A stretch of DNA of 47,009 nt from Candidatus Anaerostipes avistercoris (GTDB taxonomy: Bacteria > Bacillota > Clostridia > Lachnospirales > Lachnospiraceae), in contig DWWD01000019.1 of NCBI GenBank assembly GCA_019119895.1, positions 1 through 47,009 on the forward strand, in the 5' to 3' direction. Positions 1 to 47,009 of this stretch are shown here, piece by piece (position 1 is the stretch's first letter; every line of letters begins with the position of its first letter). The notes under the pieces were generated by a model. It made no database searches and had not been told where the DNA came from. It saw only the letters and a list, made by a program, of their open reading frames with translations. A program made the position numbers and the translations under genes.

Positions 1-759
1 GGAAAGACCACAACGATAAAATCTATATTGGATATTACACATCGTGACAAAGGAAGTGTTAAGTTTTTTGGTAAATCGTCAGAAAGAAATTTAAGGGAAA
101 TCAAAGATCGTTTAGGTGTTGTCTTTGATGATAGCTATTTTTATGATGAATTAACTATGGCAGAAATGAAAAGTATAATTGCACCAGCTTATAGTCGATG
201 GTCAGATAGCAGGTATAAATCTTATATGGAGAAATTTAATTTAAATCCTAATCAAAAAATTGCAACTTTATCTAAAGGAATGAAAACAAAATTTGCTTTA
301 GTTCTTGCATTATCACACGAGGCAGAATTACTTATTATGGATGAACCAACTAGTGGTTTAGATCCATTAATGCGCAGTCAGTTATTAGAAGTTTTGAAAG
401 AATACATGAAAGAAGGGGGGAAAGGAGTATTCTTTTCCACGCATATTGTATCTGATTTAGAAAAAATAGCAGATATGCTTATTCTGATAGATAATGGCGA
501 AATTTTGTTAAAAGAAGAAAAAGATATACTTTTAGACAAATTCAGAAAGATCAAAGGGGATATTAATTGGTTAAATGATAGTTATAAAAAATTATTTTTA
601 ACTTTGAAAGTCACAGATTATGGATTTACAGGAATAACAGCACATGCCAGAGAATTTGAAAATGGGATAAAAGATATTGTTGTGGAAAGGCCTACTTTAG
701 AGGAAATTATGCTGGCTTATATTGAGAGGAGGAGAGGAAATGTTGATTCATTTAATTAA
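1..759 (+). CDS. ABC transporter ATP-binding protein (5' end outside window)
   Basis: Cytoplasmic ATPase subunit of an ABC-2 type exporter. The window opens inside the Walker A motif (first residues GKTTTIKS), so the start codon lies upstream of base 1. 252 residues are visible. The signature is degenerate, LSKGMK near residue 90, followed by Walker B LLIMDEPTSGLD and the switch histidine in STHI. An aberrant LSKGMK signature is typical of the bacitracin/YtrB-like drug-export ATPases, known for that family; the substrate here is not known. Its last 20 bases overlap the following permease, so the two form one unit. Codon use is very AT-rich compared with DNA beyond 10 kb, fitting mobile-element cargo. 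Confidence 0.9.
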   Translation, partial: GKTTTIKSILDITHRDKGSVKFFGKSSERNLREIKDRLGVVFDDSYFYDELTMAEMKSIIAPAYSRWSDSRYKSYMEKFNLNPNQKIATLSKGMKTKFALVLALSHEAELLIMDEPTSGLDPLMRSQLLEVLKEYMKEGGKGVFFSTHIVSDLEKIADMLILIDNGEILLKEEKDILLDKFRKIKGDINWLNDSYKKLFLTLKVTDYGFTGITAHAREFENGIKDIVVERPTLEEIMLAYIERRRGNVDSFN

Positions 760-1378
760 AAAGGATATTTTGATTGCGAAAAAGTATGCCATGTTAGTTA
801 TGGTAATTGGTATCGTTATTCCGTTATTTATTTTTTGGAGAGCACAAACATATTCAGGATCTTTAGGATTTATCTTAGCTGTTGTTTTTTCTGAATTTAT
901 GTTTTGCCAAAATTTGTCAATGAAAGAAAATCAATATTCTAATGCGGCAGCGCTCCTGTGTGCTACTCCGTATACAAGAAAAGAAATGGTAGTATCAAAA
1001 TATATTCTGTTTGTACTGATTTTTTTGTATTGTTCCATTGTATATACAATAGAGATATTTCTAATTCCAGGAATGGGAAAGCTTGATGTGAAATATATGC
1101 TAACTGTTTTTTTAGTAGCATCGGTTGTTTATAGCGTTTACATGCCAATTCAGTACCAAATGGGATATGAAAAAACAAAATTATTCTTTATGGCAATTCT
1201 TTTAGCGGCTTCTTTCGGATTACCAGTGTTGATTGCAAAAGGAGATCTGAATGTTTTGAGTTTAGCAGAACAGTCTTCTTATGTAGTAGTAAGTATTATT
1301 TTGGCAACTAGCATTATAATAATGATTATCTCTGTAATGGCTTCGGTAAAAATTTATAGGAAAAAAGATTTAGCTTAG
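740..1378 (+). CDS. ABC-2 type permease subunit
   Basis: Membrane partner of the preceding ATPase, 212 residues. The ATG at 740 is chosen because AGGAGGAGAGG lies just upstream; a longer reading from TTG 722 would contain this ribosome site inside the gene. Hydrophobic stretches near residues 13-33, 37-55, 90-115, 125-145, 155-175 and 185-207 predict about six membrane helices, the layout of ABC-2 permeases that work with LSKGMK-type ATPases. It overlaps the ATPase gene by 20 bases, so translation is probably coupled. The substrate is unknown. Antimicrobial peptide or drug efflux is the usual role of such pairs, but that is inference. Confidence 0.82.
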   Translation: MLIHLIKKDILIAKKYAMLVMVIGIVIPLFIFWRAQTYSGSLGFILAVVFSEFMFCQNLSMKENQYSNAAALLCATPYTRKEMVVSKYILFVLIFLYCSIVYTIEIFLIPGMGKLDVKYMLTVFLVASVVYSVYMPIQYQMGYEKTKLFFMAILLAASFGLPVLIAKGDLNVLSLAEQSSYVVVSIILATSIIIMIISVMASVKIYRKKDLA

Positions 1379-1402
1379 AGAAAAAAGGAGGATAAGAATA
1401 AT

Positions 1403-1498
1403 ATGCCACATTTTCCAACATGGTTTGTAGTGATATGCGTTTTGTTTCCAATAGTATATAATATTTATAAAAATTGGAAAAATAGGAAAGGAAAGTGA
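1403..1498 (+). CDS. 31-residue membrane peptide
   Basis: A very short frame with a good ribosome site (AAAGGAGG about 10 bases before the ATG). It encodes 31 residues: a hydrophobic core (WFVVICVLFPIVYNIY) followed by a basic tail (KNWKNRKGK). This is the profile of a single-pass small membrane protein. It sits 24 bases after the ABC permease and 4 bases before the next gene, so it is probably in the same transcript. A subunit or regulator of the transporter is possible but not shown. No family is recognised. Confidence 0.5.
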   Translation: MPHFPTWFVVICVLFPIVYNIYKNWKNRKGK

Positions 1499-1502
1499 TA
1501 TT

Positions 1503-1898
1503 GTGGATAGAAACATTTATTTTATAAATATAATTATTGCTGTTATATCAATTTTTGTTTTATGGCAAGGTATACAAATTATATTTATGACTAGTAAGAC
1601 TAAAGAGACGCAGGCAACAATTATAGAAACTAAATTTGCAAATGCAAACGGAACAAAATTTAGAAATTCAAATTGGGCTTTAGTTTCTTATAAAGTTGGT
1701 ATAAATACTGTTATAGCAAAGAACAGAGTTCAAGTTTCTATGGATACAAAAGTAGGAGAAAAAATATTAGTAAGATATTACAAAAATTCTCCTGAAAGAA
1801 TTGCTACTTTTTCAATAAAGAAATTTGTAATTGGTATATTAGTAGCACTTGTTTTTATAGTTGTACGGATACTTTTTCAAAAAGAAATTTTAAAATAG
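1503..1898 (+). CDS. DUF3592-like membrane protein
   Basis: 131 residues starting at GTG 1503, with GGAAAG as a modest ribosome site. There is a membrane helix at about residues 5-29 and another at about 106-124. Between them lies a soluble segment with a pattern like DUF3592 (ATIIETKF... SYKVG... VGEKILVRYYKNSPERI). DUF3592 proteins are small bacterial membrane proteins of unknown function. It is the last gene of the ABC unit and is followed by a clear terminator at 1931-1965. The family assignment rests on pattern only. Confidence 0.6.
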   Translation: MDRNIYFINIIIAVISIFVLWQGIQIIFMTSKTKETQATIIETKFANANGTKFRNSNWALVSYKVGINTVIAKNRVQVSMDTKVGEKILVRYYKNSPERIATFSIKKFVIGILVALVFIVVRILFQKEILK

Positions 1899-1930
1899 CG
1901 ATACTTATCTTGTGAATGAAAACTTTCAAA

Positions 1931-1965
1931 AATCCAGCCACCAGTTTGTGGCTGGATTTTTTGTG
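1931..1965 (+). terminator. Rho-independent terminator of the ABC unit
   Basis: An 11-bp perfect stem (AATCCAGCCAC / GTGGCTGGATT) with a CAGTTT loop runs straight into a T tract, 33 bases after the last gene of the unit. Confidence 0.92.
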
Positions 1966-2346
1966 CAAATATTGATGGATTAGTGCACACGCATGGCCGA
2001 GGAATGCATTTGCTACGATAAATAGAGCACAACGAAAAATGAGGTGTCATATGCTCAAAAGTTGCGTCAATGGCATGGTTGTTTGGCGGCATAAATACAC
2101 CATTGACACGGCGGTTGAGATATGATTTTTCGTAACCAAGCAGAACAAAGGATTGCGCTGCTCACCGAAAAACGTGCACTTCACTAACGGAAGGGATGCG
2201 CTGAAACTCCGTGCAGTGTGATCTGTATGATCGGTATATACGCTTTGCGCTCTCCAATATTGTAATGTAGTGTGATGGACAGTAGACGTTGTATATATTT
2301 CACAGCATATGTTTTATTCAAATTTATGTTGTAAAAGTAGGAAAAG
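1966..2346. other. Gene-free stretch with higher G+C; possible decayed gene
   Basis: No intact gene. Between about 1980 and 2260 the G+C is visibly higher than in the flanks. Short protein-like runs interrupted by stops appear in two forward frames (for example IFRNQAEQRIALLTEKRA around 2121-2176). This looks like the eroded remains of a former gene, perhaps from another mobile element. The family cannot be named. Confidence 0.35.
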
Positions 2347-2373
2347 TTACATAAATACTCGATATTTTGACAT
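2347..2373 (+). promoter_or_regulatory. 27-bp repeat, copy 1: candidate LytTR (AgrA-type) operator
   Basis: Matches copy 2 at 5404-5430 at 26 of 27 positions (TTACATAAATACTCGATATT, then T/A, then TGACAT). Each copy contains two TNACAT half-elements 21 bases apart, start to start. That is the spacing known for staphylococcal AgrA, a LytTR protein that binds 9-bp direct repeats separated by 12 bp. It lies 68 bases before the pseudo-receiver gene. Regulation by the neighbouring LytTR protein is inference. Confidence 0.6.
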
Positions 2374-2441
2374 CAACAAATGTATCAAGAAAAAGAATAA
2401 TAAACTAAAGAAAAGAGCATAGCGAAGTGGTGTGGACTTAG

Positions 2442-2822
2442 ATGAAAATATTATTAATAAGTGAAAAGAAGAGAGTTTTTGAGAAGACGGAAAGCATTAC
2501 AAGAGGATGGGCTGAAATAATTTGGTATAAATATGATGATTTAAAGAGAAATGAATATCCTGTGGTAAATGCTGTTATTATACAGTTTGATAATAAAATG
2601 CTTAAGACGAATGCATTAGGAACAATTATAAAAATCAAAGGAATAGTGGGTGCGAATATTCCAATTTTAGTACTAATGAATGGAACACCTCAAGAGATTT
2701 TTTCGGTACTAAAGGCAGGTGCTTATGATTATATAATCAATATAGACAATACACAAAAGTATAGAAAAAAAATTGAGGATATTATTCTATGGAATTGGTA
2801 TTGTGAAAAATACAAGATTTAA
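2442..2822 (+). CDS. Stand-alone receiver-like protein without phospho-Asp
   Basis: 126 residues with no attached output domain. The fold pattern resembles a response-regulator receiver: MKILLIS at the first strand, IPILVLMNG in the fourth-strand region, and FSVLKAGAYDYIIN matching the common 'LKAGADDYI' ending. The expected phosphorylated aspartate after strand 3 is not evident (NAVIIQFDNK), so it may be a pseudo-receiver. It is the first gene after repeat copy 1 and has its own terminator, hence a separate transcript from the XRE-agr genes. No convincing ribosome site is seen; GTGG lies upstream. A role in tuning the adjacent agr circuit is inference. Confidence 0.55.
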   Translation: MKILLISEKKRVFEKTESITRGWAEIIWYKYDDLKRNEYPVVNAVIIQFDNKMLKTNALGTIIKIKGIVGANIPILVLMNGTPQEIFSVLKAGAYDYIINIDNTQKYRKKIEDIILWNWYCEKYKI

Positions 2823-2867
2823 ACAAATAAATAATTATTTTTTAGAGAATAATCCAGTATAAAGCGA

Positions 2868-2903
2868 GGCGGTGCATATTATGCACTGCCTGTTCTGTTT
2901 TTT
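2868..2903 (+). terminator. Rho-independent terminator after pseudo-receiver gene
   Basis: The stem GGCGGTGCAT / ATGCACTGCC closes on a three-base ATT loop and is followed by TGTTCTG and six T residues. It separates the pseudo-receiver transcript from the XRE-agr genes. Confidence 0.85.
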
Positions 2904-2997
2904 AGAAAGAGAAGTAATTGAATACTCCTATTATTTGTATTTCAGTCACGAAAAAAGGGTAGCATGATAATATCAATTATTTAAGGAGTAATTCATT

Positions 2998-3381
2998 ATG
3001 GAAAATCGTATTAAGAATCTGCGTGAAAAAAGGGGCCTTATACAGGAAATATTGGCTTCAGAGCTTGGTATAACACAGCAAATGCTTAGCAAATATGAAA
3101 GAGATATTACTGTAATTAAAGTTGATATTCTAAAAAAACTCGCAGAATATTTCAATGTGACAACAGACTATCTTTTGGGACTATCTGATATAAAACGTGA
3201 TTTTACTGGACAAATCAGATTAAATGAAACAATAGATGAATATTACGATTTTATTGAAGTTTATAAAAAGCTGGACAGATATGATCAGGAGCTAATATGG
3301 ACGATCATGCAAAGTGTAAGAAAATTGGCGGAAAAACGGAAGAGGGAAGAAGAAAATGATAAGTGTAGCGATTTGCGATGA
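2998..3381 (+). CDS. XRE-family helix-turn-helix regulator
   Basis: 127 residues; AAGGAG lies 8 bases before the ATG. An N-terminal Cro/CI-type HTH (residues about 5-60: RIKNLREKRGL, ELGITQQMLSKYERD, ILKKLAEYFNVTTDYLLG) is followed by a helical tail of the kind used for dimerisation. It probably binds DNA as a dimer and controls its own or neighbouring genes. The last 26 bases overlap the response regulator gene, so both are made from one message. The usual Q-x-x-LA in the first recognition helices reads IQEILASEL, a mild divergence from the family. Confidence 0.85.
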   Translation: MENRIKNLREKRGLIQEILASELGITQQMLSKYERDITVIKVDILKKLAEYFNVTTDYLLGLSDIKRDFTGQIRLNETIDEYYDFIEVYKKLDRYDQELIWTIMQSVRKLAEKRKREEENDKCSDLR

Positions 3382-4084
3382 TGATATTGCGACAACTGGA
3401 AAAATAGAAAATATGCTGAGAAGCATTGCAAAGAGGAAGTTCATCCAAATAGAGACTGAAGTTTTTTGGGATGGAAAACAGCTAGAAAAAGCGGTTATAG
3501 AAAAAGCTTATTTCGATATTATTTTTCTTGACATAGAGATGGGAAGATATGATGGGATTACAGTAGCAAAACGAATTAGGGAATTTGATAAAAAAACATT
3601 GATTGTTTATGTGACAAGTCATGAAAACTATATGCTGGAATCTTTTTCTGTAAGGCCATTTCGCTTTTTAGTAAAACCAGTTTCTGAAGTACAAATGGAA
3701 ACATGTTTTAGTGCAGCATATGAGGATATAAGCAGTGTTGATTGTTATTTTAGATATAGCTATCAACGAATGAACCACAAGATTCCGCTTAGAGACATTC
3801 TATATTTTGAAAGCAATCGAAGAAAAATATATGTGGTCACGGAAAAAGAGATTTTTCAATTATATGGAAAACTTAATGACATTGAAGTGAGCTTAAAATC
3901 CAGCAAAAAAATATTTCTGCGAGTTCATCAATCGTTTTTAGTAAATTATAAACATGTAGATGGATTGGCGTATGATTTTATAGTTATGGATAATGGTACC
4001 AGAATATCAATTAGCGAAGATAGAAGAAAGTCGATAAGTGAACAGTACTGTGCTATGGAGGACACTTATTATGTTGGTAGATAA
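3356..4084 (+). CDS. LytTR-family response regulator (AgrA-like)
   Basis: 242 residues, the DNA-binding output of the agr-type quorum circuit. The receiver domain (about 1-120) has the acidic pocket D8-D9-D10, phospho-acceptor D59 (FLDIEM) and the conserved lysine in FLVKPV. The C-terminal half is a LytTR domain, with IPLRDILYFES and the motif FLRVHQSFLVNYKHV near residues 190-205. LytTR domains bind pairs of direct repeats, and two such repeats lie at 2347 and 5404. It overlaps the XRE gene at its 5' end and the kinase gene at its 3' end by 14 bases. Confidence 0.9.
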   Translation: MISVAICDDDIATTGKIENMLRSIAKRKFIQIETEVFWDGKQLEKAVIEKAYFDIIFLDIEMGRYDGITVAKRIREFDKKTLIVYVTSHENYMLESFSVRPFRFLVKPVSEVQMETCFSAAYEDISSVDCYFRYSYQRMNHKIPLRDILYFESNRRKIYVVTEKEIFQLYGKLNDIEVSLKSSKKIFLRVHQSFLVNYKHVDGLAYDFIVMDNGTRISISEDRRKSISEQYCAMEDTYYVGR

Positions 4085-5375
4085 ATGGCGGATGGAATTG
4101 ATAGAAATAGTCCTTTCAATATTCACAGTATATTTATATTCTATTTATTTTAATATTTTTTTTCAAAGACGCAAGCAAAGTATATTTGTGATAATCGGAG
4201 TTGGAATTCTTGTGATATGGCAACTAGATATTCTGGGAATTGTCGGTAAACTACCATTAGCATGGAATATTGCTGTGACGATAGGAGTTACGTTGTTTAC
4301 TGTGGTAAACATATATACAGGTAAATTTTGGAAAAAATGTTTCTTTGCTGTTGTATTTGATGCTATATGGATGCTGATTGAGACATTGATAAATGATCTA
4401 TTGACGATTTATTGTGTAAATCTTGCAAATTCACACATTTTTGGCTCTTTGACCTCAAAACTTCTTTTTCTTATTGTAATTATAGCTTTAAAAAAAGTGT
4501 TTACTAATGAAGAACTAAAGGAACTGCCTGCGGGGCATAGTATTTTATTGGTTTTTGTTCCTATAGGAAGTATATATATTATGAATGCTGTTTTTGTTTT
4601 GGCATATAAAGCTAAATGGAAATATTCAGAAATTTATTCTTTGTTCTCAGTAATTATATTATTGCTTATCAATGTATTGATTTTTTACATATATATAAAA
4701 CTGGCAGATGATTTACAGGTTAGGAGAATGAATTTGGTATATGAACAGCAGTTAGAATTATGTGAAAGACATCAGGATGAAACCGAAATTTCGATGTTGC
4801 AGATGAGAGATGTTAAGCATAATATGAGGAATAATTTTGTTTCTATTCTTGCTTATGCGGAACAGGGAGAATGCCAAAAAATTATTAGGTTTGTGAATGA
4901 TGTAATGGAAGAAGGAAAGCTAAAAACATCCGGAACAACTAATACTGGAAATATTGTGACGGATTCTTTAGTTGCATATTGGAAAAGAACTGCGGAGATT
5001 GAAGGAATAAAATTTTATTCTGATTTAAATATTCCAATGGATATGCCTTTTAAGGGAGCAGATTTAAGTCTGATTTTAGGAAACCTACTGGAAAATGCTG
5101 TGGAAGGAGCAAGAAAGGCGAAGAAGAGAAAATATATACGATTAAAAATAAAATACGATAAAAACAACTTGTTAATAACGGTAGAGAATAGTTATGTAGG
5201 AGCCTTGATAAAAGGAAAAGGGGAAGAATTGAAAACTACAAAAATTGATGCAATCAATCATGGAATTGGTTTGCCATCTGTCAGAAGAACTGCAAGACGG
5301 TATCATGGTACAGTGTCAGTGGATGATTCAGTGCCGGAGCGTTTTCTGATTAGAGTAGTGTTGTATGGATTATGA
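4071..5375 (+). CDS. GHKL-domain sensor histidine kinase (AgrC-like)
   Basis: 434 residues. ATG 4071 is chosen because GGAGG lies 9-10 bases upstream. The N-terminal half (about 1-210) is strongly hydrophobic with around six predicted helices, as in AgrC peptide receptors. It is followed by a linker with the phospho-acceptor histidine in MRDVKHNMRNN near residue 250. The C-terminal GHKL ATPase shows the N box GNLLENAVEGA and a glycine box HGIGLPSVR. By family knowledge it senses the cyclic autoinducer made from the downstream agrD/agrB genes and phosphorylates the LytTR regulator. Confidence 0.9.
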   Translation: MLVDKWRMELIEIVLSIFTVYLYSIYFNIFFQRRKQSIFVIIGVGILVIWQLDILGIVGKLPLAWNIAVTIGVTLFTVVNIYTGKFWKKCFFAVVFDAIWMLIETLINDLLTIYCVNLANSHIFGSLTSKLLFLIVIIALKKVFTNEELKELPAGHSILLVFVPIGSIYIMNAVFVLAYKAKWKYSEIYSLFSVIILLLINVLIFYIYIKLADDLQVRRMNLVYEQQLELCERHQDETEISMLQMRDVKHNMRNNFVSILAYAEQGECQKIIRFVNDVMEEGKLKTSGTTNTGNIVTDSLVAYWKRTAEIEGIKFYSDLNIPMDMPFKGADLSLILGNLLENAVEGARKAKKRKYIRLKIKYDKNNLLITVENSYVGALIKGKGEELKTTKIDAINHGIGLPSVRRTARRYHGTVSVDDSVPERFLIRVVLYGL

Positions 5376-5403
5376 ATGATTAAAAATAGTTGGAGAGGAA
5401 ATA

Positions 5404-5430
5404 TTACATAAATACTCGATATTATGACAT
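5404..5430 (+). promoter_or_regulatory. 27-bp repeat, copy 2: candidate LytTR operator of agrDB
   Basis: 26 of 27 bases match copy 1 at 2347-2373. It sits 61 bases before the agrD start, similar to the 68 bases at the other copy. The paired TNACAT elements are 21 bp apart. Placement upstream of the autoinducer genes fits the positive feedback known for agr systems. No clear -10/-35 pair is visible. Confidence 0.6.
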
Positions 5431-5491
5431 GTAAATGCATAAAAGGAAGTTTTGGTGTAGATTAAAAAAAAATGAAAGGAGATTCAAAATT

Positions 5492-5641
5492 ATGAGATCA
5501 AAAAATGAAAAACTTCAGCCAGCAAAAGTTCTGGCCAATGTCTCTCTGAAACTTGGAAAGATGTCTGCTAACAGTGCATGCGCATATATTTACCATCAGC
5601 CGAAGATGCCTGAAGCATTAAAAGAATTAAAGAACAAGTAA
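5492..5641 (+). CDS. agrD: AgrD-type cyclic lactone autoinducer precursor
   Basis: 49 residues from ATG 5492, preceded by AAAGGAG; an upstream in-frame ATG at 5435 lacks a ribosome site. The layout is that of clostridial AgrD: an amphipathic N-terminal half (KVLANVSLKLGKMSANSA), a central cysteine segment CAYIY, and the charged C-terminal recognition tail HQPKMPEALKELKNK. AgrB cleaves after the ring-closing residue, so the predicted signal is a five-residue thiolactone C-A-Y-I-Y with a short N-terminal tail. The exact N-terminal trim cannot be read from sequence. The agrB start is one base beyond the stop codon. Confidence 0.9.
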   Translation: MRSKNEKLQPAKVLANVSLKLGKMSANSACAYIYHQPKMPEALKELKNK

Positions 5642-5642
5642 T

Positions 5643-6227
5643 ATGAGATATCTATCGGGAAAAATAACGGATTTTATTATTAAAGCCGGTGTAATTTCCG
5701 AAGAGTCGTATGAGATATATCAATATGGCTTTCAAATCGGAATGGAAATGTTCAGTTGTTTTGCGGTTTGCTTGGCCATAGCGATATATCTGCATATGAT
5801 TGTAGAATTTGCAGTGTTTACTATGATATTTATGCTGTTGCGGACATATGCTGGTGGAATACATTTGAATAGTTTTTCTGGATGCTTCATATGTTCTGTT
5901 ATGGTTCAAACAATTATATTGATTATCAACAGACAATATACTCTTACATGCCCTGTATCATGGTTAATTATTTTTTGTGGGGCTCTTCTAATATTAAAAG
6001 TTGCACCGGTTGAAAATATCAATCGGGAACTAGATCTAGACGAGAGAAAACACTGTAAAGAAGTTACTATAAAGGTTTTAATAGGTATAATATTTTTTTC
6101 TGCAGGATGTACAGTTGGCAGAATTAGTAATATTTTATCTTTAATAGCATTGACTATTTTGCAAGTTTTGGTTTCTCAGTATTTGGGAATTGCTAAATAT
6201 AAATATGAAAAGAATAGGCGGAGATAG
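5643..6227 (+). CDS. agrB: AgrB peptidase / accessory gene regulator B
   Basis: 194 residues, a membrane cysteine endopeptidase that cleaves AgrD and closes the thiolactone ring. The catalytic pair of the family is present as H74 in YAGGIHLNSF and C81 in SGCFICS. Hydrophobic segments near 35-55, 57-70, 83-95, 105-120, 145-160 and 165-180 fit the multi-pass topology. It is separated from agrD by one base, so the two genes are co-translated. It ends in a strong terminator. Order here is kinase first, then D and B, unlike the staphylococcal B-D-C-A order. Confidence 0.95.
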   Translation: MRYLSGKITDFIIKAGVISEESYEIYQYGFQIGMEMFSCFAVCLAIAIYLHMIVEFAVFTMIFMLLRTYAGGIHLNSFSGCFICSVMVQTIILIINRQYTLTCPVSWLIIFCGALLILKVAPVENINRELDLDERKHCKEVTIKVLIGIIFFSAGCTVGRISNILSLIALTILQVLVSQYLGIAKYKYEKNRRR

Positions 6228-6257
6228 TAGAAAAATCTATTATTTCCGCTTTTTTAA
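6218..6257 (+). terminator. Rho-independent terminator of agr transcript
   Basis: The stem GCGGAGATAGTAGA / TCTATTATTTCCGC (two G-U pairs) is followed by a T tract. It starts within the last codons of agrB. Confidence 0.85.
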
Positions 6258-6783
6258 ATAGAATAGTTATATAAATTTATTTATAGAATGCACATAGCTT
6301 TGCCATAAGTATATAAAAAAAACAGCTTTTTACAGCAAGGCTTAATTTTGGTGCTGTCTGTGAATTGCTGCCAAGAGAACTAAGGGCAGTTTTTTATTAT
6401 AAGATAGAATCATAAAGTAAACACATAGTTAGATCTATACATTTATTTTGTAGGATTTTTAGTTTGACGAAATAAAATTGATTTATAAAAAAGACATCAT
6501 CAAAATATTCAATATCAATTTATTAAAAAAATGCCAGGAAGATTCAAAAGCTCCTGGCATTTTTGTTTGGCGGAATTGTTAATGTTTTGCGGTGAGAAAC
6601 GATACCAGAACTCCTTTTCAGTTAAAGAAATTTTGATAAAAGGTCTTTAGATAAGTTGGAAAAAATTTTGTAAAGAAATTCACCGTTTTTCGATTTTTCG
6701 TTGGGCATTGGTCTGTCCTTGTTATGAAAGGGAGGATCAAGCATCTTTTACTAAGGCTATATGCAGAGGGGAGGTGATCCCCT
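6258..6783. other. AT-rich intergenic stretch, no gene
   Basis: About 525 bases without a supported gene. A weak hairpin CTGCC / GGCAG followed by T residues lies near 6365-6398, and a strong terminator lies at 6531-6565. The last part carries the leader of the sigma-like gene. No convincing promoter is identified. Confidence 0.5.
6531..6565 (+). terminator. Strong intrinsic terminator in intergenic region
   Basis: The perfect stem ATGCCAGGA / TCCTGGCAT is flanked by A and T tracts, so it could work in both directions. It may insulate the integration module from agr transcription. Confidence 0.88.
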
Positions 6784-7194
6784 TTGAAACTGAATTGTCA
6801 GGAAAAAGAAATAGTGCAAAGAAAATTTTGTACTTATTGTATCAAAGTTCTGCATGGTGAGACGTTAAATTATTTTGATGAGCTAAATCGGCAAAGAGAG
6901 CGGGAAGTGATATTTTCTGAACTTCTGCAGAAAGACCTGGATACTCTGTATTGCTGTGATGATTATGATATGGCAGATTATTTCACTGTTATGGGCAGGC
7001 AGGTTCCTGTCCGTGACGAGTGGATCAGCATGGCGCTGAAAAAACTTCCTGTGAAAAAGCGGGAAATTATTCTGATGCTTTATTTTTTGGATATGACAGA
7101 GAAAGAAATTGCTGAGTGTCTAAAATTGGTGCAGAGTACCATACATTATCATAAAGATGATTCTTTAAGGCTTTTGAGAAAATTGATGGAGTGA
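6784..7194 (+). CDS. Sigma-70-like regulator of the Tn916-type integration module
   Basis: 136 residues starting at TTG 6784, behind a near-perfect ribosome site (GGGGAGGTGATCC). The C-terminal part (about 75-136) is a sigma region 4-like HTH: VRDEWISMALKKLPVKKREIILMLYFLDMTEKEIAE, then HYHKDDSLRLLRK. In Tn916/Tn1549-type elements a protein of this kind precedes a small HTH protein and xis-int and controls element gene expression. The same order is seen here. Use of TTG with such a strong ribosome site is typical of this gene. Confidence 0.82.
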   Translation: MKLNCQEKEIVQRKFCTYCIKVLHGETLNYFDELNRQREREVIFSELLQKDLDTLYCCDDYDMADYFTVMGRQVPVRDEWISMALKKLPVKKREIILMLYFLDMTEKEIAECLKLVQSTIHYHKDDSLRLLRKLME

Positions 7195-7201
7195 TTTACA
7201 T

Positions 7202-7441
7202 ATGAAATCAAAGAAACACAGAGAAATGCCGGAGTTTGAAACTATCCAAGCGGCTATCAAAGGTGATGTCGATGCGATTAATCAGATATTGTGCTATTTT
7301 CAGCCGTTTATTCAAAGTGAGTGTAAGAGAGAATACAAGGATGAATTTGGAAGAACCTATTATGTAACCGATGAATATATGAAACGACGATTAGAGACAA
7401 AGCTGATTACAAAGATTCTGGATTTTGAGATCCAGCTATAG
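7202..7441 (+). CDS. Helix-turn-helix protein of conjugative-transposon type
   Basis: 79 residues, 7 bases after the sigma-like gene. The pattern FETIQAAIKGDVDAINQILCYFQPFI, then YYVTDEYMKRRLETKLITKIL, matches the small Tn916 ORF8-type HTH protein that regularly follows the sigma-like gene. In that family it is thought to take part in control of the element. The N-terminal helix resembles a sigma region 2 remnant. The module order supports the call. Confidence 0.78.
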   Translation: MKSKKHREMPEFETIQAAIKGDVDAINQILCYFQPFIQSECKREYKDEFGRTYYVTDEYMKRRLETKLITKILDFEIQL

Positions 7442-7852
7442 CTCAAGGGTGGATACATTCCCTTTCTATTTCTACGTTTGAGCGAATTGAACCTTGAAAA
7501 TTGAATACTTTATCCTGCAGGACAAAAGAAAACAGTGGAGCCGGGGAGCAAATACGCCAGGATGATTCAGCATCAATTTTCACTTTCCGACATGATGTCG
7601 CAAAGTTTGTATATATAGATAAGGAATTTGAAGATGAATAGGAGCGAAGAAATGTTATGCTGCGAGCAGAGTGCGGGAACTTTGTGGCGAAGATCCTGTT
7701 TTTGATAATGATACTTCCGGAGAGGCTGCTCCGGTCTGAAAAGATGGTGAGATACCAATGAGGCTATTCCCCGACAGCCGCCTGCAGGATGTTAGAAAAG
7801 TAATGGTAGTGAAGCTATATATGTTTACAAATACTTAAGGGAGAATGATGTA
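7442..7852. other. Intergenic stretch of Tn916-type module
   Basis: About 410 bases without a supported gene. It holds the TTGAACCTTGAAAATTGAATA-like sequence often found between the HTH gene and xis in Tn916/Tn1549 relatives, and a GCCTGCAGGATG-like segment repeated loosely near 7512 and 7791 (CCTGCAGGA). Short frames such as 7634-7690 lack ribosome sites. Confidence 0.45.
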
Positions 7853-8050
7853 ATGCAGAGGACGCCAAAAAAATTAGAAAAGAAAAGATTAGTAAGATAT
7901 AAAGAAGGTGCTGCGATGTATAGCATGGGAATGAATAAGTTTCAAGCATTGGCAAAAGATGCAGGAGCAATTTTGAAAATAGATAGAATGGTATTAGTGG
8001 ATTTAGATACATTCGATCAGTATCTTGAAACATTTCGTGTGAAGGAATAG
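7853..8050 (+). CDS. Excisionase-like protein (DUF6462 type)
   Basis: 65 residues, with GGGAG upstream. A small winged-helix/MerR-like domain is indicated by RYKEGAAMYSMGMNKFQALAKDAGAILKIDRMVLVDLDTFDQYLETF, with the usual excisionase pattern of a helix, a 'KIDRMVLVD' strand and a closing helix. Proteins of this size lie directly before the integrase of Tn916/Tn1549 relatives and help Int excise the element. Here the ribbon-helix-helix gene lies between it and int. It could equally act only as a repressor. Confidence 0.72.
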   Translation: MQRTPKKLEKKRLVRYKEGAAMYSMGMNKFQALAKDAGAILKIDRMVLVDLDTFDQYLETFRVKE

Positions 8051-8059
8051 AGGGAAGAT

Positions 8060-8106
8060 TTTTCGTATAACAGAAAATAAGTGTTGACTTTCCGTTAAAC
8101 CGAAAG
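8060..8106 (+). promoter_or_regulatory. Two tandem imperfect dyads: candidate operator of the RHH repressor
   Basis: Two similar dyads, TTTTCGTATAACAGAAAA at 8060-8077 and CTTTCCGTTAAACCGAAAG at 8088-8106, have centres about 28 bp apart. The second fills the -35/-10 spacer of the promoter at 8084-8112. Tandem short dyads across a promoter are typical of ribbon-helix-helix autorepression; binding by the next gene's product is inference. Confidence 0.6.
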
Positions 8107-8112
8107 TATAAT
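8084..8112 (+). promoter_or_regulatory. Sigma-A type promoter of RHH-int genes
   Basis: TTGACT at 8084-8089 and TATAAT at 8107-8112 with an exact 17-base spacer. The start codon of the RHH gene is 28 bases further on. Confidence 0.85.
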
Positions 8113-8140
8113 GATTATGAAATGGATGGAGGTGTATGAG

Positions 8141-8320
8141 GTGGCTAGAACAGGAAGGCCAAAGTCAGATAATCCGAAAAATAGTTTAATCGGTTTGAAA
8201 CTGACAGAGGATGAAGCCACAAAACTTAGAGAATATGCGTCCAAACATGGCATGACCATAACAGAAGTGTTGCAAAGAGGAATTGACCTGCAATATAAAA
8301 TGGAAGAATCCTCAGAGTAG
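8141..8320 (+). CDS. Ribbon-helix-helix (CopG/Arc-type) repressor
   Basis: 59 residues from GTG 8141, chosen because GGAGG lies 8 bases upstream and the protein then opens with the common ARTGRPKSDNPK. A ribbon strand (NSLIGLKL) is followed by two helices (TEDEATKLREYASKHG, TITEVLQRGIDLQY). Such proteins bind short dyads as dimers. Two such dyads lie in its own promoter. It probably limits its own and integrase expression and so the mobility of the element; this is inference. Confidence 0.8.
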   Translation: MARTGRPKSDNPKNSLIGLKLTEDEATKLREYASKHGMTITEVLQRGIDLQYKMEESSE

Positions 8321-8357
8321 CCAGTGCGAAAACTCTTTCCTTGTGAAAGGAGCTAAA

Positions 8358-9599
8358 ATGGCGCAATCAAGGAAAGATAACAAAGGGAGGGTATTAAGAA
8401 AAGGTGAAACCCAGCGTAAATGTGATGGGAAATATGTATATACCTACACCGATCCAGAGGGACGGCGAAAGAGTATTTACTCCAAAGACATTAAAACGCT
8501 GAGGGAGCGGGAAGAACAGTTGATTAAAGACCAATTAGATGGGTTGGATACATATGTTGCCGGGAGTGCGACAATCAATTTTGTTTTTGACAGATATATT
8601 TCTACGAAAGCAGAATTGAGAGCAACAACGATGACTAACTACAAATATATGTATAATCGTTTTGTCAGAGAGGGTTTTGGGAGAAAGAAGATTGCCGGAG
8701 TAAAATTTTCAGATGTTCTGCAGTTCTATCAGCATTTGGTGAAGGACAAGGCAATGCAGATTAACACGCTGGAGACAATTCATACGGTACTTCATCCAAC
8801 CTTTCAGCTAGCACTGCGGGATAATATTATCCGGACAAATCCGAGCGATGGTGTTATGGCACAAATAAAAAAACTGCCAGGAAAAAATCATGGTGTTCGT
8901 CATGCTTTGACGTTGGAGCAACAACGAGCCTTTATCAGATATATAGAGGATAATCCGAAGTTTGACCGCTGGGTAAGTATTTTCAAGTTTTTGCTTGGAA
9001 CAGGATGCCGGATTGGGGAGGCTATCGGTATTAGATGGGAAGATGTAGATTTTGAAAAACGACTAATCAACATCAATCACAGCTTAGTTTATTATAGTAG
9101 AGACTACAAAGAACATCCCATGTGTACGTTTTCTATATCCTTGCCAAAAACAGAAGCAGGAATACGTATTATCCCTATGATGGATGCTGTCTATGAAGCT
9201 CTACAGAAAGAACGGAATGAGCAGCAGGAAAACGGATTTAATGAAACAGAAATTGACGGTATGAAGGGCTTTATCTTTATGAACCGTTATGGAAATGTAC
9301 ATAATCCGCAGGCCATCAATCGGGCAATCAAGCGTATTTATGAATCTTACAACGCAGAAGAGATGGTAAAGGCTGCAAGAGAACACAGAGAACCGCTCTT
9401 GATACCACATTTCTCATGCCATCATTTGAGACATACCTTTTGCTCAAGGTTTTGTGAGAATGAAACAAATTTAAAGGTGATTCAGTCTATCATGGGCCAT
9501 GCGAATATAGAGACTACGCTGGACATTTATGCAGAAGTCACCGAAACAAAGAAACACGAAGCAATCGAAAAGTTAGCATATAAAATAGACGTATTTTAG
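8358..9599 (+). CDS. int: Tyrosine integrase, Tn916 family
   Basis: 413 residues from ATG 8358, behind AAAGGAG. It catalyses excision and integration of the element. There is an N-terminal arm-binding region (about 1-65), a SAM-like core-binding domain (about 70-170) and a catalytic domain. The catalytic set is complete: R218 (TGCRIGEA), K264 region (SLPKTEAG), H355 and R358 (HHLRHT), H381 (MGHANI) and nucleophile Y391 (LDIYAE). It is the last gene before the junction with the metG fragment, the usual position of int at an element end. It is intact, so the element may still move. Confidence 0.95.
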   Translation: MAQSRKDNKGRVLRKGETQRKCDGKYVYTYTDPEGRRKSIYSKDIKTLREREEQLIKDQLDGLDTYVAGSATINFVFDRYISTKAELRATTMTNYKYMYNRFVREGFGRKKIAGVKFSDVLQFYQHLVKDKAMQINTLETIHTVLHPTFQLALRDNIIRTNPSDGVMAQIKKLPGKNHGVRHALTLEQQRAFIRYIEDNPKFDRWVSIFKFLLGTGCRIGEAIGIRWEDVDFEKRLININHSLVYYSRDYKEHPMCTFSISLPKTEAGIRIIPMMDAVYEALQKERNEQQENGFNETEIDGMKGFIFMNRYGNVHNPQAINRAIKRIYESYNAEEMVKAAREHREPLLIPHFSCHHLRHTFCSRFCENETNLKVIQSIMGHANIETTLDIYAEVTETKKHEAIEKLAYKIDVF

Positions 9600-9628
9600 G
9601 AGAGAGTCCGATTTGGATTTGAAAGTGA

Positions 9629-9667
9629 GTACGACAAAATATGTGCTGTACGACAAATGTACGACAA
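9629..9667 (+). repeat. Three direct repeats GTACGACAA: candidate integrase arm sites
   Basis: Copies start at 9629, 9648 and 9659 (9 bp each), in the 160 bases between int and the junction. Clustered short direct repeats next to the element end are where Tn916-type Int binds with its N-terminal domain. Binding itself is inference. Confidence 0.55.
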
Positions 9668-9761
9668 TTTCGAGAGTCTTAATCAGTTTTGAAGGTTTGT
9701 ATGGTAACTGATAACAGACTGTAAAGTGTTTTAATAAGGGAAAATAAATTCTGACAGATGT

Positions 9762-10232
9762 ATGAGGTTAGAAATCCCAACCATGAAATCTCTGGATGCA
9801 AAAAAGAGCACAAACAAAGCGGCAGCACAGCCAGCAGCAGCGCCGGCTGAGAAAATTGATTTTTCCAAAGTAAAAATTGAGCCGCTGTTTGAAGAAATGG
9901 TAGATTTCGATACTTTCAGCAAATCTGACTTCAGAGCAGTGAAAGTAAAAGAATGTGAAGCAGTTCCAAAGAGCAAAAAGCTTTTGAAATTTGTTCTGGA
10001 TGACGGAACAGGAACAGATCGTGTGATTTTAAGCGGAATCCATGATCATTATGAGCCGGAAGAACTGGTTGGAAAGACATGCATCGCCATCGTAAATCTG
10101 CCTCCGCGCAAGATGATGGGAATTGATTCCTGCGGTATGCTGATCTCAGCAGTATATGAAAATGACGGAGAAGAAGGACTGAACCTTCTGATGGTAGATG
10201 ACAGAATCCCGGCAGGAGCAAAGCTGTACTAA
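9762..10232 (+). pseudogene. metG: 3' fragment of metG: C-terminal tRNA-binding domain of MetRS
   Basis: 156 residues from the first ATG; the same frame is closed by TAA at 9735-9737, 27 bases upstream. After an Ala/Pro/Lys linker, residues about 50-156 form the OB-fold tRNA-binding domain found at the C-terminus of bacterial methionyl-tRNA synthetases (FDTFSKSDFRAVKVKECE, VPKSKKLLKF, VILSGI, LPPRKMMGI, MLISAV, MVDDRIPAGAKLY). The catalytic and anticodon domains are absent, and no ribosome site precedes the ATG. Position next to int suggests the element inserted inside metG. A separately expressed Trbp111-like protein is the alternative. Confidence 0.72.
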
Positions 10233-10264
10233 AAAACGAATAGGAAATCATAAGATAACAGAAG

Positions 10265-10299
10265 GATACCTTTCGAGAAATACGGAAGGTATCTTTTTT
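10265..10299 (+). terminator. Rho-independent terminator after metG
   Basis: Stem GATACCTT / AAGGTATC followed by a T tract, 33 bases after the stop codon of the metG fragment. It supports the view that this is the genuine 3' end of a former metG transcript. Confidence 0.85.
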
Positions 10300-10382
10300 A
10301 TTGTTAAAATTCATATTAAATTAATGGTGAAATAGTAATAATTTATATTATAATATAAGAGAGAATGGAGGGAAAATGGAGG

Positions 10383-10565
10383 ATGGCTGAAATTCGAGAG
10401 TGTGCAGATGATGAATTAAAGAAAAAATCAGATCAATTGTTCAAGGATCTTGGTATTGATATGTTAATGAAGAAACTGGAGCAATCCAGGAAATCTGCTT
10501 TACAAGGTAATTATAGAACTTCGGAGGATGTGATTGCTGATATGAGGAGAAAGTTTGAAATATAG
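10383..10565 (+). pseudogene. RelB/DinJ-type antitoxin with internal deletion
   Basis: 60 residues from ATG 10383; an in-frame ATG at 10365 is an alternative. The start (ADDELKKKSDQLFKDLGIDM) matches the DNA-binding end of RelB/DinJ antitoxins. The end (ALQGNYRTSEDVIADMRRKFEI) matches the toxin-binding tail. The middle segment that normally follows 'LGIDM' (the conserved TAI-x-x-F helix and linker, roughly 30 residues) is missing. This suggests an in-frame deletion and loss of stable dimer formation. The stop overlaps the toxin start, the usual arrangement. Judged non-functional, but that is inference from family layout. Confidence 0.6.
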
Positions 10566-10867
10566 AGTCGTAGTAACAAAAGATGCAGAAGAAGATTTAA
10601 ATCGATATATCCAATATCTGCTTATAGTGGAAAAATGATCAGACAGCGACAAATGTTTTGGATGATTTTGGAGAGACAATTCGAAGCCTAGAAAATGTTG
10701 CAGGAAGTCTGAAATTATGTGATAATCTTCGATTAAAAAAATTGGGATATCGAAGGATTAATTTTCATTCACACAGGTATTTTATAATGTATCGGATTGT
10801 TGAAGATGTTGTGTTTGTAGATAATATTTTTCACGAATTGCAGGATTATGAAAAGAAGATGATCTAA
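10555..10867 (+). pseudogene. RelE/ParE-type toxin, frameshifted
   Basis: The toxin reading begins at TTG 10555 (KYRVVVTKDAEEDLNRYIQYLLIVEK) and stops at a TGA near 10636. The homologous continuation lies in another frame (NDQTATNVLDDFGETIRSLE ... KLGYRRINFHSHRYFIMYRI ... IFHELQDYEKKMI) to 10867. A one-base change in the AAAAA run near 10631 separates the halves. Together they give a full-length RelE/ParE fold of about 100 residues, including the conserved RYFIMYRI strand. With its antitoxin also damaged, the module looks dead. Confidence 0.78.
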
Positions 10868-10920
10868 TACAGCGGTATGTTTCATAATCCTTGACTAAAT
10901 TTTATTACAATACAAAAAGG

Positions 10921-10947
10921 GATGGCTGCTATTTGCCATCTTTTTTT
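10921..10947 (+). terminator. Rho-independent terminator after toxin-antitoxin remnant
   Basis: Stem GATGGC / GCCATC with a TGCTATTT loop, then seven T residues. Confidence 0.8.
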
Positions 10948-11086
10948 GTATTTATCTATAATTTGTTTTGTTATAAAAAATAAATGATAGTTTAAAATCA
11001 TAATGTATAAATTCTACCAATATTCGACGATATGTTTCTTCCATTCCGGCATTAATATTGATATGATGTAATCGGGAGGTGGTTGT

Positions 11087-12391
11087 ATGAATGATTATTC
11101 TTTTGGAAATTACATGTATGAAAAGCGAAAAGAAACCGGGGAATCCCAAAATGAACTGGGACGTAAACTGGGCGTAACAGGAAAGGCAGTTTCTAAATGG
11201 GAAAACGGCGCGGCAAAGCCAAAGACGGAGATTCTGAGGAAACTTGCAGTCCTCTGGAATGTTTCGATTGAGGAACTGCTGAGGATTCGGGAAGGTGAAA
11301 AGAAAAAGAGCATTTCAAAGATTGTAATCACGGGAGGTCCCTGCGCCGGCAAAACAACGGGCATGAGCTGGATTCAGAATGCCTTTACAGAAAGAGGCTA
11401 TACGGTACTTTTCATTCCGGAAATAGCAACGGAATTGATCTCAGGCGGGGTGGCGCCATGGACCTGTGGGTCCAACGGCGAGTACCAGAAATGCCAGTTA
11501 AAGCTGCAGATGGAGAAAGAAAAGGTATTTGAATATGCCGCCAGGACAATGGATTCTGAAAAGATATTGATTGTCTGTGACCGGGGTGCGCTGGATAATA
11601 AGGCTTATATGACGGACGCCGAGTTTGCCGTGGCAGCAAATTATGTCGGGGCAAATGAGGTAGAATTAAGAGACGGATATGATGCGGTATTTCACCTTGT
11701 GACAGCAGCAAAAGGAGCTCAGAAATTCTATACAACCGCTAACAATACAGCCCGCACGGAGACACCGGAGGAGGCGGCAGCCCTTGATGATAAGCTGATT
11801 GCGGCCTGGACCGGGCATCCGCATCTGAGAATCATTGATAACGCAGAGGGGTTTGAGGAGAAAATGAAATGTCTCATCAAGGAAATCGCATTGTTTTTAG
11901 GGGAGCCGGAGCCATATGAGATTGAAAGAAAATATTTGATCGAATATCCGGAAATCAGTGCTCTTGAGGCACTTCCGAATTGTGAGAAGGTAGAAATCAT
12001 ACAGACATATCTGCAGGCGGATCATGATGATGAAGTGCGGATCCGGCAGAGGGGAAGCAGAGGAAATTATATTTATTTTGAAACCCGCAAGAAGACCATC
12101 AGCGGATTAAAAAGGATCGAGATAGAACGAAGACTGACAAAGGATGAATATCTGGAAAGATTGATGGACGCAGACCCGACAAGAATGCCTATACGGAAAG
12201 ACAGATATTGTCTGGCGGATGGAAATCAGTATTTTGAAATTGATATTTATCCGTTCTGGAATGACCAGGCAATTCTGGAAATCGAATTATCGGATCCGGA
12301 GGAAGAGATCCGATTTCCGAAGATGCTAAAGGTAATTCGGGAAGTAACAGAGGACGAAGCATACAAGAATGCTTCACTGGCAAAGCTGTAA
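11087..12391 (+). CDS. HTH + P-loop NTPase (AAA_28) + CYTH fusion protein
   Basis: 434 residues; GGGAGG lies 7 bases before the ATG. Three domains occur in order. First is an XRE HTH (about 5-65: RKLGVTGKAVSKWENG). Second is a P-loop NTPase (about 77-270) with Walker A GGPCAGKTT and the acidic strand ILIVCDRGALD, as in the AAA_28 kinase-like family. Third is a CYTH/triphosphate tunnel domain (about 275-434) opening with the diagnostic E-x-E-x-K (YEIERKYLIEYPE) and ending in acidic/basic strands (RIEIERRL, YFEIDIYPFW, AILEIELSDPEEE). CYTH domains bind triphosphates or polyphosphate and metal. The substrate is unknown. The added HTH suggests nucleotide-dependent gene control, which is inference. 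Confidence 0.85.
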   Translation: MNDYSFGNYMYEKRKETGESQNELGRKLGVTGKAVSKWENGAAKPKTEILRKLAVLWNVSIEELLRIREGEKKKSISKIVITGGPCAGKTTGMSWIQNAFTERGYTVLFIPEIATELISGGVAPWTCGSNGEYQKCQLKLQMEKEKVFEYAARTMDSEKILIVCDRGALDNKAYMTDAEFAVAANYVGANEVELRDGYDAVFHLVTAAKGAQKFYTTANNTARTETPEEAAALDDKLIAAWTGHPHLRIIDNAEGFEEKMKCLIKEIALFLGEPEPYEIERKYLIEYPEISALEALPNCEKVEIIQTYLQADHDDEVRIRQRGSRGNYIYFETRKKTISGLKRIEIERRLTKDEYLERLMDADPTRMPIRKDRYCLADGNQYFEIDIYPFWNDQAILEIELSDPEEEIRFPKMLKVIREVTEDEAYKNASLAKL

Positions 12392-12419
12392 AATCGCCGG
12401 GAGACAGGGGGAATAAAAA

Positions 12420-13043
12420 ATGAATCGAAAAATAGGATGGGAAAGTTATGAATTTGACGAAATAGAATTGGTATATGAAAAGGCGGAGGAGAATGAGTCC
12501 ATTGGCCGTCTGCTGGAACAGCTGGAAATACAGGCGCTCGCAGAAGCAAAAGCCAATTGCGGATTGCTGATGACGGACGCCGGCGGAAGGATTTCACCGG
12601 AACAATTTGATAATCTGGAGGAAGAAGACAAGGAAACAGTGATAAAGGTATTATCCGGTCTGGGTCTGGGATCGGTCGAGCAGGATCTTCAAAAGGGGAT
12701 ATTTCATGTCTGGTTTACAAATAAGATCCAGACGGTAATGGCCTGCACTATGTTTGCTTTGCTGAATTACCTGGAAAAGCTGGACGGAGCAGTCAATGTC
12801 CGGCATCTCGAATGGACCCTGGAACTGCAGGTGCCGCCGGGCGGCAGGAAAGGACTGGTCCAGTGGGAAATGCTGATCATGCAGTTATATCCGTGGATTA
12901 CAGTGGAGGAAACAGCAGCGGGACAAATAGAAAGAAAATTCGCGGCGGATAAAGATACTTCACAGAAAGAAAATGGAAAAGGAAATTCGTCTTTCTGGGA
13001 ACGATGCAGGAAGATGATAATGGGCATAAAACGTAAGAAATAG
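12420..13043 (+). CDS. Hypothetical protein, family not recognised
   Basis: 207 residues, 28 bases downstream of the HTH-NTPase-CYTH gene, with GGGGGAA upstream of the ATG. It is acidic in the first half (EFDEIELVYEKAEENESIG) and basic at the end (ERCRKMIMGIKRKK). It has an alternating helical pattern and no signal peptide or membrane segment. A WFTNKIQTVMACTMFALLNYLEKLDG helix-rich core is the most conserved-looking part. Its position suggests co-transcription with the preceding gene. No function is proposed. Confidence 0.65.
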   Translation: MNRKIGWESYEFDEIELVYEKAEENESIGRLLEQLEIQALAEAKANCGLLMTDAGGRISPEQFDNLEEEDKETVIKVLSGLGLGSVEQDLQKGIFHVWFTNKIQTVMACTMFALLNYLEKLDGAVNVRHLEWTLELQVPPGGRKGLVQWEMLIMQLYPWITVEETAAGQIERKFAADKDTSQKENGKGNSSFWERCRKMIMGIKRKK

Positions 13044-13097
13044 AACAATCAGTATGTGTAAGAGAAGATGTGCACTTCTATTTCTTGCTATCCGTCA

Positions 13098-13157
13098 TAT
13101 AATAAGGTATCCTGTAATCAGACGGGGAGAAATTCCTCGTGGGGACTCGAAGGAGTC
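13098..13157 (+). promoter_or_regulatory. Structured leader before AIM24-family gene
   Basis: A TATAAT at 13098-13103 is followed by two tandem hairpins, ACGGGGA / TCCTCGT (13122-13140) and GACTC-GAAG-GAGTC (13144-13157). A ribosome site GAGGAGG follows near 13181. No known riboswitch class is recognised. The TATAAT has no good -35 partner. Confidence 0.4.
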
Positions 13158-13194
13158 TTGAGAAAGAGTTCAGGCAAAAGAGGAGGTTGCTGCT

Positions 13195-14031
13195 ATGAAG
13201 ATTCAAAACTTACAGAATGAAAACAGAAAATTCATCAAATCCATTGATAATTTCCATGTCCTGGAATATACACAGGATGCCAGCGTTTCACCGTTCAATG
13301 CGCTGAATGAATATTTTATGAGCAAGATGAATGTAAGAAGACGGCAGGTTGTCATTGATATTGATAAGAATCACTCCGCAGTCATTCAGGCAGGAGCTAT
13401 GCAGTGGATGGGCGGCGCGGTAAAAGCAACATCCGGAGTCAAAGGAATCGGAGATTTGTTCGGCAAGGCACTGAAAGGAGCGGTGACCAAGGAAACCGCG
13501 GTAAAACCGGAATATGTCGGTGAGGGATGTCTTGTTCTGGAACCTACATACAAATATATTATCCTGGAAGACGTAGAAGAATGGGGCCCTGCGGGAATGA
13601 CGATCGAAGATGGCATGTTTCTTGCCTGTGATGCCAATGTAAAACAAAACGTTGTGACAAGGAAAAATATTTCATCTACGGTGTTAGGCGGAGAAGGATT
13701 CTTTAATCTCAGCCTTCAGGGTCATGGTGCAGTTGCACTGGAATCAAATGTTCCGGAAGAGGAGCTGATTGAGATTATTCTGGAAAATGATGAACTGAAA
13801 ATCGATGGAAACCTGGCAGTATGCTGGTCTTCTAATCTTGATTTTACGGTAGAAAGAAGCACAAAATCGCTGGTTGGGTCAGCTGTCAGCGGAGAGGGAC
13901 TTGTCAATGTCTACCGGGGAACAGGTAAAGTTCTGATGTGTCCGGTTGCGCCTACAGGCTCTCTGTTTGAAGCCACCAATACATTGAGCGCAAAAGCAGC
14001 GGCAAAAGACAGCAATACATTTGGGAAATAG
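13195..14031 (+). CDS. AIM24 family protein
   Basis: 278 residues, GAGGAGG 8 bases before the ATG. Pattern of the AIM24/TIGR00266 beta-helix family: repeated beta strands with GAMQWMGGAVKATSG, LGGEGFFNLSLQGHGAVALES, LKIDGNLAVCWSSNLDFTVERS and SGEGLVNVYRGTGKVLM. Bacterial members have no established function; the yeast relative is a mitochondrial inner-membrane protein. No signal peptide or membrane helix is visible, so it is probably cytoplasmic. It has its own putative leader and looks monocistronic, ending 8 bases from the oppositely transcribed LysR gene. Confidence 0.88.
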   Translation: MKIQNLQNENRKFIKSIDNFHVLEYTQDASVSPFNALNEYFMSKMNVRRRQVVIDIDKNHSAVIQAGAMQWMGGAVKATSGVKGIGDLFGKALKGAVTKETAVKPEYVGEGCLVLEPTYKYIILEDVEEWGPAGMTIEDGMFLACDANVKQNVVTRKNISSTVLGGEGFFNLSLQGHGAVALESNVPEEELIEIILENDELKIDGNLAVCWSSNLDFTVERSTKSLVGSAVSGEGLVNVYRGTGKVLMCPVAPTGSLFEATNTLSAKAAAKDSNTFGK

Positions 14032-14039
14032 ACCAGGAG

Positions 14040-14927
14040 TTAATGCAGCGACAGCCATCGGTCAAGATAGCTTACAAAACAGCTGGCGTCTGAGGATGGA
14101 ATCATATCTTTCTTTGTCACGAGATAGACTTCTTTCTGACAGTTGGGATCGTCGAATTCCCGGATAACGGTACTGGAAGAATGTATTCTTTCGGCAAGAA
14201 AGGACAGAGAAACTCCAATGCCGGCGTTTGTTTCCGCAACCTGGTGAATCAGGGATTCTGAGGTGGTTTCAAGAAGGATATTCGGATTGACGCCTTCTTT
14301 CAGAAACCGGCTGATATTGCTTGGGAAGACAGAATAAGAGCGTCCTTTTAATGCCAGAGGAATACCATCCAGATCAGAATATGGAATCTTCTTTTTAACG
14401 GCAAGAGGATGTTTTCGGTTGATAATCAGACAGTGTTTCCAGGAAAAACAGAATTTGGCATTAAATTTTGTGTAATCAATGGGAGCCGGCATAAATGCGA
14501 TTTCAACCTGGTTATTTGCAAGCATTTCGCTGATGTGGGTCTCTGGCAGCTCAATCAGGTTCAGTTTAATATTGGGAAATTGCAGATAAAAGTTTTTTAC
14601 GAAATTGTATCCGAGATAATCCAGTACGCCGTAAGTTGCGGCCACAGTAAGAACCGTACTGCTGTTGGATTCGGCAACGGAGAAATCTGATGTAATATTG
14701 TCAAATTCATTGATAATGACATGAGCGCGTTCGGCCAGTTTGTCAGCGGAATGGGTTGGAATCAGACCGGAACTGGTTCGCGTAAACAAAGTTGTATTTA
14801 TTTCAGCTTCCAGTTTTTTGATGGATTTGCTGAGTGCCTGGGAAGAGATAAACAGTTTTTCGGCAGAGTTTTTTATACTGTGCGTTTCATAAACCGATAA
14901 AAAATATTCCAGTTCTTTTGTTGTCAT
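14040..14927 (-). CDS. LysR-family transcriptional regulator
   Basis: 295 residues on the minus strand, start at 14927. The N-terminal winged HTH (about 1-60: MTTKELEYFLSVYETHSIKNSAEKLFISSQALSKSIKKLE) is followed by a periplasmic-binding-like effector domain (about 90-290). It is divergent from the nitrilase gene, and a GGTTGA/TCAACC dyad lies between them. LysR regulators usually control the divergent neighbour in response to its substrate or product. The effector is likely a nitrile or carboxylate, which is inference from the neighbour. Confidence 0.9.
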   Translation of the reverse strand: MTTKELEYFLSVYETHSIKNSAEKLFISSQALSKSIKKLEAEINTTLFTRTSSGLIPTHSADKLAERAHVIINEFDNITSDFSVAESNSSTVLTVAATYGVLDYLGYNFVKNFYLQFPNIKLNLIELPETHISEMLANNQVEIAFMPAPIDYTKFNAKFCFSWKHCLIINRKHPLAVKKKIPYSDLDGIPLALKGRSYSVFPSNISRFLKEGVNPNILLETTSESLIHQVAETNAGIGVSLSFLAERIHSSSTVIREFDDPNCQKEVYLVTKKDMIPSSDASCFVSYLDRWLSLH

Positions 14928-14985
14928 ATGCAGTCATCCTTTCTGATTAAATTATAGTGAAAATAAGCGCCAGAATCAATAAAAA

Positions 14986-15003
14986 GGTTGATAAGGGTCA
15001 ACC
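14986..15003. promoter_or_regulatory. Dyad in LysR-nitrilase intergenic region
   Basis: GGTTGA-TAAGGG-TCAACC, perfect 6-bp arms with a 6-base centre. It lies between the divergent starts and just upstream of the nitrilase promoter, the usual place of a LysR recognition site. Confidence 0.6.
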
Positions 15004-15012
15004 AGATTCTGA

Positions 15013-15041
15013 TTGATTTGGAAAATGATTCCGACTATAAT
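15013..15041 (+). promoter_or_regulatory. Promoter of nitrilase gene
   Basis: TTGATT (15013-15018) and TATAAT (15036-15041) with a 17-base spacer. The dyad at 14986-15003 ends 9 bases before the -35. Confidence 0.7.
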
Positions 15042-15122
15042 CAGGAACATAGAAACGAAACGACAAAGGCGTCATTCTTTGCAGGAATGGCACCTTATTT
15101 TTTTATGTACAGGAGGCGTATC

Positions 15123-16118
15123 ATGACAGATTATCCAAAATTCAAGGCAGCAGCAGTTCAGGCAGCGCCTGTATTTCTCGACGCAGAAGCAACAGCAGAC
15201 AAAGCATGTAAATTGATAGAAAAAGCAGCATCCGGCGGGGCGAAACTGATTGGTTTCCCGGAAGGATTTATTTCCGGATATCCGTGGTGGGTATGGCTGA
15301 CGGATCCGATCACAGGATCACCGCTGCAGCAGAAACTAATGGAAAATGCGGTGGAAATTCCGGGGCCCGTCGTAAAGAAGCTGAGTGAAGCTGCGAGAAA
15401 AAATAATATCTACGTATGTATTTCCGTATCAGAAAAGGAAGGGGGTTCCCTTTATCTCACACAGTTATGGTTCAATCCTCTGGGAGATCTTATGGGAAAA
15501 CACCGGAAAATGAAGCCTTCCGGAGGGGAACGGCTCATATGGGGCGATGGTGAGGCCAGCATGATGCCGGTATTTGATACAGAAATCGGACGGCTTGGCG
15601 GGCTTCAGTGCTGGGAACACTGGATTCCTCTGAACATTCAGGCAATGAACGCCAAAAATGAGCAGGTGCATGTGGCGTCCTGGCCGTGTTTTGTTCCCGA
15701 CGACGAAGCGCTGACATCAGAGGCGCCAAATGAAGTATCCGCAAGATTCTATGCACTGGCGACACAGTCTTACGTCATCAGCAGTACACAGATTCACACG
15801 CAGGAAATCTATGAAAAAATGGGCAGACTGCCGGCGTATGAAGGATTCGTTGAATATGGCGGCGGAGATGCCTGCATTATCGGGCCAAATGGGAAGATTC
15901 TGACAGAGAAGCTTCCGAAGAATGCCGAGGGACTGGCATATGCGGATATAGACCTGGAAAAGATTGTAGACTGTAAATATCAGATTGATCCGGCGGGACA
16001 TTATTCCAATAAGACGCTCCGGATGCTGGTGGATCAGGATCCGCAGCCGGTGGTGAATTTTGCTGGAGAAGAGAAAGAATGCTCTGTGAAATATGAAGAA
16101 TTGCAGGAAGAGAAATAA
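15123..16118 (+). CDS. Nitrilase (nitrile aminohydrolase family, branch 1)
   Basis: 331 residues from ATG 15123, behind AGGAGG; a longer frame upstream crosses the promoter. The catalytic triad is visible: Glu in IGFPEGFISGYPWW, Lys in KHRKMKPSGGERLIWGDG and Cys in GGLQCWEHW. The triad plus the ERxxWGxG and CWEH contexts place it with true nitrilases and cyanide hydratases rather than general amidases. It would convert a nitrile to a carboxylic acid and ammonia in the cytoplasm. The natural substrate is unknown. It is divergent from a LysR regulator, and a terminator lies just after the gene. Confidence 0.9.
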   Translation: MTDYPKFKAAAVQAAPVFLDAEATADKACKLIEKAASGGAKLIGFPEGFISGYPWWVWLTDPITGSPLQQKLMENAVEIPGPVVKKLSEAARKNNIYVCISVSEKEGGSLYLTQLWFNPLGDLMGKHRKMKPSGGERLIWGDGEASMMPVFDTEIGRLGGLQCWEHWIPLNIQAMNAKNEQVHVASWPCFVPDDEALTSEAPNEVSARFYALATQSYVISSTQIHTQEIYEKMGRLPAYEGFVEYGGGDACIIGPNGKILTEKLPKNAEGLAYADIDLEKIVDCKYQIDPAGHYSNKTLRMLVDQDPQPVVNFAGEEKECSVKYEELQEEK

Positions 16119-16147
16119 AATCATATGGAATTGTATTTGAATCAGGG

Positions 16148-16174
16148 GCTGCCGTGTAAACGGCAGCTTTTTTT
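16148..16174 (+). terminator. Rho-independent terminator after nitrilase
   Basis: Perfect stem GCTGCCGT / ACGGCAGC with a GTAA loop and seven T residues, 29 bases after the stop codon. Confidence 0.93.
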
Positions 16175-16238
16175 AAAAATAGAATTGAAAAATTTAAAAT
16201 TTGATGTTAAAATTAAAATGAAAGGAGGGGAATTTGAA

Positions 16239-17681
16239 ATGTTAACAGAAGAATTAGAAGAATTGTTAAAAGAAATTCAAAAATACCAGTGTGAAACTCA
16301 AAATTTGGAATTAAAAAGTGCCAATAGAGGATGTCCGAAAAGGTTATTTGATACGTTATCCAGTTTTTCCAATCAGGATGAAGGAGGAATTATCGTTTTT
16401 GGAATCGATGAAGGAAATGGTTTTGAGGAAGCAGGTGTGTATGATGCACAGGATTTGCAAAAAAGGATCAATGCCCAGTGCCTGCAGATGGAGCCGGTTG
16501 TCCGGCCGCTGCTGACTGTGCTGGAAAAGAATGGAAAGAGTTTTGTTTCTGCGGAAATTCCGGGAATAGATCTGGCAGAGCGGCCGTGTTATTACAAAGG
16601 AACCGGAAGGATAAAGGGGTCTTATATTCGGATTGGTGATAGTGATGAACCTATGGCAGAATATGAAATATACAGCTATGAGGCATTCCGTAAGAAGTAT
16701 CAGGATGATATCCGGGAAATACCAAGAGCGACTTTTTCAGCAATGAATCTAAATAGCCTGGAAGAATATGTAAAAAAATTGAAGATGGGGAAACCAAATT
16801 TATCAAATATTCCGGAAGAAGATCTGTATGAGTTAATGAGCATTACCAGAAATCGCATTCCGACATTAGCTTCTGTTTTATTATTTAGTTTGTATCCTCA
16901 GGCTTATTTCCCTCAGCTTTGTATCCATGCAGTTGTTGTTCCGGGAAAAGAGATTGGCGGAATTGGAGATATGGGAGAAAGGTTTTTAGATAATAAAAGA
17001 ATCGAAGGGGATATTATGACAATGCTGGATGAAACAATGCAGTTTGTCAAAAAAAATATGAGGACAAAAACAATCATTGATGAGACGACAGGCAGGCGGG
17101 TGGATCAGACAGATTATCCTGTGATTGCTGTCAGAGAAGCAGTATTAAATGCGCTGGTCCATAGAGATTACAGCATTCATACAGAAGGAATGCCAATCCA
17201 GGTGATCATGTATGAAGACCGGATGGAGATCCGTAATCCGGGAGGAATCTATGGAAGGATGCAGCTGAATCAATTAGGTATGGTCCAGCCGGACACAAGG
17301 AATCCGGTTCTCGTTACAGCACTGGAAGTTTTAGGAGTAACAGAAAATCGATATTCAGGGATACCGACAATGCGGAGAACCATGAAAGAATATCAGCTCC
17401 CGGCTCCGGAATTTGCGGAGGAGAGAGGAACTTTTGTTGTTCGTTTGTATAAACATAAAAATAAATATGAGGATACATTATTGCGGGATATGGATGAGAC
17501 AAAAAATCTGCTGATTTTTTGTAAAACGCCGCGGACACGAAAAGAAATAGCAGGTTTTCTGGGTCTGACATCTACCACGTATGCGATTCAGAAGTATGTA
17601 AATCCGTTGATTGAAAGAGGATTGATTCATTTAAGTATTCCGGAAAAACCAAGCAGTTCCAGACAATTATATTATACTTAA
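16239..17681 (+). CDS. AlbA_2 (Schlafen-type) ATP-binding regulator
   Basis: 480 residues from ATG 16239, chosen because AAAGGAGGGG lies just upstream. The AlbA_2 domain (about 10-140) shows E-x-x-x-LELKSA, LFDTLSSFSNQDEGGIIVFGIDE and GSYIRIGDSDEPM. A GHKL-like HATPase_c_4 part follows, with AVREAVLNALVHRDYS and NPGGIYG. A winged HTH near the C-terminus ends the protein (TRKEIAGFLGLTS). This is the common 'putative transcriptional regulator / ATP-binding protein' architecture. The role of AlbA_2-HATPase proteins is poorly known; nucleic-acid binding is expected. Preceded and followed by terminators, it is monocistronic. Confidence 0.85.
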   Translation: MLTEELEELLKEIQKYQCETQNLELKSANRGCPKRLFDTLSSFSNQDEGGIIVFGIDEGNGFEEAGVYDAQDLQKRINAQCLQMEPVVRPLLTVLEKNGKSFVSAEIPGIDLAERPCYYKGTGRIKGSYIRIGDSDEPMAEYEIYSYEAFRKKYQDDIREIPRATFSAMNLNSLEEYVKKLKMGKPNLSNIPEEDLYELMSITRNRIPTLASVLLFSLYPQAYFPQLCIHAVVVPGKEIGGIGDMGERFLDNKRIEGDIMTMLDETMQFVKKNMRTKTIIDETTGRRVDQTDYPVIAVREAVLNALVHRDYSIHTEGMPIQVIMYEDRMEIRNPGGIYGRMQLNQLGMVQPDTRNPVLVTALEVLGVTENRYSGIPTMRRTMKEYQLPAPEFAEERGTFVVRLYKHKNKYEDTLLRDMDETKNLLIFCKTPRTRKEIAGFLGLTSTTYAIQKYVNPLIERGLIHLSIPEKPSSSRQLYYT

Positions 17682-17686
17682 ATTGA

Positions 17687-17734
17687 TGCCGGCTTTTGAG
17701 AAGATATATTCCCAAAAGCCGGCATATCATTTTT
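17687..17734. terminator. Bidirectional terminator between convergent genes
   Basis: 12-bp arms TGCCGGCTTTTG (17687-17698) and CAAAAGCCGGCA (17713-17724), followed on the plus strand by a T tract (17730-17735). It serves the AlbA_2 gene and, from the other side, hcp. Confidence 0.85.
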
Positions 17735-19377
17735 TATTCTCCAAAGAATAATTTCATATCGTCTTCAACGGTTCCGATCCCCGCAATTCCAAAGTTTTCC
17801 GTCAGAACAGAGGCAACGTTTGGTGACAGGAAGGCGGGAAGTGTCGGACCCAGATGGATGTTTTTCACGCCCAGCGACAGGAGAGCCAGAAGAACGATCA
17901 CAGCTTTCTGTTCATACCATGCGATATTGTAAATAATCGGCAGCTGGTTGATATCGTCAAGTCCGAATACTTCTTTTAATTTCAGTGCAATAACGGCAAG
18001 AGAGTAAGAGTCATTGCACTGTCCCGCATCCAGCACACGCGGGATTCCGTTGATATCGCCCAAATTCAGTTTGTTGTATTTGTATTTTGCGCATCCGGCG
18101 GTTAGGATGACAGCATCCTTTGGAAGTGCTTTGGCAAAATCAGTGTAATAATTTCTTGATGCGGCACGCCCGTCGCATCCAGCCATGACAACAAATTTTT
18201 TAATGGCACCGGATGTTACTGCATCTACAATCTGATCTGCCAGAGCCAGAACCTGAGCGTGGGCAAAACCTCCGACAATCTCGCCTTCCTCGATTGATTT
18301 TGGAGGCTGACAGCGTTTTGCGTACTCAATGATAACAGAGAAATCCTTTGTTTCTCCGACACCGCCTGGAATATGAGGGCATCCCGGATAACCAGCGGCG
18401 CCTGTGGTATATAGACGGTCTTTATAGCTGTCCCTTGGAGGAACGATGCAGTTTGTGGTCATAAGGATCGGACCGTGGAAACTTTCAAATTCCTCCTTCT
18501 GCTTCCACCATGCGTTTCCATAATTGCCGACAAAGTGGGAATACTTTTTAAAGGCAGGATAATAATGAGCAGGAAGCATTTCGGAGTGAGTGTAGACATC
18601 GACACCAGTATCCTTTGTCTGCTCCAGAAGCATTTCCAGATCTCTGAGATCATGGCCGGATACAAGGATCCCAGGACGGTTTCCTGCACTGATTTTTACT
18701 TTTGTAATTTCCGGACTGCCATAAGCCTGGGTATTGGCCTCATCAAGAAGTGCCATAGTCTGGACTCCGTATTCTCCGGTTTTGAGGGCCAGAGCTGTCA
18801 GATCATCTGCGGAAAGACGATCATCTAAAACAGCAGCCAGGGCGTGTTCCAGAAATGCATTGATTTTTGGATCCTCTTTCCTGAGAACACTGGCATGTTT
18901 AGCATAAGCTGCCAGACCTTTCAGACCATAAGTGATCAGTTCTCTGAGACTTCGGATATCCTCATTTTCTGTAGAAAGAACGCCGACGCAAGACGCCTTT
19001 TCTTCAAATTCTTTTCTCTTTCCGTTCCAGAGGGCAGCTTCCGGCAGACAATCAGAATTTTTCACTGATGAGAGCAGTTCTTCTTTTTGGGTAAGAGTTT
19101 CTTCGATGCGAGCGATGATTGCTTCCTTATCAAAATTTGCATTTGTGATCGTTGTAAACAGATTGGTCAGGACCATGCGGCTGGCTTCCAAAGGAACAGG
19201 GGAAGACTCTTCGCGAAGCTGTGTGGTGACAGCGGCCAGTCCCTTGGTAACATATATTAATAAATCCTGCATAGCCGCAACATCCGGCTGTTTTCCGCAG
19301 ACACCGGATATGGTACATCCTTTGCAGCCTGCAGTTTCCTGACATTGATAGCAGAACATGTTTGCTGTATGTTTCAT
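17734..19377 (-). CDS. hcp: Hydroxylamine reductase / hybrid cluster protein
   Basis: 547 residues on the minus strand. The N-terminal cysteine motif C9-x2-C12-x8-C21-x5-C27 (with an extra C18) holds the cubane cluster. Hybrid-cluster ligands are visible downstream in [37 protein letters not shown] and AGCAKYKYN. In anaerobes Hcp handles nitric oxide or hydroxylamine during nitrosative stress. A Crp/Fnr-family regulator is encoded divergently with a 16-bp palindrome between, as known for HcpR-controlled hcp genes. Length and motifs are normal for the family. Confidence 0.96.
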
Positions 19378-19449
19378 GAATAAAATCCTCCTTGATTTAT
19401 GCTTGTTTCATGTTGCAGCAAGAGTATAATATAATTATTGACAACAGTA

Positions 19450-19465
19450 TGTTGTTCAAACAACA
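19450..19465. promoter_or_regulatory. 16-bp palindrome between hcp and Crp/Fnr gene
   Basis: TGTTGTT-CA-AACAACA, fully symmetric apart from the central two bases. On the hcp side it overlaps a TTGAAC that could serve as a -35. It is also only 13 bases before the regulator start, so it could activate hcp and repress the regulator. Binding by the adjacent Crp/Fnr protein is inference. Confidence 0.65.
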
Positions 19466-19478
19466 AAAGGGGAAAATA

Positions 19479-20156
19479 ATGAAAGAAATTAGATTATCAG
19501 ATACAAAATTATTTCAGGGGATCTCTGAGACAGAGATACATTTGATGCGGGACTGTTTAAAAACAGAAGAAAAAAATTATAAAAAGGATGAAGTCATTTT
19601 GCATATGGGAGATACCGTGACTTCTCTGGGAATGGTGATATCAGGCAGTGCTCTTATTGAGAATGATGATATATGGGGAAACAGAAGCATTTTGGATCAG
19701 ATTGGTCCGGGGCAGATCTTTGCAGAAACTTATGCATGCGTGACAGGAGAAAAGCTGATGGTAAATGTGGCGGCGGCAACTGATGTAAAAGTGCTGTTTT
19801 TTCATATTGAACGTGTCATTGAAACATGCCCTCAGTCCTGTCAGTTTCATGGAAGGCTGATAAAAAATCTCCTTGCGATTTCAGCCCAGAAAAATCTGAG
19901 TCTGTCACGAAGGATTTTTCATACATCACCGAAAACAATCCGTGCGAAATTATTGTCTTATCTGTCAGACCAGGCGCTGATCTATGGGAAAAATGAGTTT
20001 GACATTGTATTCAACCGGCAGCAGCTGGCAGATTATCTTGGAGTAGACCGTTCTGCCATGTCCAGCGAATTAAGCAGAATGCAGAAAGACGGGTTGATAA
20101 AAGTAAAGAGAAATCATTTTGAACTGCTGGAAAATGGAATGGAGTTTATGGGATAA
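19479..20156 (+). CDS. Crp/Fnr-family regulator (HcpR-like)
   Basis: 225 residues from ATG 19479, behind AAGGGG. The cyclic-nucleotide-binding-like beta-barrel (about 1-120: VILHMGDTVTSLGMVISGSALI, GPGQIFAE) is followed by a Crp-type winged HTH (about 150-220: NRQQLADYLGVDRSAMSSELSRMQKDGLI). There is no N-terminal cysteine cluster as in oxygen-sensing FNR. C-terminal position and divergence from hcp match HcpR, the nitrosative-stress regulator of hcp in anaerobes. The gene is followed within 11 bases by the alkylation-repair genes and may be co-transcribed with them. Confidence 0.85.
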   Translation: MKEIRLSDTKLFQGISETEIHLMRDCLKTEEKNYKKDEVILHMGDTVTSLGMVISGSALIENDDIWGNRSILDQIGPGQIFAETYACVTGEKLMVNVAAATDVKVLFFHIERVIETCPQSCQFHGRLIKNLLAISAQKNLSLSRRIFHTSPKTIRAKLLSYLSDQALIYGKNEFDIVFNRQQLADYLGVDRSAMSSELSRMQKDGLIKVKRNHFELLENGMEFMG

Positions 20157-20167
20157 GGAGTGGTATC

Positions 20168-20467
20168 GTGGAGGAATCATTGATTTATGAAATACTGTCA
20201 GTGGTGGCTGAAATACCCGAAGGAAAAGTTGCCACCTATGGACAGATTGCCAGGCTGATCGGAAGAGATAAAAACGCCAGGCTTATAGGAAAAGTGCTTG
20301 GAATGGCAGAGAAATATGGGGAATATCCGTGTCACAGAGTTGTAAACCATGCCGGAAGACTGGTCCCGGGCTGGCCGGACCAGGGGGTTTTGCTTCAGCA
20401 GGAAGGAGTGGAATTAAAGGACAGCCGGCATGTGGATCTGAAACAATATCAATGGGACGGATGTTGA
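20168..20467 (+). CDS. Short MGMT-like protein (DNA-binding domain only)
   Basis: 99 residues from GTG 20168, with AAGGAG upstream. It consists only of the C-terminal domain of O6-alkylguanine DNA alkyltransferases: the helix-turn-helix VATYGQIARLIGRDKNARLIG and the active-site loop YPCHRVVN. The cysteine is present, so unlike classical alkyltransferase-like (ATL) proteins, which carry Trp there, it could still accept alkyl groups. It lacks the N-terminal domain and the usual arginine-finger spacing. It lies between a Crp/Fnr gene and a full-length Ogt, whose own promoter follows. Confidence 0.85.
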   Translation: MEESLIYEILSVVAEIPEGKVATYGQIARLIGRDKNARLIGKVLGMAEKYGEYPCHRVVNHAGRLVPGWPDQGVLLQQEGVELKDSRHVDLKQYQWDGC

Positions 20468-20505
20468 ATTCAGATCTGAAAATCGAAAATATGTTCGATA
20501 AAATA

Positions 20506-20534
20506 TTGTAATATGTTATTTTGAGAAGTATAAT
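20506..20534 (+). promoter_or_regulatory. Promoter of ogt-tag pair
   Basis: TTGTAA (20506-20511) and TATAAT (20529-20534) with a 17-base spacer, 22 bases before the ogt start codon. Confidence 0.7.
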
Positions 20535-20556
20535 AAAGAATAATAGGAGGAAGCAT

Positions 20557-21114
20557 ATGTTTTATTCAACAGAACTGATCACACCGCTGGGGACAGTGAT
20601 TCTTGCCAGTGACGGAGAGGCTTTGCGCGGACTCTGGTTTCAGGGGCAAAAGTATTTTTCTGCATCCATTTTGGATGGGATGTATCAGAAGGATGATCTG
20701 GAAATTTTTCAGAGGACAGAAGACTGGATACAGCGCTATTTTGAAGGAAAAAGACCCGAAATCAATGAACTGCCGCTGCGGCCTGCCGGGTCACAGTTTA
20801 GACAGAGTGTTTGGAAGATTTTATGCGAAATTCCATATGGCGAAGTGACGACATACGGAGAAGTTGCCCGCAAAGCTGCAAAAGAGCGGAATCTGGAGAC
20901 AATGTCGCCTCAGGCAGTCGGAGGAGCCATAGGGCACAATCCAATCTCAATTATCATCCCATGTCATCGGGTGATCGGTTCCGATGGAAGCTTGACTGGA
21001 TATGCCGGAGGGATAGAAAGGAAGAAAAAACTTTTGGAACATGAAGGGGCTGTTTTGCAGCCATTGCGAAATAGAAAAGGAGAAACAGGATGGTCTGGAA
21101 AGATGGGAAAATAA
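20557..21114 (+). CDS. ogt: Methylated-DNA-[protein]-cysteine S-methyltransferase
   Basis: 185 residues from ATG 20557, behind AGGAGG. Suicide repair protein that moves methyl groups from O6-methylguanine to its own cysteine. It has the N-terminal alpha/beta domain (about 1-75) and the C-terminal domain with HTH EVTTYGEVARKA, the conserved asparagine helix GGAIGHNP and active site IIPCHRVIGSDGSLTGYAGG. The C-terminal tail after LLEHEGA is about 20 residues longer than usual, because the stop codon lies inside the next gene. It overlaps tag by 25 bases, which indicates translational coupling. Confidence 0.95.
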   Translation: MFYSTELITPLGTVILASDGEALRGLWFQGQKYFSASILDGMYQKDDLEIFQRTEDWIQRYFEGKRPEINELPLRPAGSQFRQSVWKILCEIPYGEVTTYGEVARKAAKERNLETMSPQAVGGAIGHNPISIIIPCHRVIGSDGSLTGYAGGIERKKKLLEHEGAVLQPLRNRKGETGWSGKMGK

Positions 21115-21644
21115 GATGCCGGTGGGCAAATCCAAAGAATGAGACATATGTACGATATCATGATGAAGAATGGGGAATTCCTTCTTATGATGATCATGAT
21201 CTGTTTGAAATGCTGGTATTGGAATCTTTTCAGGCAGGTCTGTCATGGGAGTGTGTGCTCAACAAACGGGAGGCATTTCAGGAAGCGTTTGATCATTTTG
21301 ATTTGGATAAAGTCTGTGATTATACAGAAGAAGATGAGGAGAGGCTCAGAGGAAATCCAGGAATTATCCGAAATCGGCTGAAAATCCGGGCGGCAGTTCA
21401 CAATGCAAGGATTTTTCGTGAGATACAAAGGGAGTATCAGAGTTTTTCGCGTTATATCTGGCATTGGACAAATGGCCAAGTCATCTATGAACAGGGAAAG
21501 ACCAGCTCAGAGCTTTCAGACCGGGTATCAGAAGATCTGAAGAAACGGGGAATGAAGTTTGTGGGAACGACGATCCTTTATTCTTATATGCAGGCCGTTG
21601 GCATTATTTATTCTCATGACGATGCGTGCTTTTTAGCACATTGA
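21090..21644 (+). CDS. tag: DNA-3-methyladenine glycosylase I
   Basis: 184 residues; GGAGAAACAGG precedes the ATG inside ogt. It excises 3-methyladenine from alkylated DNA. Family landmarks are the zinc ligands C11 (IRCRWA) and the C-terminal histidines/cysteine (YSHDDACFLAH), the early YVRYHDEEWG, LVLESFQAGLSW with the catalytic-site glutamate and tryptophan, and MKFVGTTILYSYMQAVG. With ogt and the short MGMT-like protein it forms a compact alkylation-repair group. Confidence 0.96.
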   Translation: MVWKDGKIRCRWANPKNETYVRYHDEEWGIPSYDDHDLFEMLVLESFQAGLSWECVLNKREAFQEAFDHFDLDKVCDYTEEDEERLRGNPGIIRNRLKIRAAVHNARIFREIQREYQSFSRYIWHWTNGQVIYEQGKTSSELSDRVSEDLKKRGMKFVGTTILYSYMQAVGIIYSHDDACFLAH

Positions 21645-21765
21645 AACAGAAGAGTAGCATAAAACGCGCAAAATGAAAAAAGGATACAAAACATCTTTTG
21701 CTGATTTTCATTTAAAGTTAAAATAGAAGTAACAGTTACATAAGAACAGGTAAGGAGGTATGGCA

Positions 21766-22548
21766 GTGAATTATTCAGAAGATGCGAATAAGCAGTATCA
21801 TATCCAGGTAGGAAAAGGCGACGTAGGCAGATATGTGATCCTTCCTGGGGATCCGAAACGATGTAAAAAGATTGCCCGATATTTTGATGATGCCAGGCTG
21901 ATCGCTGACAGCAGAGAATACACGACCTATACAGGTTATCTGGACGGAGTTAAAGTCAGTGTAACATCCACAGGAATTGGAGGACCGTCAGCGTCGATTG
22001 CCATGGAAGAACTTGTTATGTCAGGAGCAGATACCTTTATCAGGATTGGCACCTGCGGCGGTATGCAGCTGGACGTAAAAAGCGGAGATGTAGTAATAGC
22101 CAGCGGAGCCATCCGTATGGAAGGAACCAGCCGGGAATATGCGCCGATTGAATTTCCTGCAGTAGCAGATATCCGGGTTACCAATGCCCTGATGCAGGCA
22201 GCGGATGAACTGGAACAGAAATATCATATTGGCGTGGTGCAGAGCAAAGACTCTTTTTATGGCCAGCATTCACCGGAGACAAAACCGGTCAGCTATGAAC
22301 TTCTCAATAAATGGGAAGCGTGGAAGAGGCTGGGGTGTCTTGCCTCCGAGATGGAATCCGCGGCCTTATTTGTTGTCGCAAGCCACTTAAAAGTAAGGGC
22401 AGGCGCATGCTTTCTTGTAATGGCGAATCAGGAGAGAGAAAAGGAAGGCCTGGACAATCCTGTGGTTCATGATACGGATATGGCAGTTCAGACAGCAGTA
22501 AAAGCCATCCGCAGGCTGATCAGACAGGATCAGGAAGCAGAAGAATAG
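21766..22548 (+). CDS. udp: Uridine phosphorylase
   Basis: 260 residues. GTG 21766 is preferred because AAGGAGG ends 7 bases before it; ATG 21760 is only 1 base from the same ribosome site. NP-I family features are [10 protein letters not shown], the phosphate-binding arginine in IRIGTCGG, the uridine-pocket segment FYGQHSPET, and [10 protein letters not shown]. It cleaves uridine (and possibly deoxyuridine or thymidine) with phosphate to base plus (deoxy)ribose-1-phosphate. It is the first gene of a six-gene nucleoside catabolism operon, upstream of cdd by 10 bases. Confidence 0.92.
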
Positions 22549-22558
22549 GAGGGGTGGT

Positions 22559-22999
22559 ATGGAAAAAGCAGTGATTCGGAAACTGATCAGAACGGCAGTC
22601 AGACAGCTTTCTTATTCTTACGCACCCTATTCCCATTTTAAGGTTGGGGCGGCGCTCCTGGCAGAGAACGGAACAATTTATACAGGATGCAATATTGAAA
22701 ATGCCGCGTATACTCCAACCAGCTGCGCAGAGCGGACCGCTTTTTTTAAAGCGGTCAGTGAAGGAGTCAGAACGTTCAAAGCCATCTGTATTACCGGGGG
22801 TATGAATGGAGAATTAACAGACTATACTGCTCCGTGCGGCGTATGCCGTCAGGTAATGATGGAATTCTGCTCACCGGAAGAGTTTGAGATCATTCTTGCA
22901 AAGGGAGAAGATGATTATAAGATGTATAAACTGAAAGATCTGATGCCTCTTGGATTTGGACCAGGTAATTTACGGGAGGGAAGATATGAAGAAGTGTAA
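22559..22999 (+). CDS. cdd: Cytidine deaminase
   Basis: 146 residues, AGGAGG 7 bases upstream. Small homotetrameric type. Zinc site is C-A-E in [16 protein letters not shown] plus PCGVCRQ, with substrate-binding [10 protein letters not shown]. It converts cytidine or deoxycytidine to uridine or deoxyuridine, the substrate of the preceding phosphorylase. The 3' end overlaps deoB by 14 bases. Confidence 0.96.
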
Positions 23000-24176
23000 A
23001 AGGATATTTGTTATCGTGATAGATTCTCTTGGAATCGGAGAAATGCCGGACGCGGAAAGGTTTGGAGATGCGGGAACCAATACTTTAGGACATATTTCAG
23101 AGTCTGTAGATTCTTTTGAAATTCCGAATCTGCAAAAACTTGGAACGGCGAATCTGACGCCGTTAAAACAGGTGAAGCCTCTGAAGGAGCCAATCGGATA
23201 CCGGGGGATTCTGCGGGAAAAGAGCAATGGAAAAGATACAATGACCGGACACTGGGAGATGATGGGCGTTGAGACAAAGAAACCATTTAAGACTTTTACA
23301 AAACACGGATTTCCCAAAGAGCTGATCGATGAGCTGGAAAAACGAACCGGTCATAAAGTCATTGGAAATAAAAGTGCCAGCGGGACAGAAATTATTGAAG
23401 AACTGGGTGAGGAGGAAATCGCTACAGGTCATATGATTGTATACACTTCTGCGGATTCGGTGCTCCAGATCTGCGGAAATGAAGAAACATTTGACTTAAA
23501 GGAACTGTACCGCTGCTGTGAGATTGCCCGTGAACTGACGATGAAGGAAGAATGGAGAGTCGGAAGGGTGATTGCGCGGCCTTATATCGGAAAGAAAAAG
23601 GGAGAGTTTGAAAGAACGAGCAACCGCCATGACTATGCGCTGAAACCGCCGGTCAGAACGGCTTTAAATGTATTGAAAGACGGAGGATTTGATGTGATTT
23701 CTGTTGGGAAGATCCGGGATATTTTTGACGGGGAAGGAATTACGGAAGGACATAAGTCCAGGTCATCCGTTCACGGCATGGAACAGACCATAGAACTTGC
23801 AGAGACTGATTTTCATGGATTGTGTTTTGTGAATCTTGTAGATTTTGACGCTAAATGGGGACACAGAAGAAATCCAAAAGGATATGCAAAGGAACTGGAG
23901 GCATTTGATCAGAAACTGGGGACTTTGATGGAAACACTTCGGGAGGATGATCTTCTGATCATCACAGCGGATCATGGCAATGATCCGACGTACACAGGGA
24001 CGGATCATACGAGAGAAAAAGTTCCATTTCTGGCATATTCAAAATCAATGGAAGAAAATGGTGTCCTGCCGGAACAGGAAACCTTTGCGGTCATTGGAGC
24101 GACAGTTCTTGACAATTTTGGATTATCCATGCCGGAAGCTACGATTGGAACTTCACTGCTTGCGGATTTAAAATAA
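22986..24176 (+). CDS. deoB: Phosphopentomutase
   Basis: 396 residues from ATG 22986, with GGGAGGG before it inside cdd. Alkaline-phosphatase superfamily. Metal ligands are visible in [24 protein letters not shown] (the phospho-threonine region), [18 protein letters not shown] and TADHGNDPT with TDHTREKVP. It interconverts (deoxy)ribose-1- and 5-phosphate, linking the phosphorylases in this operon to DeoC. Length is normal. Confidence 0.97.
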
Positions 24177-24197
24177 CAGATCAGGAGGATTCAGAGT

Positions 24198-25016
24198 ATG
24201 ATGTATGACAAATTGAGAAAATGCCTGTCAAGCATAAGAGAAAAAACAGATTTCAAACCTGAGATCGGTCTGATTCTCGGATCTGGTCTGGGAGATTATG
24301 CAGATGGAATTAAAGTGGAAACATTTGTGCAATACGCAGAGATCGAAGGATTTCCGGTGTCTACGGTAAAAGGACATAAAGGACGGTTCGTGTTTGGTTA
24401 TGTAGGAGAAACTCCGGTGGTGATCATGCAGGGAAGGGTCCACTACTATGAAGGATACGATATGTCAGACGTGGTTCTGCCAACCCGGCTGATGGGAATG
24501 ATGGGAGCGAAAAAAATCATTCTGACCAACGCGGCGGGAGGCATCAATGAGACATTCTCTCCGGGAGATTTTATGATGATCACAGATCACATATCAACCC
24601 ATGTACCGAGCCCTCTGATCGGTCCGAATATGGATGAAATCGGAACCCGGTTTCCGGATATGAGCGAAGTGTACAGCAAAAGGCTGCAGGACATCGTGAA
24701 AAAATCAGCGGATGAATGTGGAATCAATCTGAAAGAAGGCGTTTATGTCCAGCTGACAGGACCTAATTATGAGACACCGGCAGAAATCAGAATGTGCAGA
24801 ATCCTGGGCGGTGACGCTGTAGGAATGAGCACGGCCTGTGAGGCCATGGCGGCACGACATATGGGACTGGAAGTCTGCGGCATTTCCTGTATTACAAATA
24901 TGGCTGCAGGGGTATCTGACCGGCCGCTGGATCATCAGGAAGTGCAGGAAATTGCCGATAAGGTATCCGGGGAATTTAAGAAACTGATAACAGCAGTCAT
25001 TGAAAATATGAAATAA
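24198..25016 (+). CDS. punA: Purine nucleoside phosphorylase
   Basis: 272 residues, AGGAGG upstream. Trimeric, low-molecular-mass PNP type (inosine/guanosine): LGSGLGDYAD phosphate loop, GHKGRFVFG, QGRVHYYEGYDMSDVVLPTR, NAAGGINETFSPGDFM, LTGPNYETPAEIRM, GGDAVGMSTACEA and NMAAGVSDRPLDHQEV. It cleaves purine nucleosides to base and (deoxy)ribose-1-phosphate. It is the fourth gene of the nucleoside operon. Confidence 0.96.
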   Translation: MMYDKLRKCLSSIREKTDFKPEIGLILGSGLGDYADGIKVETFVQYAEIEGFPVSTVKGHKGRFVFGYVGETPVVIMQGRVHYYEGYDMSDVVLPTRLMGMMGAKKIILTNAAGGINETFSPGDFMMITDHISTHVPSPLIGPNMDEIGTRFPDMSEVYSKRLQDIVKKSADECGINLKEGVYVQLTGPNYETPAEIRMCRILGGDAVGMSTACEAMAARHMGLEVCGISCITNMAAGVSDRPLDHQEVQEIADKVSGEFKKLITAVIENMK

Positions 25017-25056
25017 CAAGGCCGTTGCGGTACGGCTTGGGAAAGGAGTCATATGA

Positions 25057-26028
25057 ATGAACATCCAACAACTGCCAAAGCTGGAACTTCACTGTCATCT
25101 TGATGGATCTCTTGTAAAAACGATGATGGAACGGTATCTGGGCCGTCCGGTATCTGAAAGTGAGCTGACTGTATCGGAGAACTGCAGGAGTCTGACGGAA
25201 TATCTGGAGAAATTTGATCTTCCGCTGCAGTGCCTTCAGGATGAAAAAGGACTGGAAGAAGGCGCATATGCCTTTGTGGAAGAAATTGCAAAAGAAAATG
25301 TGCAGTATATAGAAGTAAGATTCGCCCCGATGCTTTCGGCTCATGACAATCTAAGCTGCAGTAAAGTTATCGAAGCAGTGAGAAAAGGAATGGAACGGGG
25401 CAGAGAGGATTTTGGCGTCCGCTATGGCATCATTGTCTGTGCCATGCGCAGTCATACCACAGAGCAGAATATGGAAATGTTAAGATGCGCAAGGGAATTC
25501 CTCGGACAGGGTGTCTGCGCGCTGGATCTGGCAGGAGATGAGTCTGCATATCCGACATCCGGATTTCGGGATATTTTCTGGGAAGCCAGACGTCTGGAAA
25601 TGCCTTATACCATTCATTCCGGAGAGACAGACAGCCTTGAAAATGTCAGAGAAGCCTATGAGCTGCAGACCGCAAGGATCGGACATGGAATTGCTTTGAA
25701 AAAAGACCGGGAACTGATCAAACGTTATAGTGAAAAGGGGATCGGCGTGGAAATGTGTCCGACCAGCAACTTTCAGACCAAAGCTGTAAAAAGCTGGGAA
25801 GAATACCCGCTGATGGATTTTCTGGAAGCAGGCATCAAGGCAAGCATTAATACAGACAACCGGACAGTCAGTGGAACAACAATGACAAAGGAACTGACAA
25901 AGATTTATGAACAATATGGACAGGATGACCAGCTGATCATGAAACTGCTGAAAAATGCGGCAGAAACCGCCTTTGATCCTGACATTCAGGATATTTTTAA
26001 AGAAAAATGGGAGGGACTTTTAAAATGA
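25057..26028 (+). CDS. add: Adenosine deaminase
   Basis: 323 residues; AAAGGAG precedes two closely spaced ATGs, and 25057 is in frame. Zinc amidohydrolase: metal ligands H-C-H in [11 protein letters not shown], His in TIHSGET (with preceding LAGDES), catalytic region RIGHGIA, and the final aspartate in [11 protein letters not shown]. It converts (deoxy)adenosine to (deoxy)inosine, feeding PunA. Its last four bases (ATGA) overlap deoC. Confidence 0.96.
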
Positions 26029-26696
26029 ACCGAGATGAAGTATTAAAACATGTAGATCACACACTGCTGACACAGACTGCCACATGGGAAGAAATCAAAG
26101 AAATTCTGGATGACGGGATCAAATACAGCACTGCGTCAGCCTGCATCCCGGCAGCCTATGTAAAACAGTCAGCCGAATATGTGGAAGGGAAACTTCCGAT
26201 CTGTACCGTCATCGGATTCCCAAACGGTTACAGTACCACGGCAGTTAAAGTGTTTGAGACAAAGGACGCCATTGAAAACGGAGCGTCTGAGATTGATATG
26301 GTCATCAACATCGGCATGCTGAAAGATAAACGGTATCAGGATGTGGAAGATGAAATCTGCCAGATCAAAGAAGCCTGCGGTGAAAAAATATTAAAAGTTA
26401 TCATTGAGACTTGTCTTCTGACAGAAGATGAAAAGATCAAAATGTGCGAAATCGTCACAAAAGTAGGAGCGGATTATATCAAGACATCTACGGGATTTTC
26501 AACAGCCGGAGCGACGTTTGAGGATGTGGATCTCATGAGGAAACATGTGGGAGAAAACGTAAAAGTAAAGGCGGCCGGCGGCATTTCTTCTTTTGATGAT
26601 GCAGAGGAATTCATTCGTCTCGGCGCAGACCGTCTGGGGACCAGCCGGCTGGTCAAAATCATGAAGAACAGCCCGGACGCAGGAGCCGGATATTAA
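26025..26696 (+). CDS. deoC: Deoxyribose-phosphate aldolase
   Basis: 223 residues from ATG 26025, behind GGGAGGG; the ATGA overlap with add indicates coupled translation. Class I aldolase: the Schiff-base lysine is in YIKTSTGF and the catalytic aspartate in VDHTLL; the second lysine is in VKVKAAGGI. It splits 2-deoxyribose-5-phosphate into acetaldehyde and glyceraldehyde-3-phosphate, the exit of the operon into glycolysis. It is the last gene before a terminator. Confidence 0.97.
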
Positions 26697-26721
26697 AATC
26701 GGCATAATATAAAGACAGGAT

Positions 26722-26753
26722 AAAAAGGTGAGGTTGCATGCCCCTCCTTTTTT
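26722..26753 (+). terminator. Probable terminator of nucleoside operon
   Basis: An imperfect stem formed by AAAAAGG.G.GG and CC.C.CCTTTTTT ends in six T residues, 25 bases after deoC. The T end is also the start of the 36-bp repeat shared with 33512. Confidence 0.6.
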
Positions 26754-26781
26754 GTTATACTTATTTACAAGATATAAGAAA
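26746..26781 (+). repeat. 36-bp leader repeat, copy A
   Basis: Identical over 36 bases to 33512-33547 (begins CCTTTTTTGTTATACTTATT and ends GATATAAGAAA). In both places it lies just upstream of kptA-locus sequence. A further loosely matching stretch ending TATGCCT follows both copies. Confidence 0.9.
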
Positions 26782-26799
26782 TAAAAAGAATAGTCTGAT

Positions 26800-27024
26800 A
26801 TGCCTCAGACTCCGTATCATGGGACTGGTATAAAATATACGGCGTTGATCGATGCAGAAGGACTGCACCCTAAAGGCCGGCTGTATGTGCATTTGTCAAA
26901 GGATCCGGTAACAGAGATGAAACAGGAAGATCAGATGTTGTGTGACAGAAAACTGTACGGTTCAAAACCTGAAAAAGTCCGGGATATTTGTATGACTTAT
27001 CCATACATGTCCTGGATTTTTTAG
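26800..27024 (+). pseudogene. Collapsed second copy of the kptA-zinc-ribbon locus
   Basis: 74 codons with no ribosome site. Residues 5-33 (YHGTGIKYTALIDAEGLHPK, then GRLYVHLSK) match the core of KptA encoded at 34365. Residues about 41-50 (KQEDQMLCDRKL) match the neighbouring gene at 34945 (RQEDQMLYDREI). Two genes that are separate and intact downstream are thus fused here by deletion. The upstream 36-bp leader is also duplicated. It is therefore the remnant of a paralogous locus, not a functional gene. A weak hairpin ATCCA / TGGAT with T residues ends it. Confidence 0.75.
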
Positions 27025-27030
27025 CATTAT

Positions 27031-27078
27031 TTTACATTATTCTCTGCTTCTTTACAATTTTCTTACAATTTTTTAAAA
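27031..27078 (+). promoter_or_regulatory. PhoP-box-like repeats before the ABC/GDPD/PHP operon
   Basis: TTTACA at 27031 and 27051, CTTACA at 27062, and a partial TTTTAA at 27073. The last three are spaced 11 bp apart, the spacing of Gram-positive PhoP boxes (TT-A/T/C-ACA repeats). The TTACAATTT / AAAATTGTAA hairpin overlaps it and offers an alternative reading as a terminator. Assignment is tentative. Confidence 0.4.
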
Positions 27079-27139
27079 ATTGTAAGGTAGAAGGAGAAAA
27101 ATGACAGAGATAAGATAGGGAATGTATTTTGTAACTGTT

Positions 27140-27155
27140 GTCTATATAGATAGAC
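27140..27155. promoter_or_regulatory. Inverted repeat in leader of ABC operon
   Basis: GTCTAT-ATAG-ATAGAC, 6-bp arms, 45 bases before the first start codon. It could be a regulator site or a small mRNA hairpin. Confidence 0.35.
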
Positions 27156-27199
27156 TGGCTCATTCCATCTTGCCGGTCTATGTAACAAGGAGAATGCTT

Positions 27200-28045
27200 A
27201 TGTTTAAGATGCTGAATCCGCGGCGTTTTTATCATGCTGTGGGTCGAAGAAAATTTCTGGAGTTCATTCTGCTTGCAGTATTTATCCTGTTTTTCTACGG
27301 TCCTCTTTTGAACATGCTGATGTTGGCATTTGCAAACGAGTATACCGTTCCGAATGTACTCCCAACAAAATGGGGATTTGATTGGTGGAAATATGTTTTT
27401 GGCCAGGATAGTCTGGTATCTTCCATGATTCAGTCCTTTATCGTGGCAATCGCTACAACGTTGATTTCCATGGTATTCTGTATTCCCGCAGCATATTCCA
27501 TTGCCCGATTTAAATATCGCGGTAGGAAATTATTTATGCTGTCATTTTTGCTTACAAATGCATTTCCTAAACTGGGAATCTATACTTCCATTGCGGTTCT
27601 TTTCTATAAGTATGGACTGATGGGAACTTACCCGGGAGTTATCATTATTCATATGATCAACTCTATGATGTTTATGGTATGGCTGCCGTCCAGCGCTTTC
27701 CGCAACGTACATCGTCAGCAGGAAGAAGCGGCCAGGGACGTAGGAGCAGGTCCGGTCAGAACCTTCTTTAAGGTTACACTGCCTATGGCAATGCCGGGAA
27801 TAGCTGTTGCTACACTTTATACTTTCCTTGGTTCTATGGAAGAAGCACAGGGAACCATGCTGGTAGGTTTGGCGAAGATTCAGACCATGCCGGTGGCTAT
27901 GTACGGTATCGTACTTGATAGTTCCGCAGTCCAGATTGGTGCAGTATTTGCGCTGCTTCTGATTATTCCATCAGCCGTTCTGATTTTTGCCATGAGAAAA
28001 TTCATTGGACCAGAAGCAATTGCTGGTGGATTTAAGATGAATTAG
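27200..28045 (+). CDS. ABC importer permease (PotC/PhnV-like)
   Basis: 281 residues from ATG 27200, behind AAGGAG; upstream in-frame ATGs lack ribosome sites. Six predicted membrane helices (first at about 16-40). The binding-protein-dependent permease signature EEAARDVGAGPVRTFFKVTLPMAMPG lies near residues 180-205 and contacts the ATPase. It is one of two permeases of the system (the other at 30357). Similarity is to the spermidine/putrescine, iron and 2-aminoethylphosphonate importer group. Co-encoded phosphodiesterases point to an organophosphate substrate, which is inference. Confidence 0.88.
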   Translation: MFKMLNPRRFYHAVGRRKFLEFILLAVFILFFYGPLLNMLMLAFANEYTVPNVLPTKWGFDWWKYVFGQDSLVSSMIQSFIVAIATTLISMVFCIPAAYSIARFKYRGRKLFMLSFLLTNAFPKLGIYTSIAVLFYKYGLMGTYPGVIIIHMINSMMFMVWLPSSAFRNVHRQQEEAARDVGAGPVRTFFKVTLPMAMPGIAVATLYTFLGSMEEAQGTMLVGLAKIQTMPVAMYGIVLDSSAVQIGAVFALLLIIPSAVLIFAMRKFIGPEAIAGGFKMN

Positions 28046-28075
28046 AAGACAGATATTTCAGGAGGAAAAAAGAAA

Positions 28076-29077
28076 ATGACGAACACAATGGCAGGCAGCA
28101 CTGCTGCAAACCGGAAAGTAAAACTAGAAATAAGAAATATGGCGAAAAAGTATGATAATGGAGATGGTGTAGAAAACATCAATCTGAAGGTATATGAAGG
28201 AGAAATTGTAACGTTTCTTGGACCTTCAGGATGTGGAAAATCTACGATTCTCCGTGCAATTGGTGGATTTGAGGATGTTACTGGTGGCGATATTCTGATT
28301 GATGGAAAGTCCATCGTTGGACTTGCGCCGGAAAACCGGCCAACGGCCATGGTATTCCAGAGTTATAACCTCTGGCCTCATATGACCATTTATGAAAATC
28401 TTGCTTTCGGATTAAAACTTCGTAAAGTGCCGAAGAAAACGATGGACGAAGACATTAAAAAGATACTGGAACTGGTATCTATGAGCGGAAGCGAGAAAAA
28501 ATATCCAAGTCAGCTGTCAGGCGGACAGCAGCAGAGAATTGCGATCGCAAGATCCCTGCTCCTGAAACCATCCCTGCTGCTTTTGGATGAACCTTTCTCT
28601 GCCCTGGATGCAAAGATTCGTCAGCAGATGAGAGAGGAACTGAAACGAATCCAGAGCGAACTTGGCATTACGGTTATCTTCGTGACACATGATCAGGAAG
28701 AAGCAATGGCTGTTTCTCACAGGATCGTAGTTATGAACAAAGGTAAATTTGATCAGGTAGGAACACCGGATGAAATCTATGATTATCCGGCAACACTTCA
28801 TGTGGCTTCCTTCATTGGTGAGATGAACTTTATCAAACAGGATGGTGTTACATTGGCAGTTCGTCCGGAAGATTTAACGGTAACCGAAGAGAAGGGAGAT
28901 ATGCAGGGAGTTGTCAGCACTGTCATGCTGATGGGACATTACGTTCAGATGACAGCAATGGTAGGCGATGATATCGTAAAATGCTTCATCAACAGAAATC
29001 AGGCTGAACAGCTGAAAGAAGGAAATGTTGTAAACCTGAAAATTGGTAAACATACACAGTTTCCAATGAGCGCATAA
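28076..29077 (+). CDS. ABC importer ATPase (PotA/PhnT-like)
   Basis: 333 residues, CAGGAGG upstream. Walker A GPSGCGKST, Q-loop MVFQSYNLWPHM, signature LSGGQQQRIA, Walker B LLLLDEPFSALD and switch histidine FVTHDQEEAM are all intact. A C-terminal TOBE domain (about 265-333: LAVRPEDLTVTEEKG, TVMLMGHYVQMTAM) marks the polyamine/iron/phosphonate importer class. It lies 30 bases after the first permease and 17 bases before the binding-protein gene. Confidence 0.95.
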   Translation: MTNTMAGSTAANRKVKLEIRNMAKKYDNGDGVENINLKVYEGEIVTFLGPSGCGKSTILRAIGGFEDVTGGDILIDGKSIVGLAPENRPTAMVFQSYNLWPHMTIYENLAFGLKLRKVPKKTMDEDIKKILELVSMSGSEKKYPSQLSGGQQQRIAIARSLLLKPSLLLLDEPFSALDAKIRQQMREELKRIQSELGITVIFVTHDQEEAMAVSHRIVVMNKGKFDQVGTPDEIYDYPATLHVASFIGEMNFIKQDGVTLAVRPEDLTVTEEKGDMQGVVSTVMLMGHYVQMTAMVGDDIVKCFINRNQAEQLKEGNVVNLKIGKHTQFPMSA

Positions 29078-29094
29078 GAAAGGGAGAAGAGCAG

Positions 29095-30270
29095 ATGAAA
29101 AAAATAGGAAAGGTAAAAAGATTATTTACAGCTTTAGTGGCATGTATCATGATATTCGGAATGGTCGGTGTGACCGGATGTAATAGTTCATCTTCCAGCA
29201 AGAATGATGGAAAGACGATCACAATCTGGGCAACCGGTTCTGATAACGTAAGACAGATTTATGAAAAACTTGTAGAAGACTTTAATGAAAATTCTGAATA
29301 CGCAGGACAATATACTGCAAAACTTCAGTTTATGCTGAGTGGAACAGGAACACAGTCTCTGTCTGATATGCTTGCTTCTGCTTACAAAGCAAAACAGAAA
29401 GATACAGATTATGACCTGGTAGATTTAAGTGGCGACGATCTTTCTAAAGTTATTTCTCAGATTGGAGAAGATGCATTTGTAAAACTTGATGATTCCAAGA
29501 TTCCAAATGCAGAAGGTGTATCTGCTGAAAGTACGATCGCTACTGATTATGTACAGCCGTATCGTGGAACAACTGTTGTACTTGCATATGATTCTGAAAA
29601 AGTAACAAATCCTCCAAAAACATGGGATGAGTTAACACAGTGGATTAAAGATAACCCAGGACGTTTCGCTTATAACGCACCGGGAACAGGTGGAGCAGGA
29701 GATTCTTTTGCACGTACAGCCGTATATAACTATTTACCAGACGAAGCTATGACTTCTGATGATACAAAATGGGAAGATCAGTGGGATGAAGGTTTTGATT
29801 ATCTGAAAGAGCTTAACGAAGATATGTATACCTCCGGTGGATCTATCGTATATCCTAACAAGAACCAGGGTACACTGGATCTGTTAAACCAGGGAGAAAT
29901 TGACATGTGTCCGAACTGGGCTGACATGGTATTATCTCAGAAAGCAGAAGGAACATTAAAAGATACAATCAAGATCACTCAGATCGAGCCTGCATTAACA
30001 GGATCTCTTCAGTCTCTGGCAATTCCGAAATTCGGATCTAATGAAAAAGGTGCTTATGCATTCATCGATTACATGCTCAGTGATGAAGCACAGGAAATCA
30101 TGGTACAGGATATGGCAGCGATTCCGTTAGTAAATACAGACAACATCAACATGAAAGGCTTTGAAGAAATCAAGAATCTGGATGTAAGCAAATTCCGTAT
30201 TATGTCTATCGGTGACTTAAGTACAGACTTCAATCAGCGTTGGGACAGCGAAATCGGCGCATCTAAATAG
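29095..30270 (+). CDS. Extracellular solute-binding lipoprotein
   Basis: 391 residues. Lipoprotein signal peptide: basic KKIGKVKRLF, hydrophobic core, lipobox VTGC with C29 as the lipidated residue, then a Ser-rich linker. Family 1/PotD-like periplasmic-binding fold: ITIWATGSDNVRQIYEKL, YRGTTVVLAYDSEKV, PKTWDELTQWI, IDMCPNWADMV. It captures the substrate outside the membrane for the two permeases. Substrate unknown. Codon use is more regular and A-rich than in flanking genes, typical of a highly expressed binding protein; a stable hairpin follows the gene. Confidence 0.92.
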   Translation: MKKIGKVKRLFTALVACIMIFGMVGVTGCNSSSSSKNDGKTITIWATGSDNVRQIYEKLVEDFNENSEYAGQYTAKLQFMLSGTGTQSLSDMLASAYKAKQKDTDYDLVDLSGDDLSKVISQIGEDAFVKLDDSKIPNAEGVSAESTIATDYVQPYRGTTVVLAYDSEKVTNPPKTWDELTQWIKDNPGRFAYNAPGTGGAGDSFARTAVYNYLPDEAMTSDDTKWEDQWDEGFDYLKELNEDMYTSGGSIVYPNKNQGTLDLLNQGEIDMCPNWADMVLSQKAEGTLKDTIKITQIEPALTGSLQSLAIPKFGSNEKGAYAFIDYMLSDEAQEIMVQDMAAIPLVNTDNINMKGFEEIKNLDVSKFRIMSIGDLSTDFNQRWDSEIGASK

Positions 30271-30281
30271 AAAGATTTTTC

Positions 30282-30328
30282 ACAGGGAAAACACGTATCC
30301 GGCAATCATACGGCTGCGTGTTCCCTGT
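30282..30328 (+). promoter_or_regulatory. Intercistronic stem-loop after binding-protein gene
   Basis: Arms ACAGGGAA.ACACG and CGTGTTCCCTGT with an inner part around CCGGCAATCATACGG, and no T tract after it. Such hairpins after binding-protein genes protect the upstream message and raise binding protein over permease. Confidence 0.7.
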
Positions 30329-30356
30329 ATAGCTAAGTGAAGGAAGGAAAAGACAG

Positions 30357-31205
30357 ATGAGTAAAAATCTGAAGCAAAAATTGGTTGCCTATGGAATGGT
30401 TCTTCCGGCATTCCTGGTCGTTATGCTGACTGTTGCCTATCCGATCGTATCAGCTGTGATCCAGAGTTTTCAGGATGGTTCTACCGGAGAATTTACCATG
30501 GATAACTATACCTACTTTTTCACAGATACTGCGCAGAGAAACAACCTGCTTTATACACTTTACATCGTAGTTGTTACGGTTGTAGTAGCTATCGTAGTGG
30601 CATATCTTCTGGCACTGTATCTGCGGTTTGTAAATTCAAAGATTTCCAGAGCGATCGGAATGCTCTATCTTCTGCCACGTTTCGTACCGGCAATGTGTGC
30701 AGTATATGCTATGATCACGATCATTCGTGATACAGGTATGATCAATAGGATCGGACATCTTTTCGGAGTTAATATCAATCTGGGAATGATGTATCATGCA
30801 AGCGGTATCATTACCATGAACCTTTGGTTTAATATTCCTTTTGCGGCAATGATGATCGCAGCAGGTCTTGGAGGAATCCCGAATTCTATCGTTGAAGCAG
30901 CAAGTGACGTAGGAGCAGGGAAATTAAGAATTTTCCGTTCCATGATTCTTCCATTATCTATCAAAGACGTAATCGTAGCTGCTACATTTGTATTTATGTC
31001 TAATGTCAGCTCCTTTACCACACCTTACCTGATGGGCGGAAATGCGCCAAAGATGCTTGGTATCGTATTGTTCGATGAGTTCAACCGATATCTGGATTAC
31101 AATCGTTCTGCAGCGCTTTCTGTGATCATGTTCTTGATCTGTTCCGTATCAGCTGGTGTATACATTTATACAAACCTGAAAGAAAACGATTGGGAGAAAA
31201 ATTAA
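30357..31205 (+). CDS. ABC importer permease (PotB/PhnU-like)
   Basis: 282 residues; GGAAGGAAAAG precedes the ATG. Six hydrophobic segments, the first at about 10-32. The coupling motif EAASDVGAGKLRIFRSMILPLS lies near residues 180-200. It is the partner of the permease at 27200, with the ATPase and binding protein encoded between them. The gene ends one base before the GDPD gene, so both are probably translated together. Confidence 0.9.
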   Translation: MSKNLKQKLVAYGMVLPAFLVVMLTVAYPIVSAVIQSFQDGSTGEFTMDNYTYFFTDTAQRNNLLYTLYIVVVTVVVAIVVAYLLALYLRFVNSKISRAIGMLYLLPRFVPAMCAVYAMITIIRDTGMINRIGHLFGVNINLGMMYHASGIITMNLWFNIPFAAMMIAAGLGGIPNSIVEAASDVGAGKLRIFRSMILPLSIKDVIVAATFVFMSNVSSFTTPYLMGGNAPKMLGIVLFDEFNRYLDYNRSAALSVIMFLICSVSAGVYIYTNLKENDWEKN

Positions 31206-31206
31206 G

Positions 31207-31908
31207 ATGAAAGAAAACAGAACACTGATTACCGCTCATTCCGGAGCAGATTCCACACCTGAAAACAGCATAGAATTTGTAAAATATGCGCTGACCATCG
31301 ATGCAGATGTACTGGAAATAGACGTTCGTATGGGTGAAAAAAATAATCTGGTCATCAGCCATGATCAAGCGGGAAATGATGCAGTGATGCTGCAGGAAGT
31401 GTTCGAGACGATCAAGCCGGTTTCATCAGTAAGGATAAACTGTGACTTGAAAGAATACGGCCTTGAAGAGGCCGTATTTTGTCTTGCCCGGACATGCGGA
31501 TTACAGGAAGAGCGTCTCATATATTCAGGCAGCGTCAAACCGGTAAAAAAAGAACAGCCATGTTCCTGGAGAGAAGCAGAAATCTATTGGAATGTAGAGG
31601 AATGTCTTCCAGGTGTTTATGAATGTTCGGAAGGCGAAGAGAAAGAAAGAATTACAGAACAGATGACCGAAGAGCTGGTCGAAGCCTGTGAGTCTTTTGG
31701 TATTTCTGTTGTCAATATCAATGAAAAATTTTTGAATGCAGCATTCGTAGAACAGATGAATCAAAATGGAATTGGTATTTCAGCATGGACTGTAAATGAA
31801 GAAAACAGGATCATGGGACTGCTGGATCTGGGAGTATGCAATATTACCAGCCGAAAACCACGTCTGGCACTTGCTCTGAGGGAAAAGAAAGAAAAGGAAA
31901 TATTATGA
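31207..31908 (+). CDS. GDPD-like glycerophosphodiester phosphodiesterase
   Basis: 233 residues beginning one base after the permease stop. TIM-barrel GDPD signatures: AHSGADSTPENSIEF (His and PEN), the metal ligands LEIDVRM (E-x-D) and ISHD, and the late ISAWTVNEENRI. Canonical enzymes read HRG at the first motif, while this one reads HSG. It also lacks the usual loop after HD (the R-T/T-x-G region and IPTLEE segment), so it is shorter than average. No signal peptide is seen, so it acts on imported substrate in the cytoplasm. Substrate preference may differ from glycerophosphocholine-type esters. Confidence 0.85.
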   Translation: MKENRTLITAHSGADSTPENSIEFVKYALTIDADVLEIDVRMGEKNNLVISHDQAGNDAVMLQEVFETIKPVSSVRINCDLKEYGLEEAVFCLARTCGLQEERLIYSGSVKPVKKEQPCSWREAEIYWNVEECLPGVYECSEGEEKERITEQMTEELVEACESFGISVVNINEKFLNAAFVEQMNQNGIGISAWTVNEENRIMGLLDLGVCNITSRKPRLALALREKKEKEIL

Positions 31909-32381
31909 TCTTATTGCGTAAAAATTATCAATGGACGCCGGCAGATACAAAAACAGATATTCCTTTTTCCTTTGAATGTACGGAAGAAATAAAAGAAATC
32001 CGAATTACTTTTTCTTTTTCGCCGAATGCACTTTATGGAGAAAAGGATTGTCTGCTGTATATTGAAAAGGCACTGAATCTTTATTACGATGGTCAGGACA
32101 GGGAGCTGGAGCCAATGAAAGCCTCAGGTTTCTGCCCTTTAAAAAATTTAATCACAATTTCTCTTTCAAAAGAGAAGAAGTATCTTGGAAATGCTCATCG
32201 CTGGCAGGATGAACAGATTCATATTCTGACAACAAAAGACGCATCTCCTGGATTTATACCGCCAGAGCATATGGCGGGAAAATGGGAGGGAATGCTGCAT
32301 CTGCATGCGGTCTGTACTCCGGAATGCAGAGGAGAATTAACAGTAGAAGGGAGGATGGAACATGCAGTGGTATCCTGTTGA
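31905..32381 (+). CDS. Small protein of unknown function in phosphodiester operon
   Basis: 158 residues from ATG 31905, overlapping the GDPD gene by ATGA. Its 3' end overlaps the PHP gene by 20 bases, so all three are co-translated. Beta-rich pattern (IPFSFECTEEIKEIRITFSFSP, GMLHLHAVCTPECRGELTVEG) suggests a beta-sandwich. Many CehA/McbA-type PHP phosphoesterases carry an extra N-terminal beta domain, so this may be such a domain encoded separately. No known family is recognised. Confidence 0.65.
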   Translation: MILLRKNYQWTPADTKTDIPFSFECTEEIKEIRITFSFSPNALYGEKDCLLYIEKALNLYYDGQDRELEPMKASGFCPLKNLITISLSKEKKYLGNAHRWQDEQIHILTTKDASPGFIPPEHMAGKWEGMLHLHAVCTPECRGELTVEGRMEHAVVSC

Positions 32382-33324
32382 GTTACACACACATACCTGC
32401 CACAGTGATGGCGATTTTAACATTAAAGAAATTGTTCATACGGCAAAACGTGCTGGGTATCAGGCACTGGCCGTGACAGATCATAATACGGCGTCCGGAA
32501 CAGAAGAATTCTTTCATGAAGCAGAAAAACAGGGAATTCTGCCGGTATATGGACTGGAGTGGACAACCTATTATGGACATATGGTCGTACTGGGAGAACA
32601 GGGCTATACCGACTGGCGGGGTGTAAAGCCGGAAGAAATAGATGATGCCATTCGTTCTATTCATCAGAACGGAGGAATCGTTGGGATTGCACATCCATTT
32701 TCACTTTCAGATCCGATCAATACAGGATATCTGTGGGAATTTCAAATTCATGACTGGACGTTGCCGGATTATATAGAAGTATGGTCAAGAAATTATGCAC
32801 CGAGGCGAATCCAGAGCGAACGAGCTTTTGCATTATGGGATGAATTGCTGGGAAAAGGAATTCATATTACGGCTATGACCGGAAGAGACTGGCATCGGGA
32901 TGATCAGCTTCCCTGTTGTTATACCTGGGCGGGCATATCAGGGGAATTAACAGCAGAGACTCTCCTGGAAGCAGTGCGTAGTGGAAGGATTTGTCTGAGT
33001 GCAGGACCGCTGTTGACATTAAAAGCTCACCAAAAAGAAAATGAACTTTTTCCTGGCGGTACAGCAGAAGAAGGAAAGATAAAATTGGAAATTATACTGA
33101 AAGAAGATGTATTTTCAGACAGCAGAGAAAAGGACCAAATTACGGCGGAAGAGATTCGGATTTTTGCAAACGGACAGGAGACGGTCAGAATCCCAGTTCA
33201 GGAGCAGACAGTATTAGAGCTGCAGGCTGAAAAAGGCTGGATGCGCGCCGAATTGTATGGAACATATTATGGTACAAAACATTGCCGCATCGCAGTAACA
33301 AATCCAATCTACATAAATGAATGA
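32362..33324 (+). CDS. PHP-domain metallophosphoesterase (CehA/McbA-like)
   Basis: 320 residues; GGGAGG lies 10 bases before the ATG. PHP metal site: HTHTCHSDGD, AVTDHNT, the glutamate in GLEWTTYYGH, IAHPF, and the late MTGRDWHRDD. The C-terminal third (about 210-320) is a beta-rich extension with GRICLSAGP. PHP proteins of this kind hydrolyse phosphate mono- and diesters or cyclic phosphates with two or three metals. As last gene of the importer operon it probably completes release of phosphate from the imported ester. No signal peptide. Confidence 0.9.
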   Translation: MQWYPVELHTHTCHSDGDFNIKEIVHTAKRAGYQALAVTDHNTASGTEEFFHEAEKQGILPVYGLEWTTYYGHMVVLGEQGYTDWRGVKPEEIDDAIRSIHQNGGIVGIAHPFSLSDPINTGYLWEFQIHDWTLPDYIEVWSRNYAPRRIQSERAFALWDELLGKGIHITAMTGRDWHRDDQLPCCYTWAGISGELTAETLLEAVRSGRICLSAGPLLTLKAHQKENELFPGGTAEEGKIKLEIILKEDVFSDSREKDQITAEEIRIFANGQETVRIPVQEQTVLELQAEKGWMRAELYGTYYGTKHCRIAVTNPIYINE

Positions 33325-33337
33325 AAAAACTTATGGA

Positions 33338-33420
33338 TTTGAGGTGAGTGAACAGCCTCAAAATAAACTGATCCCCAGTTGTCAGGCTTAAAATCTGACA
33401 ACTGGGAGGTCAGTTTTTTG
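33338..33420 (+). terminator. Terminator region after PHP gene
   Basis: A short hairpin TTTGAGG / CCTCAAA (33338-33362) is followed by a very long one (33367-33414). The arms of the long hairpin include CCCAGTTGTCAG and CTGACAACTGGG inside ACTGA / TCAGT, and six T residues follow. Clear end of the ABC-GDPD-PHP operon. Confidence 0.93.
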
Positions 33421-33511
33421 TTTGAAAATAAGACAGCGCAGTAGTCTGAAAAGCTGTTGCACTAAAAAGGCGAACTTTTGAAGGTTACCTTAATTTGGTT
33501 TGTATATCCCG

Positions 33512-33547
33512 CCTTTTTTGTTATACTTATTTACAAGATATAAGAAA
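33512..33547 (+). repeat. 36-bp leader repeat, copy B
   Basis: Identical to 26746-26781. It lies 53 bases before the nucleotidyltransferase start. It includes a TTGTTATAC...TATAAG arrangement that could be part of a promoter. Confidence 0.9.
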
Positions 33548-33599
33548 CAAAAAGGAAAAAAGAGAATGGTATGATATGCCTGTGAGAGGAGGAAGAGCC

Positions 33600-34349
33600 A
33601 TGCAGAAAATCATCAAAGATAAATTAAAAGAAATAGAAGAAAAAGAGAATGTGACCATTCTTATGGCGGTGGAATCTGGAAGCCGGGCATGGGGATTTGC
33701 ATCGCCGGACAGTGATTACGATGTGCGTTTTATCTATGTAAGGAAAAAGGAAGATTATCTGAGGCTGGATACGGTTCGGGATGTCATTGACTGGCAGCTG
33801 GATGATGTGCTGGATATCAACGGATGGGATGTGAAGAAAGCACTGCAGCTCATGCACAATTCCAATCCCACGATCTTTGAGTGGTGTGAGTCGCCGATTG
33901 TATACAGAACCAGTGAGGCATTTGAGCAGATGAAGCAGTTAAGGAAAGAATATTTTTCGCCGAAAAAGAGCCTGTACCACTATCTTCATATGGCAGAATC
34001 CAACTACAGAAAGTTTCTGCAGTGTGACCAGATCAAAGTAAAGAAATATTTTTATGTCCTCCGTCCGATTCTGGCGGCAAAGTGGATTGCGGAAAAGAAA
34101 ATATGGCCGTCGATGCTGTTTTCAGAATTAATGGAAGCAGAGCTGGAGGAAGATTTAAAGCCGGAAACAGAACGGCTTCTTGTTATGAAAAAAGAAATGG
34201 ATGAAATGGAGCTGGTACCGGGAAGCCGGAAGATCAATGCATATGTAGAGTTAAATCTGGAAAAGTTTAAAAAACTGGCAGATGACATGCCAAAAACGGA
34301 AACATCCTGGGATTCTCTGAACCATTATTTCCAATCCCTGTTATCATAA
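33600..34349 (+). CDS. RlaP/YcgL-type nucleotidyltransferase
   Basis: 249 residues from ATG 33600, behind AGAGGAGG. DNA polymerase beta-like nucleotidyltransferase of the YcgL family (now called RlaP), with the diagnostic GSRAWGFASPDSDYDVRFIYV (G-S and D-x-D metal ligands) in residues about 24-45, followed by a helical domain. By published comparative genomics, RlaP proteins are predicted RNA-repair terminal nucleotidyltransferases and often neighbour RtcB or KptA. KptA follows 15 bases downstream here. Activity on RNA ends is family-based inference. The upstream leader is duplicated at 26746. Confidence 0.85.
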   Translation: MQKIIKDKLKEIEEKENVTILMAVESGSRAWGFASPDSDYDVRFIYVRKKEDYLRLDTVRDVIDWQLDDVLDINGWDVKKALQLMHNSNPTIFEWCESPIVYRTSEAFEQMKQLRKEYFSPKKSLYHYLHMAESNYRKFLQCDQIKVKKYFYVLRPILAAKWIAEKKIWPSMLFSELMEAELEEDLKPETERLLVMKKEMDEMELVPGSRKINAYVELNLEKFKKLADDMPKTETSWDSLNHYFQSLLS

Positions 34350-34364
34350 AAGAGGAGGCAGTCA

Positions 34365-34907
34365 ATGAATCTTACGAAAACGAGTAAATTTATCAGTCTG
34401 ATTTTAAGACACAGACCAGAAGCCATTGGGATTTCTTTGGATGAACATGGGTGGGCCAGGGTAGATGAGCTGATTCAGGGGATTTCCAAACGGCAGCCTT
34501 TTTCCATGGAAATGCTGGAAGAGATTGTCCGCACGGACAAAAAACAGCGGTATTCTTTTAATGAAGACAAGACGCTGATCCGTGCCAATCAGGGACATTC
34601 GATTCCTGTGGATGTGGAACTTCCGGAAAAGAAGCCGCCCCGGATTTTGTATCATGGAACCGGTGAAAAATTTGTAAATTCCATTGACCGCCAGGGACTG
34701 CTGCCCAGAGGAAGGCTGTATGTGCATCTGTCCCCGGATGAAGCCACAGCCAAGGCAGTAGGCGCCCGCCATGGGAAACCGGTTATTTATCAAGTGCTGG
34801 CAGGCGAGATGGCGGATCAGGGATTTACATTTTATCAGTCGGTAAACGGCGTGTGGCTGACAAAGAAAGTGCCGGCAGAGTTTCTCAGGAAAATCAGAAG
34901 CGAATAA
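34365..34907 (+). CDS. kptA: RNA 2'-phosphotransferase (Tpt1/KptA)
   Basis: 180 residues, AGAGGAGG upstream. It transfers an RNA 2'-phosphate to NAD, giving ADP-ribose 1''-2'' cyclic phosphate and nicotinamide. It has an N-terminal winged helix (SKFISLILRHRPEAIGI, DEHGWARVDELI) and an ADP-ribosyltransferase-like C-terminal domain (LYHGTGEKFVNSIDRQGLLP, RLYVHLS). The catalytic R-H-R-R set fits LRHRP, IRANQGHS and GRLYVHL. Length is that of E. coli KptA. The bacterial role is debated because bacteria lack 2'-phosphate tRNA splicing. Pairing with RlaP supports RNA repair. Confidence 0.95.
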   Translation: MNLTKTSKFISLILRHRPEAIGISLDEHGWARVDELIQGISKRQPFSMEMLEEIVRTDKKQRYSFNEDKTLIRANQGHSIPVDVELPEKKPPRILYHGTGEKFVNSIDRQGLLPRGRLYVHLSPDEATAKAVGARHGKPVIYQVLAGEMADQGFTFYQSVNGVWLTKKVPAEFLRKIRSE

Positions 34908-34944
34908 AACATATCAGAAAATAAGAGAAAAGGAAGCTGAACAT

Positions 34945-35364
34945 ATGAAATATACGGTATTGCGAATAGACGAAGACATCGATTACGGATGTGAAGAAAG
35001 AGATGAAAATCAGCCGGTCATGGCAGTTGTGACTTTAAGGGACGAAGAAGGACTGGAAATCACACTCCGGCAGGAAGATCAGATGCTGTATGACAGGGAA
35101 ATCAATGAAGGAGATGAGGTGATTCTGGATGAAGAGAAAAAACTGCAAAAGGTGCCGGATGAAAACTGGACCGAGACGTGCACATCCAGAACGGTGGACA
35201 TTCCTAAGTTTACCGCGATGATGGAGGCAGTAAAAGAAGGACAAGACATCGACTGGATCTGTCCCTTCTGCGGGGGAAATGTCGGTCTGATATCCAGAGA
35301 AAACGGGAAAACAACCATCGGGTGCGGCAGCTGCGATATGAGGATACAGCTGGAAGCAAATTAA
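34945..35364 (+). CDS. Zinc-ribbon protein linked to kptA
   Basis: 139 residues, 37 bases after kptA. It has an N-terminal acidic beta-rich part (about 1-75, EITLRQEDQMLYDREINEGDEVIL) and a C-terminal zinc ribbon with C-x2-C pairs in WICPFCGGNVG and IGCGSCDM. A fragment of this gene is fused to a kptA fragment in the decayed locus at 26800, so the two genes also travelled together in a second copy. That supports a shared task with KptA, perhaps RNA or protein binding. No named family is recognised. Confidence 0.7.
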   Translation: MKYTVLRIDEDIDYGCEERDENQPVMAVVTLRDEEGLEITLRQEDQMLYDREINEGDEVILDEEKKLQKVPDENWTETCTSRTVDIPKFTAMMEAVKEGQDIDWICPFCGGNVGLISRENGKTTIGCGSCDMRIQLEAN

Positions 35365-35418
35365 CAAGCAGTATTGACAGCCATTTGCAGAGAAAAGGCT
35401 GAAAGGAGGAATGGGAAT

Positions 35419-36885
35419 ATGTTATTCATCGGAGTCGATCTCGGAACGTCGGCAGTAAAATTGTTATTAATGGATGAAACGGGGAAAATCCATAAAATCG
35501 TATCAAAGGAATATCCGTTGTATTTCCCGCAGCCGGGATGGTCAGAACAGAATCCTCAGGACTGGATCCGGCAGAGCATGGAGGGAATCAAAGAACTGAC
35601 CGCGCAGTGTGACAAGAGCCAGATCAAAGGAATCAGCTTCGGAGGGCAGATGCATGGTCTGGTAGTCCTGGATGAAAAGGATCAGATCATCCGGCCGGCT
35701 ATTCTCTGGAATGACGGAAGAACAGGAAAACAGACAGATTACCTGAATCAGGAGATTGGAAAGGAAACTTTATCCCGATATACCGGAAACATCGCCTTTG
35801 CAGGTTTCACGGCACCGAAAATTCTTTGGATGAGAGAAAAGGAACCGGAGAATTTTGCACGCATCGGAAGAATTATGCTGCCGAAAGATTATCTGGCGTT
35901 TTATCTTTCCGGAGAATTTTCTACAGACTATTCTGATGCCTCCGGCACGCTGCTTCTGGATGTGGAGCATAAGTGCTGGTCAGAAGAAATGATGGAAATC
36001 TGCGGCGTCAGAGAATCTCAGCTTCCGAAGCTTTATGAAAGCTGGGAACCGACCGGAGCCATAAAGCCGGAAATTGCGGAAGAACTGGGAATTCCTCAGG
36101 ATGTAAAAATCATAGCCGGAGCAGGGGATAATGCAGCGGCAGCTGTAGGAACGGGAACCGTTGGCGAGGGGCAATGCAACCTGTCTGTGGGGACATCCGG
36201 AACTGTATTTATTTCCAGTAAAAACTTCGGCGTGGATGAACATAATGCCCTCCATTCTTTTGCCCACGCAGACGGCAATTATCATTTAATGGGATGTATG
36301 CTGAGTGCGGCGTCCTGTAATAAATGGTGGATGGAAGAAATTCTGAGAACGAAGGAATATCAGGTAGAACAGGATGGAATCCGGAAACTGGGAGAAAATC
36401 CGGTATTTTATCTGCCGTATTTAATGGGAGAGAGATCACCCCACAATGATCCGGACGCCAGAGCAGCATTTGTGGGAATGAGCATGGACACTACCAGAGA
36501 AGATATGACCCAGGCGATGCTGGAAGGCGTTGCGTTCGGACTCAGAGACTCGATGGAAGCGGCGAAAAGCACAGGGCTGACTCCGAAGCGCAGCAAAATA
36601 TGCGGCGGCGGAGCGAAAAGTCCTCTTTGGAGGAAAATGATTGCCAATGTTATGAATATGAAAATTGACAGAATTGAAAGTGAGGAAGGACCAGGATATG
36701 GAGCTGCAATCCTGGCAGCCGTGGGATGCGGAGTGTTTTCCTCTGTGGAAGAAGCAGCGGGCAGACTGGTAAAGATTACAGACACGGAAGAATCAGATCC
36801 GCAGCTGGCGGAAAAATATGAAGAAAAATACCAGAAGTATCGGAAACTGTATCCGGCACTGAAGGAGTTTTATCACATAGAATAA
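35419..36885 (+). CDS. xylB: Xylulokinase
   Basis: 488 residues from ATG 35419, behind AAAGGAGG. FGGY carbohydrate kinase: phosphate-1 loop GVDLGTSAVKLLLMD, substrate region ISFGGQMHGLVVLD with AILWNDGRT, catalytic aspartate in GAGDNAAAAVGTG, and CGGGAKSPLWRKMIAN. The QMHGLV and WNDGR segments are typical of D-xylulose kinases. It makes xylulose-5-phosphate for the pentose phosphate route. No xylose isomerase or transporter lies nearby, so its place between RNA-repair genes and a phosphatase is unexplained. Confidence 0.93.
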   Translation: MLFIGVDLGTSAVKLLLMDETGKIHKIVSKEYPLYFPQPGWSEQNPQDWIRQSMEGIKELTAQCDKSQIKGISFGGQMHGLVVLDEKDQIIRPAILWNDGRTGKQTDYLNQEIGKETLSRYTGNIAFAGFTAPKILWMREKEPENFARIGRIMLPKDYLAFYLSGEFSTDYSDASGTLLLDVEHKCWSEEMMEICGVRESQLPKLYESWEPTGAIKPEIAEELGIPQDVKIIAGAGDNAAAAVGTGTVGEGQCNLSVGTSGTVFISSKNFGVDEHNALHSFAHADGNYHLMGCMLSAASCNKWWMEEILRTKEYQVEQDGIRKLGENPVFYLPYLMGERSPHNDPDARAAFVGMSMDTTREDMTQAMLEGVAFGLRDSMEAAKSTGLTPKRSKICGGGAKSPLWRKMIANVMNMKIDRIESEEGPGYGAAILAAVGCGVFSSVEEAAGRLVKITDTEESDPQLAEKYEEKYQKYRKLYPALKEFYHIE

Positions 36886-36911
36886 TTGGAAGAATGCAGG
36901 AGGTGGAGATT

Positions 36912-37610
36912 ATGATTTATTTAACCAGCGATATACATGGAGACTGCCGTACATTTGAAAAAATGCTTCACAAGATTCGTTTTACGAAGCAGGATCAAAT
37001 GTATATTTTGGGAGACGCCGTAGATAAGGGAAAAGAAAATCTCCGCCTGATTGCATTGATTCGGGAAGCTGACAATATAGGGCTGATCAAGGGAAATCAT
37101 GAATATTTGTGTGAGCGGTATCTGGAGGGAATCATAGGGGCGTCTTTCTGGGATGCCTGCGGCGGCCTCAGTACCAGGAAAGAAGTAGACGTTCTGCCTG
37201 AGAGTGAGAAAGAAGATCTGGCAGGATATCTGAAGAGTTTACCGATTTATAAAAATATCATAATAGAAGAAAATCGATATTTTCTGACCCATTCAGGACT
37301 GAATGCGGATTATATCGTCAGTGGAGAAGGGGACGTTGTAGATATTGAGGCATCCGTTCAGGAAGCAGTGGATCATGACCAGGAGAGGTATCTTTTCTCC
37401 AATGATATTCATTACATACCGGCTGCGGTCAGGTTTGACCGGCAGATTATCGTGGGGCATTATCCGACAGTGCTGCTGCCGGACTGGGAGCGGCCTGAAA
37501 TCTGCCGGAACCGGAGATACACAGATATTGATACCGGAAATGAAAGGCGCAGAGACGGCGGCCGGCTGGCGTGTCTCCGTCTGGAAGACGGCCGGGAATA
37601 TTATGTGTAG
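36912..37610 (+). CDS. Calcineurin-like metallophosphoesterase
   Basis: 232 residues from ATG 36912, with AGGAGG upstream. Two-metal phosphatase motifs: TSDIHGD (D-x-H), ILGDAVDKG (G-D-x-x-D-x-G), KGNHEY (G-N-H-E), FLTHSG and VGHYP. It resembles the PP1-like/diadenosine tetraphosphatase group. Substrate could be a phosphoprotein, a dinucleotide polyphosphate or an RNA end; the last is suggested only by the neighbouring RNA-repair genes. It lies 26 bases after xylB in the same direction. Confidence 0.88.
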   Translation: MIYLTSDIHGDCRTFEKMLHKIRFTKQDQMYILGDAVDKGKENLRLIALIREADNIGLIKGNHEYLCERYLEGIIGASFWDACGGLSTRKEVDVLPESEKEDLAGYLKSLPIYKNIIIEENRYFLTHSGLNADYIVSGEGDVVDIEASVQEAVDHDQERYLFSNDIHYIPAAVRFDRQIIVGHYPTVLLPDWERPEICRNRRYTDIDTGNERRRDGGRLACLRLEDGREYYV

Positions 37611-37676
37611 AGGTTCGTCAGAGAGAGGAAAATGTAAATTACTAAAATTAATATTTCCATATTTTTACTATTTATA

Positions 37677-37705
37677 TTTACAAATAGATAAAGATTTGTT
37701 ATAAT
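37677..37705 (+). promoter_or_regulatory. Promoter upstream of Rpn-like gene
   Basis: TTTACA (37677-37682) and TATAAT (37700-37705) with a 17-base spacer. Confidence 0.65.
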
Positions 37706-37781
37706 AAATCAAAAGCATACTATAATTTCTAAAATCATCAATATATAGATGAATCTATTTGAGGTCTCATATCATTTCATA

Positions 37782-37798
37782 ATCGTATCAGATACGAT
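37782..37798. promoter_or_regulatory. 17-bp palindrome in leader of Rpn-like gene
   Basis: ATCGTATC-A-GATACGAT, perfect 8-bp arms around one base, 77 bases after the -10. It could be a repressor site; the binder is unknown. Confidence 0.4.
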
Positions 37799-37882
37799 CT
37801 TTTCAGGAAATTCGTGCTTTTTATTCCATGGTTCAGGCAGGAGTTTCTGAGAAGAAGAAACTCCGAAGTGTTAAGGAGGGGA

Positions 37883-38752
37883 ATGTTATTGAGAAAAGAA
37901 CAGCAGGAAGAAAATCATGTTTTTCAGTGGCACCCTGTTTTTTATGCAGGGCTGCAGATTGAATTAGAAGAAGAGTCGGAGCATTTGATGTTTGAGAATG
38001 AGCATCAGCTTGGAACTAAGCCCAGAGCGATTGATGTTCTTGTGATCAAGAAAACAAATGAGAGGATTTCTTCGAATATAGGAGAGATTTTCCGCCGATA
38101 TAATATCATCGAGTATAAAAGCCCGTCAGATTATATGGGGATTGATGATTTCTATAAGGTTTACGCATATGCATGTTTGTATAAAGCAGATCAGAAAGAG
38201 GAAGATGCTGTTTCTATTGATGAGATCACAATTACCATCGCATGCAGCAGATATCCAAGAAAACTGATTCATCATCTGGAAAGCAGCAGAGGTTATTTTG
38301 TCAGAAAGAAGGAGAAAGGAATTTATTATGTTATGGGAGATAAGATCCCTATACAGCTGATTCTGCTGCATCAACTATCGGGTGAGAAAAATTTGTGGCT
38401 TCGCAGTTTATCGGTAAAAATGTCAGGCCGGGAAGAAGCAGAATCTTTATTAAAGGAATATGAGAAGCATAAACGAGATAAAAAATATCGTTCGGTTATG
38501 GATATGATTGTCCGGGTAAACCGGGAACAGTTTTTGGAGGTGAAAAAGATGTGTCAGGCATTAGAGGAACTGATGGCAGATGAACTGGAAGATATGAGGA
38601 GAAAAGGACAGGAAGATGGAAGAAAAGAAGGAATCGCACGTTTTGCAAAGCTGTCTGGTATTCTGCTCCGGCAGAACCGGCAGGATCTTCTGCTGAAAGC
38701 AACAGAAGACGGAGATTATATGGAGCAGTTGTTTCAAAAGTACAAAATATAG
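37883..38752 (+). CDS. Rpn/PD-(D/E)XK-like protein
   Basis: 289 residues from ATG 37883; TTG 37889 is better spaced from the AAGGAGG and is an alternative. A nuclease-like core around residues 50-90 shows D in RAIDVLVIKK and the motif IIEYKSP, as in PD-(D/E)XK folds. The C-terminus is charged and repetitive (RRKGQEDGRKEGIARF), typical of Rpn/YhgA recombination-promoting proteins. Rpn proteins can nick DNA, but activity here is not proven. It is monocistronic with its own promoter. Confidence 0.65.
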   Translation: MLLRKEQQEENHVFQWHPVFYAGLQIELEEESEHLMFENEHQLGTKPRAIDVLVIKKTNERISSNIGEIFRRYNIIEYKSPSDYMGIDDFYKVYAYACLYKADQKEEDAVSIDEITITIACSRYPRKLIHHLESSRGYFVRKKEKGIYYVMGDKIPIQLILLHQLSGEKNLWLRSLSVKMSGREEAESLLKEYEKHKRDKKYRSVMDMIVRVNREQFLEVKKMCQALEELMADELEDMRRKGQEDGRKEGIARFAKLSGILLRQNRQDLLLKATEDGDYMEQLFQKYKI

Positions 38753-38776
38753 AAATTCCGCTTTGTTTCAGCACAG

Positions 38777-38809
38777 AATGTTAACTGTTAATTAAAATGA
38801 GTTGACAAT
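38777..38809. promoter_or_regulatory. Probable BirA (biotin repressor) operator
   Basis: AATGTTAAC-N15-GTTGACAAT: two inverted arms (one mismatch pair) at the 15-base spacing known for BirA sites. The right arm overlaps the -35 of the bioB promoter, so binding would block transcription. Confidence 0.75.
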
Positions 38810-38830
38810 GGTGTCTGCACTGCTTATAAT
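38802..38830 (+). promoter_or_regulatory. Promoter of bioB
   Basis: Consensus TTGACA (38802-38807) and TATAAT (38825-38830) with a 17-base spacer. Confidence 0.88.
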
Positions 38831-38869
38831 CAATGGGAAAACAGACACTGGAAGTGAAAGAAGGGAATT

Positions 38870-39838
38870 ATGATGAGTATTGTGCGGCAGTTAAAGGAAA
38901 AAGTAATGTCTGAAGAGTGGATTGGGAAAGAAGAAGCCCTGCAGCTGGCAGCAGCGCCATTGAAGGAACTGACAGAGGCGGCAGATGAGATCCGCAGGCG
39001 GTATTGCGGGGATACCTTTGATATTTGTACGATCATCAACGGAAAGTCCGGGAAATGTTCGGAAGACTGCAAATTCTGCGCCCAGAGTTCCAGATATCAT
39101 ACAGGGCTGAAGGACACGTATCCGCTGCTTGGAACGGAGGAACTTCTGGAGGAAGCAAAGTACAATGCGGACCGGGGCGTCCTCAGATATTCCATTGTAA
39201 CATCAGGAAGATGTCTGTCAGACCGGGAGGTGGAGCGGCTTTGTGACAGCATACGAAAGATAAAAGAAGAAACAGATATCCGAATTTGTGTTTCGCCGGG
39301 GCTGCTTCAGGAGGAACAGTTTCGTAAATTAAAAGAAGCGGGAGCAGACAGGGTGCACTGCAATCTGGAATCGTCTGAAAGATACTTTCTGCAGGTGTGC
39401 ACAACGCATACTTATGAGGAAAAGACTGCTGCGATACAGGCGGCGAAGCGGGTCGGACTTTCTGTCTGTTCCGGAGGGATTCTCGGACTGGGAGAGTCTG
39501 TGGAAGACCGGATCGATATGGTGCTGACGGCGCGGAAACTGGGAGTCAGATCCATACCGGTGAATGTGCTGAATCCCATACCGGGAACTCCTTACGAGAA
39601 GAATCCAGTGCTGTCAGGAGAAGAGATACTCCGGTGCACTGCGGTCTTTCGGTTTTTGATTCCGGATGGGTTGATCCGTCTGGCTGGAGGAAGAGGCCTG
39701 ATGGAGGATAAAGGGAAGAAGTGTTTTCAGAGCGGGGCAAACGCGGCAATCTCAGGGGACATGCTGACAACAGCCGGAATTACGGTAGAGAGCGATATGG
39801 AAATGATCCGGTCGCTGGGATACAAAGTTTCACTATAA
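38870..39838 (+). CDS. bioB: Biotin synthase
   Basis: 322 residues, GAAGGGAA before ATG 38870 (ATG 38873 also possible). Radical SAM enzyme inserting sulfur into dethiobiotin. The radical SAM motif C-x3-C-x2-C is in GKCSEDCKFCAQSS. The [2Fe-2S] ligand region is in YSIVTSGRC, HCNLESS and VCSGGILGLGES. The C-terminus keeps RLAGGRG and FQSGANAAISGDMLT. No bioA, bioD or bioF is seen here, so the cell may use imported dethiobiotin or the other genes lie elsewhere. It is controlled by a BirA-like operator, with its own promoter and terminator. Confidence 0.94.
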   Translation: MMSIVRQLKEKVMSEEWIGKEEALQLAAAPLKELTEAADEIRRRYCGDTFDICTIINGKSGKCSEDCKFCAQSSRYHTGLKDTYPLLGTEELLEEAKYNADRGVLRYSIVTSGRCLSDREVERLCDSIRKIKEETDIRICVSPGLLQEEQFRKLKEAGADRVHCNLESSERYFLQVCTTHTYEEKTAAIQAAKRVGLSVCSGGILGLGESVEDRIDMVLTARKLGVRSIPVNVLNPIPGTPYEKNPVLSGEEILRCTAVFRFLIPDGLIRLAGGRGLMEDKGKKCFQSGANAAISGDMLTTAGITVESDMEMIRSLGYKVSL

Positions 39839-39844
39839 AAGGTT

Positions 39845-39876
39845 AGAAGGGCATATTTTCTATGCTCTTCTTTTTA
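39845..39876 (+). terminator. Rho-independent terminator after bioB
   Basis: Stem GAAGGGCATA / TATGCTCTTC (one G-U pair), TTTTC loop, then five T residues. Confidence 0.92.
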
Positions 39877-39890
39877 ATTTTACACAGGGA

Positions 39891-39899
39891 TGATATAAT
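39891..39899 (+). promoter_or_regulatory. Extended -10 promoter of the DUF2997-AAA operon
   Basis: TGATATAAT gives a TG-N-TATAAT extended -10 without a good -35, 34 bases before the first start codon and 14 bases after the bioB terminator. Confidence 0.6.
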
Positions 39900-39933
39900 G
39901 GTAAGGAGCTTAATGGGAGGAAAGGAAAAAAGA

Positions 39934-40143
39934 ATGAAACAGATTGAAATTTGTATCCATCCGGATGGAAAGATTGATGCTGAGACGTTCGGCATCAAAG
40001 GAAAAGGCTGCCTGAAATATGTAGAATTACTGGAAAAAATGCTGCATGCGCAGACAGTGGATTCTGATTATACGTCAGAATATTATGAGACAGAAGAAGA
40101 ATTGACGCAGATTCAGGAAACGGAAATGAAAATAAAACGATAA
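39934..40143 (+). CDS. DUF2997 family protein
   Basis: 69 residues from ATG 39934, preceded by GGAGGAAAGG. It opens with IEICIHPDGKIDAETFGIKGKGCLKYVELLEKML, the signature of DUF2997, a small ferredoxin-fold-like family. The family regularly neighbours DUF1257 and a Ycf46-type AAA+ ATPase; both lie downstream here. Biochemical function is unknown. It is the first gene of a long co-directional run with mostly very short gaps (20, 2, overlap, 10, 37, 77, 1 bases). Confidence 0.8.
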   Translation: MKQIEICIHPDGKIDAETFGIKGKGCLKYVELLEKMLHAQTVDSDYTSEYYETEEELTQIQETEMKIKR

Positions 40144-40163
40144 AAAAAGAGGAGTGGAACATT

Positions 40164-41324
40164 ATGGGAAAGAATGAAAAAGTGAAATACATTCCCAAAA
40201 CAGGTTTTGCTTTCTTTGGCCTGAGCTGTGTGACCTACTGGAGAATGTATCAGGATACGAAACGGTGGAAAGGGTATTTCCTGCTGTTTTTTCTTGCGGG
40301 ACCTTTTAACCTGGCAAACCTTATATTTGGGCTGTTTAATGTAGTCAATACAATAAGAGTTAATTTTATGATGCTCCAGATCCTGATTTTCATATTACAG
40401 TGGGGAGCTGGGATAATTTCCGTGCTGAAATTCAGAAATGAATACTGGATGACCTTTGAAATGTATGGAACAGATATCAGCCAGAGAGACGAAGCCCTGC
40501 GGGAAAGAATCCGGAAAGAAACAAACATGAAAGAGCCTCTGGAAACTGATTTATCGGCTGATCATCTGCGAAAAATAAAATGGCCGTGGCTGGCTCTGCC
40601 GATGTTTGCCTGGGCCGGCTTCGGATATGCCACAGGAAAAGCCCATGTGAATAAATACATGAAATGGATGGCGGTGTATCTTCTTATGCTGTGCTGTTTC
40701 CTTTTGTGTATGATCGTGATTCCTTATGCTCATGACAGGCAGGGATGGTTTTCAGACAGCTTTATGATGACAGTTCTGCCGGAAATGAGAAGGATTATAT
40801 ATCTGATCTGGCTTGCAAGCATCATTCACAGTTTCTCAAAGCGAAAAGAATATCTTTTGTATCTGGAAGCCTATGAAAAAATCCGGCCGGACGAGGAAGA
40901 AATCATGAAAACAAGGGTGATGCGCTATTATGAAAAGGAAAGTCACCGAAATACAGAGAAAAAGCCGGCAAAACCTGTGCCAAAAGAAACAGAGCCAGTA
41001 TCGAAAGCACCGGTCAGAGAAAGAGTGCAGAAGCCGCTTTCCGGCCGGGCTGTAGAGGTAAAACCTGAGAGTCCGGGGCAAAAGATTGATATTAACCGAT
41101 GCGGGGAAGAGGAACTGGCAAAGCTTCCTGGAATTAATGCAATTTTAGCCCAGAAGGCTATCGGATATAGAGAAGAAAAAGGAGCATTCCAATCAGTGGA
41201 AGAGCTGATTGATTTTCTAGGAGTTAAGCCTCACATGGCGGTTCAGATTTTAAAAATGGCAGAAGCCATTCCGGTACAAAAGGATGACAGGAGGAAGCAC
41301 ATCGGACGTGTGCTTGATATCTGA
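40164..41324 (+). CDS. Membrane protein with C-terminal helix-hairpin-helix domain
   Basis: 386 residues; GAGGAG lies 13 bases before the ATG. Membrane helices are predicted near 32-58, 65-88, 140-158, 168-190 and 205-222. A long charged linker with Lys/Glu/Pro repeats (about 245-305) follows. A ComEA-like helix-hairpin-helix pair ends the protein (about 307-365: IDINRCGEEELAKLPGIN, IGYREEKGAFQSVEELIDFLGV). HhH modules bind nucleic-acid backbones, so a membrane-anchored nucleic-acid binder is suggested. The gene ends 2 bases before the radical SAM gene. Confidence 0.75.
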   Translation: MGKNEKVKYIPKTGFAFFGLSCVTYWRMYQDTKRWKGYFLLFFLAGPFNLANLIFGLFNVVNTIRVNFMMLQILIFILQWGAGIISVLKFRNEYWMTFEMYGTDISQRDEALRERIRKETNMKEPLETDLSADHLRKIKWPWLALPMFAWAGFGYATGKAHVNKYMKWMAVYLLMLCCFLLCMIVIPYAHDRQGWFSDSFMMTVLPEMRRIIYLIWLASIIHSFSKRKEYLLYLEAYEKIRPDEEEIMKTRVMRYYEKESHRNTEKKPAKPVPKETEPVSKAPVRERVQKPLSGRAVEVKPESPGQKIDINRCGEEELAKLPGINAILAQKAIGYREEKGAFQSVEELIDFLGVKPHMAVQILKMAEAIPVQKDDRRKHIGRVLDI

Positions 41325-41326
41325 TT

Positions 41327-41959
41327 ATGAGGATTCACAGAATTTTAAGAGAGACTTCTGCGGAAGGTCCGGGACTGCGTTATTGTGTCTGGGTACAGGG
41401 ATGCAGCCATCACTGTCCCGGATGCTTTGCGCAGGACACCTGGGATCCGGAAAAAGGTCAGTGGATAGAAATAGAAGACATGAAAGAAGATTTGTGCAGA
41501 GCCATTCAAAGTGCAGCGAAGAAAGGGAAAAGGATGGAAGGTCTTACTCTGTTAGGGGGAGAGCCTTTTGATCAGGCGCAGGAAGCGGTACAGCTGGCGG
41601 AAGAGGCAAAGAAACATGGCCTGAGTGTCCTTACATTTACCGGTTACCGGCTGGAGGACCTGGAAAAGAAAGGACCGGAGGAAAGAGAATTATTAAAGAG
41701 AACGGATCTGCTGATCGACGGTCCTTTTGAAGAAGAAAAAAAGAGCTTTGACCGGCCGCTTGCGGGATCCTCTAATCAGAGATTTCAATTCCTGACAGAC
41801 CGGTACAGCAGGGAAGATATCATGTCCTGGAAAAATTCTTTTGAAATCCGGATCGAACCGGATGGAAGGATAAGAATCAACGGGATGGGAAATACAGAAA
41901 TATTGAAAAAGTATGAAAAAGGGAGGAAGCACAATGGCAGTGAAATATCACGGGATTGA
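41327..41959 (+). CDS. NrdG-like radical SAM activating enzyme
   Basis: 210 residues starting 2 bases after the previous stop, with no ribosome site of its own, so probably translationally coupled. Radical SAM cluster C-x3-C-x2-C in VQGCSHHCPGCFAQ, then LTLLGGEPFDQ (G-G-E motif) as in activating enzymes of glycyl-radical proteins. No glycyl-radical partner such as NrdD is encoded nearby. The setting, beside a Ycf46-type ATPase and DUF1257/DUF2997, suggests a distinct target. The last 26 bases overlap the ATPase gene. Confidence 0.85.
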   Translation: MRIHRILRETSAEGPGLRYCVWVQGCSHHCPGCFAQDTWDPEKGQWIEIEDMKEDLCRAIQSAAKKGKRMEGLTLLGGEPFDQAQEAVQLAEEAKKHGLSVLTFTGYRLEDLEKKGPEERELLKRTDLLIDGPFEEEKKSFDRPLAGSSNQRFQFLTDRYSREDIMSWKNSFEIRIEPDGRIRINGMGNTEILKKYEKGRKHNGSEISRD

Positions 41960-43592
41960 TGTAAAGTTTGCGAACCTGGTAAAGGCAAGATTTCCGTTTG
42001 TGTATATACCTACCTGGGAAGAAGACCGGGCGCTGCAGATGATTTTTGACGCAGCAGAAAATCCGGATTTTTTCCAAAGCGGACGGGAAGTGTATGTCTG
42101 GAGCCAGACGACTGGTATCCGGAAAAAAGGAGAACCGGGGAAAAACAATAATACAGTCCATCCGTCTGCAGCCATTGATTTTGCAGAGAAAACGGAAGAA
42201 AACATGATTCTTGTACTAAAGGATTTTCATGTATTTTTCGGGACCGGGAACCGGGCGCCGGATTACGCCCTGATTCGCAGGCTGAGGGATTATCTGTCCA
42301 GCAGCCGGTCATCAGGGATGTTTATGAAGACCATTGTATTTTTATCTCCGGTTTTAGTCCTGCCGGAAGATATGCAGAAGGAAATCACAGTCCTGGAATT
42401 TCCTCTTCCGACGGCAGATCAGATACAGTCTGTCATGGATGATCTGATTGAAACAAATGCGGATGTTATCCAGGTGGATTTAGACAAAAGTGAGAGAAGA
42501 AGTCTGGCGAAGGCAGCTTTGGGGCTGACCCTTCAGGAAGCAGAAAATGCTTTTTCCAAAGCTATGGTAGAACTGAAAGGATTAAACCGGAAGGCCTTTC
42601 GGACAGTAATGGAAGAAAAGAATCAGGTGATACGCAAAACCGGGATTTTGGAATTTATAAAATCAGATTTAAGTCTGGAAGACATCGGAGGGCTGGAGAA
42701 TCTGAAAAAATGGCTGCTGAAAAGAAAAGATTCATGGGGGGACCGGGCAGCGTTTTATCATCTGCCGGCGCCGAAAGGCGTACTGATCACAGGAGTGCCT
42801 GGATGCGGAAAAAGTCTGACGGCCAAGGCCATGAGTGCGATCTGGGAACTTCCTCTTTTAAAAATGGATATGGGAAGGATTTTCAGCGGCGTGGTAGGAA
42901 GTTCAGAGGAAAATATGAGAAAAGCCATTGCTACGGCGGAAGCAGTGTCGCCATCTATTTTATGGATTGATGAAATTGAAAAGGGATTTGCCTCCGGAGG
43001 AGAAGCCACCGGGGACGGAGGAACTTCGGCGAGAGTTTTCGCGTCCTTCCTGACCTGGATGCAGGAGAAAGAGGCGCCGGTTTTTGTCATTGCCACCGCA
43101 AACAATATCAGGACCCTGCCGCCGGAATTGTTAAGGAAAGGCCGTTTCGATGAGATCTTTTTTGTGGATCTTCCGACTTTTTCAGAACGAAAGAAGATTT
43201 TTGAACTGCATATCCGGAAGAAGATATGTTCCTGCAAAGCGGGAGAAAATTTTGTTGTCACAGAAGAACTTCTGGAACATCTGGCTGCAATCAGTGAAGG
43301 GTTTGTAGGAGCGGAGATTGAACAGGTGATTTATAATGCGCTGTATGAGGCTTTCTTTGAAAAGAGAAATGTGGTGCCGGAAGATATTGATCAGGCAGCG
43401 GCCATGACGATTCCGCTGTCCGTGACACAAAAGGAGCAGATCAGGGAACTGAGAGAATGGGCCAATATCAGAGCCGTAGCTGCCACAGCCAAGGAAGATC
43501 TGAAACAGTATCAGGTCAGCGGACAGTCGCATAAAGATGATAAAGAAGGAGATATTAATGCGAGCCGGGGAGGACGGCTGCTTGATTTTTAG
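41934..43592 (+). CDS. Ycf46-like AAA+ ATPase
   Basis: 552 residues from ATG 41934, behind GGGAGG. It has an N-terminal inactive-looking domain (about 1-230: LVKARFPFVYIPTWEEDRALQMI, as in Ycf46) and a classical AAA+ core (about 250-460). The core shows Walker A GVPGCGKS, Walker B SILWIDEIEKGF, sensor 1 VIATANNI, and arginine finger context ELLRKGRFDEIFFVDLP. Ycf46 is a plastid/cyanobacterial AAA+ protein of the FtsH-like/classical clade. It is overlapped by the radical SAM gene and followed within 10 bases by DUF1257. A remodelling role for RNA or protein is inference. Confidence 0.88.
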   Translation: MAVKYHGIDVKFANLVKARFPFVYIPTWEEDRALQMIFDAAENPDFFQSGREVYVWSQTTGIRKKGEPGKNNNTVHPSAAIDFAEKTEENMILVLKDFHVFFGTGNRAPDYALIRRLRDYLSSSRSSGMFMKTIVFLSPVLVLPEDMQKEITVLEFPLPTADQIQSVMDDLIETNADVIQVDLDKSERRSLAKAALGLTLQEAENAFSKAMVELKGLNRKAFRTVMEEKNQVIRKTGILEFIKSDLSLEDIGGLENLKKWLLKRKDSWGDRAAFYHLPAPKGVLITGVPGCGKSLTAKAMSAIWELPLLKMDMGRIFSGVVGSSEENMRKAIATAEAVSPSILWIDEIEKGFASGGEATGDGGTSARVFASFLTWMQEKEAPVFVIATANNIRTLPPELLRKGRFDEIFFVDLPTFSERKKIFELHIRKKICSCKAGENFVVTEELLEHLAAISEGFVGAEIEQVIYNALYEAFFEKRNVVPEDIDQAAAMTIPLSVTQKEQIRELREWANIRAVAATAKEDLKQYQVSGQSHKDDKEGDINASRGGRLLDF

Positions 43593-43602
43593 GAGGTAGA
43601 TC

Positions 43603-44073
43603 ATGTCAATGACATTAACGATGGTTGCATTGTCTGTCGCAGTGACCGGCACGTGCAGCATAAGCAGTATTCGGACATTCCTTAAATTCCGACAGCAGGA
43701 AAAAATGCTGGGAAGGGAGACGGCCAGAAGGATTGAGACGAATTTCACAGATGAAAGTCTTTTGATCAAGACATTAAAAGAACATGGAATGGAAGTAACG
43801 CTGGAAGAAGATGGGGCAGTCCGGGCGTCTGCGGAAGAGAAGGAACTGATATATGCAAAGAACCCGCAGGGAGTCTATGAAGTGGATTTAGGCGGACAGC
43901 CGGAGTCAGAAGAGCTGGTTCAGGAATTAATCCTGCTGGAAGAAGAGTATGGATTTAATGTTCAGGAATTTACGTATCAGAGACTGAAAGAACATCTCTC
44001 GTCAGAAGGAATGGAGGTTCATTCCGAAGAGGTATTAGAGGATAATACCATTAAGATCGTCCTTAATGTGTAA
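43603..44073 (+). CDS. DUF1257 (Ycf35-like) protein
   Basis: 156 residues, AGGAGG 7 bases before the ATG. The N-terminus has a hydrophobic start (TLTMVALSVAVTGTCSI), possibly a membrane anchor or signal-like helix, unusual for the family. Residues about 45-156 follow DUF1257: ESLLIKTLKEHGMEVTLEEDG, then EEYGFNVQEFTYQRLKEHLSSEGM and closing TIKIVLNV. DUF1257 and DUF2997 proteins share a ferredoxin-like fold and co-occur with Ycf46-type ATPases. Function unknown. Confidence 0.75.
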   Translation: MSMTLTMVALSVAVTGTCSISSIRTFLKFRQQEKMLGRETARRIETNFTDESLLIKTLKEHGMEVTLEEDGAVRASAEEKELIYAKNPQGVYEVDLGGQPESEELVQELILLEEEYGFNVQEFTYQRLKEHLSSEGMEVHSEEVLEDNTIKIVLNV

Positions 44074-44110
44074 CCCGGTCAAAAGAGAAACATAAGAAAG
44101 GAAATCAGAC

Positions 44111-45169
44111 ATGCCATTTTTCATGATCAGAAATGATATTACAAAAGTCAGAGCCGATGCGATTGTAAATCCGGCCAACGAGGAACTGCTGGAGGGAAGC
44201 GGAACCAGCCGGGCCATCTATCTGGCAGCAGGGGAAGAAAAGCTGGACAAAGCCTGCCGTAAGATTGGAAGATGTGAACTGGGAAAGGCAGCGGCAACTC
44301 CTGCCTTTCGTCTGACTGCGCAGTATATTTTTCACGCTGTGGGACCGGTATGGATCAATGGGGAAAGAGGAGAGGAAGAAATTCTCTATCATACTTATAT
44401 GGAAACCCTGCGTCTGGCAGAAGACTACCGTCTGGATTCCATAGCGTTTCCGCTGCTTTCCGCAGGAAATTACGGTTTCCCAAAAGAGATTGCCATGAGA
44501 ACTGCGGTAAGAGCCATCAGTGAGTTTCTTATGGATCATGAAATGACGGTATATCTGGTTCTTTATGACCAGGATTCTTTTGCTATCAGCAGGAAATTGT
44601 CAGAATCCATAGAAGCTTACATAGACGATCACTATGTAGAAGAAAATGATGAAAGGATTCCGGGAGATGAAGATTACCCGGAAACGGCAAAAGAAGAATT
44701 TCGGATGAAACTGGATAATATACCGGTTACGGCATCCATGCCGCGTCCGCAAAGAGCCGCACAGCGCATTGAACAGAGAGCAGATCAGGAAGTTCAGATG
44801 AATTTTCTGGAACAGCTGCTGAGAAAAAAAGAAGAAACCTTTTCTCAGGCACTGCTGCGGATGATTGATGAGAGAGGCTTGAAGGATTCTTATGTATACA
44901 AGAAAGCAAATATTGACCGGAGACATTTTTCAAAGATTCGGAATCATCCGGATTATACGCCAAATAAAAAGACAGTGATCGCATTTGCGGTTGCGCTGGA
45001 ACTGTCTCTGGAGGAAACCAATGATCTGCTGATGAAAGCAGGATACGCATTTTCCAACTGTTCAAAATTTGATGTGATCATTCGTTATTTCATTGAAAAA
45101 AAAGATTATGATATTTTTGAGATTAACGAAGCATTGTTTTCATTTCATCAGCCGACACTGGGAGAATAA
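44111..45169 (+). CDS. Macro-domain protein with C-terminal helical domain
   Basis: 352 residues, GAAAGGAAA before the ATG. The macro domain (about 1-175) shows IVNPANEELLEGSGTSRAIYLAAG, FHAVGPVW and AFPLLSAGNYGFPKEIA, the ADP-ribose-binding loops. The C-terminal part (about 235-350) is helical with HTH-like TFSQALLRMIDERGLKDSYVYKKANIDRRHFSKI and ALELSLEETNDLLMKAGYAFS. The combination is common in Firmicutes and not characterised. It may hydrolyse ADP-ribose esters or ADP-ribose-1''-phosphate, the product class derived from KptA activity. Confidence 0.88.
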   Translation: MPFFMIRNDITKVRADAIVNPANEELLEGSGTSRAIYLAAGEEKLDKACRKIGRCELGKAAATPAFRLTAQYIFHAVGPVWINGERGEEEILYHTYMETLRLAEDYRLDSIAFPLLSAGNYGFPKEIAMRTAVRAISEFLMDHEMTVYLVLYDQDSFAISRKLSESIEAYIDDHYVEENDERIPGDEDYPETAKEEFRMKLDNIPVTASMPRPQRAAQRIEQRADQEVQMNFLEQLLRKKEETFSQALLRMIDERGLKDSYVYKKANIDRRHFSKIRNHPDYTPNKKTVIAFAVALELSLEETNDLLMKAGYAFSNCSKFDVIIRYFIEKKDYDIFEINEALFSFHQPTLGE

Positions 45170-45246
45170 ATGTCTCCTGTCATGCGACCAAACCAATTCA
45201 GAAATCCGGTATCATAAGCTTATCAAAAGAAAGGAAGGTAAGCAGA

Positions 45247-45909
45247 ATGAAAAAAGGATTAACAGAATTGGTTTTTATTTTAGATAGAAGCGGCTCTATG
45301 GCAGGACTGGAAAGTGACACCATCGGCGGGTTTAACGGAATGATCCGGAAACAGAAAAAGCAGAAAGGCAAGGCAAATGTAACGACTGTTTTGTTTGATG
45401 ACCGCTGTAATGTGATTCATGACAGGTTTCCGTTAAAAACAATTCTGCCGATGACGGAAAGGGATTATTATGTAGGAGGCTGCACGGCGCTGCTGGATGC
45501 GGTGGGAAAGACAATCCAAAAGATGGCGAATATCCAGAAACATCTGCCGGAGAAAAAAAGAGCGGAGAAAGTGATTTTTGTTATCATGACAGATGGAATG
45601 GAAAATGCCAGCCGGGAATATGGATATAAGGAAGTAAAATCCATGATTGAAAAAGAAAAGGAAATCTACGGATGGGAGTTCCTGTTTCTGGGCGCCAATA
45701 TTGACGCGGTGGCGGAAGCAGGCAGAATGGGAATCCGAGCAGACCGATCCGTTACTTTTCAAAATGACAGCCAGGGAATCGCGGTAAATTATCAGGCAGT
45801 GGAAGAAACCTTAAGCTGTATGCGGGCAGCAGCTTCTATGGCTCAGGTTGATGGCAGATGGAAAGAGGCAATCGAGAAAGATTACAGAAAGAGAAAGGGG
45901 AAAAAATAA
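45247..45909 (+). CDS. VWA-domain protein (TerY-like)
   Basis: 220 residues, GAAAGGAAGG upstream. A single von Willebrand A domain with the MIDAS motif D-x-S-x-S in FILDRSGSMAG, the threonine in GGCTALLDAVG and the aspartate in IMTDGMENAS. No signal peptide, so it is cytoplasmic. Such stand-alone VWA proteins act as metal-dependent adaptors and often pair with AAA+ ATPases, here the Ycf46-like protein three genes upstream. The stop is one base before the ADP-ribosylglycohydrolase start. Confidence 0.88.
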   Translation: MKKGLTELVFILDRSGSMAGLESDTIGGFNGMIRKQKKQKGKANVTTVLFDDRCNVIHDRFPLKTILPMTERDYYVGGCTALLDAVGKTIQKMANIQKHLPEKKRAEKVIFVIMTDGMENASREYGYKEVKSMIEKEKEIYGWEFLFLGANIDAVAEAGRMGIRADRSVTFQNDSQGIAVNYQAVEETLSCMRAAASMAQVDGRWKEAIEKDYRKRKGKK

Positions 45910-45910
45910 T

Positions 45911-46689
45911 ATGGCAGTACTTGGAGCCATACTGGGAGATATTGCAGGGTCCCGATTTGAATTTAAACGGCCGTTTCGGCTGGATATACAGAACTGCGAA
46001 CTGTTTACGAAAGATTGTGAATTTACGGATGATACGGTGATGACACTGGCGGTCAAAAAAGCGGTCATAACGAGAGCAGATCTTGTGAAAACCATGAAGG
46101 AAATCGGAAGGCATTATCCTGACTGCGGATATGGGGAAAGTTTCGCAGGTGGATACTGGGAGAAGATACAAAACCTTATAACAGTTATGGCAACGGATCC
46201 GCCATGAGAGTGTCTTTTATAGGGGAATATTTTAACCGTTTGGAAGATGTGGTCCGGGAAGCGGAAAAAACGGCAGCAGTGACTCATAATCATCCGGAGG
46301 GAATCAAGGGAGCCGTTGCCACGGCGGTATGTATCTGGATGGCAAAGAATGGAAAAACAAAAGATGAAATTTATGATTATGTGATAAAGCAGTATCCGGC
46401 AGAAACTTATGAATACAGCATAGATAAGGATTTGAATTATCTGAGAAAACATTACCGCTGGAATGAAACCTGCATGGGAAGCGTGCCGGCAGCCATGAGA
46501 TGTTTTTATGAGAGCAGTTCTTTTGACGGCTTTATGAGAAATCTGTTTCAGCTGAACTGTGACTGTGATACCATTGGAGCAATCGGCGGAGCCGTAGCAG
46601 AAGAATTCTATCATGGCGTCGGATTTGACGGGGAAGAGATTCTGAGAAGATATCTGGATGACAGACTCTGGGAAATATGGAAATTATAA
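45911..46689 (+). pseudogene. ADP-ribosylglycohydrolase, interrupted by a frameshift
   Basis: The first frame, from ATG 45911, gives GAILGDIAGSRFEF and the metal-binding FTDDTVMTLAV, then loses homology after GESFAGGYW and stops at 46207. The family continuation EDTKPYNSYGNGSAMRVS begins near 46161 in the -1 frame. It runs to 46689 with NHPEGIKGAVATA and the second metal site DCDTIGAIGGAVAEEFYH. Joined, the gene would be about 259 residues, normal for the DraG/ARH family. No classical slippery heptamer is seen. A real mutation, an assembly error or an unusual frameshift cannot be separated here. Confidence 0.82.
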
Positions 46690-46733
46690 AATTCCGTTCC
46701 ATCCGGTTAATTGAAAAAATAATTGCAACATAT

Positions 46734-46762
46734 TTGTTGCAGTTAGAATTATAAAGTATAAG
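46734..46762 (+). promoter_or_regulatory. Promoter-like element before IS30 transposase
   Basis: TTGTTG (46734-46739) and TATAAG (46757-46762) with a 17-base spacer. An inverted repeat GCAACA / TGTTGC (46724-46740) overlaps the -35. Confidence 0.5.
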
Positions 46763-46803
46763 AATCATGGAGTTGCAGTTGTAACTTCATGGTTTCTTTT
46801 TTG
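46762..46803 (+). terminator. Hairpin with T tract at insertion-element end
   Basis: Stem of about 13 pairs (GAATCATGGAGTT / AACTTCATGGTTT, with G-U pairs) around GCAGTTGT, followed by T residues. It could terminate transcription entering the element, and it likely coincides with its terminal inverted repeat. Confidence 0.6.
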
Positions 46804-46854
46804 TCTTTTTTCCAGTATAGTTATCCTTGTCCTGCCTTCGGATTGGAGGAAACT

Positions 46855-47009
46855 ATGAATAATAAACATCTTACATATGATGACAGACTGGTAATTCAGG
46901 CGGGTCTGCAGCAGGGGCTGAAAGTAGCACAGATTGCTAAAAATATCGGAAAGCACAGGTCCACTGTCAGCAGAGAGATCAAAGCACACCGCAGATTGGT
47001 CTCCACTTC
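46855..47009 (+). mobile_element. IS30-family transposase, N-terminal part (cut by window edge)
   Basis: 51 codons visible from ATG 46855, behind TTGGAGGA. The N-terminal HTH of IS30-type transposases is clear: NNKHLTYDDRLVIQAGLQQG, VAQIAKNIGKHRSTVSREIK. The frame is open to the last base. The terminal inverted repeat probably lies within 46720-46800, but the exact end cannot be fixed without the other end of the element. Confidence 0.85.

Follow-up and report, generated by a model that had tools for sequence, protein, structure and literature searches.

A mobile five-gene module with a Ycf46-type AAA+ ATPase: a proposed membrane-tethered, Cdc48/p97-like unfoldase with a shared C-terminal tag

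The AAA+ protein p97 docks cofactors through its own C-terminal tail. Ycf46 and Ycf35 are retained in many red-algal plastid genomes, and a paper of 2015 reportedly described a photosynthesis phenotype of a Synechocystis ycf46 mutant without giving a mechanism. One source lists both as conserved hypothetical proteins (PMC5940233); in another, ycf35 is equated with DUF1257 and adjoins, in Synechocystis, duf2997 and a ferredoxin gene (PMC4284462).

The stretch of DNA analysed here, termed the window, comprises 47,009 nt of contig DWWD01000019.1 from Candidatus Anaerostipes avistercoris, and holds a module of five plus-strand open reading frames (ORFs) at positions 39934–44073. Building on its co-conservation, its domain families and hydrophobic segments, and a C-terminal tag restricted to the AAA+ protein and the membrane partners, we propose, at about even chances, that this mobile module encodes a membrane-tethered, Cdc48/p97-like unfoldase with a shared C-terminal docking tag, in which a radical SAM protein would mature DUF2997. 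No description of the module was found in the open-licence literature among the matches listed; one may exist elsewhere.

Layout and spread of the locus

The module opens with the gene of a DUF2997 protein carrying a G-x-x-G-x-x-C motif (39934–40143, 69 aa; Pfam PF11211, 5.7e-16), followed after 20 nt by that of a membrane protein with a C-terminal HhH_3 domain (40164–41324, 386 aa; PF12836, 3.3e-15) and, 2 nt further on, by that of an NrdG-like radical SAM protein with a CX3CX2C motif (41327–41959, 210 aa; PF13353). The AAA+ ATPase, which we take to belong to the family named Ycf46, is encoded at 41934–43592 (PF00004, 2.7e-29), its ATG at 41934 giving an overlap of 26 nt with the radical SAM gene; in the analyses its start was taken as 41937, one codon past the ATG, or as the ORF start 41913. 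A gap of 10 nt separates it from the gene of a 156-aa remote DUF1257 (Ycf35-type) protein (43603–44073). The HhH and AAA+ genes close, stop codon included, on the codons of a common tag (GRVLDI at 41304–41324, GRLLDF at 43572–43592, the latter within RGGRLLDF), both matches of a pattern searched over the genome. The preliminary description had read these five genes in a Firmicute; the label fits, the ORFs share one strand, and four of them have Pfam matches.

Among the 96 loci examined, which are not independent since many come from Gastranaerophilales and cyanobacteria, all five genes lie on one strand in 41, drawn from six phyla, in 11 gene orders and over spans of 3.6–8.1 kb; contig ends truncate L034, L040, L047 and L060, and L022 is a broken AAA+ gene with DUF1257. 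The complete module occurs in 38 of 80 named loci, the best 80 by similarity to the AAA+ protein, a share among best-scoring relatives and not a prevalence. This clustering is more than chance. Both the radical SAM and the HhH genes are conserved with the AAA+ gene elsewhere, and the earlier view of one machine holds in the sense that the five genes act as one unit by co-conservation across loci. Beyond this set, modules were found on two actinobacterial plasmids, examined out of five at 48–49% identity among the matches listed, with four module families confirmed by HMM, and on one viral contig of 80.

Within the family sample, 2 of 250 genomes carry a complete module, the window's own included, and one further fragment was seen, while in the phylum sample of 398 the module was found only in the window's own genome at the stringency used; plasmids carry it as well, one of them typed as conjugative. 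This patchy, plasmid-borne spread would suit a phage-defence or inter-element conflict system, one driven by the AAA+ protein and acting through tagged nucleases or membrane proteins, and a tagged Mrr-type nuclease in L057, as well as the occurrence of AAA+, radical SAM and DUF2997 genes in a contractile-injection cluster of a Treponema plasmid, point the same way. We nevertheless regard such a function as unlikely: PADLOC returned only IetA-type AAA (6e-24 and weaker), pVip (3e-06) and mad8 (0.0014), with no specific model satisfied; the seven neighbour clusters that recur in at least four of 49 loci are generic by eye (ABC ATPase in 12, the rest in at most seven) and include no known defence gene; large viral contigs themselves carry AAA+, DUF2997 and radical SAM genes; and the core proteins are under purifying selection (dN/dS 0.06–0.21 between two species). 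Macro, VWA and ADP-ribosylglycohydrolase genes, which follow the module in one other genome (L019), were rejected as members; they were not found in the other 14 stretches compared and form no recurring neighbour cluster among the loci. In the genus, the Macro protein is present in 2 of 11 genomes, exactly the two with the module, so that no empty insertion site can be demonstrated there.

The AAA+ protein and the membrane components

The predicted structure of the AAA+ protein (AF2, pLDDT 90.1) aligns as a whole, with both domains, with p97/Cdc48, Rix7 and AFG2 over 528–595 columns among the 50 Foldseek matches listed, at moderate query TM-scores of 0.42–0.61. Model and alignments place two AAA domains in one chain, of which Pfam detects the second only. 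Walker A and B motifs (GVPGCGKS, DE) are present in that second domain alone, and neither sequence nor alignment yields a Walker A motif in residues 1–240. The protein, which matches phrog_8638 of PHROGs (annotated as unknown function), is thus modelled as a Cdc48/p97-like tandem AAA protein with a degenerate first domain, an architecture that escaped the preliminary description. By its fold, it is expected to form a hexamer that would pull on polypeptides and unfold them, with ATP used in the second domain and the first one inactive.

The HhH protein of the window has hydrophobic segments at residues 39–57, 60–78 and 168–186 by hydropathy which, together with its HhH_3 domain, uphold the earlier call of a membrane-anchored HhH protein. 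The call of DUF1257 for the last gene stands as remote homology: it is supported by an iterated HMM, and profile comparison by hhalign with cyanobacterial DUF1257 gave a probability of 93.5 (E 2.3e-7, 78 columns), while Pfam PF06868 gives no match over its cut-off for this protein or anywhere else in its genome. Other DUF1257-like members of the module behave alike, L062 (0.026) and L156 (0.024) staying below the cut-off and L049, L053 and L074 having no match. Searches against solved folds with the model (best E 0.16) gave no match, and a sequence search of the PDB nothing convincing. Residues 5–23 of the window protein are hydrophobic, and such a start recurs in 32 of 44 radical SAM loci, in none of 21 cyanobacterial ones (read from the MSHFS start) and in 3 of 4 other loci with DUF1257 and DUF2997; it is not confined to the module. 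In the proposed machine, HhH proteins and the hydrophobic DUF1257 start would hold the motor at the membrane.

The shared C-terminal tag

A feature missed by the preliminary description is the tag common to the AAA+ and the HhH/membrane proteins, R-x-[ILV]-[DE]-hydrophobic-COOH, which in the AAA+ proteins takes the RGGR form. In its strict version it ends 41/49 AAA+ proteins and 57/63 members of the HhH/TM family (a count that includes a few without a detected HhH domain, such as the TPR protein of L057), as against none of the DUF1257 (0/46), DUF2997 (0/43) and radical SAM proteins (0/46), together 0/135, and 4 of the 4666 other ORFs, a number that includes spurious ORFs. Shuffling the last 30 residues gave tag means of 0.02 and 0.05, with maxima of 1 and 2. 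With a slightly wider pattern, 36 of the 41 complete loci have the tag on both the AAA+ and an HhH protein; in the remainder the tag is missing, from the AAA+ protein in four cases and from the HhH protein in one. The plasmid and viral modules beyond the set have it on 3/3 AAA+ and 4/4 HhH proteins, one AAA+ (RTFEF) failing the strict pattern. It is absent from the nine further AAA+ loci of the phylum sample, which have no module (two with a weak DUF2997-like match), and from the AAA+ protein of a Paenibacillus plasmid, which ends RRISH, and it occurs in 2 of 18 loci with radical SAM but no HhH.

The distribution of the tag suggests a docking signal for a common putative receptor, into which the AAA+ protein and the membrane partners would insert, which would allow proteins differing in their outer domains to join one machine. 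Besides HhH proteins, the tagged candidate partners are GYF and TPR proteins and the Mrr-type nuclease in bacteria, to which large phages add WGR and DUF6744 proteins. Could DUF1257 be the reader of the tag? Genomic loci favour this, the relaxed tag being present in 22/22 DUF1257-only loci (21 of them cyanobacterial, with near-identical ends) versus 1/22 with AAA+ alone; against it, only 1 of 4 loci with DUF1257 and DUF2997 has the tag on the best AAA+, although a second AAA+ of L087 is also tagged. Viral loci speak against it, with 17/45 for AAA+ alone and 2/14 for DUF1257 without HhH.

A short, C-terminal peptide with a hydrophobic last residue could also be read as a degradation signal for a general protease. 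This we hold to be improbable, as the motor itself bears the tag, no protease appears among the recurrent neighbours by eye, and the searched form ends no other clear protein gene of the genome: of eight matches (14 for a reversed control, in a search covering one tag form only), two are the module's AAA+ and HhH genes, and the remaining six do not end a clear protein gene. The preliminary description had pointed to a published prediction of an RNA-related role for the AAA+, DUF1257 and DUF2997 set, and tagged WGR proteins in three viral relatives come nearest to it; however, WGR is called a DNA-binding domain of MolR-like factors (PMC7824862), which makes these partners a hint at nucleic acid, not at RNA. 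The module itself lends an action on RNA no support: no RNA-related gene is found among the recurrent neighbours by eye, and no paper predicting it among the open-licence papers listed (one may lie elsewhere). We consider it very improbable, and retain docking as the preferred reading of the tag.

The radical SAM protein, DUF2997 and known systems

The radical SAM protein shares motifs with NrdG, the three cysteines of CX3CX2C and GGEP being present in 46/46 members and GPG in at least 42/46. It scores 27.6 bits with Pfam Radical_SAM, just below the cut-off of 29.5, lies above that of Fer4_12 (1.3e-37), and reaches 117.2 bits with the NrdG equivalog TIGR02491, under the cut-off of 126.1. Unlike NrdG, it has no NrdD or other glycyl-radical partner beside it, as had been noted before; the six Gly_radical matches of the genome are all found on other contigs, at most ~3 kb away from a Fer4_12 protein in every case, and a separate NrdG-type gene adjoins one of them (C27).

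DUF2997 (58.6 bits, cut-off 24.1) accompanies radical SAM in 42/46 genomic and 17/17 viral loci, and occurs without it in 5/50 and 15/63, respectively. Since genomic radical SAM loci also share DUF1257 (44/46) and HhH (44/46), the tie rests on the viral ones, where DUF1257 is found in only 5/17 and HhH in 1/17; furthermore, 17 of 18 radical SAM loci without HhH have DUF2997. The two glycines of its G-x-x-G-x-x-C motif are conserved in 39/42 and 41/42 proteins and the cysteine in 42/42; a PDB sequence search gave nothing convincing. Most likely, although this is a weaker point, the radical SAM protein matures DUF2997, perhaps at this motif, which need not be the target because it is kept in all four of the proteins read that lack a radical SAM neighbour.

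The NrdG-like sequence, the link to DUF2997 and the conserved glycines and cysteine would also fit a glycyl-radical device, in which the NrdG-like protein radicalises a glycine of DUF2997 or of the RGGR tag. In its simple form, a radical on the tag, this was rejected because the GGR ends go with HhH and not with radical SAM: RGGR-type ends occur in 39/47 loci with HhH, 0/18 with radical SAM but no HhH, and 2/111 with neither. With the DUF2997 glycines kept in the absence of radical SAM, and the glycyl-radical genes of the genome having Fer4_12 neighbours of their own, we find the device as a whole doubtful. If the proposed reading is true, an NrdG-like radical SAM protein would act apart from glycyl-radical enzymes. 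It is possible, and put forward tentatively, that bacteria and phages share a type of machine in which a Cdc48-like motor takes swappable partners, membership being written, on motor and partners alike, in a five-residue C-terminal code, R-x-[ILV]-[DE]-hydrophobic, read by one receptor, with a DUF2997 matured by radical SAM.

Among known systems, the Treponema contractile-injection cluster resembles the module in that genes for an AAA+ protein (ending RKLEM), a radical SAM protein and DUF2997 occur together in a single stretch of a plasmid; it differs in the VgrG and baseplate genes around them, with no HhH or DUF1257 match on that stretch and no strict tag among the 44 CDS ends listed. Plastid and cyanobacterial Ycf46–Ycf35 pairs represent the same AAA+ and DUF1257 families in adjoining genes, and the cyanobacterial AAA+ proteins end in QR[LM]EF or alike, near the module's tag. 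Their DUF1257 lacks the hydrophobic start of many module members, and their loci have no HhH; nor is there a radical SAM gene in the stretch examined of the 21 cyanobacterial DUF1257 loci, 20 of which were also checked by name pattern. On the proposed reading, the Ycf46 family would be tied to a Cdc48-like motor and a readable C-terminal tag, such that partners could be found by sequence alone. If true, this would be an undescribed way of assembling a membrane protein-pulling motor: the modelled AAA+ protein matches Cdc48/p97, AFG2 and Rix7 across the two AAA domains, and docking by a C-terminal end would have a parallel in p97, whereas, unlike in these, its first domain has no Walker A motif, no ubiquitin adaptor was seen, and the motor is accompanied by a radical SAM partner and shares a tag with its membrane partners.

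The module and its distribution

The five genes of the module lie on the same strand within 39934-44073 of the window. Their products are a DUF2997 protein, a membrane protein with an HhH domain at its C-terminus, a radical SAM protein of NrdG-like sequence, an AAA+ ATPase of the Ycf46 family and a small protein whose N-terminus is hydrophobic. The latter is not matched by Pfam DUF1257; iterated profiles reached cyanobacterial DUF1257 from it, and profile-profile comparison (probability 93.5) confirmed it as a DUF1257 relative. Members encoded on one contig each of Omnitrophota and Chloroflexi, on a Paenibacillus plasmid and on a viral contig score over the Pfam cut-off and link it to the Pfam family. 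A single cluster is described in PMC4284462 as holding ycf35, duf2997 and fed7. Downstream of the module (44111-46689), genes for Macro-domain, VWA and ADP-ribosylglycohydrolase proteins are found, the last as two overlapping ORFs in the window and as a single ORF in L019, the other genome of the genus with the module.

Named genomes were scanned with an AAA+ alignment; the best 80 loci, the window and 15 stretches from other relatives gave 96 loci for comparison. All five genes are present in 41 of these (38 of the 80 named loci, which were chosen as best-scoring), in every case on a single strand, in 11 gene orders and over 3.6-8.1 kb. Judged by record titles, and with taxonomy database-checked for five genera or orders, their hosts comprise Bacillota, Melainabacteria, Actinomycetota, Armatimonadetes, Fusobacteriota and Bacteroidota, some being named only 'bacterium'. 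Complete modules also occur on both actinobacterial plasmids examined (HMM-checked) of five listed at 48-49% identity, one of the two typed conjugative, and on 1 of 80 viral contigs; an archaeal Methanosphaera contig carries AAA+ and HhH genes and then ends. The preliminary description had taken the five genes as one machine, and since the set recurs across loci, plasmids and a virus, with radical SAM and HhH genes kept beside the AAA+ gene, that proposal is not refuted; an RNA-related role of the module remains as a rival reading. Seven neighbour clusters recur in at least 4 of 49 module loci and appeared generic on inspection by eye, the largest being an ABC ATPase (12/49). At L048 (4299-9338), eight consecutive HhH-family ORFs precede the module, seven of them tagged at the C-terminus.

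The module is rare: it was found in 2 of 250 genomes of the family (the window's genome counted) plus one fragment and, at the stringency used, in the window's genome only among 398 genomes of the phylum, where none of nine further AAA+ loci carried it. Between the window and L019, the HhH, radical SAM, AAA+ and DUF1257 genes show dS of 0.37-0.69 and dN/dS of 0.06-0.21, DUF2997 shows no difference, and for the macro and VWA genes that follow the module dS is 0.02-0.04. The module core is thus under constraint. Identity in 300-base steps is 82-93% across 40400-44000, against 97-98% immediately left of this block and 96-99.7% on its right side, with a second, smaller dip (89-93%) at 38900-39800. 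On the evidence of these alignments, recombination has probably exchanged the core en bloc, likely as allelic exchange. The reading of the module as a conflict system remains as an alternative.

The shared C-terminal tag

The AAA+ and HhH proteins share a C-terminal peptide, GRLLDF and GRVLDI in the window. The pattern R-x-[ILV]-[DE]-[FILVWY] ends 41/49 AAA+ and 57/63 HhH proteins of module loci, but none of their DUF1257 (0/46), DUF2997 (0/43) or radical SAM proteins (0/46); other ORFs match in 4/4666 cases within module loci and 1/4678 elsewhere, and shuffled sequences gave means of 0.02 and 0.05. Because the pattern was composed after the first ends had been seen, independent support matters. 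Glycine at -6, a position outside the pattern, is present in 41/41 tagged AAA+ proteins, and the linker preceding the tag is variable, most so in HhH proteins. In modules outside the 96-locus set, 3/3 AAA+ and 4/4 HhH proteins are tagged, one AAA+ end (RTFEF) missing the strict pattern, and none of nine phylum-sample AAA+ proteins without the module carries the tag. A DNA search of the window's genome for one tag form (G-[R/S]-x-hydrophobic-[D/E]-hydrophobic-stop) gave 8 matches, fewer than the 14 of a reversed control: the module AAA+ and HhH genes, two sites inside tRNA-Lys genes, and four sites that close open frames 8, 9, 27 and 44 codons long, one of which lacks a true stop.

Tagged bacterial partners differ in domains (GYF with HhH, a TPR protein, an HhH array, an Mrr-type nuclease), and at three viral loci the tag is on WGR and DUF6744 proteins. 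These three (L187, L197 and L202, on viral contigs) each hold a tagged protein of both kinds near a Ycf46-type AAA+ gene. At L057, 7809-8546, immediately after the module, an ORF combines a hydrophobic start, an Mrr-type nuclease domain and the tag GRRLDV. The Paenibacillus plasmid bears variant tags (RVIHF, RVIRL) on two membrane proteins, its own AAA+ being untagged.

Candidate partners of the tag and of the radical SAM protein

Relaxed tag ends occur in 22/22 DUF1257-only genomic loci (21 cyanobacteria and L022, a broken AAA+ with DUF1257) versus 1/22 AAA-alone loci, and the genomic loci therefore point to DUF1257 as a candidate tag reader. Two observations do not fit this: a relaxed end in 1/4 DUF1257+DUF2997 genomic loci, and, among viral loci, in 17/45 AAA-alone and 2/14 DUF1257 loci without HhH. 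The RGGR form follows HhH (39/47), not radical SAM: 0/18 loci with radical SAM but without HhH have it, and 2/111 with neither.

The CX3CX2C motif is kept in 46/46 radical SAM proteins. Their genomic loci hold DUF2997 (42/46), DUF1257 (44/46) and HhH (44/46) nearly equally often and thus do not single out a partner. Viral radical SAM loci hold DUF2997 in 17/17, DUF1257 in 5/17 and HhH in 1/17 cases, and DUF2997 is present in 15/63 viral and 5/50 genomic loci without radical SAM; from this co-occurrence, DUF2997 is the likeliest partner, which the radical SAM protein would mature. A glycyl-radical device, in which this protein would place a radical on a glycine of DUF2997 or of the RGGR tag, remains as a rival reading; all six Gly_radical matches in the window's genome lie on other contigs than the module, and a Fer4_12 protein is encoded no more than about 3 kb from each of them. 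On the Treponema plasmid pTRESU01 (L133), AAA+ (end RKLEM), radical SAM and DUF2997 genes sit within a VgrG/baseplate contractile-injection cluster; on two further plasmids (L134, L136), a related radical SAM gene adjoins a gene for another AAA protein and is accompanied by PIN or kinase/FHA/phosphatase genes.

Membrane association and the AAA+ architecture

At least one hydrophobic segment is found in 58/63 HhH/TM family members. DUF1257 proteins start hydrophobically in 32/44 radical SAM loci (25/44 when the count is confined to the first 45 residues of the ORF itself) and in 0/21 cyanobacterial loci, read from the MSHFS start; this feature is also seen in 3/4 other DUF1257+DUF2997 loci and is therefore typical of the module, not exclusive to it. 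The DUF1257 model (pLDDT 77.9) matched no solved fold. At the level of sequence comparison, the five genes form a conserved, mobile and, as judged from these segments, membrane-associated unit with a common C-terminal peptide.

A ycf46 mutant of Synechocystis reportedly (2015) has a photosynthesis phenotype. The AlphaFold2 model of the AAA+ protein is confident (pLDDT 90.1, pTM 0.84, 53 sequences). Walker A is absent from its first AAA domain; the second shows GVPGCGKS, DE and, in the alignment, invariant arginines. A role of the tag as a degradation signal remains an alternative to the reading that we prefer, a Cdc48-like unfoldase that would be sited at the membrane. In Foldseek, the model aligns with p97/Cdc48, AFG2 and Rix7 across their two AAA domains (E 1.7e-23 to 4.4e-21, query TM 0.42-0.61 among the 50 matches listed). 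p97 docks cofactors via its C-terminal tail. The assembly of the putative unfoldase may be held together through docking of the tags.
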